NCBI GenBank assembly: GCA_003223245.1
Contig: QHYI01000138.1
Location: forward strand, 62,001-126,000
DNA: 64,000 nucleotides
Origin: Acidobacteriota bacterium
Lineage (GTDB): Bacteria; Acidobacteriota; Terriglobia; Acidiferrales; UBA7541
Reading direction: 5' to 3'
Part shown: positions 1-64,000 of the stretch, piece after piece
How the letters are laid out: the number at the start of each line of letters is the position of its first letter
Position numbering within the stretch: the stretch's first letter is position 1
The notes under the pieces: generated by a model
Seen by the model: the letters and a program-made list of their open reading frames with translations, nothing else
The model's database searches: none
Told to the model about the DNA's origin: nothing
Program-made: the position numbers and the translations under genes

Positions 1-1
1 C

Positions 2-2705
2 AAGTCGACGAACGGCGGGGAAACGTGGCAACACTTGGGCTTGGAAGACACGCGGCATATCGCCCGTATCCTGGTTGATCCCCGGAACCCGGACATTGTG
101 CTAGTGGCGGCGATCGGCGATGGCTATGGGCCAAATGAGGAGCGCGGCGTTTTTCGATCCACGGATGGCGGGAAGAATTGGAACAAAGTCTTGTTCAAAG
201 ACAACACCACCGGCGCCGTCGATCTCTGCTACGAGCCAGGCAATTCGCGAGTTGTTTATGCGACGCTTTGGCATGTGATTTGGAAGCCGGATGTGAAAGA
301 TCAACCACTTGAGCCTGGAAGCGGGCTGTACAAGTGCGCCGGGAACGCGCGGGCCGCGCGTTTACTTGATTATCGAAGCGAAACAGAAGAAGGGCGGTCT
401 GTTTCGTTCGGATGACGGTGGAGCATCGTGGCGCAAAATTACCAACGATCCGCGCATCGAAACGTCCTGGTACATGGGCGAAATTTTTGTGGACCCGAAA
501 AATCCCGACCTCGTCTATGTGCCGTTGCAGAATTTCTACCGGTCCACGGATGGAGGAAAGAGTTTCACGGCCATCAAGGGTGCGCCGGGAGGCGATGATT
601 ACCACACCATGTGGATCGATCCGATGAATCCTCAACGGATGATTTTGGGAACGGATCAAGGCGCAACCCTTAGCGTGAACGGGGGCGAGACGTGGAGCCC
701 CTGGTACAACCAGCCAACGGGGGAATTCTACAGAGTTGCAACCGATCATCGGTTTCCGTATTGGGTGTATGGACCGCAGCAGGATAGCGGCACTGCGGCA
801 ATTGCGAGCCGCGGAAACAACGGACAAATTACGGTGCGGGACTGGTTTCCGGTAGGCCCGGGAGAAAGCGGTTACACCGTTCCTGATCCTTTGGACCCAG
901 ACGTGGTTTACAACGCAGGACCCGCCGGCAGCGTGGTTCGGCTTTCCAAAACCACGGGGCAAGTGCGGGATATTTCGCCCGCGCCTATTCCAGAGGGGAG
1001 CAAGTATCGATTCAACTGGACCATCCCCATGGTCTTCTCGCCGCAGGATCCGCACCTGCTTTATTTGGGCACGCAGTTCTTAATGAAGACCAGCAATGCG
1101 GGCACGAGTTGGGACGAAGTCAGTCCTGATCTTACGCGGATTCGCGCCGAGGAGAAGGACACGAAGAAACGGCGCGGGACGATTTTGACGATCGCCCCTT
1201 CCGCCGTGAAGGAAGGTGTGATTTGGGTCGGAACGGACGACGGGAACATCCAGATTACAAAAGACGCTGGGAAAACATGGAAAAACGTAACGCCTGCAGC
1301 GGTCACGGAATGGAGCACGGTAAGTATCGTCGAAGCGTCGCACTTCGATGCCGGCACGGCGTATGCAGCCGTGAATCGCAATAGCCTGGATGACTTGAAG
1401 CCGCACATTTTTCGAATTCGCGATTATGGAGAAAACTGGCAGGAAATTGTTAGCGGGATTGCAGGGAAGGATTTTGCGCGAGCGGTGCGGGAAGATCCGG
1501 TCCGCAGGGGCTTGCTGTATGCAGGAACGGAAACAGGCGCTTACGTTTCTTTTGATGATGGCGACCACTGGCAGTCGTTGCGGCTGAACATGCCGGTGGC
1601 GTCGATTGACGACCTGGCGATTGAACAAGATGACTTGGTGGCGGCGACCTATGGACGCTCATTCTGGATTTTGGATGACGTGACGCCGTTGCGGCAGGTG
1701 AATGCACGCATGGCGTCAGACGGAGAGCACTTGTTTAGGCCGAGAACCGCGATTCGGGTGAGGCGGGATGAGAATCAAGACACGCCGCTGCCGTCGGAAG
1801 TTCCGACAGGAAAGAACCCTCCCGATGGAGCGATCATCGATTATTACCTGCCGCCAAGTTTTTCAGGGGAAGTGCAAGCGGACATTCGCGATGAAGCCGG
1901 CAATCTGGTCCACAGCTATTCAAGCGCGCCGCTTCCAAAGGAAGAAGACGAACTTCCCTTTGTGGCGGAATATTGGATCGCCCATCCTCAGCCACTTTCG
2001 AAAACACCAGGAATGCACAGGTTCGTATGGAACTTGCGGTATACCGATCCACCGGCGGTGCATGTGCAGTCCCCTTACAATTACCCGATTGCGGCGATTG
2101 TGGGCGCAACGCCGCTGCCGCCCGAAGGACCACTAGCGCTGCCGGGGGAATACGAAGTTCAACTCAAAGCGGGAAAACAAACCCTGCAGCAGCCCTTGGA
2201 GGTGAAACAGGATCCGCGTGTCCATGCGGCGCGAAATGAGCTGGAGAGCGCGTTGGACCTGCAACTGAAGATTTCCGCCGTGCTAGGAAAAAACTATGAG
2301 GCCTACCAACAGGTGAAACAGCTGCGCGCACGGCTGAGCGAGTTGATGAAGCGTCCCAAGGAGGATCCGGTTGCGGCTGCGGCAACCGCTTTGTATAAAA
2401 AGGTCGCGCTGCTCGAAGGCGAAGCGACGCCCATTCTCGAGACGCCCAAAGGGATGAGCTTGATGACGGTGAACGACAGCTTGACGGCCTTGATGGCCCT
2501 GGTCGACGGCGCCGACTTTGCACCTTCGGAAGAATCTTTTGTTGCGTTTCGCCGTGTTTGCCAGGGCTGGAAAGAAAAACTCGGCGCTTGGCAGGACTTG
2601 AAAAACAAGGAAGTTGAAGCGCTCAACGTGGTTCTTGCGAAAAATAATCTGGCGCCGCTGTCGAGCATGGCTGCGGTTGCGGCGGACCTGGCTTGCGGAA
2701 ATTAG
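2..2705 (+). pseudogene. VPS10/sortilin-like BNR-repeat (Asp-box) protein, 5'-partial and frameshifted
   Basis: The reading frame is open from base 2, so the 5' end lies outside the window. The protein carries repeated Asp-box motifs typical of sialidase/VPS10 beta-propellers: STNGGETW, STDGGKNW, SDDGGASW, STDGGKSF, VNGGETW, KDAGKTW and DDGDHW, followed by a C-terminal beta-rich region and a coiled stretch. Such proteins are usually secreted propellers of about 1000 residues. Frame 2 codes up to LYKS near base 335, then the propeller continues in frame 3 from APGTRG at 336. In this family a further Asp-box blade is expected between these two points, so the join looks like an internal deletion that also shifts frame, not a one-base error. 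Ends at TAG 2703-2705, convergent with the peroxiredoxin gene. Function of the family is poorly known; the glycosidase label is inherited. Confidence 0.8.
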
Positions 2706-2717
2706 ACGAGAAGCTTT

Positions 2718-3293
2718 TCAATGAGACGATGAAGATTGTAGTGTGGCTTTTTGTAGTTCGGACAAATCCTCCAAAACCTCTGCGCTATGTCCGGCGGGGT
2801 CAACCTTTAGGTACACCTTTCGAATAACGCCCGCAGGATCAATCAAAAAGGTGTGACGAGCGGAAAGCCGGGCGACACCGAGATCCACTACGGAGCCGTA
2901 ACGCTGAGAGAGTTCGCAATGAGGATCGGCAAGCAGCTTGAAGTGCAAGCCTTCGGCGGCGCAGAACTTCTCGTGTGAAGCCTTATCCTGGCCGCTGACG
3001 CCGAGAATCACCGCGTTTTTCTGTTCGTACAGCGCCAGGTCGTGCTGGAAATTTCGCGCCTCCTTGGTGCAGCCGCTGGTGAAATCCTTGGGATAGAAAT
3101 ACAAAACAACCCAATGGCCGCGAAAATCGCGCAAGCTTACCGGCTTGCCGTCTTGCGCATTCAAGGTGAAGTCCGGGGCGCGGGTGTCGGCAACAGGTGC
3201 TTTTTTCGAGTGCCGTGACGCGCGCGCCGCCATAAGCCCCACGAGCAGTAAGAGCGCAACAATAAAAGCCATAAGAATGGTCAGCATTCTCAT
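2718..3293 (-). CDS. Membrane-anchored or exported Bcp/PrxQ-type peroxiredoxin
   Basis: 191-residue thioredoxin-fold peroxidase that would reduce hydroperoxides in the cell envelope. An N-terminal hydrophobic segment (about residues 4-22) acts as signal anchor. The AhpC/TSA core runs from about residue 38. The peroxidatic cysteine is C75 in the motif FTSGCTKEA. The typical Bcp resolving cysteine five residues later is replaced by arginine (R80); C111 and C126 are the only other candidates, so it may be a 1-Cys or atypical 2-Cys enzyme. It starts 6 bases after the stop of the upstream PagL-like gene, so the two are probably co-transcribed. No terminator is visible in the 12 bases separating it from the convergent VPS10-like gene. 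Confidence 0.88.
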   Translation of the reverse strand: MRMLTILMAFIVALLLLVGLMAARASRHSKKAPVADTRAPDFTLNAQDGKPVSLRDFRGHWVVLYFYPKDFTSGCTKEARNFQHDLALYEQKNAVILGVSGQDKASHEKFCAAEGLHFKLLADPHCELSQRYGSVVDLGVARLSARHTFLIDPAGVIRKVYLKVDPAGHSAEVLEDLSELQKATLQSSSSH

Positions 3294-3299
3294 TCCGCT

Positions 3300-3890
3300 C
3301 TATTCCTTTTGACTGAACCAGCCAAAGCCCAAGCGCAATTGCACGGTGTTGATCCCGGGATTGGGAGTTGCCAGGCCGGCATTGGAAATATGCATGAATC
3401 GAACCTCAGTACAGAAATTGTGCTTGCTCCGCAAAAAGTGCAATCCAATGGCGCCGCTGCTGGTGAAATTAATCTGCGAAGTTCCCGCAGGCACCTGCGT
3501 ATTAGTAAAGAGCGTGCCGCCGCCAATCTCGAAATAGGGAACAACGCTCCCATGAGTATCGAACGCCCATTTGAAAGCGAAAGGATTCACGCCTGCGCCA
3601 TAAGCGGTGTTTTGTTTTTGAAAGACGAGAAATGCCGGCACCAGATCGACGGCGTATTCCAAACGGCCACGAAGGAAACCGGGCCCATGAGGCGCCGTGA
3701 GAATCAAGCCATAACGCACACCGACATTCCAAACGCTGTCGCTCGACTGGCTGCCATTCGTGCCGTGGCCTGCACCCGTCCAAATCTGAATTTCGTGCTC
3801 GCCTTCAACAGGACCTGCCTGTGAACGGGCGTCGGGGACCCACAGGAAGAGAGCAATAGGTAGTAGAACGGGAATTGTTCTGCCCAACAA
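3300..3890 (-). CDS. Acyloxyacyl hydrolase, PagL-type lipid A 3-O-deacylase
   Basis: Outer-membrane beta-barrel enzyme expected to remove the 3-O acyl chain from lipid A. The C-terminal part contains the PagL catalytic signature: a histidine and serine two residues apart in RFMHISN, followed by the asparagine-rich turn PNPGINTVQLRLGF, with a terminal amphipathic strand (GFGWFSQKE). A hydrophobic signal peptide (TIPVLLPIALFLW) precedes the mature part. I chose a TTG start at 3890 (3887 also possible) because AGGAG lies 5-8 bases upstream; the first ATG, at 3938, would give a charged leader before the signal peptide. It forms a short operon with the peroxiredoxin downstream. Confidence 0.78.
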   Translation of the reverse strand: MLGRTIPVLLPIALFLWVPDARSQAGPVEGEHEIQIWTGAGHGTNGSQSSDSVWNVGVRYGLILTAPHGPGFLRGRLEYAVDLVPAFLVFQKQNTAYGAGVNPFAFKWAFDTHGSVVPYFEIGGGTLFTNTQVPAGTSQINFTSSGAIGLHFLRSKHNFCTEVRFMHISNAGLATPNPGINTVQLRLGFGWFSQKE

Positions 3891-4004
3891 GAAGTCTCCT
3901 TCACATGATCCGATTCCGAACTGCGGAATTGAATGCACAGAAGATATAGAAAAGCCTGAAGAAAGGCGAATCTCTTTTCGTCAAGCGTTTGGTCTCGCCA
4001 GGAA

Positions 4005-4271
4005 CTATTTCAGATAGGTACGCACAATCTGGATCACGTCATCAGCAGCTTCTTCCGAGGACTTGGAGTTCCGAGGCATGTGGTTGCGGATGTGCTCTTC
4101 CATCAATTCGGCCATCAGGCTGTTGATGGCCCCGCGAGCGGCAGAGAGGCGCTGGAGAACGTCGGCGCAAGAATTGTCGTCATGGAGTGCGCGCAGGACG
4201 CTTTCCAGCTGGCCTATGACTTTCCTGGTGCGATTGACCAGGTCTAGCTTTTCTCGCGAAAGGTGTGACAT
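4005..4271 (-). CDS. RcnR/CsoR/FrmR-family metal-sensing repressor
   Basis: 88-residue all-alpha DUF156 repressor that releases DNA on binding its metal or electrophile. The residues used by nickel/cobalt sensor RcnR are all present at the same numbers: H3 (MSHLSREKL), C35 (NSCADVL), H60 and H64 (EEHIRNHM). CsoR copper sensors have Cys-His-Cys instead, and FrmR lacks the second histidine. The C-terminal end (IQIVRTYLK) resembles FrmR. The gene is immediately downstream of a G-tract inverted repeat that should be its own operator. No nickel/cobalt efflux gene is adjacent; the divergent neighbour is the broken porin, so the regulated partner is unknown and could be elsewhere. Confidence 0.9.
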   Translation of the reverse strand: MSHLSREKLDLVNRTRKVIGQLESVLRALHDDNSCADVLQRLSAARGAINSLMAELMEEHIRNHMPRNSKSSEEAADDVIQIVRTYLK

Positions 4272-4281
4272 CGTGCTTGCC

Positions 4282-4301
4282 TACCCTGGGGGGACAGGGT
4301 A
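4282..4301. promoter_or_regulatory. Probable operator of the RcnR/CsoR-type repressor
   Basis: TACCCTGGGGGGACAGGGTA: 7-bp arms TACCCTG/CAGGGTA flanking a G-tract. Operators of the CsoR/RcnR family consist of a G or C tract framed by AT-containing inverted arms. It ends 11 bases upstream of the repressor ATG (4271), where binding would block its own promoter or start region. It is also upstream of the divergent porin locus. Confidence 0.7.
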
Positions 4302-4467
4302 TCAAAGGAAATGCCATTAAAAAAGGGATTAGCCAGCTAAAGGGTGAGGGGGTAGGAGATTGCGAAGGGCGGGACGCCGCGGGATGTTCATCCTTTGTTT
4401 ACCGATGGCATTTACTGTTGGGAGGAATAGCGCGGGGCGGCACGAATGAGCTGGAACCCGAATTGAA

Positions 4468-5681
4468 ATGCGGCGACAAGTCAAGCAAATCGCTTTGCTT
4501 CTCTTTGCGGTGCTGAGTGGGTTGTCACTGGCGACGGTCAGCGCGCGCGCGCAAAACGAACCAGCAAACCATCAAGCCCAAACGGAAGCTCCCGATGACC
4601 CACAGCCGGGCATGTTTCCGCACCCGGAGTCGGACCGGGTATGGCTATCCGGGCAGTCGAATTTTATCTTCCAGACTCACCCTCCTTTCCATGCGGCCTA
4701 CAGTGGAGCGAACAGCTTGGATCCCAATTATGAAAAAGCAACGTCGCGTGTCCTCACGCTCTATACAGGGTTGCAGCTCAACGCTTCCACGGAATTCCTG
4801 GTGGATATCGAAGAGGCGGGGGGAGCGGCCCTAAGCACGGGTCTTGGTCTTGCCGGGAACACGGACCTGGACATCGTGCGCAACCCGCAGCTGAGCAAAG
4901 CGCCCTATCTTGGCCGGGGAATGATCCACAAAGTCTTCGCCCTAAGCGCTGACAAAGTCGAAAATGAGCGCAACTTTTTGTCGCTGTTTATTGGGGGTTT
5001 CGTTTTGCCGAGGGTCTGATGCCGAAGGTGGCCAATGGAATTGATTTGGTGTGGAAGCCGTGGCAGGCACATGCGGAAAACTTTGAGTACGAATTACGCC
5101 ACGGCGTAATTCCGAGAAAGTCAGGCGTGATTCGGTTGTGGGCTTTTACGAATTACGCAAACATGGGAATTTATCGCCAAGCGGTGGCGCAATTCGAAAA
5201 GGGTCTAGTTCCAAGACCGGACATAACCAATCATCCGTGGCACATCACGCGCAAGTATGGATTCGGCATCAATTTGGAGCAGAGTCTCACGCGCAATCTT
5301 ACCGCCTTTGGCCGTTTCGGATGGGACAATGGCAAAACAGAGTCGTTCGCCTACACAGAAGTTGATCAAACCTTTGCCGGGGGCTTGGGCGCTAACGGCG
5401 CGCTCTGGCATCGCCCATATGACCGCGCGGGGGTTGCTTTGGTCACCAATGGCATTTGCAAAGACCACCAGTTCTATCTTGCCGATGGAGGACGGGGCTT
5501 TCTTTTGGGTGACGGAGGGCTGCGCTATGGCCGGGAAAACATCGTGGAAGCCTATTACACGGCACACATTTGGAGAGGCATCTACATTGCTCCGGGCCTG
5601 CAGCACATCAACAACCCGGGCTACAACCAGGATCGCGGCCCAGTGCTTGTGCCGTCGCTGCGACTGCACGTTGAATTCTAG
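4468..5681 (+). pseudogene. OprB-like carbohydrate porin, broken by internal deletion and frameshift
   Basis: The first part starts with a signal peptide (LLLFAVLSGLSLATVSARAQ) and contains a porin N-terminal half with SGQSNFIFQTHPPFHAAY and SADKVENERNFLSLF. It stops at 5019 after a few out-of-frame residues. The second half continues in another frame from about 5001 (RFAEGLMPKVANG) to the terminal aromatic strand ending HVEF. In related porins about a hundred residues of barrel separate NFLSLF and RFAEGLMPK, so the join at 4990-5000 is best explained by a deletion plus frame change. The barrel end with terminal phenylalanine is intact. Outer membrane sugar uptake is the expected role of the intact family; this copy is probably non-functional unless the join is an assembly fault. 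Confidence 0.75.
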
Positions 5682-5825
5682 ATAAGATTCCGGCGGCGGC
5701 GCCGAAGCGTCCAGCTCCGCACGATGCGAACGCCATCAACATGATTATTTTGCCGTACGTTTTAAGCGAAAAGGTCTCGGTTCTTGCGCTTCTAATGAAC
5801 ATGCTTCTGCGGGTCAACCAAAGCT

Positions 5826-8225
5826 TTAGGTCTTATTGACCTCACCGAGCAGGTGCACCTGCTCATTCATCGTAGGAGCGGGTTCATGCTCCGCCGCACC
5901 CTCCAAGGGCAGCGAGAGAGGCTGTTCGCTGGCCCCCCGGATCCATTCACTTTGCTTCACGGGCAAACTCGTGTCAAATAGCCGGCTGCCATTGAACGCG
6001 AAATAGCTACCATCGCAGATTACGAACTGTCTCACCGTCTTGTTCGAATCGGTCGAGCAGTACAAGAATCTGGCGTTGCTTGCGCACTTTCCCATGTGCC
6101 AATTGCCTGGCTTATCGGCGAAAAAGAAATGATCCTCGCCACTTGCCGTCGAATACTGAAGGGCTTTAACCGGCACACCCCGGTGCTCGGCCTCAGTAGG
6201 GCGGCGGAAGGAGCCCAGGTGTGTGGCGACTTCGGGGTCCGGAATCAGCATGGTGGTGAACTCCACCGGCAAGGGCGCGAACGTCGTCACCCGAAAGGTT
6301 GGGGATAGCTCCTTTTTTCCATACACCGGCGAATACCATTCTTCCAATACGTCCATTCTGCAGCTGCTTTCGGCTGCGAACAGTACAGCGAGAAGAGCGA
6401 GGTCATCGCTGATGAACATAGAGCCGCCTGGAATCGTGTGCAGAGAACCCGGTGCAAAATGCCAGGAAGCTTCCAATTTGTGCAATCCGGTTCCCTCAAG
6501 AACGTCCCGTATAACCCAGAAGCGCGATTTCAAGTGAAAGACGTATCGACGATGACGCACTGGTGAGGACAGCCAGGAGTAGCCCGTGTGCGAGCCAACG
6601 AAGAAGTCGAATGTCTTGCCTGTTATCCAGGAGTCCAGCTTGCCGTCGGCTTTTCCCCTCCATTCGAACGGCCCCGCGGGGACGGCTTGGCTCAAGTTAT
6701 CAACTCGAATGGTGTTGTGGGCCCCTGTTCCCCGGAACCATTTCCGTTGGTTGCCGGGATCAGCATAGGTAAAAGTGCCGGGATCAATGAGTAGAGGCTT
6801 GCCATTCCCCGCTAGTTGCACACTAAGCGCGTCCGCGTGACCATGCCCACTGCGGCCCGCACCTTGTGGGCCGGCGTCTATCACCAGCTGGTAAGAGGAA
6901 GAGGGGCCCGCGGAACTGTTCATGACAAAGGTCCCGCTGGATTCCAAAGCAAATGAATTGCTTTCCGATTTTAGAGTTGGTAGTTCGCTGAATTGCCGCA
7001 TGCCTTCTGGTCCGAGCAACCAGAGAAGCTCCTCGGTGGCGAGACTGGCGGCTGCCTTAAAGTCAGGCCGCTTGTAGAGCACGGAACCCGTAATTAAAGG
7101 ATCCAGCAGGTGTGTCTGCTGATTGCGGCTCGGATCGAATACGCGTCCTCCATCATCGTCTCCGAACCGCGGCAAATACCCGGCTGCGGCATATTTCGAT
7201 GTAACCTCAAGCATTCTTTTAATCGTTTGGTCAAAGCTCTCAGGGACCGTTATGCCATTTAGCGTTGCAAGGATTCGGGAATGCAGGAAAAAATCCAAGG
7301 CATACGTGTGACAGTACATGGACTGCTCGAAATGCATTCCATCTTGCCGCACTTGTCGTTGCGCTTCGCGCAAGAGGATCTTCCAACCGCACTCTTTCCA
7401 ACGCGCGGCTGACGGAAGCCCCGAGTTTAATATCCCCACAAAAAACAGACCCACGCCCTCGCCAATCAGCTGCGTGTCCGGAGAGGAATAAGTGGAAAGA
7501 TATTTTTCGATGTGACGCGCATGCAGCACCAGGGCACGCGACAGGTCAGCCGCGAATTCTTCCGCGAGGACAGAACACCCTTCCAGCAAATGCCAAACCC
7601 ACAGCCAGGAAAGGCTTCTAAATGCCACCTCCAGGCTGCTGGCCCAGTTAATTCCCATGGGATACGGATTTTGCTCCTGCCAGTGATACCACTGCTCGAA
7701 CAATTCCTCTGCGTACTGCTCTTTCTCGGTCAAACGATAGGCTTTCGCGAGCGTCACCAAATGCTGGTGCCGGTTTAGCTCCCAGGTCACCTTTGAGTCG
7801 CCGACCTGATCGAAGTCGAGATACGGAACGCGAAACCAAGGAACGAGAGGGGCGCGTTTGCCGTGCACTGCATCGGAGTGCCAATTGATTTCCGGGCCGT
7901 AGTTCACTTGTTGGTATCCGAGCAGATCAAAGCGATGCCGGCAGATCCGCTCCGCCCGCTCTACAATTTGTTCAGCCGTTTCTGGAAGCTGCTTCCATAT
8001 TGTTGAGAGAATCCCCGGCAGTTCGTCTTTCTGAAAGAAAAATCGGCCGCCATGTTGCAGCGCGTTCGCACCGCCATCTTGGGGCGTAGAGAGACCCACT
8101 CTGCACAACATGAAATCGAAACGCTTTGCGAAAGCCTGGCGCGTTCGCACAAAAATCTCATCCCGCCCCATTTCGGTGAGGCGTTGGCACCGTCCGATCC
8201 ACTTGTGATTCGTCAGCACTGGCAA
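5826..8225 (-). CDS. Heparinase II/III family polysaccharide lyase-like protein
   Basis: 799 residues. The N-terminal half is an alpha/alpha-barrel of the alginate-lyase type, with the family signature GINWASSLEVAFRSLSWLWV. The C-terminal half is the heparinase II/III beta-sandwich domain with RSGHGHADALS and GTFTYADPGNQRKWFRGTGA, where the histidines and tyrosine are typical active-site positions. No clear signal peptide. In exopolysaccharide loci of this type such proteins usually sit beside an asparagine-synthase-like amidotransferase, and here the gene directly follows the remnant of one. Likely role: trimming or epimerising the polysaccharide made by the surrounding locus (inference). 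The start at 8225 has no strong ribosome site, but residues soon after it already match the family. Confidence 0.85.
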   Translation of the reverse strand: MPVLTNHKWIGRCQRLTEMGRDEIFVRTRQAFAKRFDFMLCRVGLSTPQDGGANALQHGGRFFFQKDELPGILSTIWKQLPETAEQIVERAERICRHRFDLLGYQQVNYGPEINWHSDAVHGKRAPLVPWFRVPYLDFDQVGDSKVTWELNRHQHLVTLAKAYRLTEKEQYAEELFEQWYHWQEQNPYPMGINWASSLEVAFRSLSWLWVWHLLEGCSVLAEEFAADLSRALVLHARHIEKYLSTYSSPDTQLIGEGVGLFFVGILNSGLPSAARWKECGWKILLREAQRQVRQDGMHFEQSMYCHTYALDFFLHSRILATLNGITVPESFDQTIKRMLEVTSKYAAAGYLPRFGDDDGGRVFDPSRNQQTHLLDPLITGSVLYKRPDFKAAASLATEELLWLLGPEGMRQFSELPTLKSESNSFALESSGTFVMNSSAGPSSSYQLVIDAGPQGAGRSGHGHADALSVQLAGNGKPLLIDPGTFTYADPGNQRKWFRGTGAHNTIRVDNLSQAVPAGPFEWRGKADGKLDSWITGKTFDFFVGSHTGYSWLSSPVRHRRYVFHLKSRFWVIRDVLEGTGLHKLEASWHFAPGSLHTIPGGSMFISDDLALLAVLFAAESSCRMDVLEEWYSPVYGKKELSPTFRVTTFAPLPVEFTTMLIPDPEVATHLGSFRRPTEAEHRGVPVKALQYSTASGEDHFFFADKPGNWHMGKCASNARFLYCSTDSNKTVRQFVICDGSYFAFNGSRLFDTSLPVKQSEWIRGASEQPLSLPLEGAAEHEPAPTMNEQVHLLGEVNKT

Positions 8226-8299
8226 AACCCCGCGCTAGCTCTCTTGCCTTTAGAGAAGGCTCTTCCAACAACCAATCGGCGGTTCGCGCGACGTGTCGT

Positions 8300-8434
8300 C
8301 AGATCGATGATGCTTAGCCGCCTCATTCCCAGCCCGGCTCGACCGTGTACAAAAATTCCTTCATCCCCCGGACCGCCGTGCGCTTGAGCAGCGTACGCCG
8401 GTTCACAGCCAACCAGGCCAGCTATGCCACACAT
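8300..8434 (-). pseudogene. Asparagine synthase-like glutamine amidotransferase remnant
   Basis: Only the extreme N-terminus of a class II glutamine amidotransferase survives: MCGIAGLVG with Cys2 as the nucleophile, then HGGPGDEGIFVHGRAGLGMR and RLSIIDL. About 15 residues normally between LVG and the HRGP motif are missing, and after RLSIIDL the frame runs into unrelated sequence ahead of the heparinase gene. The full family is about 600 residues. An exosortase-associated amidotransferase of this kind is a usual member of the neighbouring polysaccharide locus, so this looks like two deletions, the second removing nearly the whole gene. Confidence 0.75.
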
Positions 8435-8530
8435 AATTCCTGCCATTCGAAAGTCACTTCGACCAACTCATGAAAAACTGGGAAAGTCCTGAAACTCCCA
8501 AACAGCTTGCCTGCTTCTCTGCTAAGAAGC

Positions 8531-9091
8531 TTAAGTAAGCAAGGGGGAGCTTACAGGGGCAGTGCGTCCTGATTGTTGCGGGACCGGGGTCACCCAATCA
8601 CTTTCAACTTCCAGAGCGACGGATCGTTGAAGCAACGTAACGGACAGCACCAGGCGATAGCGTCCCTTGAAAGTAAGCAGGACCCCTTCCAACCCGCTGA
8701 GTGGTCCGACTTCCACTCGAACTCTTTGTCCCACTTTGAGGAACATCCAGGGCTGCCTGGGCAGTCCTGTCTTGACCGCAGTTTGGAGCGCGATAACTTC
8801 CTGCTCGTCCACGGGAACCGGTGTCTTGCCGATTCCCACGACCTGGATAACCCCGGGCGTCGTGAGGATGGGAAGTCGATCGAGCAAATTGAATCGGCAA
8901 AACAAGTAGCCTGGGAAAAGCGGGACTTCAAATTCCTGCATTCGATCGGACCAGCGCCGCTTGCAATGATAAAACGGAAGGAAAACCTCGTAGCCCCTGC
9001 CGGCAAGTTGTTTTGCAGCGAAGTTTTCATACCGCGCCCTAGTCTGCACGGCAAACCAGGGGTAAGTCTGATGCGTATTGGTCAGGTCCAT
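8531..9091 (-). CDS. NusG/RfaH-like transcription antiterminator of the exopolysaccharide locus
   Basis: 186 residues. An NGN domain (about residues 10-105) begins WFAVQTRARYENFAAKQL, and a short KOW domain follows (VGQRVRVEVGPLSGLEGVL). This is the layout of UpxY/LoaP-type NusG paralogues, which ride on RNA polymerase and allow transcription of long polysaccharide operons. Encoded on the same strand as the Wzz, ExeA-like and kinase genes, 147 bases after the kinase stop. The genes it would normally serve (glycosyltransferases, flippase or exosortase) are not in the 85 bases between it and the amidotransferase remnant. Confidence 0.86.
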   Translation of the reverse strand: MDLTNTHQTYPWFAVQTRARYENFAAKQLAGRGYEVFLPFYHCKRRWSDRMQEFEVPLFPGYLFCRFNLLDRLPILTTPGVIQVVGIGKTPVPVDEQEVIALQTAVKTGLPRQPWMFLKVGQRVRVEVGPLSGLEGVLLTFKGRYRLVLSVTLLQRSVALEVESDWVTPVPQQSGRTAPVSSPLLT

Positions 9092-9238
9092 GGTGTTGGA
9101 GCTTCAGCGTTGGTTTACACCCGGTCACCTAGCATGTACAGGCCAAGCTACCGCTTTGAGAGTCCCAAGCATCGGACTCTAGAGAATCCAACAGAAACTT
9201 TGCCGCGGGATCGCAGAGCAGGAACCGGATAGTTGGAC

Positions 9239-10141
9239 TTATTTCCTGTCCAGTTCGAATCCGGCATAGTAAGAATAGCTGGCGCAACTCGCGTCTTGGT
9301 CGGAGCCATTCAGCACAACGCCGAGAAGGTTGTTCCCGCGAAATTCTTGTAAAGTCGTCTTGACTAGATCGCGCCCGGCTTGGCCTGCGCGCACGACCAC
9401 CATGATCCCGTCGCAGAATTCAGCGATGATTCGAGCGTCGGCTACCGCCAAGACGGGCGGCGCGTCAACAATCACCCAGTCAAAAATCGGGCCGATTTTG
9501 TCGATGAAGCCTTTTAGCATTCCGTTTGCAAGGAGCTCGGATGGGTTTGGCGCGGGTCTGCCAGCGGGAACGAGAAATAACTCCACTTTAGGGTCGGCCT
9601 GAAGGATGGAAAACTCATCCGCGTGGCCACTGAGGTAATCGCTAAGGCCTGGCGCAGAAGGTGCGCCCAGTCGGACATGAAGCCGCGATGCACGCAGGTC
9701 GGCATCAATTAGCAGAGCGCGCTTTTCGTGTTGACGGGCAATTGCCAGCGCTAGATTAAGTGCCACAAAAGTTTTGCCTTCACCAGGCAACGTGCTCGTT
9801 ACAAGGAGCGTCCGAATCGCGCTTTTTTTCCGCAGTCGGTCCAAACGGGACCGCAGAGTTCTAAACTGCTCGGCGCAAAGTGCGGACGATTGCTTGGTGG
9901 AGAAAACGTCATAGTCCGGATTCAGCTTCCAACCTGGCTTGATGCAGCGGTGACGCAATTCCTCGAGCCCCAGGCAGCGCCCCGCCATTGGCATTTCTGC
10001 CCGGATCGGCGAAGACAATATTCGGTGTGCCCCAGCAACTCCCCCAGCGCCGACAATGCCGAGCGGAGTCGGCTCGCTCGGCCTCCACGCACTCGGCCCC
10101 GCCTCTTCCGCCCTCTTCAGAGCTTCATGGATACGGCTCAT
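9239..10141 (-). CDS. BY-kinase / CapB-type tyrosine autokinase of polysaccharide export
   Basis: 300 residues. Cytoplasmic P-loop kinase that pairs with a Wzz-type membrane activator to control polysaccharide chain length. Walker A is TSTLPGEGKT (116-125), Walker A' is ALLIDADLR and Walker B is WVIVDAPPVL. The C-terminal end carries a small tyrosine cluster (SYSYY) suited to autophosphorylation. The N-terminal helix MSRIHEALKRAEE is the form seen in exosortase-associated kinases. Its start overlaps the end of the ExeA-like gene by 17 bases, showing tight translational coupling. Confidence 0.88.
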   Translation of the reverse strand: MSRIHEALKRAEEAGPSAWRPSEPTPLGIVGAGGVAGAHRILSSPIRAEMPMAGRCLGLEELRHRCIKPGWKLNPDYDVFSTKQSSALCAEQFRTLRSRLDRLRKKSAIRTLLVTSTLPGEGKTFVALNLALAIARQHEKRALLIDADLRASRLHVRLGAPSAPGLSDYLSGHADEFSILQADPKVELFLVPAGRPAPNPSELLANGMLKGFIDKIGPIFDWVIVDAPPVLAVADARIIAEFCDGIMVVVRAGQAGRDLVKTTLQEFRGNNLLGVVLNGSDQDASCASYSYYAGFELDRK

Positions 10142-11081
10142 AGCTTTCCTTCCCGGATCCCACGCCTACGGAAACAGGCTGGCGCATTCGCTCGAGGACC
10201 GTGGACAAATCGCGCAATACTTTTTCAACCGACGTCAGGTTTTCCGAATTTGTGCTCGGCGGTGCGATGGGCCGATCCAGCTCAAATTCATGGGCTACTC
10301 CTTCGACGTGAGCAAGCGTAACCATCTTTTCTTGATCGGCAAATGCGCTTATCAACGCATGCTCGCAGAGCACATTGATTACACGCGGGATTCCTCTTGC
10401 GTGCCGATAGATGCCCTCGACGGCTTCCGGGGAAAATATCGGTCCGTTGCTGGCCCCTGCGATGCGCAAGCGTTCGGCAATGTAGCCCTGAGTTTCTTCT
10501 AGCGATAAGGGGTTGGTACGGCAGCGCACCGTAATCCGCTGACGAAGCTGGCGCAAGTGCGGTTGTCTGAGCCTTTCTTCGAGCTCAGGCTGGCCCGACA
10601 GCACGACTTGCAACAATTTCTCAGTGGACGTCTCGAGGTTCGTAAGAAACCGGATTTCCTCCAATGCTTCGTCGGAAAGGCTCTGCGCCTCATCCACGAT
10701 GAGCACCGCCGTTTGTCCATTACTGTACCGCTCCAGGAGCCAGCGGTTTAGGCGCATCAAAACCTCGCTCTTCGATCGCGACTCGCAGGAAATTCCGAGA
10801 TCCCCCATCAGACACTCGAACAGCTCGGCGGTAGTCAGGTGCGTGTTGAAAATGAAAGCCGTGGCCGCGCGGTTTTGGCGAAGCCAGTCCAGCACCATGT
10901 TGAGCAGCGTCGTTTTTCCCGTGCCCACTTCGCCGGTCAGCAGGATGATGCCTCTGCGCCCGCGGATGCCATAGGCCAGGCTAGCCAAGGCTTCCTGAAT
11001 TCCTGGCGTCAAGAACAGATACCGGGGATCCGGGTTGACCCTGAATGGGCTCTCTCGTAAGCCAAAAAACTTCTCATACAT
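10125..11081 (-). CDS. ExeA-type AAA ATPase of the exosortase-linked polysaccharide locus
   Basis: 318 residues. Begins MYEKFFGLRESPFRVNPDPR, characteristic of ExeA/GspA-like ATPases. Walker A is GEVGTGKTT (50-58), Walker B is AVLIVDEAQS and a sensor region is LSGQPELEERL. It overlaps Wzz upstream by 8 bases and the kinase downstream by 17 bases. The gene order Wzz-ATPase-kinase is the triad known from PEP-CTERM/exosortase exopolysaccharide clusters, where the ATPase is a constant but poorly understood partner. No transmembrane helix or peptidoglycan-binding domain is seen. Confidence 0.87.
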   Translation of the reverse strand: MYEKFFGLRESPFRVNPDPRYLFLTPGIQEALASLAYGIRGRRGIILLTGEVGTGKTTLLNMVLDWLRQNRAATAFIFNTHLTTAELFECLMGDLGISCESRSKSEVLMRLNRWLLERYSNGQTAVLIVDEAQSLSDEALEEIRFLTNLETSTEKLLQVVLSGQPELEERLRQPHLRQLRQRITVRCRTNPLSLEETQGYIAERLRIAGASNGPIFSPEAVEGIYRHARGIPRVINVLCEHALISAFADQEKMVTLAHVEGVAHEFELDRPIAPPSTNSENLTSVEKVLRDLSTVLERMRQPVSVGVGSGKESYEPYP

Positions 11082-12597
11082 TTCGTTCGTTCCAAGATGA
11101 AGCTGTCAGACTTAACTCCGTTCGCCTCGTGCGAGCTCCCGCCTTCTTCAGGTACCGAGTGTTGCTAACCGTTCCGACGTGTGAGATCAGTGCCAGCGTG
11201 GAGACGCCGAGATAAATCTCGACATCTCGCTGGGTCCGAATGGTTTTGTCGCGAGCTTCGGAAAGATGCACGATGCCGACTCCCAGCGCCAGTCCCCCGC
11301 AAAGGCCATCGAGAGTGAAAAGTGTGCGATTCGGGAAGGAGGGCTGCTCCGGCAGATTTGGCGGATCGAGTACGCGAAATTTCTCCGCTTGTTGCTGGTT
11401 CTCCGGTGTGGTAGCCATCTGCGACTCATGCCGTTTTTTGAGCAGGTCGTTGTAAAAATTCAGCGCAGTTTGGTAGTCGCGCGTCAAAGCTTCGAATTGC
11501 TGTTGGGCCGCCTGGCTTGCCTCAATCCTGCCCTGAAGCACTCGGATTTGTCGTTGCAGGTCTTCCTGCTGCTTTGCTTTTTGACTGATGATCAGTTCTT
11601 GCTGGTGGAGTTGCGCGCGAAGCTCCTGAATCTGCGGTGTTTCGATGGCGGGAACAGCCGGCTTCTGTCCTCCAGTCGCATTCGCATCTTTCGATGAACT
11701 CGCTGCAATCTGCTTTTCTAGCTGCGCAATCGAATTTTTGAGCTTGATGACTGGCGGGTACGTATCCGTATAACTTTCCTGAAGCACTGCGAGTTGACTC
11801 TTCATTTGGCTAAGCTGTTGCTCTAGGGATCGTGCACTGTGACCATCGGACGTTGTTTTCAATTTCGCAAGCTGGTGGGTCAACATGGATTCCAGAAAGG
11901 TCTTCTCTTGCCGAGCCTGATTGAGAGCTTGCGTAACGGCCGCGATCTTGGGAGTCATTCCCGCAAGTAGCGTCTTGTTGGTCTTTTCGTCCTCTGGCAG
12001 TGCTCCCATGTGCTGGCTTTTAAACGCAGCTACCTTGGCGTCCTGTTCAGCCAGTTTTGCCTTAGCCTCCTCCAACTGTTTGGCCAAAAACTCATTTGTC
12101 TCGGGTTGCTTCCGACGCTGATGGATGTTTTGGCTTCTGAAGAGCGAGCTGATTTCATTGCAGATTTCCTGAGCCAAGTGCGGGTCGCCCAGCGTTACGT
12201 CGACCGTAAACCCGGGAAGCTCGCGCGACGTTGTTCCTGGCATGGGATTGAGCGGCGCCACTTTGATCGACTTTCTCAACCGTTCGATCATCATTTCCAT
12301 GGGGATCCGGCCTGCGTCTTTCTTGTACGGATTGAATTTTTCTACCAGATCCTGCAACCTCGTTCGGCTCAGAATTTGCTCCTGCATGCTTGCCAAACGC
12401 TGATTGATACCTTCGCTGACCGGGTTCACATCGCTATCAGGAACCACCGGTTCTTCTACCAGGACCACGGTGTGCGACGTGTATTGCGACGCAATGACTA
12501 CCGTCAAAAAGAAGCCAGCCGCTGCTCCCAGAATGGCCGCAATCAGAAGTAACCACCGCCTTCTGAACAGCAGTGCCAGGTATTCCTTAACATTCAT
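11074..12597 (-). CDS. Wzz/GumC-type polysaccharide chain-length determinant
   Basis: About 507 residues. Inner-membrane protein with a first transmembrane helix near the N-terminus (WLLLIAAILGAAAGFFLTVV), a long periplasmic coiled-coil region rich in Gln/Glu/Lys, and a second helix near residue 430 after the proline-rich motif PNLPEQPSFPNR. This is the standard PCP-2a layout without a fused kinase domain; the kinase is separate, two genes downstream. I prefer the ATG at 12597; a GTG at 12615 is abutted by AGGAG and adds six residues. It is the first gene of the minus-strand polysaccharide operon. Confidence 0.85.
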   Translation of the reverse strand: MNVKEYLALLFRRRWLLLIAAILGAAAGFFLTVVIASQYTSHTVVLVEEPVVPDSDVNPVSEGINQRLASMQEQILSRTRLQDLVEKFNPYKKDAGRIPMEMMIERLRKSIKVAPLNPMPGTTSRELPGFTVDVTLGDPHLAQEICNEISSLFRSQNIHQRRKQPETNEFLAKQLEEAKAKLAEQDAKVAAFKSQHMGALPEDEKTNKTLLAGMTPKIAAVTQALNQARQEKTFLESMLTHQLAKLKTTSDGHSARSLEQQLSQMKSQLAVLQESYTDTYPPVIKLKNSIAQLEKQIAASSSKDANATGGQKPAVPAIETPQIQELRAQLHQQELIISQKAKQQEDLQRQIRVLQGRIEASQAAQQQFEALTRDYQTALNFYNDLLKKRHESQMATTPENQQQAEKFRVLDPPNLPEQPSFPNRTLFTLDGLCGGLALGVGIVHLSEARDKTIRTQRDVEIYLGVSTLALISHVGTVSNTRYLKKAGARTRRTELSLTASSWNERNV

Positions 12598-13197
12598 TTG
12601 GCGACGGACTTCCACTCCTAACCTCGTTCAGCTAGCTGCTCGCACTTTCACGTACGGCCTGTCTGGTCTCGGATGCTATAGGGCAAGATAGGGCCGAGAG
12701 TGAACACCTTCGGCAGGCCACCCCTGCCGATTGCAAGCAGGTGTCCAAACGCTGAAACTGCCTTCCGGTTGAACAATTCCCCGGACTCTGCTTGAGCCCT
12801 CCTTAATGGGGACTCTTATTTTGAGCGCAGCCTAATGAATCTTGACTGTGCGTACAATCGGGCACGTTCCCCATCCACATAGGGGCAAACACCCGAAGCC
12901 TACCTAAAGGAAATCCCTGCAATCGTTCTTGCTCGTAAAGCTCATAGACTTCAGCTCTCATTCCTTCTTTAACCACCTCGATTGCTTAGTTCCCGCGTCT
13001 CAAAGCATATTGCAGCTCCACACCACGCCTCCTCTGCGCGCCTCACCACAGACCCGTCTAGATAGAAGAGAAAAGCGTGAGAAGTCTTGGCATCTCAAGC
13101 TGAAGCGGTGTTGGGTAGAGCAATACAACTTCTGCATCCAGGACTCCCATTGGGGGCAAATGTTCGTACGGTCTGTCCCTATTTTCCCTTTTCCGCT

Positions 13198-13358
13198 CGG
13201 GTCTGGAGAGAGCACACCGGGTTCAGCACCGACCGTTTTTCGCGCAGGTGGAGTTTTGCGACAATTTGATCTTCCGTCGTCGCGCCGCCGTCGATGCTCT
13301 CGAGCAACGGCTCCTCGACGCCAATCGCGCCATTGGTCAACCCAACAAACTCACCTGA
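13198..13358 (+). pseudogene. Short degenerate coding remnant, unidentified
   Basis: In the 1.1-kb stretch 12616-13714, between the Wzz start and the kelch gene, I see no intact gene. One frame ending at TGA 13356 reads like protein (RPFFAQVEFCDNLIF, then RRRAAVDALEQRLLDANRA), and a second frame continues it briefly (LIFCRRITWI). This suggests the end of a decayed gene with a frameshift, perhaps from a mobile element. I cannot name the family. The rest of the stretch holds the promoter side of the Wzz operon and the kelch terminator. Confidence 0.3.
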
Positions 13359-13577
13359 TCTTCTGCCGGCGCATCACTTGGATCTCGTCGAGCAGGTCAG
13401 TTTGAAAGCTGCCTAAGAAGGCAACTGCTACGAGAACGAAATTCTCATTTGGGACCCTATAACGGGCTAACAACCAGGTTGGAACCGCAACAGCTTGCCT
13501 CAGCCCGAAAGCAAGAAATACCCGACTGTTCTTGTCACCGGCGTAATAAATCTTTTCAGCTGCGTGGCTTTGCGTGA

Positions 13578-13635
13578 CAAAAAAGAAGAGGGGCTTACCC
13601 CGATTCTTCGTTCCTGCCGAATCAGCGAAAGCCCC
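13578..13635 (-). terminator. Rho-independent terminator after the kelch lipoprotein gene
   Basis: Read on the minus strand: GGGGCTT ... AAGCCCC outer stem (13590-13596 with 13629-13635), with an inner GATTC/GAATC pairing, followed by TCTTCTTTTTT. It begins 80 bases past the kelch stop codon. Confidence 0.6.
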
Positions 13636-13714
13636 GGTGTTATGTTCCTCAGCCTATACCGTCCCTTCTCCTGGGACAGTCCGCCGTGCATCGGCGGGAA
13701 ACAGCTCGTTTAGC

Positions 13715-16219
13715 CTAATTAGTAGGGAACGGCAGGTAGCGCCAGACATCGTTGAGTTCGCCGTATGGACCTCCAGCAGCAGCGTAACCCTCGCCACCAA
13801 ACACGTAAACGTACCCAAGGGAATCCGGCACCCAGTGGGCCGCGCCGCGGCGTGCTCCCACAGCGTTATTCGTGTAATTGACCCCAAAGTAATTAACAGG
13901 AGTCGTGAGGTAAGTCCCGGGTTGATCGGCGTCTACGGAACCCTTCCACCAAATCCACTCGCCGGTGCTCAGCTGATACTCCCAGACGTCGTTCAGGAAG
14001 CCGGTAGGCAGTGAAGCGTTGGAGCCATATCCAAAGCCGCCAAAAAGGAAAAGATTGCCATCGGGGTTGACCCAACCTAGCGCTCCCCATCGCGAGCCGG
14101 GGACGTTCGTCGCTGCCGCATTAGTTGTCGCGTTCGAAATGCCTTGTGCTCCGTACACGCCGTTCTGGTCGGCTAGATTGCTTCCCGAGACCCATGTCCA
14201 CTGGCCCGCTACCGGGTCGTACTTCCAAAGGTCATTGAGAACCGACCCGATCTGAAGTGAACCGGGCGATGTGGTACCACTGGTACCCTTTGAATCCAGG
14301 CCGAACCCGCCGAAGAGCCAAATATTTCCCGACTTATCGACCCACAGCACCGCTGTTTGCCGGCCCCCGGGAGCATTGGCGGCCGCGCCTGTACCTTGGG
14401 TCCCATAAGCGCCGTTCTGGTTGGCCGTCGTGGTGCCGGATACCAAAGTCCATGTTGCGGTGGCGGTGTTGTATGTCCAGAGATCATTGAGGAGACCAAT
14501 CGTGCCTGTCGAATCCACACCCTGGCCGCCAAACATCCAAACGTTACCAGCGGCGTCGGTGTAGCTAGCAGCGCCCCAACGTCCCCCTGGGAACGTACCG
14601 GTCGTTGACTGATTGGCTGAACTCGACCCTGCCTTCCATGTCCACGTGCAGTTTGTGAAAGTGGCAGTTCCATGTGTCGCATCCCAAGAGCAAGGGCCAG
14701 ATGTGATATCGAACTGCCAAATGTCGTTGAGAAGTCCAAATGCTCCTGCCCCATCTATGCCTTGGCCACCAAACATCCAAAGATTGCCTGTGGTGGTATC
14801 CGTCCAAGTGACGCCGCCCCAACGCGCTCCCGGCACGGTACAGGAGCCCGCAGGATACGCGCAGGAGGTGCCAGTGCCCAGAGTGCCGTAGATGGCCCCT
14901 CGGTTCTTCAACTGAAGCGAAGTAATGTCCGCTGAATAGCTGTCGGCTAGACCGTTGAAGACAATTGGTAGGTTAGCAGGTGTCCAACCGCCTGGGATCC
15001 ACCAATCTTGCCAAACCCACATATCGTTCAATAAGCCGGGTATGCCGTCGGTATTATCATGCGTGACTTCAAAACCCTCTCCGCCAAACAACCAGCGGGT
15101 TCCATTTTTGTCGGTCCAGGCCATGGCGGAATCTCTACCGCCCGGCGTGTTCGCGTTCCCCGTCGCGAAAGGCGGTACCGGGAGCGGAGTTCCAACTTGC
15201 CAGGCAGGCGCCGCGGCGGTTCCATAATGGTTAAGTCCGGGGGCCGCTGGCCCAGGGAACCTCCAGGCCCAATCGTTATGCTGGCAATCGACAAGTACAT
15301 TCGAAACGATTCCCGTGACCAGGGCTGTGGCGTTGAAGATGTTGCATGGGATTCCTGGCTGAATTGTAGGATCGAGAAAGACGTCAACACTGTACGTTGT
15401 ACCGTAGGTGAATGTCGTCGGGAAAGTAAAGTCCACGTCGCCTGTAACGAAGAGGTTGTCGCCGGCGTTGTCCTGCAATTCCAGGGTGTCACCGGAGCCA
15501 ACGATGAGCCCAACGACAGTGCCGCCAATCGGGTACTTTGGCTGTGTGCAGGAAACTTGAACGGTGGCGACACTACCGACAATCGTGCCGGTGCCATTAG
15601 ACACCGTGCAAGTCTGAACAGGGTTCGATGGCTGGGTCTTTACCGTTACGGCGTAACTAGCGCCGCCAAGAAGGGGCGTGGCAAAAGTGAAGCTGACCGT
15701 GCCGGTGCCCGTGACGGTGAGATCGTCTGCGCCATTGTCCTGCAATACAAGACCCGTCCCCAGCAAGCCTGAAACGGTTCCGCCAACGCTATAGGTAGCG
15801 GCGCAGCTTACTTGAACGTTTGTGACGTTTACAGTGGCTGTTCCCGAACCGTTTGCGACGCTGCAAACCTGACCCGAGGGTTGCGTCTTGATTGTAACGG
15901 CGTACGCGCCGCCGCTGGCGATTGCCGTTTTGAATGTGAACGTGACCGTACCCGTACCCGTGACGGTAACGTCGTCGCCGCCGTTGTCCTGCAGTACAAG
16001 CCCGGTACCGGTCAGACCGACGACTGAGCCGCCGATGGTAAACGGCCCGGACGAAGTTCCACCCGTACCGCCTCCACCTCCGGTCCCGCCACCCCCGGTG
16101 CTTCCTCCACCTCCTGTTCCGCCGGTAGTGCCACCCTTAACGCCGCTGCACGCCGTAGCGATGAGGCAAACGATGAGCAAATACGCAACAACGAAAACTC
16201 TGGAGGCCACTTTGGTCAC
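13715..16219 (-). CDS. Kelch-repeat surface lipoprotein with Gly-rich linker and three beta-sandwich repeats
   Basis: 834 residues from a GTG start at 16219; AGGAG lies 7 bases upstream, a better site than the ATG at 16249. A signal peptide ends in a lipobox (LIATAC, cysteine followed by S), so the protein is lipid-anchored. Next come a Gly/Thr/Ser linker and three ~80-residue repeats of the pattern GG.V.GL.GTGLVLQDNG, each ending in a Cys pair region (QVSC, LVDC). The C-terminal ~500 residues form five or six kelch blades with LNDMW/LNDIW/LNDLW and FGG.G motifs, separated by ANQNG.YG.QG segments, probably a beta-propeller for carbohydrate or protein binding at the cell surface. Monocistronic, with its own terminator. 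Confidence 0.86.
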   Translation of the reverse strand: MTKVASRVFVVAYLLIVCLIATACSGVKGGTTGGTGGGGSTGGGGTGGGGGTGGTSSGPFTIGGSVVGLTGTGLVLQDNGGDDVTVTGTGTVTFTFKTAIASGGAYAVTIKTQPSGQVCSVANGSGTATVNVTNVQVSCAATYSVGGTVSGLLGTGLVLQDNGADDLTVTGTGTVSFTFATPLLGGASYAVTVKTQPSNPVQTCTVSNGTGTIVGSVATVQVSCTQPKYPIGGTVVGLIVGSGDTLELQDNAGDNLFVTGDVDFTFPTTFTYGTTYSVDVFLDPTIQPGIPCNIFNATALVTGIVSNVLVDCQHNDWAWRFPGPAAPGLNHYGTAAAPAWQVGTPLPVPPFATGNANTPGGRDSAMAWTDKNGTRWLFGGEGFEVTHDNTDGIPGLLNDMWVWQDWWIPGGWTPANLPIVFNGLADSYSADITSLQLKNRGAIYGTLGTGTSCAYPAGSCTVPGARWGGVTWTDTTTGNLWMFGGQGIDGAGAFGLLNDIWQFDITSGPCSWDATHGTATFTNCTWTWKAGSSSANQSTTGTFPGGRWGAASYTDAAGNVWMFGGQGVDSTGTIGLLNDLWTYNTATATWTLVSGTTTANQNGAYGTQGTGAAANAPGGRQTAVLWVDKSGNIWLFGGFGLDSKGTSGTTSPGSLQIGSVLNDLWKYDPVAGQWTWVSGSNLADQNGVYGAQGISNATTNAAATNVPGSRWGALGWVNPDGNLFLFGGFGYGSNASLPTGFLNDVWEYQLSTGEWIWWKGSVDADQPGTYLTTPVNYFGVNYTNNAVGARRGAAHWVPDSLGYVYVFGGEGYAAAGGPYGELNDVWRYLPFPTN

Positions 16220-16249
16220 TTTATTTCTCCTTGGACCCTCTCCGGTCAC

Positions 16250-16707
16250 TCAAATTCTTTAGCGGAGTGCCGCACTCGGCTCACCCCGCACGCATGAGGC
16301 GCCACGCTCCCCAAGTGGGCGTGACAATGGCTTGGCTGTGAGTATGTGAGTAGAACTACGTTGTCAGCGCTTCGAGCACGCCTTTCTGCAACTTCAGAAT
16401 GGTGGAGTTAGTTTGGAGTGGCAATTGACAGATAGGGCATGTGTGCCCTGCTCATTACTGGCGTTTAGGAACTCGCCCAGGTATGGGAAGGTCTGACGAC
16501 AATACCACAAGAAACGATGGATGGTGGAGGCGGGGAGTCCCCGCTTGCCGCAGTATGGGTCCTAGGTAACTTACAGATTTCACTGATAGTTCCGATATTA
16601 AATCCTTACATTGGGCAGGCAGACGGTCTGCTCTCCGGGGCCCTCTGATCAGTGCCTCTTTTCCGATAAACCGTACACCAGAACCAATGCTCGAACCCGG
16701 TCGCTTC
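16250..16707. other. Intergenic leader of the kelch gene
   Basis: About 460 bases with no protein-like frame on either strand. It holds the upstream region of the kelch gene (minus strand) and the 19-base stretch resembling the tmRNA 3' end at 16521-16539, listed separately. Confidence 0.5.
16521..16539 (-). repeat. Partial copy of the tmRNA 3' end (possible attachment-site scar)
   Basis: ATGGTGGAGGCGGGG (16521-16535) is identical to 20915-20929, which covers the last 14 bases of tmRNA including the encoded CCA plus one base beyond; AGTC follows in both, after a 2-base gap. Same orientation, 4.4 kb apart on the 3' side of tmRNA, the geometry left by integrases that target ssrA. No integrase lies between the copies. 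Confidence 0.4.
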
Positions 16708-17616
16708 CTACTTCCCTTCGTAGGCTCGCGTCAGCCCCTCGAGATCGAATTTTTTCATTTTGAGGAAGGCCCGGGTTACCCGCGCCGTTCTTTCCGTATC
16801 GTGGCCGCCTAGCATCTCGCTCAGGATCGTGGGAGTAATCTGCCAGGAAAGGCCATATTTGTCTTTGAGCCAACCGCACTGTCCGGCGTTGGGATCGGCA
16901 GAAAGCTTTTCCCAAAAATAATCGATTTCTTGCTGCGTATCGCAGGGAACCATGAACGGAATCGCCTCGTTGAAAGCGAATCTGTGTTCCCGCGCAGAGT
17001 CCCTGGCCCCAAACTCCTGCCCCGCAAGCGTGAACGAGGCATACCTTACCGTTCCCTCTTTATCCGGCTCCTCGCCCTTTCCATAGCGTGCCAGTATGTT
17101 CGCGTTCGTACTTCCTTCAGCGCCGGCAGGCGAATTCTTGAAAACCTGTGCGTAGAAATTGACGGCGTCTTCCGCCTTGCCGCAGACACTCGCCACAAAC
17201 AGGAGTGCGGGAGTGATCCTTTGCTTCATCTCGCGCTCGCCGGCAAAAATCACCTGCCACGAAAGGCCATACTTATCTTCCAGCCAGCCGTAGCGGTCGC
17301 TGAATGGGTAGCTGCCCAGGGGCATGAGAACTTTTCCGCCCCGAGAAAGCTTTTCGAAGGTCGCATCGACTTCGTCTGTTGTTTTACATTTCAGTTGAAA
17401 AGAAGCGGACGGATTAAACTTGAAAGGTGGTCCGGCGCTTATGGCCATGAACGATTGTCCGGAAAGCTCGAACGCTACCAGGTCGCAATCCCCTGACGGT
17501 GTGTTATGGAGAGTTCTTACATTTATGATCTTGGAGTCGGGAATGAGAGAGGTGTAAAGTTCGGCCGCATCTTTTGCTTCTCTGTCGAACCACAAATGTG
17601 GAGCGATTTTGCGCAT
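16708..17616 (-). CDS. Tandem PhnB-like VOC-family protein
   Basis: 302 residues. Two copies of the glyoxalase-like fold called '3-demethylubiquinone methyltransferase' in domain databases. The first starts IAPHLWFDREAKDAAELY and ends WLEDKYGLSWQVIF; the second ends WLKDKYGLSWQITPTIL. The paired phrase DKYGLSWQ is diagnostic. Despite the family name, methyltransferase activity is not established; many members are metal-independent or of unknown substrate. Start at ATG 17616 chosen because AGGAG lies 8 bases upstream; the frame stays open 33 bases further up. No operon partner. Confidence 0.85.
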   Translation of the reverse strand: MRKIAPHLWFDREAKDAAELYTSLIPDSKIINVRTLHNTPSGDCDLVAFELSGQSFMAISAGPPFKFNPSASFQLKCKTTDEVDATFEKLSRGGKVLMPLGSYPFSDRYGWLEDKYGLSWQVIFAGEREMKQRITPALLFVASVCGKAEDAVNFYAQVFKNSPAGAEGSTNANILARYGKGEEPDKEGTVRYASFTLAGQEFGARDSAREHRFAFNEAIPFMVPCDTQQEIDYFWEKLSADPNAGQCGWLKDKYGLSWQITPTILSEMLGGHDTERTARVTRAFLKMKKFDLEGLTRAYEGK

Positions 17617-17787
17617 AGAAGTTGCTCCTAGAATTTCGAATCGCTCCATCTGTTTCGCAGGGAGTTTACACCGGTATAGTCAGTTGAAAATGACCGACTG
17701 CGGCGTAGTCTTTTTCCGCCACAAGTTCGTATCGGCAAGCAAGAACGTCCGGCTGCAGTGGAGAGGCCAATGGAGTTTTGTCCTTTG

Positions 17788-18129
17788 TTAGAAACCGGCA
17801 ACGGCGGCAGCTTCAGTCGGACACGTTTCAAAGATGGGCAGGAGCCTGGCAATTTCCAAGGCTTGTTTGAACTTCGGGCCGAGGTTGGAAAGCTTCAGCT
17901 GTCCGCCTTGCGCCTTTGTCTTTCGATGCGCTTCGATCAGTGCGCCGAGGCCCGCGCTGTCCACATAATGGACGTGCTCGAGATTGACGACAATTTTCGT
18001 TGCGCCTGACGAGAGAAGATTGTCGATCGTGGTACGAAACCCGTCGCTTTCTTCTCCGAGCACCAGACGCCCTCGGAGTGCAAGAAGGTAGATGCCGTTC
18101 ATTTCGCGCTGTGTTATTTCCAAGGGCAT
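17788..18129 (-). CDS. STAS-domain anti-sigma factor antagonist
   Basis: 113 residues, a single SpoIIAA-like STAS domain. The phosphorylatable serine sits in the motif VDSAGLGALI, and the preceding strand ATKIVVNLEHVHYV is typical. Such proteins bind an anti-sigma/serine kinase of the RsbW type and free a sigma factor when unphosphorylated. Start at ATG 18129 is supported by GGGGAGG 5 bases upstream; an ATG 21 bases earlier lacks a site. No kinase or phosphatase partner is adjacent. Confidence 0.87.
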   Translation of the reverse strand: MPLEITQREMNGIYLLALRGRLVLGEESDGFRTTIDNLLSSGATKIVVNLEHVHYVDSAGLGALIEAHRKTKAQGGQLKLSNLGPKFKQALEIARLLPIFETCPTEAAAVAGF

Positions 18130-18303
18130 AATTACCTCCCCATGTGCCAACCTGTGTTAGAGGGCTTATCCATAATAGCCTCCGCACCCCGAATAGCAAA
18201 AGTAAAAGGCCTTCAAACAGCAGCTCTGGGAATGGTCTGAGCACGCGAGGATGCCCGGCTGATGATGACCGCACCTTCCAGTTCCTCCCCGCCCAGGAAG
18301 TGC

Positions 18304-20683
18304 TCACTGAGCTGCTAAGTGATCCGAAATTGCCCGTCGAGGTCGCCAGAACTCTTTGCAAGGTGCCGGCAGTTGAAATTGGAAGCGACCATTGGCAGCG
18401 AACTCGTGCTTTGCGAGCGAAAGTTCTGGCGAAGCGACGGCCAGGAAAATCCGGGGACCTCGCGCTGGCCAGAGCCTGCTGTCAGCGCCGTAGGACCAAT
18501 GTTTTTCTTCGCGAAGATTCATATTCGAACGCGAGCCGAAGGTTCCACCCAAGCCGTCGTTCATTGCTGCGATTGCGATTTCAGACGCAGCAAAGGGAGG
18601 TGGAGCAATCAGTGCTGCGATGATCGTGGATTGTGCCGAGCCAGGACGATCAATGACATACACTGTCGAGCTGCCTGAAGGCAGGACAGTTGCCAAGTTT
18701 TTGGGGGGAATTCGCTGCGGCTTCCAACCGGCAAATAGCCGCTCCAGTTTCGGCGTCAAATCGGTGAGAGTAGTGTCACCGGCAACGATCAACGTGGCGT
18801 TGTTCGGTCGAAACCAGGTCTGGTGAAAACTGGCGATATCCTTTCGCGTCATGCAGGCAACGCTTTCTACCGTGCCAGAGCCCGTGAATGACCCACCGTA
18901 GGTATGGCTACGTCCAAAGATCAATTGGGGCAAAACCCGCAGAGCGACCTGCTGAGGGCGACTCATCTCCTTACCAATCTCTGCAATCCGCAGTCTCTGG
19001 AGTCGCTCAAAGTCTGCCCGTGAGAAAGCTGGGTGCAAGACAAATGTCCGCGAAGAGGTTGAGTGAATCGTCCAGCTTTGATTTGAGCGCGGAAATTTCG
19101 ACGATGGACTGATCGAGATTGGAAGTGGCGGAGATCTGAGCTCCGAGCAGCAGGAGTTGATCGCTGATTTGCGTTGCAGAGCGAGAAGCGGTTCTCGCGT
19201 CCAGCAGGGACGCAGTCATCGAAGCGGTACCTGGAGAAGCAAACTGGTCCGCGGCGAACCCGGCATCAAAGGCCATCCAAGTTTGGGTAGACGTAATTCC
19301 GGTGCTGCTCCGGGCTCGGGGGCTTTGGAGCGATCCGCCCCGGCTGAAGCGGCGTTTAGGTGAGGGAAGGGATGGGCTTCAAGGATGTAAACACCATCGG
19401 AAAGCCATCGGTTTGCGGCCAACCTGAGATCTTCGGCAGTCGCGTCGCGGACATGCTCGAGCGAGATTTTGTAAGCATCGGGACGATCGAAATAAGTTTG
19501 GCCCTGAGCCAGCAACCGGGACTTACCTTCGGCGCCGCCAACAGTTTCGGTCTTACGTACAAAGTCGGCGAGGTGATTGGCCTTTACACGCGCGAGTTCT
19601 TGTGGCGTAGGTCCTTCGCGCAAAAAGCGCGCAAGTTCTTCGTCAAGTTCTTTCTCGACTTGACGCAGGTCCTGGCCGTCGCGCGCTGTGAGTTGTATTC
19701 CAAACTGGCCGCCGCTTTCACCGAGGCTGGCGTAAGCGTTGGCGTCGAGGGCGATCTGATCATCAAAGACGAGACGCTTGTAAAGTCGCGAAGATTTGCC
19801 TAGGGTCAGCACGTCGCTGACGAGGTCCAAGTAGTCTTCATCAGGTGTCCAGTATTCGGGGATGTTCCATGGTTTGTAGATGCGGGCCTGTGGGTCACGG
19901 ACTTGCACGATTTGGCGATGCGTGCCAGTCGTCTTAGCGATCCATGCACCGTGATGCGTGACAGGTGGACCGGGCGGGATACTTCCAAAGTACTCTTCGA
20001 CTTTCTCTTTTGCGGTTTTGGTGTCCACGTCACCCGCGAGGACAAGCACGGCGTTGGATGGCCCGTAGTAGGTCTTGAACCACTCCTTCACATCAGTCAT
20101 GGAGACAGCGTCGAGGTCCGCCATTTCGCCAATGGAATTCCAAGAATAGGTATGACCTGGAGGATATGTATTTTTTGGAATTAGTTCCCATGCCGCGCCG
20201 TAGGGCTTGTTTTCGCCCTGACGTTTCTCGTTTTGCACAACGCCGCGCTGCAGATCGAGCATTTCTTGATCGAACGATAGATAGCCCATACGGTCGGATT
20301 CCATCCATAGGGCGAAGTCGAGGGCGGACGAAGGCACGTTTTCGTAGAAGCAGGTGCGATCTTTGTCGGTTTCGCCATCGGTGCCGGTCGCGCCGATTCG
20401 CTCCATGGCGTCAACGAAGCGGCCCTGGGCATGTTCGCTGCCCTCGAACATGAGATGTTCAAAAAGATGTGCGAATCCAGACTTGCCGGGCTTTTCGTTC
20501 TTCGAGCCGACGTGATACCAAACATTGACGGCGACTATAGGGGCTTTGTGATCTTCGTGGATGACGACAGTGAGGCCATTAGCGAGAACGAATTTCTGAA
20601 AGGGAATTTCGATTTCCTGAGCGAAGGAAACGCGGCCCAACAACGACACCGCCAGGGCCAAAAAGAACCCGTTCTAGGCGCAT
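18304..20683 (-). pseudogene. Double-domain M16 zinc peptidase, multiply frameshifted
   Basis: An insulinase-type periplasmic peptidase with two M16 halves. The first half is nearly complete: the zinc motif HLFEHLMFEG (HxxEH), the more distant glutamate region, and a peptidase-inactive domain. Damage is seen at four places. (1) The signal peptide ATG at 20683 is one base out of frame with FFLALAVSLLGRVSFAQ. (2) Near 19270 the frame jumps from LRLPKLG to AFDAGFAADQF with about 25-30 expected residues lacking. (3) Near 19035 a simple shift separates NLFADICL from LHPAFSRADFERL. (4) Near 18440 the second half ends early, losing its last ~80 residues. Intact relatives process peptides in the periplasm. 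Not likely functional as read. Confidence 0.8.
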
Positions 20684-20915
20684 GGAGAACTCCCAATAGA
20701 ATCAGAGGTTAATGTGCGTATGCTCGAATACGGAAGATACGTTGGTGGATCGCGTTTGTTCCCGTTTATTGGCCGTACCGGTGAGCACAATCGAAATTTC
20801 ACAAGTGACGGTGATTCCGTTTCCCCCGCCTCCAGTACCAGAATCAACTGGGACCTTGCCTGGAACGTGGATGCCTCAAAATGGCAGCAATCTATTGATT
20901 ATGAACACTTTAAAA

Positions 20916-21268
20916 TGGTGGAGGCGGGGGGAGTCGAACCCCCGTCCGAAAAGCGCTACGGCCCGAAGCCTACATGCTTAGCTCAATTCGCTTTGGTTCG
21001 CCAGCCGCGGTCAGAATGAGCAAGAAACGCAGCCGGCTAGTCCGATGCATCTCGCCCGAGCCTTACGGACCGAAAGGCTCGGGCCAGCTCACTGTGTGAC
21101 GCCTCTTGCCGGGCCCGTGAGCAAAACCCGGGGAAGCGTGCGCTTAATTAATTAAGCAGCAAGTGCCAAGTTGTTGTTGGCAGTTCTAGTTTTCCACCAA
21201 GTTGCGGGCAGGTGGGTCCCGGCATGCCTTCGGGTCGCGACTGCTTCCGTCGAAACCGTGTCGCCCCC
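20916..21268 (-). ncRNA. ssrA: tmRNA
   Basis: 353 nt, read on the minus strand. The 5' end GGGGGCGACACGGTTTCGAC pairs with the 3' end CGCCTCCACCA in a 7-bp acceptor stem (one G-U), with the T-arm GGTTCGACTCC upstream of the encoded CCA. The tag frame (21181 down to 21152) reads ANNNLALAA followed by TAA and further in-register TAATTAA stops. It rescues stalled ribosomes and marks proteins for ClpXP-type proteases; the LALAA end fits the protease signal. A TAAAAT element about 20 bases upstream of the 5' end could be its -10. Confidence 0.96.
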
Positions 21269-21557
21269 TACGCGATCTCTGTTATTTTATCACCTATTGC
21301 ACGCAATTGAGTCCGCATTCCGGTTGAGGCGGGTTTCTACTCGCTAAAACCTCTCCCCTTCGGGACGACCCAAACCGCTGTTTATCTCTGGTCTCCGATC
21401 TCTGCTCAGTTCTACCTTCTCAATTAGATCCATTAGCAACGAACCCGCGATGGGCGGGTCAAACCAGGTAGGCAACAAAGGGCTCGTAAGCTATTCCGTT
21501 TCAATATCGTAGAGGTTGCCCTTTGGCCAAACGTCCTTATCCTTGGAGATTTGTTCC

Positions 21558-22045
21558 TCAAGAGACATTCAGGCGGATTCCCAACTCCATAGTGCGTGGA
21601 GTATTGGCCTGTCCCGGCGAGATCCCCCAACTGGCTGGGCTGCTCGTGTCGAGATAGTCGCCCGGTCCCGGATCCAGAAAGACCACGTGGTTCAAAACAT
21701 TTATAAAAGTTGCGCTTGCCTGAAGATTGAATCGCTCCGTGATTCGAATGGATTTGGAAGCACTGAGGTCGAGGCTCCAATACGGCAAACCCCGAACGAC
21801 GCCCCAACCGCCGTCCCCGCTGTCCAGCCCTAGAATCGGCTGCCGCATGTTGCAATACACTGCCGCCGGATTGGCGAACAAATTGACGCCAAAGCCAGAG
21901 GAACCAATTACGGTGTTGCCCGCGCATCCAGTGGACCCATGGACGTTGTAGTTCGCTCCCGGGCTTGGCATGGGTCGAACGGGGATGGCGTTCTCCGAGT
22001 TTCCGTTCGCGAAGAAGTTCACGGAATCGCCCTCGCCGAATGCCT
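21558..22045 (-). pseudogene. C-terminal fragment of an Oar-like TonB-dependent receptor
   Basis: About 160 residues of outer-membrane barrel: SLDLSASKSIRITERFNLQ, then LNHVVFLDPG and a terminal strand RTMELGIRLNVS. This is the C-terminus of the large carboxypeptidase-regulatory-domain receptors common in Acidobacteriota (usually about 1000 residues). The rest of the gene is replaced at about 22045 by an IS66 transposase remnant pointing the other way, so the receptor has been truncated. Confidence 0.75.
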
Positions 22046-22893
22046 GGCCTCCCCCTGACCTTGACACCCGGCGGGTTGAGCCAGGCTCTGGCGCGCCTGG
22101 GAAAGAAGTGCGAACCGACCTACCAAGATCTCATCAGCCAGGTCCGGACGAGTCCCAGCGTCACCATGGACGAATCGGGCTGGAAAGTGAGAGGACACCC
22201 CTGGTGGTTGTGGGTCGCGGTCACCAGCGACACGACGGTCTACGGCATCCTGCCCGGCCGCGGCTACAAGGAAGCTGCCCGTCTGTTGGGAGCGGGATTC
22301 GACGGATTTCTCGTCCATGATGGCTGGCACATCTACGACCAGTTCACAGCGGCGTTTCATCAAACCTGCACGCGGCACCTGATCAACCGCGCTGCAACGA
22401 AATGCTGGTGACCGCATCGTCCGGGACGGCCGCATTCCCCCGCCACGTGAAGACGATTCTTCTGCAGCGTCTCGATCTCCGTGACCGTTATACGGAGGGT
22501 GAGATCTCGAGCCCTGGGCTGGCCTCTGCGGCGGGCCGGCTGGCAGCGGATATGGAGCGGCTACTGGCTCCCCACTATCGATCGCCGGAGAATCAGAGAT
22601 TCGCCAAGCATCTCCTCCATGAGTACGATCGTCTCTTTGTGTATCTGAATTGCCTGGGGCTGGAAGCTACGAACTGGCGCGGCGAACAGGCCATACGCCC
22701 AGCCGTCGTAGCGCGTAAGGTCTGGGGAGGAAACAGAACCGAAAACGGGGCGCACGCCCAAGAAGTCTTGACCAGCGTTCTACGCACGAGTCGTCAACGA
22801 GCCGCCGACCCTTTGCCTAGCCTTGCTGCGTTGCTCAGCTCTCCAAAATCTTACGTTCTTGACTTTGGCTCGCATTACCCTGCACGTTGCTGA
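22046..22893 (+). mobile_element. IS66-family transposase remnant (TnpC), 5'-truncated and frameshifted
   Basis: C-terminal ~280 residues of an IS66 transposase. DDE-domain features are visible: VTMDESGWKVRGHPWWLWVA, VHDGWHIYDQF, and the late motif NWRGEQAIRPAVVARKVWGG with the catalytic glutamate. About half of the protein is missing at the 5' side. One base is missing near 22393: inserting it restores HLINRRCNEMLV, joining the two frames. No TnpA/TnpB orphan-blocking genes and no inverted repeats are visible, so this is a dead fragment. It directly abuts the TonB receptor fragment. Confidence 0.85.
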
Positions 22894-23091
22894 GCGCTTC
22901 TTCACCCGCTAAATAATCACATATTTTTCTACCAACTTTCATAGAAGCACTCGATCGTGCGACTCCATGCATGTGAGCCCGTCCTTGAAGCATTCAATTG
23001 GACACAGGGGCGCGCTCTGCCGGTTGACTGCAAACCGGCTACCTCTCAGAATCACAAAGGGGATTTCAAGCTCACCGCTTCCCAAAAAAGC

Positions 23092-23871
23092 ATGGCACAA
23101 GAACTCAACTCCGTCGAACAGGCCATTGCGCGCGCGCTTCGCGATAACCTCGAGCGCATCAAACACAGCTCCGACGAGCTTCATCATGCCGTCAACGATG
23201 TTGTTTCCGCTTGCGCTAGCAATAAGCCCACCAATGTGCTGCCCCCGCTGCTTCGGGCGCAGACTTCCGCTGCTGCTCTAACGGCCGTTTTGGAAGTGTT
23301 GTCGAGGTTTGTGGCTTTGTCGCTTCCGAGCGGTCCTCGTGCGCCCCTCGAAGCGCAAAATACGGATTTGCTTGGCCGAGCCGCGCCCGAACCTACGCCC
23401 GTTCGGCAGCGTCCTGCGCCTTCCTCGCCAACGCCCATGGTCTCGAAAGCCGCTCCAGCCTCGCGAGTGCAGCCACCTCCGGCTCCCTCGTTTGAACAAG
23501 AAGCTGAACTGGAGTTGGTCGAGCCCGCTCCTGTAGGCGCAGAAGAATTCGGCGAAGAGTTCGACGTCAACCGCCTCTCTCTGGAGGAACAGGAATTGCA
23601 CCGCCGCGCCAATCGCGTTGCCAAAGTTTCGATGCAGGACATCAAGATGCTTCGGCCGGAACAAGTCCGGCTGGGCCGCGAAAACAGAGATCTCTGCATC
23701 CGATTGAAAGACGACATTGAAAAGGCTCATCGTGAATACGACCGCCGGTTCAAGCCCATCATGGACCACCCGGTCGATTATTTTTATCGCTGGTTGGTGG
23801 AGATCCTTGCCGATGGCGACCCTCACGCCTTGGGCGAGTATCCTTACTCAACGCCGGCGCGCCAACATTAG
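23092..23871 (+). CDS. Conserved hypothetical protein with helical ends and Pro-rich middle
   Basis: About 259 residues from ATG 23092; the frame is open back to 22957 but the extra residues are not protein-like. The N-terminal third is helical (AQELNSVEQAIARAL and further), the middle (about 115-160) is Pro/Ala-rich and probably unstructured, then an acidic stretch. The C-terminal third is a compact basic-acidic domain with RANRVAKVSMQDIKMLRPEQ and YFYRWLVEILADGDPHALG. The last part looks like the most conserved module. No signal peptide. Function unknown; it precedes the transglycosylase gene by 61 bases on the same strand. Confidence 0.65.
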   Translation: MAQELNSVEQAIARALRDNLERIKHSSDELHHAVNDVVSACASNKPTNVLPPLLRAQTSAAALTAVLEVLSRFVALSLPSGPRAPLEAQNTDLLGRAAPEPTPVRQRPAPSSPTPMVSKAAPASRVQPPPAPSFEQEAELELVEPAPVGAEEFGEEFDVNRLSLEEQELHRRANRVAKVSMQDIKMLRPEQVRLGRENRDLCIRLKDDIEKAHREYDRRFKPIMDHPVDYFYRWLVEILADGDPHALGEYPYSTPARQH

Positions 23872-23932
23872 GCACCGAAGCGTCCAATGGCTTTGTGGGC
23901 GGCCGGGGGAGGCAGTATCATTGTTGCTTTCC

Positions 23933-26900
23933 ATGATTCATTCACTGACTGTTTTGGGGCTTGCTGTTGTACTGTCGCTCGGTAGCTCCCTCGAGCTTTT
24001 CGCGCAACCCGCACAGCACAGGCATCACCGATCGAAGAAGCCGCCGGCTCCGCCGTGCCGCGCCGGCTGCAAGCCGGAAACCGAACCGCCGCAGGTGGCC
24101 GTGGAAACTCCGGAGGATGATGCGGCGGAAAAAGAACTCGCCGAGCTTGCTCGCGAGCTTCGCAATGGCGCGCCGGACGCCTACGCAAAGCTTTCCGCCT
24201 TCGCAACGAAAAACACCACGAATACTTGGGGTGCGCGCGCTGCGCTGGCCCTCGGATACCAGGACTTTTCCAACCACCGCATGGCTCAGGCCCTGGGCTG
24301 GCTCCTGAAAGCTCAGGGAGACTCGCTTCTTCGCGAATACGCGTGGTATTGGACCGCGCAGACCGTGCGCAATCTGGGCCGTAACGCCGAAGCTTACAAA
24401 ACCCTTCTGACCATCCAGCACGAATACCCGAACACCGCTTTGCGCGAACAAGTGCTGCAGTCTTTCGCTCAGACCGCAGTGCAAATTGGTCATGCGCAGG
24501 AAGCGATTGATGCACTCAATGCCTACGCTGGCACTTCCTCCAAGCCGGAACTGCTAATCGAACGCGCCCGTGCTTATCAGGCAGCGCATCAACTTCCTCG
24601 CGCGGCCAGGGATTTCCAGACCGTGTTCTATAGGTTTCCTCTGTCCGACGAAGCCAAGCCCGCGGGCGCCGCGCTCGCGCCGATCATGCACGCGCTTCGA
24701 AAAGAGTATCCCTATCCCGGCGTCGAGATGGAGGAGCAGCGCGCGCAGGCGTTTTACGACGCCCATAAATGGCGGGAAGCGCGCGCGGAATTTGAAAAGC
24801 TCCTCACGATGCTGAAGGACCCCGCGAATCCCGTGCGGCAGCGCGCTCAGCTTCGCGTTGCCGAGTGCCGCGTGCAGATGAAGGGTTCGCCTTCGCTGAT
24901 TGCTTCGCTCAAGACGCCGGACCCGAACGTTAACGCCGAACGGCTCTACGCGTTATCCCAAGCCTACCGCACCGACAAAAAAGAATCCGAGATGTTCAAT
25001 GCGCTAAACGCCCTGGCACAGACTTACCCCATCAGCAAATGGAATGAAGACGGTTTGATGGCCGCAGGGAATTACCACTGGGTGGAATTGGAGCGCGAGA
25101 AAGCAGCGGAGGCTTATCGGCTTGCGCTCGATGCCTTTCCCAACGGCAGGCACGCTTACAACTGCGAGTGGCGCATTGCGTGGGTTGCCTACTTGGATCA
25201 CCGGCCCGATGCTGACGAGCGCCTGACAAATTTTCTCTTGAAGTATCCCTCTTCGTCCAACGCTGTCGATGCGCTGTACTGGCTGGGGCGCAGCGCGGAG
25301 CGCGCCGGGAACATCGCGCATGCCCGCAGCTTTTACGACAAAGCCGTCGAGCGTTTCCCGGAAACTTATTTTGGCATCGCTGCCGCCGCCCGCCTGGCCA
25401 AGTTGGGACCTGGCGAAGAAAATCCCGCGGAATTCTTGGAGAAAATTCCGCCGGCACCCCCGCTTCGTCCGTTCGATGAAGCGATTCCCGTCGCCGCCGA
25501 GCAACGCTGGCAGCGCGCCCAAGCGCTTCGTTCGATTGCCTTTGATTCCTCCGCCGAGCAGGAACTCAAGAACGCCTATCTTGCCAGCCCTTCTCCGCGG
25601 TTTCTTTTGGAAGCAGCGCAGGCGGCCTTCGATCAAGGTCATTTTGGCGCGGGCATGGCCTACGCGCGCGCCGCGGTTCCCAATGTGGACGCCCGCAAAT
25701 TCAGCGAAGTTCCTGTCGGAGTATGGAAAGCGCTTTTCCCGCTGCCCTACGAAGCGGCGCTTCGGCGCGAAGCTGCCAAGAACGATTTCGATCCCATGTT
25801 CGCCGCAGGTCTGATCCGCCAGGAATCCACTTTTCAGCCCGACGCCGTCTCCAAAAAAGATGCCATTGGATTGATGCAAGTGCTGCCTAAAACCGGCAGA
25901 CTGCTCGCCCGCCAGATCAAGATTCGCTACGTGAAGAACAAGCTTTTTGACCCGGACTACAACATCGCGCTCGGCATGGTGTACATCGCCAACCTCGTTC
26001 AGCAGTTTGGCTCACCGGAAGCAGCGGCCGCCGCCTACAACGCCGGGGAAGACCGCATCGCGGCCTGGAAAGGCGAGCGCAATTACGAAGAGATTCCCGA
26101 GCTCGTCGAATCCATTCCTTTCACCGAAACCCGCGAGTACGTGCAAATCGTCTTGCGAAACGCGCAACTCTACCGGATGATTTATGGGCAGCCCAGCGAA
26201 GCCACGCAAGCGTCCAATACATCGTGCCCTTGCGTTTTTTCTTGGGAAGGTGCAATGACCGCTCCGGATTCCACCATGGCGCACATTTCGCGCCGCATGC
26301 TCTCCGCGAAGGCCGAGCAGTTCACCGAATCCGTCATCCGCGAGATGACCCGCCTCGCGGTGAAGCATCACGCCGTGAATCTCTCTCAGGGCTTCCCCGA
26401 TTTTGCTGCGCCCGAAGAAATCAAAGAGGCCGCGCGCCAAGCCATCGCCGACGACATCAATCAGTACGCCATCACCTGGGGCGCGAAGCCTCTGCGCGAC
26501 GCCGTCGTTGAGAAATTTGCCCGCACCCAGGGCGTGCGCTACGATCCCGAGCGCGAAATCACTGTCTGTTGCGGTTCGACCGAAGCCATGATGGCCGCCA
26601 TGGTGGCCATCATCAATCCCGGCGATGAAGTCGTCGTTTTCGAGCCGTTCTATGAGAACTATGGCCCGGACGCGATTCTGAGCGGCGCCAGCCCGCGGTT
26701 CGTCACACTGCGTCCTCCGGATTGGTCCTTTGACGAAAAAGAACTTTCAGCCGCTTTCGGCGCGCACACCAAAGCCATCATTCTCAACACGCCAAACAAT
26801 CCCACTGGCAAAGTTTTCACGCGCGGGGAACTCGAATTCATCCGCGACCTCTGCATTCGTTGGAACGCTTATTGCATCACCGACGAAATCTACGAGCACA

Positions 26901-27475
26901 TTCTTTACGACGGCGCGCAGCATATTTCCATGGCCGCGATCGACGGCATGCGCGACCACACTATCGTCGTCAACGGCCTGTCAAAAACCTACAGCGTCAC
27001 CGGATGGCGCGTCGGCTGGGTTCTCGCTCCTCCGGGACCGACACAACCAATTCGCAAAGTCCACGATTTTCTGACCGTCGGCGCCGCCGCTCCGCTCCAG
27101 CAAGCTGGCTCCGTTGCCTTGCATTTCCCGCAAAGCTACTACGACAAACTCGCCGCAACTTACGCCGCCAAGCGCGAGCTCATGCTCAAAATTCTTACTG
27201 CCGCCGGATTCCATATCTTCAAGCCGCGCGGCGCCTATTACGTCATGACCGACATTTCGCGTTTTCCCGATCCAGACCCTGTTCAATTTCCCGCCGGCAC
27301 CAGGGACGTCCGCTTCGCGCAGTATCTCGTCGAAAAAATCGGTGTGGCGGTTGTCCCCGGCTCCAGTTTCTACAACGATCCTCGCGACGGTGCCTCGCAA
27401 GTGCGCTTTACCTTCTGCAAAAAAGAAGCAACCCTGGCCGCCGCTCGAACGCGCTTAGCGAAACTGCAAGCGTAA
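23933..27475 (+). CDS. Soluble lytic murein transglycosylase continuous with a PLP aminotransferase
   Basis: One uninterrupted frame of 1180 residues. Residues 1-24 form a signal peptide (MIHSLTVLGLAVVLSLGSSL). Residues ~60-590 are TPR-like helical repeats as in Slt70. The SLT catalytic domain (about 610-760) has the catalytic glutamate in GLIRQESTF, then GLMQVLP and AAYNAGEDR. At residue 775 (26255) the frame passes, without a stop, into a complete class I/II aminotransferase. The transglycosylase cleaves peptidoglycan in the periplasm, whereas the aminotransferase needs PLP in the cytoplasm, so a working fusion is unlikely. More likely the two are separate products and the transglycosylase stop was lost by a small indel or deletion. 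Confidence 0.8.
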   Translation: MIHSLTVLGLAVVLSLGSSLELFAQPAQHRHHRSKKPPAPPCRAGCKPETEPPQVAVETPEDDAAEKELAELARELRNGAPDAYAKLSAFATKNTTNTWGARAALALGYQDFSNHRMAQALGWLLKAQGDSLLREYAWYWTAQTVRNLGRNAEAYKTLLTIQHEYPNTALREQVLQSFAQTAVQIGHAQEAIDALNAYAGTSSKPELLIERARAYQAAHQLPRAARDFQTVFYRFPLSDEAKPAGAALAPIMHALRKEYPYPGVEMEEQRAQAFYDAHKWREARAEFEKLLTMLKDPANPVRQRAQLRVAECRVQMKGSPSLIASLKTPDPNVNAERLYALSQAYRTDKKESEMFNALNALAQTYPISKWNEDGLMAAGNYHWVELEREKAAEAYRLALDAFPNGRHAYNCEWRIAWVAYLDHRPDADERLTNFLLKYPSSSNAVDALYWLGRSAERAGNIAHARSFYDKAVERFPETYFGIAAAARLAKLGPGEENPAEFLEKIPPAPPLRPFDEAIPVAAEQRWQRAQALRSIAFDSSAEQELKNAYLASPSPRFLLEAAQAAFDQGHFGAGMAYARAAVPNVDARKFSEVPVGVWKALFPLPYEAALRREAAKNDFDPMFAAGLIRQESTFQPDAVSKKDAIGLMQVLPKTGRLLARQIKIRYVKNKLFDPDYNIALGMVYIANLVQQFGSPEAAAAAYNAGEDRIAAWKGERNYEEIPELVESIPFTETREYVQIVLRNAQLYRMIYGQPSEATQASNTSCPCVFSWEGAMTAPDSTMAHISRRMLSAKAEQFTESVIREMTRLAVKHHAVNLSQGFPDFAAPEEIKEAARQAIADDINQYAITWGAKPLRDAVVEKFARTQGVRYDPEREITVCCGSTEAMMAAMVAIINPGDEVVVFEPFYENYGPDAILSGASPRFVTLRPPDWSFDEKELSAAFGAHTKAIILNTPNNPTGKVFTRGELEFIRDLCIRWNAYCITDEIYEHILYDGAQHISMAAIDGMRDHTIVVNGLSKTYSVTGWRVGWVLAPPGPTQPIRKVHDFLTVGAAAPLQQAGSVALHFPQSYYDKLAATYAAKRELMLKILTAAGFHIFKPRGAYYVMTDISRFPDPDPVQFPAGTRDVRFAQYLVEKIGVAVVPGSSFYNDPRDGASQVRFTFCKKEATLAAARTRLAKLQA
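26255..27475 (+). CDS. Class I/II PLP aminotransferase (kynurenine/methionine aminotransferase-like)
   Basis: 406 residues if started at ATG 26255, which has its own ribosome site GGGAAGG 4 bases upstream, inside the longer transglycosylase frame. Begins with the family phrase VNLSQGFPDF; NTPNNPTGKVF binds the substrate carboxylate side, TDEIYEHILYDG holds the cofactor aspartate and tyrosine, and the Schiff-base lysine is in LSKTYSVTGWRVGW. Closest in character to YbdL/kynurenine aminotransferases, which transaminate methionine and aromatic amino acids. Listed separately because it is complete and has its own start signal. Confidence 0.85.
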   Translation: MTAPDSTMAHISRRMLSAKAEQFTESVIREMTRLAVKHHAVNLSQGFPDFAAPEEIKEAARQAIADDINQYAITWGAKPLRDAVVEKFARTQGVRYDPEREITVCCGSTEAMMAAMVAIINPGDEVVVFEPFYENYGPDAILSGASPRFVTLRPPDWSFDEKELSAAFGAHTKAIILNTPNNPTGKVFTRGELEFIRDLCIRWNAYCITDEIYEHILYDGAQHISMAAIDGMRDHTIVVNGLSKTYSVTGWRVGWVLAPPGPTQPIRKVHDFLTVGAAAPLQQAGSVALHFPQSYYDKLAATYAAKRELMLKILTAAGFHIFKPRGAYYVMTDISRFPDPDPVQFPAGTRDVRFAQYLVEKIGVAVVPGSSFYNDPRDGASQVRFTFCKKEATLAAARTRLAKLQA

Positions 27476-27570
27476 AGCCCGAGGCGGTAGCGATTTCTGC
27501 CGATTTCTGCCAAGGCCAGTCACCAGTCCCTAGAACAGTATGCTAGAATCCCTCCCTCAACAGTCTACTT

Positions 27571-27978
27571 ATGAAACTAACCCTCATTCCAGCCGGCACA
27601 AAAATGGAAGGGAACGGCGACGGCGCCTCCTTTGACGTTTCCTCGAGCGCCACGCACACTTTTCTATGCCTTCTCACCGTGACCGACCAACTCGAGCAGG
27701 AATCTCTCGACGTGTCCATTTACGGTTCCGCCGACGGCACAACTTGGACTCCCAGGCCGCTCCTCAAACTTCCCCAGCAGTTCTATCGGGGCCACGCAAA
27801 AATGGTTCTCGACCTGTCGCTCCGTCCGGAGATCAAATTCATTCGCGCGCGCTGGGAACTCAATCGCTGGGGACGGGGCGCGCCGCTGCCCATGTTTGTT
27901 GCGGGATTGGAGCTGACCGAAGTCCCCGCAATGTCCCGAGAGACTCCCGGGAAAAGGGCCGCGACCGTGGCCAAGTAA
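27571..27978 (+). CDS. Conserved hypothetical protein, beta-rich
   Basis: 135 residues without signal peptide. Pattern suggests a single beta-sandwich: VSIYGSADGTTWTPRPLLK, then LPQQFYRG, KMVLDL, KFIRARWELNRWG and PMFVAGLEL. It looks like proteins in which a measured deviation domain (discoidin or F5/8-like strand order) is reduced to its core, but I cannot assign a family. Start ATG 27571; no clear operon with the aminotransferase 95 bases upstream. Confidence 0.65.
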   Translation: MKLTLIPAGTKMEGNGDGASFDVSSSATHTFLCLLTVTDQLEQESLDVSIYGSADGTTWTPRPLLKLPQQFYRGHAKMVLDLSLRPEIKFIRARWELNRWGRGAPLPMFVAGLELTEVPAMSRETPGKRAATVAK

Positions 27979-28103
27979 GGGTCGTTCTGAGGATTGTATT
28001 TAACTTGAAATCAGTGGCCGCTTTTACGGTTTTCGAATAGGGCAAGCTTTTTAGCTAAAGGCCATCTAAATCCCGCGTTTTCACCGTCTTCAGGGTTTTT
28101 TTA

Positions 28104-28154
28104 GGGGTAGGAGACTGACGGTCGGTTGCCCTGTGGTGGTTAGCCTCCTACCCC
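28104..28154. repeat. Inverted repeat in the 27979-28381 intergenic region
   Basis: Perfect 10-bp arms GGGGTAGGAG (28104-28113) and CTCCTACCCC (28145-28154) around a 31-base loop. It lies in a 400-base stretch between convergent genes with no protein-like frame. No T-run follows on either strand, so a classical terminator is not supported; the rest of the stretch shows nothing I can name. Confidence 0.5.
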
Positions 28155-28381
28155 GCGAGTGGTCTTAATGGTATAGACGATTCCAGCCCTAAAATAGTTT
28201 CCTGAATCCTAAAAATTCTATCCCGCAGCTTCCGGGCCTGAAGCCGTGCGGCAAGAGCACCGGCGGCAGTGATTTTTCACCTTTTCACGAGCTACAGCGC
28301 CCGGTCCGCCGTAATTCATGCAACCTTTTTCTGTTGTGCTCGCTCAAATACTAGCGGGAAGAATGTCGGTTTTTTTGTCGC

Positions 28382-29815
28382 TTACGCGCCCAGCGGCACC
28401 GTATCCAAATAGCGTGCTACGGCCGCCTTCCACTTAAATTTTTCCTGAATCGCCGCTTGCAGCGCCTGTGCCGCCCGTGGTTCGCCGTGCGTCAGATAGG
28501 TTTGCTTCGGCGGGGCAGGAAAGCCTGACAGCCAGCGCAGCAGTTCGCTTTTTCCCGCGTGGGCCGAAAACTGTCCCATCTCCACAACTTCCGCGCAAAC
28601 CCGCACAGGAGTCCCAAAGAGGTTCAGCGTTTTCGCGCCCTCTTGCAACGCCCGGCCCCGCGTTCCTTCGGCCTGAAAGCCCGCAAGGATCACGGCGTTC
28701 TTCGCATCCGGCAGCCGCAGCGCCAGATGATGCAGCACGCGCCCGCCGCTCACCATCCCGCTCGCGCTGATAATGATGCACGGCGTCTTCACATTGTTGA
28801 TGGCCTTCGATTCCTCCGCCGCGCGCGTCAGATGAAACTCATGCACGCTTAGCGGATCGCCCTTGCCGTCGCCGCCTTCCTCCCGCGCAAACTCCAGGTC
28901 GTGGTCTTCTCTGTGCTTCACATAAAGGTCCGTCGCGCTCAGCGCCATCGGACTATCCACATACACCGGCACGCGCGGAATCCGCTGTTGGCCCTCCAGC
29001 CGGTGCAAATAGTACATAAACGTTTGCGTGCGCCCGATGGCAAACGCCGGAATCACAATCGAGCCTCCACGCTTCACCACGCGATTCACGATTTGCGCCA
29101 GTAGCTGCTCGGGATCCCCGTCCTCATGCTCGCGGTCGCCATAAGTCGATTCGCAAATCAGCACGTCCGCCTTCGACGGTGGCGTGGTCGGCTCTTTCAA
29201 AATCGGCTGTCCGTATCGCCCCACGTCCCCTGAAAATACGACAACCGTTTTCTTGCGGCCCTCGGTAATCGTCAACTCCAGGCTCGACGACCCGAGAATG
29301 TGTCCCGCGTCAAACGACGCCACATGAAATTCCGGGCTGATGTCGAAGCCGCCGCTCCGCGGCATCGTCTTCGCTAGCTTCAGGACGGGACCGACGTCGT
29401 CCGGCGTGTAGAGCGACCGCGGCTCCGGGTGCCGGCTGTATTTCTTCTTCCTGGCGTGCTCGGTTTCTTCTTCCTGCAGGTGCGCCGAGTCTTTCAGCAG
29501 AATCTCCGTCAGCTCGAGCGTTGCGGGATTCGCAAAAATCGGCCCGCGATAGCCGTCCCGCACCAGAACCGGGAGCCACCCGGTGTGGTCCAGGTGCGCG
29601 TGCGTCAGCACCGCATAATCAATCGCCTTCGGGTCCACCGGCAGCGGCTTCCAGTTGCGGTCTTTCAGGTCATTGTTTCCTTGAAAGAGTCCGCAATCCA
29701 CCAGCAGTCGCTTGCCCGCCCCGGCGGACCCCGTTCCGCCGGGGGCCGCTGCCTCCACCAGATATTTCGAGCCGGTAACACAACCTGCTGCGCCTAAAAA
29801 TGTGAGTTTCGCCAT
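28382..29815 (-). CDS. Metallo-beta-lactamase/beta-CASP RNA-processing nuclease
   Basis: 477 residues. Metallo-beta-lactamase fold with the zinc motif THAHLDHTG (H72, H74, D76, H77), further ligands in GHILGSSSLEL and FSGDVGR, then the beta-CASP insertion (CESTYGDREH, IPAFAIGRTQTF) and the C-terminal GFQAEGTRGRAL and FSAHAGKSEL motifs. This is the bacterial CPSF73/YSH1-like family (Ysh1-type exonuclease), predicted to act on RNA 3' or 5' ends in the cytoplasm. Single gene, starting 13 bases from a non-coding region with two 12-base repeats. Confidence 0.9.
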   Translation of the reverse strand: MAKLTFLGAAGCVTGSKYLVEAAAPGGTGSAGAGKRLLVDCGLFQGNNDLKDRNWKPLPVDPKAIDYAVLTHAHLDHTGWLPVLVRDGYRGPIFANPATLELTEILLKDSAHLQEEETEHARKKKYSRHPEPRSLYTPDDVGPVLKLAKTMPRSGGFDISPEFHVASFDAGHILGSSSLELTITEGRKKTVVVFSGDVGRYGQPILKEPTTPPSKADVLICESTYGDREHEDGDPEQLLAQIVNRVVKRGGSIVIPAFAIGRTQTFMYYLHRLEGQQRIPRVPVYVDSPMALSATDLYVKHREDHDLEFAREEGGDGKGDPLSVHEFHLTRAAEESKAINNVKTPCIIISASGMVSGGRVLHHLALRLPDAKNAVILAGFQAEGTRGRALQEGAKTLNLFGTPVRVCAEVVEMGQFSAHAGKSELLRWLSGFPAPPKQTYLTHGEPRAAQALQAAIQEKFKWKAAVARYLDTVPLGA

Positions 29816-30118
29816 GGCCCTGCCATTCTACTGATTTTGCAGGGCACTGCCATCTGCTGATGTCCCAAGAAAATGGGAAAGTGAAAATGGGTAGTTGATG
29901 GCAAGGAGGTTGCCGTTGGGCCCACAGAGTGCGGAAGTGCCCATTTTTCGCCCCCTATTTTTCGCCCCGTTTACCGATAAGCCGCTTCCGCCTTTCCTTG
30001 GCCACCAAAACCTCGTGTTTTCAAGGCACAATGAAGACGAGGTGGGTCTGCCATCAAGGGCTGCCGGAATTTGCCAGATCTTTAGCTGCATCTTGGCCAA
30101 GGAGACGCGCGTTAGCCG
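29816..30118. other. Intergenic region with a short tandem repeat
   Basis: Divergent promoter region between the beta-CASP nuclease and the small secreted protein. ATTTTTCGCCCC occurs twice (29943-29954, 29957-29968) with a 14-bp period. No gene seen. Confidence 0.45.
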
Positions 30119-30448
30119 ATGCGTGCCAATCGCTCCAAACGCATCCTGGTAAGGACTGCCACGCTCCTGCTGCTTTTTGCCGTAGCGGTGCTGGCCACGG
30201 TTGCGAAGCAGGGCCAATATCTGGCCAAGTCCGATGCCCTTCGTTGCATTTCGAAGGCCGTAAAGATGGAGTTGCTCCATCATCCGGTTGACTTCCCACC
30301 CCCCTCAACTTACCCAACCTCCAGAATTGTCCCCCCGCAACCGGGGTTTTCCGCAACACGCTTGTTGCAGTCCGAGCGGCTCAAGCTTTGCCAAAGTGGC
30401 CTAACCGCTTCCTTCCGCCACAGAGCCCCTCCCTTCTTGTTCGCCTAG
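30119..30448 (+). CDS. Small exported hypothetical protein
   Basis: 109 residues. A basic N-terminus (MRANRSKRILVR) followed by a hydrophobic segment TATLLLLFAVAVLATVAKQ gives a signal peptide or anchor, then a Pro-rich mature part ending in LTASFRHRAPPFLFA. The frame has the feel of a lineage-specific small secreted protein with the pattern 'LATVAK.GQYL.KS.AL'. An AAGGAG lies 15 bases before the ATG, rather far. I do not recognise a function. Confidence 0.5.
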   Translation: MRANRSKRILVRTATLLLLFAVAVLATVAKQGQYLAKSDALRCISKAVKMELLHHPVDFPPPSTYPTSRIVPPQPGFSATRLLQSERLKLCQSGLTASFRHRAPPFLFA

Positions 30449-30549
30449 CACGACCGCATCTGCAAAAAAACGGCGGCTCGTTCAAATTAGCAGCTTGATG
30501 GAGATTGCTTCCATCCAACTGATTCGCAAGGCGGAAAGGAGTTTAGGCC

Positions 30550-30774
30550 ATGTCGCAAATCGTCCGGTGTGATATCTGTGGCGGAATGTACAATCAGAGC
30601 TATCTCAGCTCGCACAAACGTCTGTCACACGGCAAGCACCAGGCGCCGGCCCATTCCCCCCACAAGGAGCCGGCAAGCGCGGAAGAGATTCTTTCCATGT
30701 ATGAGGGCCTGCCGGAGGAGCGAAAGAAAGAAGTTCTAAAGCGCTTGTCAGTCGCGGAGCAAACCAAGCAATAA
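30550..30774 (+). CDS. Small C2H2-type zinc-finger protein
   Basis: 74 residues. The N-terminal segment CDICGGMYNQSYLSSHKRLSH has the spacing of a C2H2 zinc finger (C-x2-C, then two histidines five apart). A helical tail follows, with SAEEILSMYEGLPEERKKEV. AGGAG is 9 bases upstream of ATG 30550. Bacterial C2H2 fingers of this size (for example Ros-like proteins) can bind DNA, but there is no further evidence here; a structural or RNA-binding role is equally possible. Confidence 0.75.
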   Translation: MSQIVRCDICGGMYNQSYLSSHKRLSHGKHQAPAHSPHKEPASAEEILSMYEGLPEERKKEVLKRLSVAEQTKQ

Positions 30775-30874
30775 CTCGACCGTTGGCCGGGGCAGGACAG
30801 CCATTCTTGCTTAGCTTACGCTCCAGAGGCGAAGGGTTATGCTGAGCTTGCCGAAAGGCCTGTCCTCCTCCTGC

Positions 30875-32026
30875 TCAGCTATACGCTGCGGCGGATTTCA
30901 GAAGGATATTCAGGTCGTCGGGATGAATGGCGCAAAGCTGCGCATCTTCGCGTTCGATGTCTCCGTTGCGAATCAGCTTCACCAGCGATTCTTCCAGCGT
31001 GAACGACCCCTTTTTCTTCGTGAGCGGGATCTCCTGGTGAAGGTAGTGCAGGTTATTTTTGCGGATGTGATGCCGCGCGCCATATCCGAGCATCAGCAAT
31101 TCTGCCGCGGGCATGCGCCCCCCGTTCTTGGTGGGCAGCAGAATCTGCGTCAGCACCGCGGCCAGCGCCATCGCCAGCTCCTGCCGGACGGCGTTCTGTC
31201 GCTCGACCGGGAACGAATCAATAATCCGCGCAACCGTCGAAGCCACGTCCGTGGTGTGCAGCGTGGAAAGGACCAGGTGCCCGGTTTCTGCCGCCACTAC
31301 GGCGATGCGCATGGTTTCCGCGTCTCGCATCTCGCCTACGACGATGACATCGGGCGCCTGACGCAGTGCCGCGCGCAACGCTGTCGGGAAATCAGGCGCA
31401 TCCGTGCCTATTTCCACCTGTTCGATCACGCTCCTCAAGTGCTTGTGCTCGTACTCAATGGGATCTTCGATGGTTACGATGTGCCGCGCTTCCCGCAGAT
31501 TGATTTCATGGATCAGCGCGGAAAGCGTCGTGGATTTTCCCGAACCCGCGGGACCACCAATCAGCACCAATCCGCGGGGCAAATGCGCCAGATTGGCGAC
31601 TGCGGGAGGCAGGTGCAGTTCCTCTAGCTTAGGTACGCTGGTGGGCAGCGCACGAATGGCCGCCGCGGCGCGGCCGCGCTCTCGATGCAAATTGATGCGA
31701 AACCGCCCTAGTCCCGCAATCCGATAGGACGAGTCCGCAATCAGCGTCTCCCGGTACAGCCGCAGGGCATGTTGCGAAAGCGCCGGCAGCACCGCTGCTT
31801 CAATCTCCGGGCCATCCAGTGAGATGGGCTCTAACTTGCGTACCTCGCCTTGCACTCGCAGACAGGGAGGCACGTTTTCGATCAGCAAAAGGTCGCTCCC
31901 GCCCTCTTCCACCAGCGTTTTCAACCACTGGTCCAGCCGCTCCGTCGCGGCCGCATCCGAAGTCTCGGCTCGGTCGCCCTCGCCGAGTTCCTTTGCCAGT
32001 TGATTCAGCTCTTCCGGATTCTCCAT
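30875..32026 (-). CDS. PilT-family type IV pilus retraction ATPase
   Basis: 383 residues from ATG 32026, preceded by GAGG (a GTG 24 bases upstream is the other option). N-terminal PAS-like PilT domain, then the secretion-ATPase core: Walker A GGPAGSGKST, Asp box EDPIEYEH, Walker B VIVVGEMRDAET and His box LSTLHTTDV. These identify PilT/PilU, which powers pilus depolymerisation. The first ~30 residues are acidic and specific to this copy. No other pilus gene is nearby, as is common for pilT paralogues. Confidence 0.9.
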   Translation of the reverse strand: MENPEELNQLAKELGEGDRAETSDAAATERLDQWLKTLVEEGGSDLLLIENVPPCLRVQGEVRKLEPISLDGPEIEAAVLPALSQHALRLYRETLIADSSYRIAGLGRFRINLHRERGRAAAAIRALPTSVPKLEELHLPPAVANLAHLPRGLVLIGGPAGSGKSTTLSALIHEINLREARHIVTIEDPIEYEHKHLRSVIEQVEIGTDAPDFPTALRAALRQAPDVIVVGEMRDAETMRIAVVAAETGHLVLSTLHTTDVASTVARIIDSFPVERQNAVRQELAMALAAVLTQILLPTKNGGRMPAAELLMLGYGARHHIRKNNLHYLHQEIPLTKKKGSFTLEESLVKLIRNGDIEREDAQLCAIHPDDLNILLKSAAAYS

Positions 32027-32198
32027 CCCCGCCTCGCATGCCGCTTGCACACGAGGGAAGTCTGGCGCATGGGCCGTTCAATGTCCAGCACTTCCGGGGC
32101 CCAGGAAGCTCTGAAAAACGATTGCAGGAAAGAGCCTCCGTGGTCTACCTTGCATGGCGCTTGGAAGCGACTCACACCCAGGCAAACAGGAGTTTGCC

Positions 32199-33821
32199 AT
32201 GAGCAAAACCTTTGTCCTCACAACGGTGGCTTTATTTCTGGCATGCGCGGCTTCCGCTCAAAAGGCCACTTCTCAGCCGCAATCCTGCGAGAAACTCCCG
32301 AACTTCGCTTTGTCGAAGGCGAAAATCGTTTCAGCCCAAACCATCGAAGCCGGCGCCTTCACGCCGCCTGCTATAACCACGCCTTGGCTTATCGGAAACC
32401 CCGAGCTGTACAAGACGCTCGGCACATTTTGCCGGGTGGTGGTGGAGGCTACGCCCAGTGCTGACTCGTACATCAAGATTGAAGTGTGGATGCCTACAGA
32501 CGGCTGGAATGGTAAGTTCCGCGGCCAGGGGAATGGGGGATTCGCGGGGGAGATTGATTATCACCGTCTGGCGCTGGCGGTTCAGCAAAAGTTTGCCACT
32601 GCGGCGACAGACACGGGCCACTCGGCAGGAGGAACAGACGCGCGCTGGGCGCTGGGCCATCCAGAAAAAGTGATTGACTTCGGGTATCGCGCCATCCACG
32701 AAATGACGCAGATCGCGAAGACCCTTATCACCGCGTTCTATGGGAACAATCCGCAACACTATTATTTCGATAGTTGCTCGAACGGCGGCCGGCAAGCCTT
32801 GATGGAGGCGCAGCGGTTTCCGGGTGACTACGACGGCATCATCTCCGGAGCGCCGGCAAATTTTTGGACACACCTGCTCACCAAAGCGCTGGCGGATGCT
32901 CAGGCCACCACTCTTGATCCGGCCAGCTATATTCCTTCGAGCAAACTTCCGGCGCTTGCGCGCGCGGTGAATGCCGCGTGCGATGCGCAAGACGGGGTGG
33001 CGGACGGCGTTTTAAACGACCCTAGGCAATGCAAGTTTGACCCGGCACCGCTCCTATGCAAGGCGGAGGACTCGAACGAATGCCTGACTGCGCCGCAAAT
33101 CACCACGCTAAAGAAGTTGTACGAAGAGCCGCGCGACGCAAAGGGCGCTTTGATTTTCCCCGGATACCTTCCTGGAGCAGAGGAGGGGCAGGGAGGCTGG
33201 GGGCTTTGGATTACCGGGCCGGAGCCTGGAAAGAGCCTGCTTTTCGCTTTTGGCACAGGCTATTTCTCCAACATGGTTTATGAAAAGGCGGACTGGTATT
33301 ACAAGAACACAGGAGTGAACGATGCATTGAAAGCGGCAGATGCGAAAACCGCGAAGATCCTGAATGCCACGGATCCCAACCTCGCCGCATTCAAAGCGCG
33401 CGGCGGGAAATTGATTCTCTATCACGGCTGGAATGATGCCGCCATCTCAGCGCGGAACACGGTCAACTACTACAATAGCGTGGTATCGAAAATGGGGCAC
33501 ACCGAAACTGAGCTTTTCTCGCGGCTCTACATGGTGCCCGGTTTGCAGCACTGTGGCGGCGGTCCTGGCGCCAATTCGTTTGGTCAGGGTGGGGAGGGCC
33601 CACCGGATCCGCAGCACAATATCGAAGTGGCTCTTGAACAGTGGGTAGAGAAGGGCATTGCGCCTTCAGCAATCGTGGCGACGAAATATGCGGACGATGA
33701 CCCTGCCAAAGGCGTGAAGTTCACGAGGCCGCTCTGCCCCTACCCGCAAGTAGCGAAATACCAAGGCCCGGGAGATACGAACGACGCTGCCAACTTTGCG
33801 TGCGCGGCGGAGAAGAAGTGA
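32199..33821 (+). CDS. Tannase/feruloyl esterase family protein
   Basis: 540 residues, exported (signal peptide MSKTFVLTTVALFLACAASA). Alpha/beta hydrolase with the tannase-type nucleophile in DSCSNGGRQA, an acid in YHGWNDAAISA and the histidine in LQHCGGGPGAN; the cysteines next to Ser and His form the family's CS-D-HC disulphide. Hydrolyses aromatic esters of plant polyphenols or feruloylated polysaccharides in the periplasm or outside. Start chosen at ATG 32199, with AGGAG 7 bases upstream. Followed closely by the HbpS-like gene. Confidence 0.9.
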   Translation: MSKTFVLTTVALFLACAASAQKATSQPQSCEKLPNFALSKAKIVSAQTIEAGAFTPPAITTPWLIGNPELYKTLGTFCRVVVEATPSADSYIKIEVWMPTDGWNGKFRGQGNGGFAGEIDYHRLALAVQQKFATAATDTGHSAGGTDARWALGHPEKVIDFGYRAIHEMTQIAKTLITAFYGNNPQHYYFDSCSNGGRQALMEAQRFPGDYDGIISGAPANFWTHLLTKALADAQATTLDPASYIPSSKLPALARAVNAACDAQDGVADGVLNDPRQCKFDPAPLLCKAEDSNECLTAPQITTLKKLYEEPRDAKGALIFPGYLPGAEEGQGGWGLWITGPEPGKSLLFAFGTGYFSNMVYEKADWYYKNTGVNDALKAADAKTAKILNATDPNLAAFKARGGKLILYHGWNDAAISARNTVNYYNSVVSKMGHTETELFSRLYMVPGLQHCGGGPGANSFGQGGEGPPDPQHNIEVALEQWVEKGIAPSAIVATKYADDDPAKGVKFTRPLCPYPQVAKYQGPGDTNDAANFACAAEKK

Positions 33822-33877
33822 GCGGAAGAAAGCTTGAAGCGCTTGTACTTTTTGTTCCATCGGAAGGAGGAATGTTC

Positions 33878-34372
33878 ATGTTGAAGAAAATTGCGGTGAG
33901 ATCGGCTCTTGGTGGATTGTTTGTCGCGGGCCCGCTGGCAAGCGGACCTGCACTCAATGCGCAGGCGCCTTACGGCGCGCCCATCAGCCTTGAAAATGCC
34001 AAGAAGGCTGCCGCGCCTGCGCTGGCGGAAGCGACAAAGAACCACTGGAACATGGCCGTAGCCGTTGTGGATCCGTCCGGCAACCTCGTTTATTACGAGA
34101 AGATGGACGACACGCAACTCGGCAGCGCGAAGGTCGCGATTGACAAAGCCCGCTCCGCAGCTTTGTTCAAGCGGCCCACCAAGGCGCTCCAGGATGCGCT
34201 GGCGGCTGGCGGCGAAGGCCTGCGCTTGCTCAAAATTCAGGGTGCCGTGCCCGTGGAAGGCGGCATTCCGCTGGTCATGGAAGGAAAGATCGTTGGTGCA
34301 ATCGGCGTTTCCGGCGGTTCAAGCGCCCAGGATGGCCAATGCGCGCAGGCCGGCGCCGCCGCCTTGAAATAA
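33878..34372 (+). CDS. GlcG/HbpS-type heme-binding-like periplasmic protein
   Basis: 164 residues. Signal peptide, then the GlcG domain: AISLENAKKAAAPAL-like start, MAVAVVDPSGNLVYYEKMD, and the conserved KVAIDKARSAALFKRPT and VEGGIPLVMEGKIVGAIGVS. HbpS binds haem extracellularly in Streptomyces; for most members the ligand is unknown. AGGAGG at 33865-33870 supports ATG 33878 rather than the ATG six bases earlier. It follows tannase by 56 bases, suggesting an aromatic-compound uptake or degradation operon. Confidence 0.85.
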   Translation: MLKKIAVRSALGGLFVAGPLASGPALNAQAPYGAPISLENAKKAAAPALAEATKNHWNMAVAVVDPSGNLVYYEKMDDTQLGSAKVAIDKARSAALFKRPTKALQDALAAGGEGLRLLKIQGAVPVEGGIPLVMEGKIVGAIGVSGGSSAQDGQCAQAGAAALK

Positions 34373-34406
34373 ATGGCTTGATCGAATACTCATTTGAATC
34401 ACAGTC

Positions 34407-34839
34407 GTGAAACACCCCCCTCAGGTTCGGGCTCTCTCCCGAGAAGAGGCAGAACGAAGGGCTTTGAGCTTGCTGCTTGATAGCAAAGTGTATCGCAGCG
34501 TGGAGAACCCTGTCAGGGAGGAGTCTCTTTCTTGGTGTGGTCCGGCACTTCAGAAGTTCTTCTGCCGATTCGAGATGGTCCGGGAAGCTAAAGGGGAAAC
34601 TTCTCTGAATCCGAGCCTGATTAGGACCTCCACTCTTCGCGAGGGCTTCCTCAGAATTAGGAACGGATATGGACTTCACAGAGATTGTCGCGATGCCAAA
34701 CGAGGACCCGGTTTATCTAATCGACGGATCCGAGCCGCGAGACCAACCGCTCGAAGAGGGCTTTCCGACGATCTATCACTTCCTCGTCGCTGGATATTCT
34801 GACAGGACAGAGGTAGATACGTTGAGTGAAAAGAAGTGA
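34407..34839 (+). pseudogene. SMI1/KNR4-like small protein with one-base frameshift
   Basis: From GTG 34407 one frame reads LSREEAERRALSLLLDS, then SWCGPALQKFFCRFEMV and TSTLREGFLRI. From about 34660 a second frame takes over (GTDMDFTEIVAMPNEDPVY, then PLEEGFPTIYHFLVAGYSD) and ends at TGA 34837-34839. Removing one base of TTAGGA near 34659 joins them as FLRIGTDMDF. The joined ~143-residue protein resembles the SMI1/KNR4 fold, often an immunity protein in polymorphic toxin systems, but no toxin gene is adjacent. Family call is tentative. Confidence 0.5.
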
Positions 34840-34887
34840 GAAGCAAACGGTAGTGTGGGGAGGTTCGGGTTTTTGAAAGGTGGATTT

Positions 34888-36624
34888 ATGCACAAGACGG
34901 TTGCATTTCTATTGCTCGCTTTGACGTTTACTGCTCGTAGCTTCGCTCAGGAAACTCCGACGGAACGCGATGCCGCGCGCGATGTGGTCAAACAAATCAG
35001 TGGACTAAGCCAATCCCTCGGTGTCCCGGCAAGGGTGGCGAAGCTCACCGCGCAGGATAAGGGACGCGACGAAGTTCTCGCGCGCGTAAAGCAGTTGATG
35101 CAGTCCGAGCTTCTGCCCATGAGCGACTGGATTACGCAGCATCCGGAGATCGGCTTTCAAGAAACGCAAGCGGTCGCAAAACTCACGGCCTATCTTCAGG
35201 CCCACGATTTTGAAGTCACTATACCGGTAGCTGGCCTGTCCACCGCTTTTGTCGCCAAATACAAGCGCGGCTCCCCGGGCCCCAATCTCGGCGTCCTTCT
35301 CGAGTACGACGCGCTGCGCGGCACCCAGGGCGCCTTTCATGGCGACCAGCACAGCGCGCAAGGCCCGGTAGGGATGGCTGCTGCTGTGGCCATCGCGGAG
35401 TTTCTCACCCGCACGCGCACTCCGGGAACTGTCACGGTTTACGGCTGTCCCGGCGAAGAAATGATGCCGCCCGAAGCGAAAACCGTAATGATGGAAGCGG
35501 GCGTATTCAAAGGCGCGGACATCATCGTGCGCAGCCATTCATCGGCGGTAACTTCTCGCTCGGCAGCAGGCTTCGGCACTTGCTGCATGAATATTGACGG
35601 CGTGAAGTACACCTTCTACGGGGCGCCCGCCCATCAATTGACCGCTTGGAACGGGCGAAATGCGTTGGAGGCCGTGATCAAGCTCTTCAATAACATCGAC
35701 AGCGTGCGCAGCAACATTCGGCCGGAAGCGCGCATTCAAGGCGTCATCACGGAAGGTGGCGCTGCGCCGAATGTCGTGCCGGACAAAACTTCGGCGGATT
35801 TTTATATCCGTTATCCGGACAGCGTGTATCTGGCGCAAGTCACGGAGTGGGTGGACGACGCGGCGCGCGCGGCCGCTTTGGCCACCGGAACCAAAGTGAA
35901 GATCGATCATTACGGACACGATAGCGACGGCATTTCGCTGGCCAGCCTTGAGGAACTGGCCTTCGCGTATATGAAACAATTTGGCGCAACCGGCGTCGAG
36001 CCCGAGCCCGGCAAGCCCAAAGGCTTCGAAGAAACCGGCAGCGTTTCAAGCCAGATTCCGGGTATCGGAGTGTCAGCCAAATCTTCAAACTTCTCGAACC
36101 ATACCTATGGCATGGAGGCGGACGCGCTGAAGGACGTTGGCCACGAAGGCTTCACGATTGACGCGGAGACGATGGCCGCGGTTTTGTATGACTACGCTAC
36201 GCACGCCGAGCTACGCGAGAGATCGCCGAGACAAAATAGTGAATCCCGACTTCAGTGGCGTTTGGAAAGCGAATCTTCCGCGGAGCAAACTTCTTGGCCC
36301 TCAGCCCAAGGTTCCACTAGCAACCATATTCCTCTCATTAGGGTCGAATCTCGGAAACCGCGAAAAAAATCTGCGCACGGCCATTGCGGCGCTGCCCGAA
36401 GCGAACGTTCGCGTGACGCATGTTTCGTCGTTCTACGAAACAGAACCCGTGGATTTGCGCGAGCAGCCGTGGTTCTTGAATTGTGTCGTGCAAGCAGAGA
36501 CAGAAATTCCGGCAAAGGATTTGTTGCGAGCCCTCGGCGCAATCGAATCACGCATGGGCAGCAAGAAGGTCGTTCCCAAAGGTCCGCGGCTCATCGACCT
36601 GGATCTCTTGCTCTACGGCGATGA
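34888..36624 (+). CDS. M20D-type amidohydrolase/peptidase with foreign C-terminal tail
   Basis: Exported metalloamidase (signal peptide HKTVAFLLLALTFTARSFAQ). Features of the AbgB/indole-acetyl-amino-acid hydrolase branch: HPEIGFQETQ, GVLLEYDALRG, HGDQHSAQG in place of the zinc HNCGH, CPGEEMMPPEAK, and a dimerisation domain with FYGAPAHQLT. Genuine homology stops at YDYATHAE (about 36208); the last ~35 expected residues are lacking and the frame continues 130 residues through the next genes to 36624. ATG 34888 has AAAGGTGG upstream. The zinc site HxC motif appears altered (D-Q-H-S), so activity is uncertain even before the tail. Confidence 0.75.
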   Translation: MHKTVAFLLLALTFTARSFAQETPTERDAARDVVKQISGLSQSLGVPARVAKLTAQDKGRDEVLARVKQLMQSELLPMSDWITQHPEIGFQETQAVAKLTAYLQAHDFEVTIPVAGLSTAFVAKYKRGSPGPNLGVLLEYDALRGTQGAFHGDQHSAQGPVGMAAAVAIAEFLTRTRTPGTVTVYGCPGEEMMPPEAKTVMMEAGVFKGADIIVRSHSSAVTSRSAAGFGTCCMNIDGVKYTFYGAPAHQLTAWNGRNALEAVIKLFNNIDSVRSNIRPEARIQGVITEGGAAPNVVPDKTSADFYIRYPDSVYLAQVTEWVDDAARAAALATGTKVKIDHYGHDSDGISLASLEELAFAYMKQFGATGVEPEPGKPKGFEETGSVSSQIPGIGVSAKSSNFSNHTYGMEADALKDVGHEGFTIDAETMAAVLYDYATHAELRERSPRQNSESRLQWRLESESSAEQTSWPSAQGSTSNHIPLIRVESRKPRKKSAHGHCGAARSERSRDACFVVLRNRTRGFARAAVVLELCRASRDRNSGKGFVASPRRNRITHGQQEGRSQRSAAHRPGSLALRR

Positions 36625-36808
36625 GACCATCGACACGCCGGAATTGCAGGTGCCGCACCCCCGCATGCTTCAGCGCAAATTCGTGCTCGTCCCGCTTGCC
36701 GAAATCGCCCCCAACTGGAAGCATCCTTCGTGGAGCGGAACCGTGAGTGAGTTGCTAACGACCGCGCGCGATCCAAGCGTGGTCCGAAAATTTATTGCTT
36801 CTGTGTAA
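36137..36808 (+). CDS. folK: FolK (HPPK) with aberrant N-terminus
   Basis: 2-amino-4-hydroxy-6-hydroxymethyldihydropteridine pyrophosphokinase, a cytoplasmic folate enzyme. True homology begins at IFLSLGSNLGNREKNL (36326) and includes FYETEPVD, PWFLNCV and the magnesium/ATP signature GPRLIDLDLLLYG. It ends at TAA 36806-36808. No start codon precedes IFLSLGS closely (CTA GCA ACC ATA), and the frame is continuous back to an ATG at 36137 across the M20 end and the NPDFSG fragment. The original start was probably removed by the same deletion. Confidence 0.8.
   Translation: MATKASRLTRRRWPRFCMTTLRTPSYARDRRDKIVNPDFSGVWKANLPRSKLLGPQPKVPLATIFLSLGSNLGNREKNLRTAIAALPEANVRVTHVSSFYETEPVDLREQPWFLNCVVQAETEIPAKDLLRALGAIESRMGSKKVVPKGPRLIDLDLLLYGDETIDTPELQVPHPRMLQRKFVLVPLAEIAPNWKHPSWSGTVSELLTTARDPSVVRKFIASV
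36242..36310 (+). pseudogene. Fragment of a 'NPDFSG.WKAN' secreted-protein family
   Basis: About 23 residues: NPDFSGVWKANLPRSKLLG then PQPK. This phrase typically opens a short conserved domain after a signal peptide in Acidobacteriota proteins. It is enclosed between the broken end of the M20 gene and the folK coding region, so both its own start and its body have been lost. Confidence 0.5.
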
Positions 36809-36853
36809 GGGCACGATATGACCTGCCCCCACGTTGGCATGGACGGAGCGTTT

Positions 36854-37979
36854 TCAGCTGGTGCGATGAAGCAAGAGGCGATGAAGCCTCATGGGTTTTG
36901 GTTGCAGCGCCTCCAATTCGATTTCCGCAAGATGGCCTTCGGTGATTTCGCTCCAGCGATAGACACCGGGCTCGGTCTCCGTTGTTTCGCGGCCATTCAG
37001 CCGCCGTAGAAATTCACCGGCGCCTTCGCGGGAAGCCAGGGCTCGAACGGTGGGACGAGCACGCGCCTCTACGGCGTAGCTGCGTAGAAGTTTGTTCCAA
37101 TAATGATCGAAGAGGTCCCCAGAGGCAAAGATGTCGCTCCAGGCGACTTCGCCGCCGTAAGCAACGACCACGCCGACCACGCGCTCGCCCTTCAGGCCGG
37201 AAGTCGCGCTGGCGAAGCGGCGCTCGACTTCGGCGACGAAATCATCGATCGAGACGCCCACCGCACTGGACTGATAAATCTCTTCATAGGCTTCGGTGTG
37301 GGCATTGCCGGCAATCGCGGCTTGCAAACGGCTCTCGGAGATTCTCGGGGGAGGCGCGGCGGCCGGTGCAGCAAGGGTGGAACCACTGCGAACCGCGGCC
37401 CACACTTCGGTCTGGGCCTGATCCACTGCGGCCTTTTCTCGTACGCTCGGATGCACAATGGTATCGGCCGCAGCGAATTGCGCGCTGCCGGTCCAACGGC
37501 CATGCTCGACGCAGAAAACATCCAGTGGAAGCGGTGGTGCGCCCACTGGAACGTTCGCCAGCAAGCAGCAGAAGCGGGCGCTTGCTGCGGTTGACCAGTA
37601 CCAGTTGATTGACGGAGGCTCCCGTGGTTTGCGGAAGGTAGATGATGTGCCCGCTGCGCCCGCGCACCATTTCTACCGAGCCGCGCTCGCGCACCAGGAC
37701 TTCTCCCGAGGCCAGGCCTTCTTCGAGAGTCAGAAAGGCGCTGGTGTCTTGGCCGTAGGACGCGACCACGGGAAACACGGAAATGTTTTCGTAGGTAACG
37801 GGATCGAGGATTCGCCAATCTCCTTCCGGCTTCGGCTGAGGCGCGGGAGGCGAAGAAGGGTTAGCGGCAGGTTGTGAATCCGGGTTACGGTCCGGCACCG
37901 GGTGAACGAACACCAGACCACCGAGAGTGACGATCCCTAGCAATCCGCTGAAGATCGAGGCGAAAATCGAGCGCTCCAT
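36854..37979 (-). pseudogene. ARPP-1-like domain protein, frameshifted
   Basis: The N-terminal part (from ATG 37979) is a signal anchor, a Pro-rich spacer and LVLVNRSKRPLLLLAGE. The C-terminal part, in another frame, starts VPVGAPPLPLDVFCVEHGRW and runs to LLLHRTS. In ARPP-1-domain proteins the phrase 'GE..TGGKQDRV....' stands between LLLLAGE and the VP.....VFC.E.GRW motif, so about 15 residues plus the frame are lost at about 37553. Function of the family is unknown; it is often periplasmic in Acidobacteriota. Confidence 0.62.
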
Positions 37980-38173
37980 AAATTGCTCCTATGCGTAAAC
38001 TTGAACTACTTCGCGGTGAGCCGTCAGAAGGGCGGCTCGCGATTAGAACGGGGAGGGCAGAATTTCTTGCAGAAATTTTTCCGTAAAGACCGGCAGGCTG
38101 GGAGCACGGATAGGAAGAGCAACTGACAATACAAGGGGAGCCGGGGGGGCTGAACGGCTCGGGTTGAAACAAA

Positions 38174-38794
38174 TTAGCTGTAGGGGTCGCCGAGGTTCGT
38201 GCGGGTCTTGGGTTTGTTCTTGGCAGCTTCCGCTTCCTCGCGCTCGTACTCAGCGATTTCCTCTTCGGTGTAGGAAAAAGCTTCCCGAGAAGCAAACATG
38301 GAATTCAACTGCGTTGCTTGCTTCTTCTTTTTGCGAAGGGCGCCAAATTCGCGGCGAACCAGGCGAATAGGCGCTTCAATGACCTTGATCTCCACCAGAA
38401 GATCGCTGACTTTCTCGAGGAAGTCGTGAAGGTGATAGGGCCGAACGACGTACGGTAGGCGTGCCGCCTCGATTTGCTGGGTGAACTGGCGCTCCGCCGT
38501 TTCAGGAATGATAAAAAGCGCGCGAATGCGTCCGCCCGCTTCCTGCGGGACGGTCGCAATTTCGCGAAGAGTGAAGAAGGCCGGGCTCTCCAGGCCGATG
38601 GCGGCGGCGTTGGCGACTACCAGCGACCAATCGGCGCTTTTCAATTCGGAAAGCAGCATTTTTGCGTCAGTAACGACGCGGACGCGCCAGCCTTCAGAAT
38701 CCAAGACCTGCTTTACAGCGCTGGCGCCGTGGGGGTCATGGTCGAGCACAAGAATCCCCACCTGACGGGGAGCAGCCGGCGGACTGGTACCCAT
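38174..38794 (-). CDS. Pseudo-receiver domain protein with charged C-terminal tail
   Basis: 206 residues. The first ~125 look like a CheY receiver: acidic pair in LVLDHDPHG, helix AVKQVLDSEGWRVRVV and the beta5 loop VVRPYHLHDFLEKV. The phospho-acceptor position is not Asp (VVANAAAIGL) and the usual Lys-Pro is Arg-Pro, so phosphorylation is unlikely. The tail is lysine- and glutamate-rich (REFGALRKKKKQA, YTEEEIAEYEREEAEAAKN). No kinase nearby. ATG 38794 is preferred to an upstream TTG. Confidence 0.65.
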   Translation of the reverse strand: MGTSPPAAPRQVGILVLDHDPHGASAVKQVLDSEGWRVRVVTDAKMLLSELKSADWSLVVANAAAIGLESPAFFTLREIATVPQEAGGRIRALFIIPETAERQFTQQIEAARLPYVVRPYHLHDFLEKVSDLLVEIKVIEAPIRLVRREFGALRKKKKQATQLNSMFASREAFSYTEEEIAEYEREEAEAAKNKPKTRTNLGDPYS

Positions 38795-38911
38795 AACCCA
38801 TAGTGTAAGGGCCAAGGGGCTTACAGGACTGGGGAGTCAAATCCTTGGCGCTTATGGGCCAACTGACCGCCGGGACAGGTGGTTTTAAAGGAATTCTCTG
38901 TTAGAAACGGC

Positions 38912-40327
38912 CTATAGCCCGACTACCAGAGAGGTCCCGGTGACGTATTTTTGCAAGCCCAGACCATCCCAGAAAACGCGGTACGTGGCTTTATGCCTTG
39001 CGGGGTCGGTGCCGGTGAAGAGGATTTGGAAGCCGTCGCGCGACCATTCCGCGTCGCTTGCCGACAAGTTGGGGATGAGCAAAGGCGAACGCCGTTTCGA
39101 GTGAAACTCGTAAAGGAAGAGTGCGCCTGCTTGACCGTTTTCTACCGCCGGAGCCCCTGCCGGTGGATGCGCAAACGCCGCAGAAACGAGCACCAGGTCG
39201 AGGTTGCTGGGATGCAACCGCAGCGTGAAACTCGGGCCACAAATGAAATCCGGCCCACACAAATCTCTGACGGGCAGAGTCTGCGTAACCTTGCCGTCTT
39301 CGCTAATCCAGACTAGGTCGGCTTGATTGGCAGTGACCGCCAAAATCGTATGGGGATCGCTCCAGCCTGCAATGTTTTCAAAAGCTTCTGGGCTGAGAAC
39401 CGCTGCCTTGGTGGGATCGTTCGATGGGAAAGTCCAGAGCTGCCACTTTCCGCCTTGATGATTGAGATATGCTATGCGGGAATCGTCAGGAGACCAGACC
39501 GGATCTCGAATCTCGCCGCGAAGCAATTCTTTCACGCTATTCGAATCGTAATCAAACTCGTTGATCGTGCGAATTGCGCCCGCTTCGCGCGTGAAAAGCA
39601 GCTTTTTGCCGTCGCGGGAAGGTGATAAATGCGAACCGGATCCTCCCGGAACAGTTCGAACGACGGAGCCGCGCTTGAAAACAAGCTGGTCGGTGGCATT
39701 CAGGTAAGCAACAGCGACCGGCGATTGGAACTTCGTGACGCTGGAGGCAGGAACCGGCGGTTTCTTCTTGGCATCGTCATCGTCTTCCTGGTCGGGCCGG
39801 TTGTTGATTTTAGGAAAAAGCTCGGTAGCGATGCGCCCGCAACCCTTCAGGGACCCGGTTTGGGCATGGTCGATGGACACGCTGAAGGAGTACTTCCCGC
39901 CGAGCGGAGGAGTCGTGGTCAGAGTGTCATTAGTGGCGTCGGTGCAGGCTTCGCGGGAAACGTGGACAGCGACGATGGCGCCGGTAGCAGAGTCTTTGGC
40001 GTGATACGTCCAAGTTTCCGGGGTGGCTTCCTGGCTGACATCGCCCGGCTCCAGTGGAATGGGCGGGTAACCGTCCCGGTCAAAGCGCTCCGGACCCTTC
40101 AGGCCGATGCGGACACTCCAATTGGGCAGATTGCCAAAGCCAAGAATTAGAATGGGATAGTGAGTAGAGTGGGGGGCTGGCGGGCTCGTGGGGAGATTCT
40201 TCTGTTGCGGCTGCTGTGGAGTTTGCGTAGGGGTTGGCTGTGTCTGCTGTGCCAAACAGGGCAACAACCACACACTGGCGAGCGCCATCGAACAAAGAAG
40301 GATTGCAACCCTCTGGTTAGTCCCCAA
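38912..40327 (-). CDS. TolB-like beta-propeller protein with N-terminal COG3650-like domain
   Basis: 471 residues from a TTG start at 40327 with GGAGG 7 bases upstream; upstream in-frame codons run into the divergent promoter and are not used. Signal peptide, then a Gln/Pro-rich linker, then a domain with ATPETWTYHAKDSATG, SREACTDAT and LKGCGR (Cys pair), as in COG3650 proteins. C-terminal PD40-type blades follow: HLSPSRDGKKLLFTREAG, DPVWSPDDSRIAYLN and DAEWSRDGFQILFTG. Probably periplasmic. The gene points away from the radical SAM gene with a shared upstream region. Confidence 0.75.
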   Translation of the reverse strand: MGTNQRVAILLCSMALASVWLLPCLAQQTQPTPTQTPQQPQQKNLPTSPPAPHSTHYPILILGFGNLPNWSVRIGLKGPERFDRDGYPPIPLEPGDVSQEATPETWTYHAKDSATGAIVAVHVSREACTDATNDTLTTTPPLGGKYSFSVSIDHAQTGSLKGCGRIATELFPKINNRPDQEDDDDAKKKPPVPASSVTKFQSPVAVAYLNATDQLVFKRGSVVRTVPGGSGSHLSPSRDGKKLLFTREAGAIRTINEFDYDSNSVKELLRGEIRDPVWSPDDSRIAYLNHQGGKWQLWTFPSNDPTKAAVLSPEAFENIAGWSDPHTILAVTANQADLVWISEDGKVTQTLPVRDLCGPDFICGPSFTLRLHPSNLDLVLVSAAFAHPPAGAPAVENGQAGALFLYEFHSKRRSPLLIPNLSASDAEWSRDGFQILFTGTDPARHKATYRVFWDGLGLQKYVTGTSLVVGL

Positions 40328-40450
40328 GATTGTCCTCCGGAAGTTAAGAGGATACCGCCGCAGGTGTGCAGAGGCAATTGTTCCGGTCACCGCGATGGGA
40401 GTATTTCCACAGGGGGTGGGTGGGGAGGGAAAGGGCCCTTGCCACGCATA

Positions 40451-40503
40451 CGAATAAAAAGCGAAAGATAGCACTTGACAAAGCGAATAAAAAGCGAAAT
40501 ACT
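40451..40503 (+). promoter_or_regulatory. Promoter of the radical SAM gene with two 16-bp direct repeats
   Basis: TTGACA (40475-40480), 17 bp, AATACT (40498-40503); ATG follows at 40527. CGAATAAAAAGCGAAA occurs at 40451-40466 and 40484-40499, exactly 33 bp apart (about three helical turns). The second copy fills the -35/-10 spacer. Confidence 0.55.
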
Positions 40504-40526
40504 GTGAACCTGCGACGAGGCGGGCC

Positions 40527-41852
40527 ATGTCTCCAGTTCATTCCACAACGGCGACGGATTTTCCGATCCAGCGCCACCACGGTCTACGAACTCCAGAAAC
40601 ACTCTTTCCCGAGTGCCCTGACGACCTGAGCCCGAAGCAAGTGGCCGGCAACCCTGCCCCGGTTGCGGGCCAGCGCGGCAGCATTTCGGATCGCAAGGCG
40701 CCGGATCGCCCCTCGGCGTCTACAGAGCGGAAGCAAGACCTCTCGAATAGCCCGGTCCGAAACTCTGCCACGAACCCCAGCAAGCGCGCGCAAGCGCGGC
40801 TGGTCGGCATTGCCCGCCTTGCCGCAGCTTCGCCGCCTGCGGAAACGAAAAGAAAATCGGCAGAGCGACCGGAATATTTCGTTTTGCCGGTGAAATCGAT
40901 TTTGAACCGGTGCGATTCGCCGCGCGTGCCGTTCGAATGGACCGTCAATCCCTACCGAGGGTGCGAGTTCGCCTGCAAGTATTGCTATGCGCGATACACG
41001 CACGAGTATATGGAATTGGACGGCGGAGAATTTGAGAAAAAGATTTACGTCAAGAAGGACGCGGGGCCGCTGCTCGCCTGGGACGTATCGCACAAGTATT
41101 CCTATGCATCGGAGGCAACCGGCGGAACACTTCCCGAGCACATTGCGATTGGGACGGCCACGGATCCGTATCAGCCAGCCGAACTCGAATATGGCGTGAC
41201 GCGCGCGTGCCTGGAGGAACTGGCCAAGAGGGAAGGGCTGAGTGTTTCCATCATCACGAAGTCGGACCAGATCGTGCGCGACATTGACGTGCTGCAGCGT
41301 ATCGCGGCGCGGTCGGATCTGGCGATCCAGATTACGATTACGACTCTACGTACGCGCCTAGCGCGTATGCTCGAACCACGCGCCCCACGGCCGGATTTGC
41401 GCCTGGCGGCCGTGAAACAATTGACCCAGGCCGGACTCGCGGTAGGAATTTCCGCCTCGCCTCTGATCCCGGGGATTACGGACCGCGAAGGAGATTTGGA
41501 GGCTGTGGCGGCAGCGGGGAAAGAGGCGGGCGCGCAGTGGTTTTTCTCTGGAGTGCTCTTCCTGATGCCTTCTTCAGCAAAACAGTTTTTTCCGTTCTTG
41601 CGAGCCAAATTTCCGCGCCTGGTTCAGCAATATGAGAAATGGTTTAGCAAGAACGGCTACGCGCCGGAAGACTACCGTCAGAAAGCGGCCAAACGCGTCG
41701 CGCGTATCCGGCAGGTGTATGGCCTTCACTCGCGGCCGTTCGTGGACAAGAAACACAGGACACCGTGCACACAGATGTCGCTTGGGTGGGACGCTGCGGC
41801 GGTAGCGCAGGAGCTGGGCCGGACTCGAGCCGATGAAAGAGGATACGCGTAG
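40527..41852 (+). CDS. SPL-family (PA0069-like) radical SAM protein
   Basis: 441 residues. The iron-sulphur motif CxxxCxxC is in GCEFACKYCYAR (about residues 144-155), preceded by FEWTVNPYRG as in spore photoproduct lyase relatives. Later motifs are GTATDPYQPAE, SIITKSD and GISASPLIPGITD. This group acts on unknown substrates and is distinct from true SplB. The first ~110 residues are low-complexity and unlike the family, yet the promoter position (start about 17 bases before ATG 40527) supports this start. Convergent with a Cys-rich protein gene 86 bases downstream. Confidence 0.85.
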   Translation: MSPVHSTTATDFPIQRHHGLRTPETLFPECPDDLSPKQVAGNPAPVAGQRGSISDRKAPDRPSASTERKQDLSNSPVRNSATNPSKRAQARLVGIARLAAASPPAETKRKSAERPEYFVLPVKSILNRCDSPRVPFEWTVNPYRGCEFACKYCYARYTHEYMELDGGEFEKKIYVKKDAGPLLAWDVSHKYSYASEATGGTLPEHIAIGTATDPYQPAELEYGVTRACLEELAKREGLSVSIITKSDQIVRDIDVLQRIAARSDLAIQITITTLRTRLARMLEPRAPRPDLRLAAVKQLTQAGLAVGISASPLIPGITDREGDLEAVAAAGKEAGAQWFFSGVLFLMPSSAKQFFPFLRAKFPRLVQQYEKWFSKNGYAPEDYRQKAAKRVARIRQVYGLHSRPFVDKKHRTPCTQMSLGWDAAAVAQELGRTRADERGYA

Positions 41853-41887
41853 ACGCGAACTTCCAGAGATTGTGCGTTGAGATTCTC

Positions 41888-41911
41888 CGCCGAAAGGTCA
41901 TCGCTTCGGCG
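41888..41911. terminator. Hairpin between convergent genes
   Basis: CGCCGAA (41888-41894) pairs with TTCGGCG (41905-41911) around a 10-base loop. It lies between the radical SAM gene and the Cys-rich gene, where a two-way terminator would fit, but no T-tract follows on either strand. Confidence 0.35.
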
Positions 41912-41937
41912 AAGAATGAAAAGGCTCGGGTGATCTT

Positions 41938-42576
41938 CTATGGGACGATAATGCGGGATGGTTCGCGCTGGAGTTCGGGCGCTTGGGGAAATTGGCCGCG
42001 CAAGAATTCGATGAACAGGCGTGAACGCGGGCGGCCGTTAGTGCGCAGCAGCCCGATCCGGTATAGAAAAACCAATAAATAGAAGACTTCGGTGTCCTTG
42101 AAGGAGGTGGAGGGGCCGCGCTCGGCTTGCTGCTTCTTGATTTCCTCGAGGAAAGCGATAAGCGCCGAGTAAAGCTCTCGCGGCAGAGGAGCCTGCGGGG
42201 GCCTTTCGTAGATGAGGCCGGAACTGAGCGTTTTGTAGGTTTGAGCAAGAGCTTCAAGAGCAGCGAGGACCTCCGTATCCACGGCCCTGGGCTGTGCGGC
42301 GCAGAATTTCGCGATGGAAAAGGCTAGCTGGGCCAAGAGTTGTTGATGGGTGTGAATGATGTCCTTTGGAATGGTCTCAACCATTAGCGGCGTATCGGCC
42401 GGCAGGCTGCGCGGATGCTCGCTTTCGTAGCGGTGCGCAGCGATCAGATACGTGCAGTCGGACGGGCAGTCGATGGTGACTTCGCGCTCCCTCCCGCAAC
42501 AGACCGCGCAAATCTTTTCCGCCTTGGCGGGGCAGAAGCGCTCCGCTTTGCGCTTTTCACAGATCGGACAGGACAC
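41938..42576 (-). CDS. Hypothetical protein with N-terminal Cys-cluster (zinc-ribbon-like)
   Basis: 212 residues. Within the first 41 residues eight cysteines occur in pairs: SCPICEKRKAERFCP, ICAVCCGRE and DCPSDCTY, consistent with two zinc sites. The remaining ~170 residues are helical, with PKDIIHTHQQLLAQLAFS and YLLVFLYRIGLLRTNG. The same Cys arrangement recurs in unnamed Acidobacteriota proteins as far as I recall. No signal peptide, so cytoplasmic. Start at ATG 42576. Function unknown. Confidence 0.68.
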   Translation of the reverse strand: MSCPICEKRKAERFCPAKAEKICAVCCGREREVTIDCPSDCTYLIAAHRYESEHPRSLPADTPLMVETIPKDIIHTHQQLLAQLAFSIAKFCAAQPRAVDTEVLAALEALAQTYKTLSSGLIYERPPQAPLPRELYSALIAFLEEIKKQQAERGPSTSFKDTEVFYLLVFLYRIGLLRTNGRPRSRLFIEFLRGQFPQAPELQREPSRIIVP

Positions 42577-42804
42577 GGACGCTCCTCAGGGAATGAAGAC
42601 AGTTCAGCAGAATACGCTCGGAAACAGCAAAACACAAAAGCCGCTGTGCGCGGCGATTCCGGCCTGGTTTTTGTAGGGAACTTCTGGAGGGTGCCCGCGC
42701 GTACCATCGACAGCTTTCGCGATGGATGCACACCGGGCGTTTGGCGCGACCGGATTTGCTGATTGCCCGTGCCCGCCTGGTTTTTCCAGTTACCGACTGT
42801 TGGC

Positions 42805-43926
42805 TCAGGCCAAGATGGCTTTGTTGTGGAACCGTCGCGCCGCAAGGATCAAAAGCAAAGTGCCAAGGAAGAAAAGCGCGAGGCCATCGGTCCAAAGATG
42901 AACAAGACCGGCGCCTCGGAGGATGATCCCGCGGGTGATATTGATGAAATAGGTCGCCGGAACGAGGTAGCTGAGGGGATACAAGATAGTAGGTATGGTT
43001 TCGCGGGGGAAGATGTAGCCGGAAAAGAACACGCTCGGGAGAATGGTGAGGAACGCAAGCTGCATAGCCTCGGCCTGGGAATTTGCTTTACTGGAAATGA
43101 GGATGCCGAGTGAAAGAGACACGAAGAGGTAGGGCAGCGAGAGAAAAGCCAACAGCAAAACGTTGCCATGAATGGGCACTTGGAAGACGAAACGCATGCA
43201 GGTGAGGATAAGAATCAGCTCGAAGAAGCCGATCCCGAGGTAGGGAAGCAGCTTGCCGAGAAGCAAGCCCATCGGCCGGACCGGAGTGACGAAGAGCTGC
43301 TCGAGCGTGCCCTGCTGCTTCTCTCGAACGATGGAAAAAGCTGTGAGAAACGTGGTGACGTTCAGCAGCAGAATCGCGGTAAGACCCGGCAGGAAGAAAT
43401 TGGGAGAACGCGAATCCGGATTGAAAAGAATTTTTGGCCTCATGTCCACGCCAAATGCGACGCGATCCTGGAGTACATGGCGGAGAGATTCGTCCAGCCC
43501 GATGGCGGTGGTGACGTTGATCGCTTGCCCGGCGACGGAAGAATCGGAGCCGTCGATGAGCACCAGGACCTGAGCGCTCATTTGATGGAGTAGGCGGTCC
43601 GAGTAGTCCACAGGGATCTTGATCCCCACGCGGGCGCGGCCCGAAATAATCATGTCGTTGAGGTCGCGATCGTTTTGGACATAGCGGATTAAACGGAAGG
43701 TATCGGAATTTTTCAGGCGATCGAGGAGTTCGCGGCTTTCGCGGCGGCCGTCGGCATTGAAGACCACGGTGTTGATCTGACGAATGTTCGTGTCGATGCC
43801 GTACCCGAGAAGCGTCATCTGCAGCAGCGGAATGATCAGGGAAAAGAAAAGCGTGGCGAAATCCCGGCGGACGTGAAGGACTTCTTTATAGAAGATGGCG
43901 CCAAAGCCGCGGAAAATGTTAGTCAC
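42805..43926 (-). CDS. ABC-2 type permease
   Basis: 373 residues. One N-terminal helix ([21 protein letters not shown]), a ~150-residue periplasmic domain, then five C-terminal helices including the ABC-2 signature region [20 protein letters not shown]. Resembles YbhR/YbhS/YhhJ exporters for drugs or lipids. Its start overlaps the ATPase stop by 8 bases. Only one permease is present, so a homodimer is expected. Confidence 0.88.
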
Positions 43927-44911
43927 CGGCGGCCTCCAACAGCGCTTGGTGCTTGTAAGTGAGTTCGACGAAAGCGTCTTCCAGACTAGGGGCGAGCGAG
44001 CGAATTTCCGCGACAGCGATGCCGTTTTTCAAAAGCTGGCTGCGAAGACCGTCCAAATCAAAATTCTCGTCGACCAGCGCATGGATGGATTGGCCGAAAA
44101 TCGTCGCGCTGCGGATTCCAGGAATGTGGCGCGCGAGGCGCAGAGCACGCGTCACCTCGGGCGTGGTGATTTCGACGCGCAGCGTGCCCTGGGGTTGCAC
44201 GTCGGGGAGTTGGCGAAGCGAATCGGGAGTGCCGTCAGCGATGAGCTTGCCGAAGTAAATATAGGCCACGTGGCTGCAGCGCTCGGCTTCATCCATGTAA
44301 TGCGTGGTCACGAAAAAAGTGATCCCATGCCCGGACAGCTCGAACAGCAAATCCCAAAGCTGGCGGCGCGCGACCGGATCGATGCCGGCCGTGGGCTCGT
44401 CGAGAAACAAAAGATTCGGCTCGTGCAACATCGCGCAGCCAAGTGCCAAGCGCTGCTTCCAGCCACCGGACAGCTGAGCAGCCAACCGCTTTAGATACGG
44501 CTCGAAGCCGTTGAGCTGAATGACTTCTTCCATGCGCCGTTTCAGGCGCGCTGGCTCGAGGCTGTAAATACGCCCGTAAAACTTCAAGTTCTCTTCAACG
44601 GTGAGGTCGTAGTACAGGCTGAAATTCTGCGACATGTAGCCGATGCGCTCGCGTACGCCTTCGGCATCGGTGCGAACATCAAGTCCCTCAACGCGGGCGG
44701 AGCCGCCGCTGAGCGGCAGCAAGCCGGTGAGCATCTTGATGACGGTAGTCTTTCCGCTGCCGTTGGGGCCGAGAAAGCCGAAGATTTCGCCTTTTTCAAC
44801 CCGAAAGCTCACGTCGTTGACGGCAGTGAGATTGCCGAAACGCCGCACGAGGTGTTCGGCGGAGATGGCCGGTTCAGCGAAAGGCTGCGTTTGCGTGGCC
44901 AGCATTTTCAA
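43919..44911 (-). CDS. ABC transporter ATP-binding protein
   Basis: 330 residues. Walker A is GPNGSGKTT, signature [14 protein letters not shown], Walker [13 protein letters not shown] and H-loop [13 protein letters not shown] ~100-residue C-terminal domain follows, as in drug/polysaccharide exporters of the DrrA/CcmA type. Unlike E. coli YbhF it has a single nucleotide-binding domain. Overlaps the HlyD gene by 4 bases and the permease by 8 bases. Confidence 0.92.
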
Positions 44912-46005
44912 CTCACAGGTTTGAGCTTCACGTCGGCGGCCATGCCAGGAAGGACGCGCCCGGCTGGATCGTTAATGCGAATCTTCACGCCGAAGACTTG
45001 GTGAACGCGGTCCTCGCGGGTTTGCACGTTGCGCGGAAGAAATTCCGCTTGTTGATTGATTTGCTCGACTTCGCCGTCGAAAACCATCCTGGGAAAGGAG
45101 TCGACGCGAACCTCCGCTTTTTGACCGAGCTTAACGCGGCCCATTTCGGGTTCCGGAATATAAATACGCACGTAGATTTGGTCTTTCTCGAGGAGCGTGG
45201 CGACCGGAGTATTCGGAGCGATAAGGTCGCCCGGGCGAACATCCAGGACCTCGACGATAGCGGCGGAAGGCGCAACGACTTGGCGCTCGCGGAATCGGGC
45301 CAAATCGTAAGCGTAGGCAGCTTTAGCCTGCTCGATGTCCTCGCGGCGGTTACCGCTTTGCAATTTTTCCAGGTTGGCTTGCGTCTGAAGATAGCGCGCT
45401 TCGGCGGATGCAATTTCTTCCGGGCGGTAACCGCGCTCCATCTCATCGTATTTGTGCTGCGCCATCTCCCTTTGCGCCATTGCCATTTTCCAATTTGCTT
45501 CCGCGGTGTCGCGCTGCTGCTTCGAGACTAAATCTTTCTTGGCGAGCGCCTCGTAACGGTCGAAGTCGAGCCGCGTGCGGATTTCGTCGGCTTTGCCGCG
45601 TTCCAGGTCGTCCTCGGCGGCGTCAATGTCTTCTTTGCGATAGCCGTTCTTCCTTAGCTCGTAATCAGCTTTGGCTTGCTCGGCAGCGGCGCGAGCTTCG
45701 GCGATTTCCTCGGGACGGTAACCGCGTTCCGCCTTTAGCGCGTTGGCGCGCGACTGCCCGAGAGATGCTTCGAGTTCTTTGTCATCGAAGGTGAGCAGAA
45801 TCTGTCCGGGCTGGACGGCGTCGCCTTCGCGGACAAGAACCTTGTCGATGCGTCCGCCGACCTTCGAGCCCACGCGAATGTCGCGAGCCTCGACCGTGCC
45901 GGAGCCCACCAGGGCCGTGTCGCGGTGGAGCCAGCTCGCGTAGACGGCGGTAGCGGCCACCACAGCTGCAACGGCGAGAACGAGGAAAAGGAGTTTCCGG
46001 TTCAT
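44908..46005 (-). CDS. HlyD/YbhG-type membrane-fusion protein
   Basis: 365 residues. A transmembrane helix ([19 protein letters not shown]) is followed by a split lipoyl domain ([20 protein letters not shown] ... [20 protein letters not shown]) around a long coiled-coil hairpin. The hairpin contains four spaced copies of a motif like [10 protein letters not shown] ([40 protein letters not shown]). ATG 46005 has AAGGA 7 bases upstream and overlaps the TetR stop by ATGA. It links the inner-membrane ABC exporter to an outer-membrane channel not found here. Confidence 0.9.
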
Positions 46006-46700
46006 GAGCCAGTCCTTGCCCGAGGAAACGAGCCTGCCGGCGGAAACCGGAGATCGGAACGCGGTGCCATGCCCGTCCAAAGCAGGTTGAAAGCGGCCTC
46101 CATGCGAGCATGTAAAGTGGCGTCCGCGTGGAGCGACCAAATCAAAAGCGTGCCGAAGATGGTTTGCCGAAAGACATAAGCAATCTCCTCGGCCGGGAGG
46201 TCGTTGCGAATCTGCCCTTGTTCCTGGCCGAGCCGGATCATCTGTGTGTGGATAGCCAGGACGCGCTTCTGCAAATCCAGCATGGCCTCGCGCACGGGAG
46301 TGGTTGAGAGATAAGCCTGAAGAAGCGCGCGAATAATTTCCGGATTGCGCGTTGGCTCCTCGGTCATGCGAACGCCTAGGGAGCCGAGAAATTGCGGCAT
46401 AGGTTCGTTGGTGCGGCGGGCGGCCTCGACAGCAGCCTCGAGCTTCGCCAGTTGCATTTCGCCGAAAGCAATCAGAATGTGATCCTTGCTAGGGAAATAA
46501 TTGAAAAAAGTACCTTTGCCGACGTCCGCGGCTTCCGTGATGTCTTCGACCGTGGTTTCGGCAAAGCCCTTCTTGGCGAACAGGGCAAGCGCAGAGCGAA
46601 AAAGGCGCTCGCGTATCTCGGCGCTGTGGCGCTGGCGACGGTCGGAGGAAGCTGCGACGGCTCGCTTGCGGCCGTGGGCGGGCTTGAAAGAAGTTACCAT
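46002..46700 (-). CDS. TetR-family repressor of the adjacent exporter operon
   Basis: 232 residues. N-terminal helix-turn-helix: EIRERLFRSALALFAKKGF, TVEDITEAADVGKGTFFNYF. A basic stretch (HGRKRAVAASSDRRQ) precedes it, and the C-terminal ligand domain is helical. First gene of a four-gene operon TetR-HlyD-ATPase-permease with overlapping stops and starts, the same partners as the CecR-ybhGFSR unit of E. coli. A palindromic operator lies 24 bases upstream of ATG 46700 (a GTG at 46721 is the alternative start). Confidence 0.9.
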   Translation of the reverse strand: MVTSFKPAHGRKRAVAASSDRRQRHSAEIRERLFRSALALFAKKGFAETTVEDITEAADVGKGTFFNYFPSKDHILIAFGEMQLAKLEAAVEAARRTNEPMPQFLGSLGVRMTEEPTRNPEIIRALLQAYLSTTPVREAMLDLQKRVLAIHTQMIRLGQEQGQIRNDLPAEEIAYVFRQTIFGTLLIWSLHADATLHARMEAAFNLLWTGMAPRSDLRFPPAGSFPRARTGS

Positions 46701-46723
46701 TCGTTGATGACCAACACTCACAA

Positions 46724-46738
46724 ATGACCATAGGTCAT
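46724..46738. promoter_or_regulatory. Palindromic TetR operator candidate
   Basis: ATGACC-ATA-GGTCAT: perfect 6-bp arms, 3-bp spacer, just upstream of the TetR gene. Fits autoregulation and control of the whole exporter operon. Confidence 0.65.
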
Positions 46739-46866
46739 ATATGGGTTAAAGTCAAGCCCAGGAGAAACATACCTCGGGAGCGCGCCTTCAGGAGGGCCGT
46801 GCGAGAAGAAAAACACTACCCGGCATTTACCCAGGGTAGTTGGAGATGAACGCGGTTTGTACGGGC

Positions 46867-47583
46867 CTATTCTTTCAGAGAAGCGGCGTCTGAAAGGTTC
46901 TTCGGTGACTTTTTGTTGAGCAGCGCGACCAACTCTTGCCCGGACGGCGGCACGGCCACCGCACCTTTGAGGATGATATCTGCTGCCGAGACTCTTTTGC
47001 CGTAAAGGCTTTCGATCGCGCCGTCGTCCGGGCGGAGCGTCGAACCTTCCAGGGAAACGCCGGCAAACAGGCCGCGAGAGCGCGAATACGTCAACATTTC
47101 CGCGCGCAAGGTAACATCGCTGGCGGCGGCGGCATCGCGTCCCTTTGGTCCCGCAGCGGCGGCCGCGTCGGCCCCCAACTTCACCTTGCTTTTCAGAAGG
47201 GCTTTGGCACCGCGCGGATTCATCACAAGAATCACGAAGTCGGTGGCCTGCCCGCCGAGTTGCAAACCGAAACCGCCGCCTTCCAGGCGCATCATGGCGG
47301 GAGCGCTCCAGGGACCGGTAAAGTGTTCCCCCGTACGGCAGGTCATGGCGCCCTTGCCGTAGCTTCCACTAAAACCGACTGCCAGCTTAAGCACCGACGG
47401 AATCACGATCACGCACTCGGCTTTGTCCAGCAGGTCCGATGGGACGTCATCCGGCATGTCCAAAATTTCCTTTAAAACCGATCCGCAATTGTCCAGGCGT
47501 TCTGCTTCTTTTGATTCTTTTGCGGTGAGGGGTAAAGCGACCAGGGAAAACGCCATCAGGAAAGAAAGCATTCGCTTTAACAC
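46867..47583 (-). CDS. SYLF/YSC84-domain lipid-binding exported protein
   Basis: 238 residues with a signal peptide (MLKRMLSFLMAFSLVALPLTA). SYLF features: IPSVLKLAVGFSGSYGKGAM, WSAPAMMRLEGGGFGLQLGGQ, TDFVILVMN and the C-terminal SRSRGLFAGVSLEGSTLRPD. Eukaryotic relatives bind phosphoinositides; bacterial ones are envelope proteins of unknown role. Stands alone, divergent from the penicillin-binding protein gene. Confidence 0.9.
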   Translation of the reverse strand: MLKRMLSFLMAFSLVALPLTAKESKEAERLDNCGSVLKEILDMPDDVPSDLLDKAECVIVIPSVLKLAVGFSGSYGKGAMTCRTGEHFTGPWSAPAMMRLEGGGFGLQLGGQATDFVILVMNPRGAKALLKSKVKLGADAAAAAGPKGRDAAAASDVTLRAEMLTYSRSRGLFAGVSLEGSTLRPDDGAIESLYGKRVSAADIILKGAVAVPPSGQELVALLNKKSPKNLSDAASLKE

Positions 47584-47759
47584 GATTCACCTCGTTGTAG
47601 TTTTCTGGGCACGAGCATCATAGAGCGCATCTAGAGTTCGTGCAACCTTGGAAAATAACAGGGTTGAGGGAGGGCATAACTTGTAACTAGGACGCCGCGC
47701 GCGCCGAAGGAGTTGCCTTTTCGACTATAATTTCCGCAGAACGGGATGCGGCAGAAAAA

Positions 47760-49382
47760 ATGAACAAGACCAGAGTAATCCAGCGATGGGGGACGGCAAT
47801 TCTTGCGGCAACTGCTTGTGCTTGCGTCAGCCGGGCGCAGAAAGCAGAAGTTCCGCGCAAAACCAAGACAACGCGCAGTCAAGCATGTTGTGGCTTGCAA
47901 AGGCAGAAAGCTCTCACAAAAAAACAGGCTGCCAAATTTGAGTCGCGCGCGGAGGCTCTGCTCGGAACCGGTCCCACCGGCAAGGGCGAGTGGGGACTGC
48001 TGATTGCGGACGCGGCGACCGGCGAGACGCTCTACCAGCAGAACGCGGACCGCTACTTTGTGCCCGCCTCGAACATGAAGCTTTTCACCACCGCGCTGGC
48101 ACTGGCGAAACTTGGGTCGGACTACCGCTTTCACACTACGCTAGAAACGGAGGGAAAGATCTCGAATGGCATCTTGACGGGAGATTTAACGCTCGTGGGG
48201 CGCGGCGATCCGAACCTTTCCAATCGCAAATTTCCTTACGAGCTAAAGGAGGAATTTGACGGGTCGCCCGAGAAAGTGCTGGCCGAGTTGGCAGACGGAG
48301 TGGTCGCGAAAGGCGTCAAGGAAATTTCCGGGGACGTAATTGGCGATGACAGTTATTTCCCGCGCGAGCGTTATCCGAGCGGCTGGGAAATTGACGACAT
48401 GGTATGGGAATACGGTGCGGCAATTTCCTCGATCGTTGTAGACGACAATACCGTGATGCTGACGCTCACTCCCGGCGACCGGCCGGGCGGCCCGGTGCAA
48501 AGCGCTGAGAGTCCCGCGACCCCCGACTTTCATGTGGAAAATGACGTCACTACGTCGGCCCCGGACGTGAAATCCGATTTGACGCTGACCCGCGAGCCGG
48601 GAGCGAGCCTCGTCAGGGTGAAAGGCACAATGCCGGCAGGCAGCGCGCCGAGGAAGCTGGTCCTGGCAGTGGAAGAGCCTGCAGAGCATGCTGCCACGGT
48701 GTTGAGGCGCTTGCTCGAAGACCGTGGCGTGCGAGTGGATGGCGTCGCGCGGACCCGTCACGAAGCTTCGAAGACCCAGGAAGATCCCGTGGTTTTGGCG
48801 GAACACGTTTCGGTGCCTTTGGGCCAAGCCGTCAAACTGATCAACAAAATCAGCCAAAACCTGCATACGGAAATGCTGCTCCGAACCGTAGCGCGCCAAA
48901 ACGGCGTCTGGGCCACTCCGGATGACTTAATGAAAGTGCCTCAGGATTTTTATGCCTCGGCGGGAATCGACCCGGACGACGTGATTCAATCAGATGCTTC
49001 AGGCTTGTCGCGGCACGATCTGGTGACGCCGCGAGCCATCGTCGCGCTGCTGACGTTTGCTCAGAGTCAACCCTGGTTTGCGACTTATTACGACTCGCTT
49101 CCGGTTGCCGGCGTGGACGGTACGCTCGAAGACAGAATGAAAAACACGCCGGCGGCCGGCCACATTCACGCGAAGACGGGTTCGGTCGAGCATGTCCGCA
49201 CCCTTTCCGGTTTTGCCGAGACTCCGGGCGGGCGCCGATTGCTCTTTTCCTTCCTGAGCAACAATCAGGCAGGGAAAAATCATGAAGCTGCGGATGCACT
49301 CACGGGGTTGTGCGTGGCCATGCTGGAAGAATTCAACACGCCACCGCCGAAGCCTGCTGCGGGACGCAAGCGCGCACATTGA
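47760..49382 (+). CDS. dacB: PBP4-type D-Ala-D-Ala carboxypeptidase/endopeptidase
   Basis: 540 residues, exported. The three serine penicillin-recognition motifs are present: SNMK near residue 100 (VPASNMKLFTT), SQN near 363 (INKISQNLHTEML) and KTG near 470 (IHAKTGSVEH). The insertion between the first two motifs is long, as in class C low-mass PBPs. It trims peptide cross-bridges in the periplasm. The segment after the signal peptide (QKAEVPRKTKTTRSQACC) is basic and unusual. Followed 16 bases later by the LOG-like remnant. Confidence 0.9.
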   Translation: MNKTRVIQRWGTAILAATACACVSRAQKAEVPRKTKTTRSQACCGLQRQKALTKKQAAKFESRAEALLGTGPTGKGEWGLLIADAATGETLYQQNADRYFVPASNMKLFTTALALAKLGSDYRFHTTLETEGKISNGILTGDLTLVGRGDPNLSNRKFPYELKEEFDGSPEKVLAELADGVVAKGVKEISGDVIGDDSYFPRERYPSGWEIDDMVWEYGAAISSIVVDDNTVMLTLTPGDRPGGPVQSAESPATPDFHVENDVTTSAPDVKSDLTLTREPGASLVRVKGTMPAGSAPRKLVLAVEEPAEHAATVLRRLLEDRGVRVDGVARTRHEASKTQEDPVVLAEHVSVPLGQAVKLINKISQNLHTEMLLRTVARQNGVWATPDDLMKVPQDFYASAGIDPDDVIQSDASGLSRHDLVTPRAIVALLTFAQSQPWFATYYDSLPVAGVDGTLEDRMKNTPAAGHIHAKTGSVEHVRTLSGFAETPGGRRLLFSFLSNNQAGKNHEAADALTGLCVAMLEEFNTPPPKPAAGRKRAH

Positions 49383-49398
49383 GACCGGGAAACATGAC

Positions 49399-49886
49399 GT
49401 GTCCGAAATCATAATCACCGTGTTTGGAAGCTCGCGGCCACGCGAAGGCAGCTCGGGCTATGAGGAAGCGCGCGTGCTTGGGCGCGCTTTGACGAAACAT
49501 GGTTTTGCCGTTTGCAGCGGCGGTTACGGCGGTGTCATGGAAGCAGTCTCGCGCGGAGCGAAAGAAGCCGGTGGGAAGACTTACGGCGTGACCGCTGAAT
49601 TCTTCAAATCCGCAAAGTTGAACCGGTGGATTGACATTGAAGTGCGCAAGCAAACTTGGGAAGAGAGGCTGTTCGAGTTGATCCGCTTGGGGCACGGCTA
49701 CGTGGCGTGCAAAGGCGGCACGGGAACGCTGGTCGAACTGGCGGTGGTTTGGGAAATGTTGAACAAGTCGGTGATGCCGGGGAAACCGTTCGCCGTGCTC
49801 GGGAATTTCTGGGAGCCCGACGCCTGGTGTACGTTGCGGGATCGCCGGGAGATGCAGCACAGCACCTCCACAATAATCTGAAATAG
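49399..49886 (+). pseudogene. LOG-like (TIGR00725-type) nucleotide-binding protein, C-terminus frameshifted
   Basis: Starts at GTG 49399. Rossmann-type protein with VFGSSRP, GGYGGVMEAVSRGAKEAGG and GTGTLVELAVVWEM, the PGGxGT-like motif of lysine-decarboxylase-like/LOG proteins (phosphoribohydrolase fold). After GNFWEP the frame goes astray and stops at 49881, while a second frame carries a convincing end (LVYVAGSPGDAAQHLHNNL) to TAG 49884-49886. About 25 residues normally between these points are missing, so a small deletion near 49820 is inferred. It lies 10 bases upstream of mutS2. Confidence 0.7.
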
Positions 49887-49896
49887 AAAAACCCAG

Positions 49897-52317
49897 ATGG
49901 CACGCACGGCGCAAGAAGTTCTGGAGTTCGACAAGCTGCGGGAGTTGCTGCGGCTGCGTACGACCTGTGCGCCCGGACGTCGCCTAGTGGATGCGCTTGA
50001 ACCGGTAACGAATCGCACGGCGCTCGAGTCTGCTTTCGCCCTAATTCGCGAAGCGCGAGAGTGGCTTCGCGCCGGGCACGAACTCGGCTTTGGCGCATTG
50101 GCTGACCCGCAAAGCTGGCTCGACCGAATCGAAGGCCCGGGCGCTGTCTTAGAGCCAGGCGAATTGCTCGATGCCGCGTCTCTGTTAGAAACCTCGAGCT
50201 GGCTGCGGCAGCAATTTCGCGAAGAAGCGGCAAGATTTCCGTTGCTGGCCGCCCGCGCGGCCTCTATAAGCGATTTTCGTGAAGTGCACGCGGCGATTCG
50301 CCGCTGCCTGCTGCCGAACGGCGAGATCAGTGATGACGCGTCGACAGCGCTAGGGCGGATCCGCACGAGCATCACCCAGACGCGCGAGGCCATCCAGAAA
50401 ACGCTCAAACAAATTTTGCGCGCGCGCAATGCGGAAGCCGGAGAAGATTACGTCACGTTGCGCAACGAACGGTTCGTGATCCCTGTGCGCGCGGAAAACC
50501 GCCGCAGTGTGCAGGGCGTGGCGCACGGCGCGAGCGCGACCGGGCAAACCGTTTTCATGGAGCCGTTTGAAACGGTCGAAGCGAACAATCAACTGGTTCA
50601 GCTGGCGGAGGAGGAAGCCGCGGAGATCGCGCGCATTTTGCGTGAACTCACCGAGAAGCTGCAAGCGATTCGCGGGCCGCTCGAGGCCGCAGCCGCGGCG
50701 ATTGCCGAATTGGACAGTGTCTTTGCGCGGGCGCGTTTTGCACGCGACTTTGAGGCGGCCACACCGGAATTTTCCTCGGGCGAAGAATTGCGGTTGGACA
50801 GCGCGCGCCATCCGGTGTTGGAAGACAAACTCAAAAGAGAAAATCGCGCCATCGTTCCGGTGAGCCTTTCGCTCGGTGGAGAACAACGAGTGCTGGTGAT
50901 CAGTGGTCCGAACACCGGCGGCAAAACGGTGGCGCTGAAGACCGTCGGCATGGCGGCGCTCGCGGCGCAAGCGGGAATTCCTGTTGCGGCGCAGCGCGCG
51001 GTCCTGCCGGTTTTCGATCGCGTTCTTGTGGACATCGGCGACGAACAATCGATTGCGGCGGACCTTTCCACGTTTTCCGCGCACATGTTGAACCTGAAGA
51101 GCATGCTCGAAGCCGCCACGCCACGATCGCTTGTGCTCGTGGACGAAATGGGCACTGGCACGGCTCCCGAGGAAGGCGCGGCTCTGGCGGTGGCGCTCCT
51201 GGACGAGTTTCGCGCCCGAGATTGCTTTTTGCTGGCGACCACGCATCACGACCGGTTGAAAACCTACGCCGCGACAGCGCCGGGTGTGGTGAACGCCGCC
51301 GTCGAATTCGACGACGTGAATCTCCGCCCCACGTATCGTTTGATGGTCGGCGTGCCGGGCGGGTCGAGCGGGATTGCCATCGCGCAGCGGCTGGGACTTG
51401 CCAAAGACATCATCGAGCGCGCGCGCGGACTTCTGGCGCCGGAGTCGCGCGAAGCGGCGGACCTTATCGCTTATTTGCACCGCAGCCGCGATGAACTGGA
51501 CCGTCTGCAACAGCAAATGACTGCAGAGCGGCGTGCGCTCGAGGAAGAACGCAAGAAGTTGCGTACGGAATGGGTGGAGCGCCAGCAGAAACGGATCAAG
51601 GAGCTGGAAGCGCAATTTGCGGACATGCAGAAACGCTTCGACGAAAACGTCGCCCGCGTGGTCGAGGCGGTAAAGGAACGCGAGCTTCGCGCGCAACTCG
51701 AGAAAAGCTCGCGTCGCAAGATGCAGGACGTTCGCAGCGTGGCACGCGAAGAGCTAAATGCCGCCCTGGTCGAGACCATTTCGGACTCGCAGGCAGATCT
51801 AGGCGCGCATTCCGCCTCTTTGCAAGCTGTAAGCGGGGAGCGTTTGCAAGCGGGGGCGAAGGTTCGCGTGCGCGGATTCAACAAGCCGGTGATTTTTCGC
51901 CGCCTCGACGGTTCTTCCGCGGAAATCGAAGCCGGGCCGCTGCGCATGAAGGTAGCGTTGGACGAAATCACCAGCATCGAAAGTTCGAGCACCGAGGCGG
52001 TTGGCAAAACGGCTGCAGGGGCGCCGCGCACCTCCGGCGTCACGGTGCATTCGCAATCCCGCGAATCGCTCGCCGCAGACGAAATCAACGTGATTGGCAT
52101 GACCGTGGAAGAGGCGACCGATCGCCTGGACAAATTCCTGGATGACGCAGCTCTTGAACACAAACCGCGCGTGCGCATTATTCACGGCCACGGCACGGGC
52201 GCTCTTCGAAGGGGAATTGGTGAGTTCTTGGATGCCCATCCGCTTGTGGAAAAGCATGGCTTTGCCTCCGAAGAGCACGGGGGGAAAGCCATCACCGTTG
52301 TAGAATTGCGGGCGTAA
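49897..52317 (+). CDS. mutS2: MutS2 endonuclease
   Basis: 806 residues. MutS core and lever domains, ATPase with Walker A SGPNTGGKTVALKT (about 336) and Walker B LVLVDEMGTGTAPEEG, a long coiled coil, a KOW-like piece and a C-terminal Smr nuclease domain (from about 727: INVIGMTVEEATDRL, HGHGTGALRRGI). It lacks the mismatch-recognition domain, so it acts in recombination suppression or ribosome rescue, not mismatch repair. Three bases before dnaG, so translationally coupled. Confidence 0.95.
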   Translation: MARTAQEVLEFDKLRELLRLRTTCAPGRRLVDALEPVTNRTALESAFALIREAREWLRAGHELGFGALADPQSWLDRIEGPGAVLEPGELLDAASLLETSSWLRQQFREEAARFPLLAARAASISDFREVHAAIRRCLLPNGEISDDASTALGRIRTSITQTREAIQKTLKQILRARNAEAGEDYVTLRNERFVIPVRAENRRSVQGVAHGASATGQTVFMEPFETVEANNQLVQLAEEEAAEIARILRELTEKLQAIRGPLEAAAAAIAELDSVFARARFARDFEAATPEFSSGEELRLDSARHPVLEDKLKRENRAIVPVSLSLGGEQRVLVISGPNTGGKTVALKTVGMAALAAQAGIPVAAQRAVLPVFDRVLVDIGDEQSIAADLSTFSAHMLNLKSMLEAATPRSLVLVDEMGTGTAPEEGAALAVALLDEFRARDCFLLATTHHDRLKTYAATAPGVVNAAVEFDDVNLRPTYRLMVGVPGGSSGIAIAQRLGLAKDIIERARGLLAPESREAADLIAYLHRSRDELDRLQQQMTAERRALEEERKKLRTEWVERQQKRIKELEAQFADMQKRFDENVARVVEAVKERELRAQLEKSSRRKMQDVRSVAREELNAALVETISDSQADLGAHSASLQAVSGERLQAGAKVRVRGFNKPVIFRRLDGSSAEIEAGPLRMKVALDEITSIESSSTEAVGKTAAGAPRTSGVTVHSQSRESLAADEINVIGMTVEEATDRLDKFLDDAALEHKPRVRIIHGHGTGALRRGIGEFLDAHPLVEKHGFASEEHGGKAITVVELRA

Positions 52318-52320
52318 GAA

Positions 52321-54084
52321 ATGGCAGAAGCGGGATCTGTTGCCGAGCGAGTAAAACAGCAAGCCGACATTGTTCGGGTTGTTGGCGAATACGTGCGACT
52401 AAAAAAAGCCGGCAAAGATTTCAGCGGTCTCTGCCCATTTCATCAGGAAAAAACTCCCTCCTTTACAGTCTCTCCGATCAAACAAATCTTCTACTGCTTC
52501 GGGTGCGGCAAAGGCGGCGATGTATTCAATTTCGTCATGGAGATGGAGCGCTGTGAGTTTCCGGACGCATTGCGTATTGTCGCCGAGAAATGCGGGATTT
52601 CCATTCCACGCCCGAAGGAACGATCCGCCGAAGAGCGCAAAGAAAGTCAGCAGCGTGCCACGCTCGTGGAAATGCATCGCGAGGCGCAGACGTTCTTCGT
52701 CAAACAACTGGAAGGAACGCTGGAAGGCAAGGCGGCGCGCGCCTATCTCGAAGACCGCGGCCTGGACAAAGATGCCATCTCACGCTTTGGCATTGGCCAC
52801 GCGCCGAGCGGCGGCGACGTGCTGCTGCGTCACCTGAAATCCAAATATCCGGAAAAGCTGCTGGTGGAATCAGGTCTCTTTTCGCGCGATCAGGGCGGCA
52901 AGCTCTTTGACCGCTTTCGCCGCCGCATCACGTTTCCCATTGCCAACGAGTCCGGGAAAATCGTGGCCTTCGGCTGCCGCGCTCTCGGTGACGACCAACC
53001 GAAGTATCTGAATTCTCCCGAATCGCCCATCTACTCGAAAAGCAACGTCCTGTATCACCTCGACCGCGCCAAAGAGGGCATTCGTAAGCAGGACTTCGCG
53101 ATTCTCGTCGAGGGCTACATGGACGCCATTGCCGTGGCCCGCGCGGGAATCAGCAACGTGGTGGCCAGCTGCGGAACAAGTCTCGCCGAGCAGCAAATCA
53201 AACTGCTCAGCCGCTTCACCAAGCGCGTCGTCGTGAATTACGACCCTGATGCCGCCGGACAATCGGCCACCGAGCGCTCGTTGGCCCTTCTGCTGGAGCA
53301 GGATTTTGAAGTGCGAGTGCTCGCGCTTCCACCCGTCGGTGACAAGAAAGCCGACCCCGATCTCTACATCCGCGAAAAGGGCGCAGTGGAATATCAAAAA
53401 CGACTCCAGGAAGCGCCGTCCTATGTCGACTATCTGATCTCGCGTGCTCGCCACATGGATTTGAGCACCGGCGAAGCCAAGAGCCGCGCGGTAAATTTTC
53501 TGTTGCCGTACGTGCAGAAAATCCCGAACCGCATTTTGCGTTCGGAGTGGGCCACGCGAATCGCGCAGCAGCTTCGTCTGGAGGAGCCCGTCTTGCGCGC
53601 GGCCTTGAGCAAAGCGGCCTCCGAACGCCGCAGCGAACTGAAACTGCAGCCCGAGCTTGTACCCAGAACCGCCAAGCACGTGGAACGGCGCTTGATTCGT
53701 ATGCTTGCCGAAGCGGAAGGCGTCCGTCAGGAGCTCGCCCGGCGCCTCCAAAACGCGCGGCTGTACCATGGGCTCGAGACCGAAAAGATTTTCGCGGCGC
53801 TGGTTGTCGCCAGCCTGTCCGGCCAGCCGGTGCAAGCCACGGAAGTAGCGGCGGTGCTGGAAGAGCGCGACCGCCGGCTGCTCTTTGAGATTCTCTTCGA
53901 GGAGGCCAGCGAGCCCACCTGGGAAGAGGCCCTGAGCTGCATTGAAGCGCTGCAGCAGCGCCAAGCCGAACAAGAACTGGCCGAAGTGCAGCGCAGCATT
54001 GAGGCCAACCCCTCTGGCCCCGATTTGCGTGATTTGCTCACCCGCAAGCAGGAACTCATGCGCCGCCTCGCGGCCGCCCGGTAG
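52321..54084 (+). CDS. dnaG: DNA primase
   Basis: 587 residues. N-terminal CHC2 zinc finger (CPFHQEKTPSF ... YCFGCGKGGDVF), the catalytic RNA-polymerase domain, and the TOPRIM fold with ILVEGYMDAIAVARAG and the metal-binding VNYDPDAAG. The C-terminal helicase-binding part is present. It primes lagging-strand synthesis. Starts 3 bases after the mutS2 stop. The next gene is rpoD, giving the dnaG-rpoD pairing common in bacteria; rpsU is not present. Confidence 0.97.
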   Translation: MAEAGSVAERVKQQADIVRVVGEYVRLKKAGKDFSGLCPFHQEKTPSFTVSPIKQIFYCFGCGKGGDVFNFVMEMERCEFPDALRIVAEKCGISIPRPKERSAEERKESQQRATLVEMHREAQTFFVKQLEGTLEGKAARAYLEDRGLDKDAISRFGIGHAPSGGDVLLRHLKSKYPEKLLVESGLFSRDQGGKLFDRFRRRITFPIANESGKIVAFGCRALGDDQPKYLNSPESPIYSKSNVLYHLDRAKEGIRKQDFAILVEGYMDAIAVARAGISNVVASCGTSLAEQQIKLLSRFTKRVVVNYDPDAAGQSATERSLALLLEQDFEVRVLALPPVGDKKADPDLYIREKGAVEYQKRLQEAPSYVDYLISRARHMDLSTGEAKSRAVNFLLPYVQKIPNRILRSEWATRIAQQLRLEEPVLRAALSKAASERRSELKLQPELVPRTAKHVERRLIRMLAEAEGVRQELARRLQNARLYHGLETEKIFAALVVASLSGQPVQATEVAAVLEERDRRLLFEILFEEASEPTWEEALSCIEALQQRQAEQELAEVQRSIEANPSGPDLRDLLTRKQELMRRLAAAR

Positions 54085-54290
54085 CAAGGACTATTGCGTG
54101 CTTTTCCCCCGCCAGCCCCGCAGGGGTGATTCTTCTCTTCCGACAAGTCACCAGTCACGAATCGCAAGTCGCGATTATCGACAATTACCGACTGCTCAAC
54201 GCTTTCACCCCACTCGGGCTTTCTTTATTTTCTTGCACTTACGAACCGGCCACTGCGGCATTCTTCCACCTATTTCCACGAATAATGTGA

Positions 54291-54320
54291 TTGACGGGAG
54301 GCCAGTTAAGCCTGTAACTT
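54291..54320 (+). promoter_or_regulatory. Weak promoter candidate in the dnaG-rpoD gap
   Basis: TTGACG (54291-54296), 18 bp, TAACTT (54315-54320). The 530-base gap between dnaG and rpoD holds no protein-like frame; a separate rpoD promoter here is plausible. I see no RNA motif in the GC-rich part (54370-54440). Confidence 0.35.
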
Positions 54321-54616
54321 AATAGGGTTTCGAGAGTAACGGTGCTGTCGTTAAATGCATCTATATTAATGTACTTAGCGGCAGGGGCTGGGCCCCATCT
54401 GCGGGATAAGGGCGACCCGACGGGGCCGGCAGTGAATGGGCGCGTTACGGCACAGAAGGGTTCAAGCAAAAAAGCGAGCGATCTTGTGGGGATTTCCCGT
54501 GGCTAGCGGTACTGCGCGAGCCTGTCTGCTTCTCTGCCATTAAGTAGTAAGTAGCGGGGAGATTGCGGCGCGCTGCATATGGTTCAGCGCTCGCGGTGCG
54601 ATATTGGGAGGAATGT

Positions 54617-56350
54617 GTGGCAGCAGTAGGCCTTGAAGAAAAATATGATGCGGTACGCCAACTCATTGCCATTGGCAAAGAGCGCGGGTACCTGCTCTAC
54701 GACGAAGTGAACGATTCGCTCCCGGCGGAAGTCCATTCTTCGGAAGAAATCGACGATCTCCTCACCACGTTCGAGCGCAACGGCATTGAGATTTACGAAG
54801 ATCAGGCGTCGGCGAAGGCGGCGCGCGCCGTGGAAGTGTCCGGCGAGGGCGACCATGAAGGTGTTTCCAAGGAGGACTTGCACGAAGGCGAAAGCGACCT
54901 GGACTTGACGCCTGGTTCGCTCGAGAAAACCAACGATCCCGTGCGCATGTATCTGCGCGAAATGGGCACTGTTCCGCTGCTCACGCGCGAAGGCGAAGTC
55001 ACGATCGCCAAGCGCATCGAGCGCGGGCAGCTGGTAGTGATGCGCTCGATCACGCGCTCTCCGATCGTCATCAAGGAACTGATTGCCGTTGGCGATGATT
55101 TGCGCAAGGGCGTGCGCTCGATCAAGGAAATCGTTCAATTCGACGACGAAGAGCTCACCGAAGAAAAAATCGCCAATAAGACCAAGCAGACGCTGAAGTC
55201 CATCGACAAGATTGCCAAGCTTTACGATCTGGCGCTGAAGCAGGCGGCGAAGCTGGAGAAAACCCCGAAGGGCAAGAAGCGGCCTTACATTCGCGCCCAG
55301 TGGGCCGTGGCGCGCACGCGCGTAGAGATTTCGCTGGCTATCCGCGACATCGATTTCAATCCCTTCGAAAAGAAGCGCCTGGTCGACAAAATGCGTGGAA
55401 CCGTCGAGCGATTGCAGTCGCTCGAGCGCGAGGCAGGCCGCTTGGAGCGCCGCGCGGACGTGGCCAAGGGCGAAGTCGCTGCGGAGGCGCGCAAAGAATT
55501 GCGCACGCGCCGCACGGAATTGAAGGACATTGAAGAGGCTAGCGAAGTTGGCCTTACGGAATTGAAGCGCACGCTGACGCTGATTCACCGCGGCGAAGCG
55601 GAAGCCGAGCAGGCCAAAAAGGAATTGATTGAAGCGAACCTCCGCTTGGTGGTTTCCATCGCCAAGAAATACACCAATCGCGGCTTGCAGTTCCTCGATT
55701 TGATTCAGGAAGGCAACATCGGCTTGATGAAAGCGGTGGACAAGTTTGAGTGGCGCCGCGGCTACAAGTTCTCCACGTACGCCACGTGGTGGATCCGCCA
55801 GGCGATCACGCGCGCCATCGCCGACCAGGCGCGCACCATCCGTATCCCGGTGCACATGATCGAAACCATTAACAAGCTCGTGCGCACCAGCCGCCAGCTC
55901 GTGCAGGAACTCGGCCGCGAACCGACCAGCGAAGAAATCGCCAAGCGCATGGACATTCCCGTGTCCAAAGTGCGCAAGATTTTGAAGATCGCGCAGGAGC
56001 CGATTTCGCTCGAAACGCCCATCGGCGAGGAGGAAGATTCACATCTTGGCGACTTCATCGAAGACAAGGCGGTTGTGTCGCCCTCCGATGCGGTCATCAA
56101 TTTGAATTTGAAGGAGCAGACTTCTTCGGTGCTGAAGACGTTGACGCCGCGCGAAGAAAAAGTCATCAAGATGCGGTTTGGTTTGGACGACGGCAGCGAG
56201 CACACGCTGGAAGAAGTCGGCCAGTCGTTCGCGGTTACGCGCGAACGCATCCGCCAGATTGAAGCCAAGGCGCTGCGCAAGCTGCGCCACCCTTCGCGCT
56301 CGCGCAAGCTCCGCGCCTTCCTAGAAGGCCCTTCGCGGGACTACCTGTAG
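54617..56350 (+). CDS. rpoD: Primary sigma factor (sigma-70)
   Basis: 577 residues from GTG 54617, with GGGAGGA 4 bases upstream; a TTG at 54563 would add 18 residues without a site. Region 1.2 is [20 protein letters not shown]. Region 2 is [36 protein letters not shown] and [10 protein letters not shown]. Region 4 is [17 protein letters not shown] and [19 protein letters not shown] long Lys/Arg-rich insertion before region 2 is usual for group 1 factors. It directs RNA polymerase to housekeeping promoters. Confidence 0.97.
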
Positions 56351-56535
56351 AGAAAAACGGAAATTCGAAGATCGCAATTGGAAAAGCGAAGCGCCCGAGA
56401 CTCCTCGGAGTGTTTTTATTTGGACTTAAATTCTTTGCCAGGGCCTACGGCTTTTAAGTCTTCCTGGAGGATCTTCCACATTCCGTCAATCGCATGGACT
56501 CTCACCGGTTAAGCGATGGTTTCCCGAAACGCCCG

Positions 56536-57054
56536 TCAACTCCGGTGTGTCGTGTCCGGCGGGCGGAGGAATTTTGCCAGCATTCGGATGGTCCACAGGA
56601 AGACGAACAACAGGAAACCCACAAAACTGTACCAAAAGCGCGCCGGGCTTGGCGGATTCTTGGGACGCAGATTGATCTGTATGGCGTAGTCGAAAACGAG
56701 GAAATTAAAGAGAAAAAGCGCGCAGGCGAACCACGCACAATAGTTTGTCAAAAACGCCATCGTCTCCGCCACGCGCTCGGGCGCCAGCCAGTAGTTTTTG
56801 TTTGGCAGATTAATCAGCTTTGGTGGCAGAGCCGAAATAATCTTTGGCATCGCGAATCCAATGCCCGCGACAAAGACACTTACGATCAGCAAAACTTGAA
56901 AGAACGCCTGCTTGGTTTGCCAGCCATTCGGGGTCCCGCGCGCGTCGAAATGGGAAGCCACAACTTCGGGCAACTTAGCATATGCGGACGCAAAGTGGAC
57001 CACTGCATACAGCGCCAGCAGCACAAAAGTCAGTTTGGGCAATCGCGAATCCAA
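56536..57054 (-). CDS. DUF1648/SdpI-like membrane protein
   Basis: 172 residues, about four helices. N-terminal motif VASHFDARGTPNGWQTKQ is the DUF1648 signature found in SdpI-type immunity proteins and related membrane proteins. Further helices: FQVLLIVSVFVAGIGFAMP, CALFLFNFLVFDYAI and FVGFLLFVFLWTIRML. No toxin partner is adjacent, so an immunity role is not supported here. Divergent from the mechanosensitive channel gene. Confidence 0.8.
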   Translation of the reverse strand: MDSRLPKLTFVLLALYAVVHFASAYAKLPEVVASHFDARGTPNGWQTKQAFFQVLLIVSVFVAGIGFAMPKIISALPPKLINLPNKNYWLAPERVAETMAFLTNYCAWFACALFLFNFLVFDYAIQINLRPKNPPSPARFWYSFVGFLLFVFLWTIRMLAKFLRPPDTTHRS

Positions 57055-57193
57055 GAATCCCTCTCTTCAAGCCTACCGCATCGGGCAGCTACCCAAGCGA
57101 TAACCCCAAACCATGAAGCGAGACAATTAAGCTCGCCGCTTCGTTGTGCGTAACCCCTCGCCTCATTAGAATGGAGAACCCAGAGCCCGCATC

Positions 57194-59017
57194 ATGAAAG
57201 CAATGCAGAAAATCTTCGCGATGACTATTGTGGTGCTCTTGGGCGCGACCGTTTATGGACTGATCCGAACCGACCAGCCTCTCCATGTTGCGCGCACCCG
57301 CAGCGATGTTTCAGGAACGACCGGTGCTCCCGCCGTCGACCAGACGCCCATGCTTACTGCGGAAGGGCTCGCGAAGATGCCCACGTCCACCGAAGAGCTG
57401 CCATTTGCGCAACAAGCTTTGGAGATTTCTGACCATGACATGGATGTAGCGTACGCAGCCGCGAAGCGCGAACTGGAGGACCACCCGGCCCCTCTAAGCC
57501 CTGAGGCAAAACAGATTCAGGCGCGGCTGAAACAAGCCGAGGATGCGCTTGCTCGAGACGACGCCTTGGTTCAGCGGCTGACCGCCGAAGAGGCCAAAGC
57601 CACCGGGACAAGAAAAGACGAACTGCACGAACAACTCGTCGTCGCGCAAGCCAACCAGCAGGAACACCAGGACGAGGTCGATGATGCGAAGGAAGATTTG
57701 GCCCGGGCCGGAGGCGATTCGAGCAGCCGCATCGAGGCGTTGACTCAGGAGCACGAGGCTTCTTCGAAGGTCGTTGATAGTTTGAAGGATAGTTTGAAAG
57801 CTACTGCGGGTGCGGCCGTCGAACAACCCGGCCTGATTCACCGCTTCTCGAAGTGGTCGGCTCTCCATAAAAAACAACTCCTGCTGTGGCAAGCCAAACA
57901 ACAGGCGGAGTCCGCAGCGGCGGGTTTTTCGGCACGTCACAACGCGTTGGAGGCGAGGTCCCAGGCCGAAGCAGGGAACCTGGCCGGCTCCTGTTCGGCA
58001 CCCGCGCGCCCCAGCCAAACAACAGCGAACGCAAGCGCGGAACAACGGAAATCCGCCGACTTGGTGAAAGCCGCCAAGCAGCGCGGTTCGCTCAAGAAAA
58101 CCCTTGCTGGCCTGGACAAGAGAATCGAAGATCAAAAGCGACTCGCCGACAACTATTCGCGATGGATCGCGGTGGTTGCCGCCAGCCAACGGGCGGTCCT
58201 GCATCGTATCTTGATTGGCCTCGCGATCATCCTCTCGATCGTGCTGTTCGGCATCTACTTCGCCACATTGATGGATAAGGTCGTGAGCCGGCTCAACATG
58301 GACCGTCGCCAGCTGCAGAGCCTGCACACGGTGGCCCACGTGACCGTGCGTTTGGCGGCATTTCTGCTCATTTTGTTGGTCATCATCGGTCCGCCCGGAC
58401 AACTTGGGACGTTTCTCGGCCTGGCCGGCGCCGGTCTGACGGTCGCGCTGAAGGATTTCATCGTCGGCTTCATCGGCTGGTTTGTGCTGATGGGCAAGAA
58501 CGGCATTCGCCTAGGCGATTGGGTGGAAATCAATGGCGTCACCGGCGAAGTTGTCGAGATTGGACCGTTCCATACGGTCCTGCTCGAAACCGGCAACTGG
58601 ACCGATTCCGGGCATCCCACGGGGCGGCGCGTCACGTTCACGAATAGTTTCGCCATCGAGGGCCACTACTTTAATTTCTCCACGTCCGGCCAGTGGCTGT
58701 GGGATGAATTGCAATTGGTGTTGCCCGCTGGGCAGGACCCCTACCCGATCGTGCAGGAAATTCGCAAGAGAGTTTCCGAAGCCACCAAAGAAGGGGCCAA
58801 GCAGGCGGAGCAAGAATGGCGGCGCGCGACGCGCTCGCGCGAGATGAGTTCCTTCTCGGTCGATCCCGCAATCAGCGTCAAACCCGTCGTTGGCGGTGTA
58901 GAAGTCGCCGTGCGCTACGTCACGCGGGCCAATGAACGTTATCAGTTGCGAGCTCAGCTTTACCAAGACGCCGTAGAACTGCTCGGCGGTAAGAAAGTCC
59001 CTGCCCCGGCGGAGTGA
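57194..59017 (+). CDS. MscS-family mechanosensitive channel with large periplasmic coiled coil
   Basis: 607 residues. Signal or first helix at the N-terminus, ~300 residues of Glu/Lys/Ala-rich coiled coil, then three helices and the MscS core: LGLAGAGLTVALKDFIVGF (pore helix), GDWVEINGVTGEVVEIG (beta domain), and a cytoplasmic C-terminus. Overall plan is that of large MscS relatives (MscK/YbdG class). Residues ~255-280 (CSAPARPSQTTANASAEQRKS) break the coiled coil and could be a compensated pair of frameshifts. Confidence 0.87.
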   Translation: MKAMQKIFAMTIVVLLGATVYGLIRTDQPLHVARTRSDVSGTTGAPAVDQTPMLTAEGLAKMPTSTEELPFAQQALEISDHDMDVAYAAAKRELEDHPAPLSPEAKQIQARLKQAEDALARDDALVQRLTAEEAKATGTRKDELHEQLVVAQANQQEHQDEVDDAKEDLARAGGDSSSRIEALTQEHEASSKVVDSLKDSLKATAGAAVEQPGLIHRFSKWSALHKKQLLLWQAKQQAESAAAGFSARHNALEARSQAEAGNLAGSCSAPARPSQTTANASAEQRKSADLVKAAKQRGSLKKTLAGLDKRIEDQKRLADNYSRWIAVVAASQRAVLHRILIGLAIILSIVLFGIYFATLMDKVVSRLNMDRRQLQSLHTVAHVTVRLAAFLLILLVIIGPPGQLGTFLGLAGAGLTVALKDFIVGFIGWFVLMGKNGIRLGDWVEINGVTGEVVEIGPFHTVLLETGNWTDSGHPTGRRVTFTNSFAIEGHYFNFSTSGQWLWDELQLVLPAGQDPYPIVQEIRKRVSEATKEGAKQAEQEWRRATRSREMSSFSVDPAISVKPVVGGVEVAVRYVTRANERYQLRAQLYQDAVELLGGKKVPAPAE

Positions 59018-59041
59018 GCCGTTGACGCGGTTCTCCAACTT

Positions 59042-60352
59042 TTAGCGGATCAGTTGGCGCGCGCGGACTGCCGAAACGGTCGAGCCAGTATAAAGCAGCG
59101 CGAGCAATGCGTAGCCGGCGACCAGGCCCGCGCCTTGCGCCACCCAACCGAGCGCGAAGCTCATCAACAGCTGCACGCTCGTCGTCAGAATCGCCATTGC
59201 CGATTGCGTGCGCCCCATGAAATGCTTTGGGACAATCGACATTAAGGACGATTGCGCCACCACGCCGCCCAAAGCCCGGCAGAACCCGAAAATCATCTGC
59301 ATCATCACCGCGCCCACAAGAAAGGCTACAAACGGCGTCGCCATATGCCCCGCGGCCAAAACCGCGCAGGCCGCGACGTATAACGGCATACGCTTGGCGC
59401 CGGGAAGCTGGCTCGCAATCAAGCCGCCGCAAACCGCGCCTGTGGCCCACCCGGCTTCCAGAAAACCTAATCCCCGTGCCCCTGCATGCAGGATGTCGTT
59501 CGCCAGCGCCACCAGCACGACGTTGGCGCTCACCACGCCCGCCATCATGATGGAATGCGTAATGCCCAGTGCCCGGACGAGCGGCTCCCGCTGCAGGTAG
59601 GCAAAGCCTTCCTTCATGTCCGCGTACACCGCCAACGAAAGCCCAGCTTCCGCGATCTCCGGGATCTCGCCGGTTTCTAGCGCTTCCGCCGTAGCCTCCG
59701 TCGCTTCACTGAACTCGCGCGGATATTTTTGGCGGTCGCTTGGCGAAACGTATCCGCTGCGCAGACGATACAGGCAATAGGCGGAAACAAAATAGGTCGC
59801 GCCGTCAATCGCCAAGATGCCTGCGATTCCTGCGGTGTTATAAAGGAAGCCCACAAGCGCACCGGCGATCAGCATCCCGCTCTGCACGCCAATCAACACG
59901 GCAGCATTCGCGCCGGTGAACTGGCTGGGCGGAATCACTTCCTGCACCAATGCGTTCACCGTCGCCCAATACATTGCCGAACCTGTCCCGGTAATCAGCG
60001 TCATGCCGTAGAGGTGCCAAAGCTGCAGATGCCCGCGCCACGCGATGTGCGCCGTGAGCAACACGAAAAATCCGCGCACCAGGTCCAGCATCACTCCCAG
60101 ATAGCGCCGGTCGATGCGGTCAATCAGCACGCCGCCCAAAAACGGCACGAACAAACCGGGCAGGGTCATCACCATGACTTGCCAGCTGACTTTGACGGTG
60201 GAATGCGTGGCCGCGAGGATGTACCAGCTCACGCCGGCAAAATTCATGCCGCTGCCAAAAAGCGACACGAACATGGCCACAAAAAAGTAGCGGAACCCGC
60301 GCTGCGCCCAGATCAGGTTCCAGTCCACTCGATGTGCGGTTGCCGTGGCCAT
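59042..60352 (-). CDS. MFS transporter, EntS/MFS_3-like
   Basis: 436 residues from ATG 60352. About twelve helices, with a central cytoplasmic loop (about residues 200-245) that is Glu/Ala-rich. First helix FRYFFVAMFVSLFGSGMNF. Motif A-like LGGVLIDRIDRRYLG. Resembles enterobactin-type exporters; substrate unknown. Convergent with the channel gene (24 bases apart) and divergent from the DUF3052-like gene. Confidence 0.85.
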   Translation of the reverse strand: MATATAHRVDWNLIWAQRGFRYFFVAMFVSLFGSGMNFAGVSWYILAATHSTVKVSWQVMVMTLPGLFVPFLGGVLIDRIDRRYLGVMLDLVRGFFVLLTAHIAWRGHLQLWHLYGMTLITGTGSAMYWATVNALVQEVIPPSQFTGANAAVLIGVQSGMLIAGALVGFLYNTAGIAGILAIDGATYFVSAYCLYRLRSGYVSPSDRQKYPREFSEATEATAEALETGEIPEIAEAGLSLAVYADMKEGFAYLQREPLVRALGITHSIMMAGVVSANVVLVALANDILHAGARGLGFLEAGWATGAVCGGLIASQLPGAKRMPLYVAACAVLAAGHMATPFVAFLVGAVMMQMIFGFCRALGGVVAQSSLMSIVPKHFMGRTQSAMAILTTSVQLLMSFALGWVAQGAGLVAGYALLALLYTGSTVSAVRARQLIR

Positions 60353-60449
60353 AAAAGTCTTTAGCTTACTATTGTGGCCGAAACTCGTGCGGACGCATGT
60401 CAAGAAGAGTTACACTCTTCCAACAATTTGGCCGGGAAGGTGTGCGTCG

Positions 60450-61058
60450 ATGGGAAACGAAGCAACCTGCAAAGTACGCTTTGGCAAGCAGGAATCGGAA
60501 GGAAAGGCGCTGCTCGAAACGAGCGAGATTCTCTTCCGCGGCGATTTCCGCTTGAAGATTCCTTTCTCCACTATCAAGTCGGCAAGAGCCGTGGACGGCG
60601 AGCTCCGCCTGCAAACCGCCGAAGGTCGGTCCATCTTTCAGCTTGGGGCGTCAGCGGGGAAATGGCTCGACAAGATTCTTCATCCAAAATCCCGCGCCGA
60701 AAAGCTTGGCGTCAAACCGGGCGCAAAAGTTTCGCTGATCGGCCAATTTGAGGGCGAATTTTTCGGCGAAGTTCACGCTCTCGCCAAATCCGTCACCAAA
60801 GGCAAGACCGCTTCGGGTTCGGACATCATTTTCTTCGCGGCTGAGTCGAAAGACGATTTTCCTGCTCTGGCCAAAATCGCTAAATCCGTTTCGGGAGCGG
60901 CCGCTCTCTGGATGGTCTATCCCAAAGGCCAGAAACACATCACCGAAAATGATATCCTCGCGGCAGGCCGCAAATCCGGCCTCAAAGACGTAAAGGTCGT
61001 CGCCTTTTCGGCCACCCACACCGCGCTCAAATTCGTTATTCCGGTTTCGAATCGTTAA
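60450..61058 (+). CDS. DUF3052-like protein with N-terminal PH-like domain
   Basis: 202 residues from ATG 60450 (GGGAAGG upstream). The N-terminal ~75 residues form a small beta domain (VRFGKQESEGKALLETSEI, FSTIKSARAVDGELRLQTAE). The rest matches the DUF3052 layout: LGVKPGAKVSLIGQ, DIIFFAAESKDDFPAL, AAALWMVYPKGQKHITENDI and LKDVKVVAFSATHTALKFV. Cytoplasmic, function unknown. Confidence 0.68.
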   Translation: MGNEATCKVRFGKQESEGKALLETSEILFRGDFRLKIPFSTIKSARAVDGELRLQTAEGRSIFQLGASAGKWLDKILHPKSRAEKLGVKPGAKVSLIGQFEGEFFGEVHALAKSVTKGKTASGSDIIFFAAESKDDFPALAKIAKSVSGAAALWMVYPKGQKHITENDILAAGRKSGLKDVKVVAFSATHTALKFVIPVSNR

Positions 61059-61381
61059 GTCCGCGACATCAGCGTCCCCGCGCCTGATATAGAAAGAGGG
61101 GATCAGAGACCGAAGATCAGAGATCAGGGCGTTGGAAGGCACCTGGGACCAGGTTCTTCTTGAAACTGTGCTCCACAGAAAGTCGGCGTAAGTCTTGTGT
61201 AATCAACAGGCCGCTTTCAAGGCAAAAGCCGAATTTCTGAGTCCCATAACCGCCCGGAAAGAGGCGGCTCGCGCTCTGATCTCTGTCTGCGCTAGAATCC
61301 TGCCGCTGAAATTTTCTCCTGTTCCTGTGCGTATCCTTATCAAACAGCGGTGTTCCAAATCTTGTGGTGGAGGAGTCCTCG

Positions 61382-62066
61382 ATGGCTACAACCCCTACCC
61401 CTGTGCCCGAAGCGCAGGCGGCAACGATCAGTCCCTTTGGCCGCGTATTGGGCGTCTTGTTTTCGCCGAAGAGCACTTTCGAAGACATCGTTCGAAAGCC
61501 CAGTTGGCTGCTGCCGGTGGTCATCTCAACTATTCTCGGTGTCCTCGTCGGTTTCTCGATCAATCAGCGCATCAACTGGCGCGACTTCATAAACCAGCAG
61601 ATCCAAGTTCGCGCCTATTTCAACGTATGTGTTCGGCGCTATCGGCCCGGTGCTCGTTGCGTTGATCGTGGGCCTGGTCATGTGGGGCGCGTATAGTCTG
61701 CTCGGTGGGGTTAGCACGAATTTCTCGACCGCTTTCGGCATCACGGCCCACGCTTTTCTTACCGGGCTTGTGAGCAGTCCGCTGTTTATCCTCATTCTTT
61801 TTCTGAAGCCATTCGGCACAGCCGACCTCGAAAATCCCCTCGCCGCTAATTTGGCCGCGATTCTTCCTGAGGATTCGGCAAAATGGCTTTTCGCCCTCTG
61901 CAAATCGGTCGATATCTTTACCTTCTGGACGCTCATTCTCCTGGCCATCGGGTTTGCGGCCGTAAATCCCCAAAAACTGAAAGGCGCAAAGCCCTTTACC
62001 ATCGCCTTCAGTGTTTGGGCCATCAACGTTCTGTGTCGCGTGGGTTGGGCCTTCATCTTCTCCTGA
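61382..62066 (+). pseudogene. Yip1-domain membrane protein, frameshifted
   Basis: From ATG 61382 (GGAGGA upstream): N-terminal part FGRVLGVLFSPKSTFEDIV and a first helix, ending in frame at DFINQQI. The second part, in another frame, starts KFAPISTYVFGAIGPVLVAL and contains four more helices, ending VGWAFIFS at 62066. About 20-30 residues normally link the two, so a small deletion at about 61603 is inferred. Yip1-family proteins are membrane proteins of unknown role in bacteria. It precedes tgt by 12 bases. Confidence 0.72.
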
Positions 62067-62078
62067 TACACTGGGCGG

Positions 62079-63218
62079 GTGGCTTTTTCCTTTGAAGTCC
62101 TGAAGACCGATTCCTCCGGCGCGCGGCGTGGTCAGCTCGCCACGCCCCACGGCATTGTGGAGACGCCGTTCTTTCTGCCTGTAGGTACGCAAGCCTGTGT
62201 CAAAGCACTTACGCAGGAAGCGCTCGAAGAGCTTGGCGCGGAAATCCTTCTCGCGAACACTTATCATCTTTATTTGCGCCCCGGCCACGAACTGATTCGC
62301 CGCCTCGGCGGCTTGCATCATTTCATGTCCTGGCCCCGCGCCATCCTCACCGATTCCGGCGGTTACCAAGTCTTCAGCCTTTCGGAACTTCGTAAGGTTA
62401 CAGCCGAGGGCGTGCGGTTCCGCTCGCATCTCGACGGTTCCGGACATCTCCTCACGCCGGAAAAAGCCGCCGAAATTCAACTTGCCCTGGGCTCGGACGT
62501 TGCCATGGTCCTCGACGAATGCATCGAAACTCCCGCCCCTCGTGAACATGCGGAAGCCGCGCTTCACCGCACCACCGCTTGGGCCCGCCGCGCGCGCGCC
62601 TATTTTCAGGAATCTGCCAAGCGCAATGGGGAGCCTGCAACTCAATGGCAGTTCGGCATCGTGCAAGGCGCTACGTTTCCCGATTTGCGCCGCGAAAGCG
62701 CCCGCCAGCTCCTCGATCTCGACTTTCCTGGCTATGCAGTCGGCGGACTCGCCGTCGGCGAGCCCCACGAGGTCACTTGCGTCATGACCGCCGAAGTGAC
62801 GGCATTACTTCCCAAAGATCGCCCGCGCTATCTCATGGGCGTTGGCCGTCCCGAACAAATTGCGGACTATGTCGCGCTTGGCATTGACATGATGGATTGC
62901 GTTCTGCCCACGCGCGCCGCGCGCCACGCCTGCCTCTACACGAGCGAAGGCCGCGTGCTTATCAAGAACTCGCGCTACGCCGAAGACCAGCGGCCCATCG
63001 ATTCACATTGCGCCTGCGCGGTTTGCCGCCGCTACACGCGCGCCTATCTTCGCCATCTTTTTGCCGCCGGCGAAATGACCGCCGCGGTTCTCGCCACCCA
63101 CCATAATGTCCACTTTTACCTTGACATCATGCGGCAAATCCGAGAGGCTATCGAGTTTGGGAACCTGGCGAAATTCTCATCTGAGATGCACGCGCGCTAC
63201 GCGGCGGACCCTGCTTGA
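62079..63218 (+). CDS. tgt: tRNA-guanine transglycosylase
   Basis: 379 residues from GTG 62079. Exchanges guanine for preQ1 in the anticodon of His, Asp, Asn and Tyr tRNAs. The active-site aspartate is in LTDSGGYQVFSL (about residue 91), the nucleophile aspartate in GIDMMDCVLPTR (about 267), and zinc ligands CAC..C plus a later histidine in the HCACAVC ... LATHHN region. TIM-barrel length is normal. First of the tgt-yajC-secD order. Confidence 0.97.
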   Translation: MAFSFEVLKTDSSGARRGQLATPHGIVETPFFLPVGTQACVKALTQEALEELGAEILLANTYHLYLRPGHELIRRLGGLHHFMSWPRAILTDSGGYQVFSLSELRKVTAEGVRFRSHLDGSGHLLTPEKAAEIQLALGSDVAMVLDECIETPAPREHAEAALHRTTAWARRARAYFQESAKRNGEPATQWQFGIVQGATFPDLRRESARQLLDLDFPGYAVGGLAVGEPHEVTCVMTAEVTALLPKDRPRYLMGVGRPEQIADYVALGIDMMDCVLPTRAARHACLYTSEGRVLIKNSRYAEDQRPIDSHCACAVCRRYTRAYLRHLFAAGEMTAAVLATHHNVHFYLDIMRQIREAIEFGNLAKFSSEMHARYAADPA

Positions 63219-63293
63219 GAATCTGTAGGATGGGGTTTCAGGCAGACGGTTTGGCTCCAGGTGAAGCGCGGGCCATCCACCGGGCATCACGTC

Positions 63294-63314
63294 AACCCCG
63301 GCTCGGCCGGGGTT
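63294..63314. repeat. Perfect 9-bp stem hairpin in the tgt-yajC gap
   Basis: AACCCCGGC-TCG-GCCGGGGTT. It lies 76 bases after tgt, followed by GCCTATAAAG and no T-tract, so it is not a classical terminator. The 343-base gap (63219-63561) shows no convincing gene. Confidence 0.5.
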
Positions 63315-63561
63315 GCCTATAAAGATGCAAAGGAAGTCGGCGGTAGAGTAGGGAAGCGGGCTGCTCGCCTGCCGGGCAGCCTTATTTATCTTCTCTGGGT
63401 GTGGCGCGGGGCGGCCAGCCGCGCGGGTCCTTTCGCAAGACTCGGGTCAGGAGTGAAGTTCGCGGTTAAGCCGTTGACGAAGTCTGGAAGGACGAAAGTC
63501 AAACGCGCAAGCGTTCCGGCATGGATTTAACTCAGAACTAAAAACTGGTAACGTAGAGCTG

Positions 63562-63876
63562 ATGATGACAGCGGCGATCCTTCTTCAAGCTTCGAGCGGC
63601 GGCTTTGGCACCTTCTTGGTTCCCTTGGCGCTCATGTTCGGCATCATGTATCTCATGGTGATTCTGCCGCAGCAACGCCAGCGGAAGAAGACCCAGGCAA
63701 TGCTCTCCGCGCTGAAAACCGGAGACAAGGTCATCACCGGAAGCGGCATTTACGGCACCATCAGCGGCATTGACGGAGACGCCGTGATTATGAAAATCTC
63801 TTCCGAGCCACAGGTGAAAATTCGCATCGCGCGCGCGGCGATTGCTCAGGTGGAGGCTCCCGAAAATGCAAAATAA
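63562..63876 (+). CDS. yajC: YajC, preprotein translocase accessory subunit
   Basis: 104 residues. One transmembrane helix (PLALMFGIMYLMVILP) followed by the conserved QQRQRKKTQAML cytoplasmic start, then a small beta domain ending KIRIARAAIAQVE. Part of the SecDF-YajC complex that assists protein export. secD begins 39 bases downstream. Confidence 0.93.
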   Translation: MMTAAILLQASSGGFGTFLVPLALMFGIMYLMVILPQQRQRKKTQAMLSALKTGDKVITGSGIYGTISGIDGDAVIMKISSEPQVKIRIARAAIAQVEAPENAK

Positions 63877-63915
63877 GTCCACCGCTCGTTCGCTAACGCG
63901 CCTAAACTGTTAGCC

Positions 63916-64000
63916 ATGAATCCAAACGTCAAGTGGAAAGCGTTGTTCATTGCCATAGTCATCGTTTTCTGTCTCTATTTCCTTTTTGGCTATCCCACGT
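63916..64000 (+). CDS. secD: SecD N-terminus (partial)
   Basis: ATG 63916 opens MNPNVKWKALFIAIVIVFCL, a basic leader and first helix typical of SecD; the frame leaves the window. Call relies on the gene order tgt-yajC-secD and the helix. Confidence 0.8.
   Translation, partial: MNPNVKWKALFIAIVIVFCLYFLFGYPT

Follow-up and report, generated by a model that had tools for sequence, protein, structure and literature searches.

The window, as we call the whole 64-kb stretch of DNA analysed here, is part of a 6.3-Mb draft genome. It includes a gene for an SPL-like radical SAM protein, a divergently oriented gene for a propeller protein and, between the two, a pair of exact repeats embedded in a promoter. 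The features of the region are listed in Table 1.

Table 1. Position and strand of the genes and of the signals upstream of the SPL-like gene, numbered from the first base of the window.
Feature	Position	Strand	Basis or remark
PD40/WD40-like propeller protein, signal-peptide-like start	38912..40327	-	likely TTG start 40327
Predicted distal LexA box, ACGAATAAAAAGCGAAA	40450..40466	+	sequence; PWM score 27.3 in window scan
-35 element TTGACA, between both boxes	40475..40480	+	sequence, promoter scan; TTGAC kept in relatives
Predicted proximal LexA box, GCGAATAAAAAGCGAAA, in -35/-10 spacer	40483..40499	+	sequence; PWM score 37.3 in window scan
-10 element AATACT, 17-bp spacer, overlapped by proximal box	40498..40503	+	promoter scan
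GAGGCGGG, probable ribosome-binding stretch directly before start codon	40517..40524	+	sequence; inference
Radical SAM protein, 441 aa, related to PA0069/Rv2578c families; predicted regulated gene	40527..41852	+	

A repeat pair in the promoter of the SPL-like gene

The SPL-like protein matches the Radical SAM domain (PF04055) with 41 bits against a cut-off of 29.5, and the CX3CX2C cluster motif is present in its translation as CEFACKYC. With the NCBIfam models for PA0069 and Rv2578c it scores 226 bits, the respective cut-offs being 360 and 430; the protein is thus related to these families but falls below membership. None of its four NCBIfam matches is to a model named for spore photoproduct lyase, and a search against solved structures returned no match at E values up to 1.

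Upstream of this gene, CGAATAAAAAGCGAAA occurs at positions 40451-40466 and again at 40484-40499, the two copies being exact and offset by 33 bp. An initial inspection of the sequence had proposed that these 16-bp direct repeats were built into a sigma-70 promoter, with the second copy filling the spacer between TTGACA and AATACT. Both points were confirmed: the two hexamers are separated by 17 bp, and this interval is taken up by the second copy, which overlaps the -10 element by two bases. The pair is the sole exact, non-overlapping 16-mer pair lying within 100 bp in the 64-kb window, and none of 200 equally long first-order Markov sequences contained such a pair. The 311-bp region holds one promoter-like site, against a mean of 0.1 in shuffled sequences. 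AATACT or a similar word is also seen by eye in relatives and, in many of these, a stretch similar to GAGGCGGG.

Each copy of the repeat is itself an internal direct repeat, CGAA-N7-CGAA, with an 11-bp period. When extended one base outward, the second copy reads GCGAA-N6-GCGAA and the first ACGAA-N6-GCGAA, with an A-tract at the centre of each box.

The original prediction also envisaged that the regulator might act on the divergent propeller gene. The open frame of this gene extends to position 40528; judging from the GGAGG at 40338-40334 that precedes TTG 40327 and from the signal-peptide-like sequence that follows, translation probably begins at this TTG and not at 40528. The likely start lies about 124 bp from the nearer box, and no minus-strand sigma-70-like site was found between 40250 and 40560. 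A propeller gene was detected next door (tblastn, 1e-5) in 22 of the 25 whole-genome loci of the window's genus, its own included, and in all of L053-L070, the 18 named loci of highest similarity (same threshold). None was detected in L048-L052 or L071-L132, where flanks of 1.5 kb and up to 4 kb were searched. The propeller/SPL-like pairing was thus observed only in this genus and in those 18 loci. Because the box persists where the gene was not detected, and given the position of the start and the lack of a minus-strand promoter, control of the propeller gene by the boxes is not supported by the sequence data. Absence of the repeat from relatives with the same gene pair would have spoken against the prediction; however, among the 21 whole-genome relatives in which the propeller gene was detected as a neighbour, both boxes are present in 18 and one box in three.

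Distribution of the box at SOS genes

The loose pattern CGAA-N7-CGAA proved useless as a genome-wide probe, yielding 468 matches where the reversed control gave 463. A longer word, GCGAATAAAAAGCGAA, was adopted for this reason and searched throughout the genome with up to two mismatches, its reversed form serving as the control. This search identified 14 places, as opposed to 6 for the control; a second genome-wide pattern search gave 25 matches versus 11. Whole-genome pattern searching alone is noisy. Several of the weaker sites sit at transposase-like or repeated sequences. Discounted as probably due to chance or to repeats were those at contigs C3, C76 and C86, which lie in a repeated sequence, at C5, close to a transposase gene of the IS605 type, and at C148, with two mismatches and at a long distance from any start.

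Searching the genome for additional copies, as had been suggested with the original prediction, placed the word in front of several other genes. Four sites are exact, one each upstream of the SPL-like gene, of genes for an ImuA-like protein and a Y-family DNA polymerase (IMS domain, 142 bits), and of a DinB-superfamily gene. Sites with one or two mismatches precede dnaB (G000:C41:10632-10648), recA, a DEAD helicase gene and lexA, where the site at C72:6413-6429 is 48 bp away from the lexA match. These genes match the expected SOS regulon, apart from dnaB, which the box predicts as an unexpected SOS target. An open frame that looks UvrD-like (named by eye from its residues) lies near the exact site at the DinB-superfamily gene. 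In L009:685-2091, the genes concerned are divergent DUF1572 and DinB_2 genes (DinB superfamily), one of which is immediately preceded by an exact box; the UvrD-like frame is nearby.

To score relatives, a 21-column weight matrix was derived from 53 sites preceding the SPL-like gene in 29 relatives, excluding the window's genome. In these sites, which had been chosen for consensus matches, the CGAA halves are invariant, a G before CGAA is favoured and the central A-tract is conserved. The base following GAA varies in the first half (A in 5, C in 22, G in 9 and T in 17 of the 53), and in the second half it is A at 47 of the 53 sites; the window has T and A, respectively. Test sets comprised at most 30 loci each, from 41 to 61 genomes searched, and the window's own genome was part of every set except that for lexA. 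Score cut-offs were at least 9 for lexA, recA and imuA, at least 10 for the helicase gene and at least 12 for dnaB and for the named SPL loci. Because the word of the window itself served as the seed of the matrix, counts made at the SPL gene within the family are partly circular; those for lexA, recA, imuA, dnaB, the helicase gene and the 55 untrained SPL loci described below are not.

A box was found at 29 of 30 lexA loci of the family, its start lying in most cases about 55-80 bp ahead of the matched start, and at all 30 recA loci, where it lies roughly 120-560 bp before the matched start, farther than at the other genes. It was also present at 21 of 23 imuA-like loci, at 28 of 30 dnaB loci (L246-L275; about 50-80 bp before the matched start) and at 30 of 30 DEAD helicase loci; for the Y-family polymerase gene, its presence refers to the window's own genome only. 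The ImuA search gave 30 loci, of which seven (L186-L192) were RecA cross-matches and were left out of the imuA count. Of the two boxless ImuA loci, L165 begins at a contig edge and L166 matches from residue 149 only. At the recA promoters of L193, L194, L204, L207 and L212, two oppositely oriented boxes lie about 22-23 bp apart.

At lexA the box is reversed, at recA it is reversed or present in both directions, and at imuA, dnaB and SPL it is forward; it is forward at the helicase gene as well, with one exception. Since orientation differs by gene, the box is not just a promoter element. The occurrence of both orientations at SOS genes also speaks against the possibility of a chance duplication, or of an A-rich, curved promoter feature that serves no dedicated regulator. 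The A-tracts at the box centres would be in keeping with such an origin, but the absence of any comparable pair from the 200 simulated windows, the invariance of the CGAA halves (in sites selected for consensus) and the comparative counts across genes and relatives all contradict it, and we regard it as extremely improbable.

The box is common to lexA, recA and error-prone polymerase genes, a combination for which LexA alone is expected, and for this reason we read the regulator as LexA. From these sequence comparisons, both repeats are very probably LexA (SOS) boxes of the direct-repeat type GCGAA-N6-GCGAA, at which repression would be lifted after DNA damage. The initial proposal that the SPL-like promoter carries regulator sites thus holds, although it had left the regulator unnamed and its extension to the propeller gene found no support.

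The box is not confined to the closest relatives. Among the best 80 of 577 named SPL-like loci, a box beginning no more than 500 bp upstream of the aligned start was found in 73 of 73 acidobacterial and in none of 7 actinobacterial loci; in a few of the acidobacterial ones the box extends across the aligned start, a position that may lie ahead of the true start. The remaining 623 kb of the named loci contain two stray matches. The closest loci among these 80 come from acidobacterial MAGs that carry the labels gp2 and Candidatus Acidiferrum typicum; going by these names, the window's genome probably belongs to the same group and to class Terriglobia. Fifty-five of the 73 acidobacterial loci (L071-L124 and L132) are less similar and were not used in training; most of them are named gp1, Acidobacteriaceae, Sulfotelmatobacter, Terriglobia or Bryobacterales. 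The actinobacterial loci were inspected for a box of the CGAAC-N4-GTTCG type. Four of the seven have such a box with one mismatch within 140 bp upstream, matches that are suggestive only, because their positions refer to alignment starts; in the three Streptomyces loci no match of this type was found over the same distance.

LexA and its recognition helix

The genome encodes one full LexA, which scores 195 bits with TIGR00498 (lexA equivalog; cut-off 111) and has both the S24 peptidase and the LexA DNA-binding domain. Its Ala-Gly, Ser and Lys, the residues of the cleavage reaction, align by eye with those of solved LexA.

Across families (designated here by labels internal to this analysis), the presence of the box was compared with the sequence of the LexA recognition helix. 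All 12 LexAs listed from the box-bearing families f1 and f10 have the helix SLATVHKH; one of these, L158, is without a scorable box at lexA. In families f4 and f8, nine of the 11 sequences listed were readable, and the helix is SAQAIQQH in six and YPATVQDH or YPGTVQDH in three. The lexA promoter box is absent from 13 of 13 loci of these two families (L276-L288), which belong to the same class. These 13 are all the boxless ones among 19 further lexA loci, in a list ranked by LexA score; within the class, then, not every lexA promoter has the box. Another set of 20 lexA upstream regions, from nine families, gave a match scoring at least 11 in 16 cases. The boxless regions were one from f3, one from f4 and two of three from f6, and one of the latter still contains CGAA-N7-CGAA by eye. 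Absence of the box and a different LexA recognition helix thus appear to go together in f4 and f8 as a matching change. Other repeated words were noticed by eye in the boxless lexA promoters of f4 and f8 (L276-L288 and L343), resembling ACCGTACATATGTACGGT in some f4 members and GACAGATGTCTAT..TTGAC in some f8 members.

These data also bear on whether the sites could belong to a different DNA-damage regulator that shares SOS genes with LexA, for instance PafBC or another activator with a WYL domain, or a second protein of LexA type. WYL activators take part in the mycobacterial damage response, according to PMC10693628. Furthermore, the genome encodes, at G000:C5:8498-8698 (L345), a short protein in which a LexA-like helix-turn-helix is found alone, without a peptidase match; some relatives have short matches of this kind as well. 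However, this 92-aa open frame has a different helix (PPSVHQM), and no box scoring at least 9 is found in the surrounding 2.3 kb. The box precedes lexA itself in 29 of 30 family loci, is missing from lexA promoters in the two families whose LexA has a different recognition helix and, at the SPL-like gene, occupies the -35/-10 spacer, the place of a repressor. Altogether, we consider a regulator other than LexA very unlikely.

Tandem boxes and the proposed mode of repression

The arrangement of the SPL-like promoter was compared in 49 relatives of the family, a subset of the 70 that have the SPL-like gene among 80 searched. A proximal box was found in all of them, 29 scored with the matrix and 20 further relatives from nine other genera. 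In the 29 scored relatives, TTGAC stands directly before the proximal box without exception (6 nt before the matrix start in 28 and 7 nt in one), and by eye it does so in the other 20 as well. This constant phase bears out the view that regulator sites are built into the promoter. Two boxes reach the score in 25 of the 29, at spacings of 29 (one case), 30 (two), 31 (four), 32 (eleven) and 33 bp (seven), and in 16 of the 20, at 29 (one), 31 (two), 33 (twelve) and 34 bp (one). When the two sets are pooled, the upstream box is kept in 41 of 49 relatives, 29-34 bp away, while a single scorable box is found in eight. Hence, the spacing of exactly three helical turns that was initially claimed applies to the 33 bp of the window and is the commonest value among relatives (19 of 41), but it is not fixed.

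A different picture emerges from the 55 less similar acidobacterial SPL loci, in which the box is usually single. Two same-strand boxes are present in one of the 55, and TTGAC adjoins the box in six. In light of these single boxes and the rarity of TTGAC, the tandem layout looks like a trait of the window's family.

Since the proximal box directly follows TTGAC in 29 of 29 relatives, LexA bound to it should block the SPL-like promoter. By analogy with established LexA biology, from which we infer binding, repression, cleavage and induction at this locus, a LexA dimer bound at the proximal box would occupy the -35/-10 spacer and exclude RNA polymerase. A second dimer, bound roughly three turns farther upstream at the distal box and thus immediately ahead of the -35 element, would strengthen repression. 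Upon DNA damage, RecA filaments would stimulate LexA self-cleavage and leave both boxes empty. The SPL-like gene would then be expressed together with lexA, recA and the Y-family polymerase, imuA, dnaB and helicase genes.

As a refinement of the LexA reading that does not contradict it, the two boxes might lie on one helix face to allow true cooperativity between two LexA dimers, resulting in later or sharper switching than at single-box SOS genes. Such cooperative same-face binding, already put forward in the original prediction, is plausible from the arrangement of the sites: 30 of the 41 pairs are spaced by 32-33 bp, and the narrow range fits binding on the same face. Yet the -35 element between the boxes may itself be the reason for this spacing and could alone fix it. 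The distance varies by 5 bp, eight of 49 relatives have one scorable box, and the 55 less similar loci generally have a single box. We therefore hold the cooperative variant only tentatively and think it somewhat less likely than not.

In E. coli, several LexA sites at one promoter tighten repression of recN and of colicin genes. The boxes of such E. coli multi-box promoters are palindromic (CTGT-N8-ACAG). The promoter described here resembles them in having more than one SOS box; spacing and layout differ.

The closest resemblance of the acidobacterial box is to the alphaproteobacterial LexA box, printed as GTTC-N7-GTTC in PMC8565304 and equivalent to GAAC-N7-GAAC on the other strand. Both are direct repeats with an 11-bp period and a GAA core, and some copies, among them GCGAACAAAAAGCGAAC at imuA of L174 and dnaB of L246, match the alphaproteobacterial motif exactly. 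However, the invariant half of the acidobacterial box in the matrix is CGAA, with a favoured G before it, a variable base after GAA and a conserved A-tract at the centre; GAAC in both halves, which defines the alphaproteobacterial type, is not a general property of the acidobacterial box. Judged by sequence, the two are closely similar but not identical.

PMC8565304 also counts 17 LexA motifs as of 2021, direct-repeat motifs such as GTTC-N7-GTTC being among those known, and reports SplB to be SOS regulated in several species. Relative to splB as an SOS gene in other phyla, the present case is set apart by two tandem boxes in one family and by a different box sequence. LexA has evolved direct-repeat recognition several times, and a radical SAM protein is listed in LexA regulons, as stated in PMC7739468. 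The Balneolaeota regulon described there likewise combines a direct-repeat motif with a radical SAM target, in a different phylum; the likeness concerns the type of motif and the target. Literature on LexA under the names Acidobacteria or Solibacter, judged largely by its listing, yielded no acidobacterial LexA motif, which is weak evidence of novelty. No literature was found linking PA0069 or Rv2578c with LexA. Judged by titles, no paper on SOS control of dnaB was found, and the word dnaB is absent from PMC8565304.

Taken together, the comparisons lead us to favour, with modest confidence, a broader picture in which much of one acidobacterial class, probably Terriglobia in view of the named relatives, runs its SOS response via a so far undescribed direct-repeat LexA box, GCGAA-N6-GCGAA, with a regulon that includes dnaB; in two or more families of the class, other motifs would have taken the place of the box, and the recognition helix would have been replaced along with it. 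Such SOS control of dnaB, which encodes the replicative helicase, would be unusual if it is real. The matched change of box and helix within one class offers a testable case of LexA motif change, one that also bears on how a LexA dimer reads a direct repeat. For the SPL-like enzyme, the consistent SOS-type promoter points towards a role in DNA repair. Acidobacteria are among the commonest soil bacteria, and a defined LexA box would make their DNA-damage regulon readable from genomes alone.
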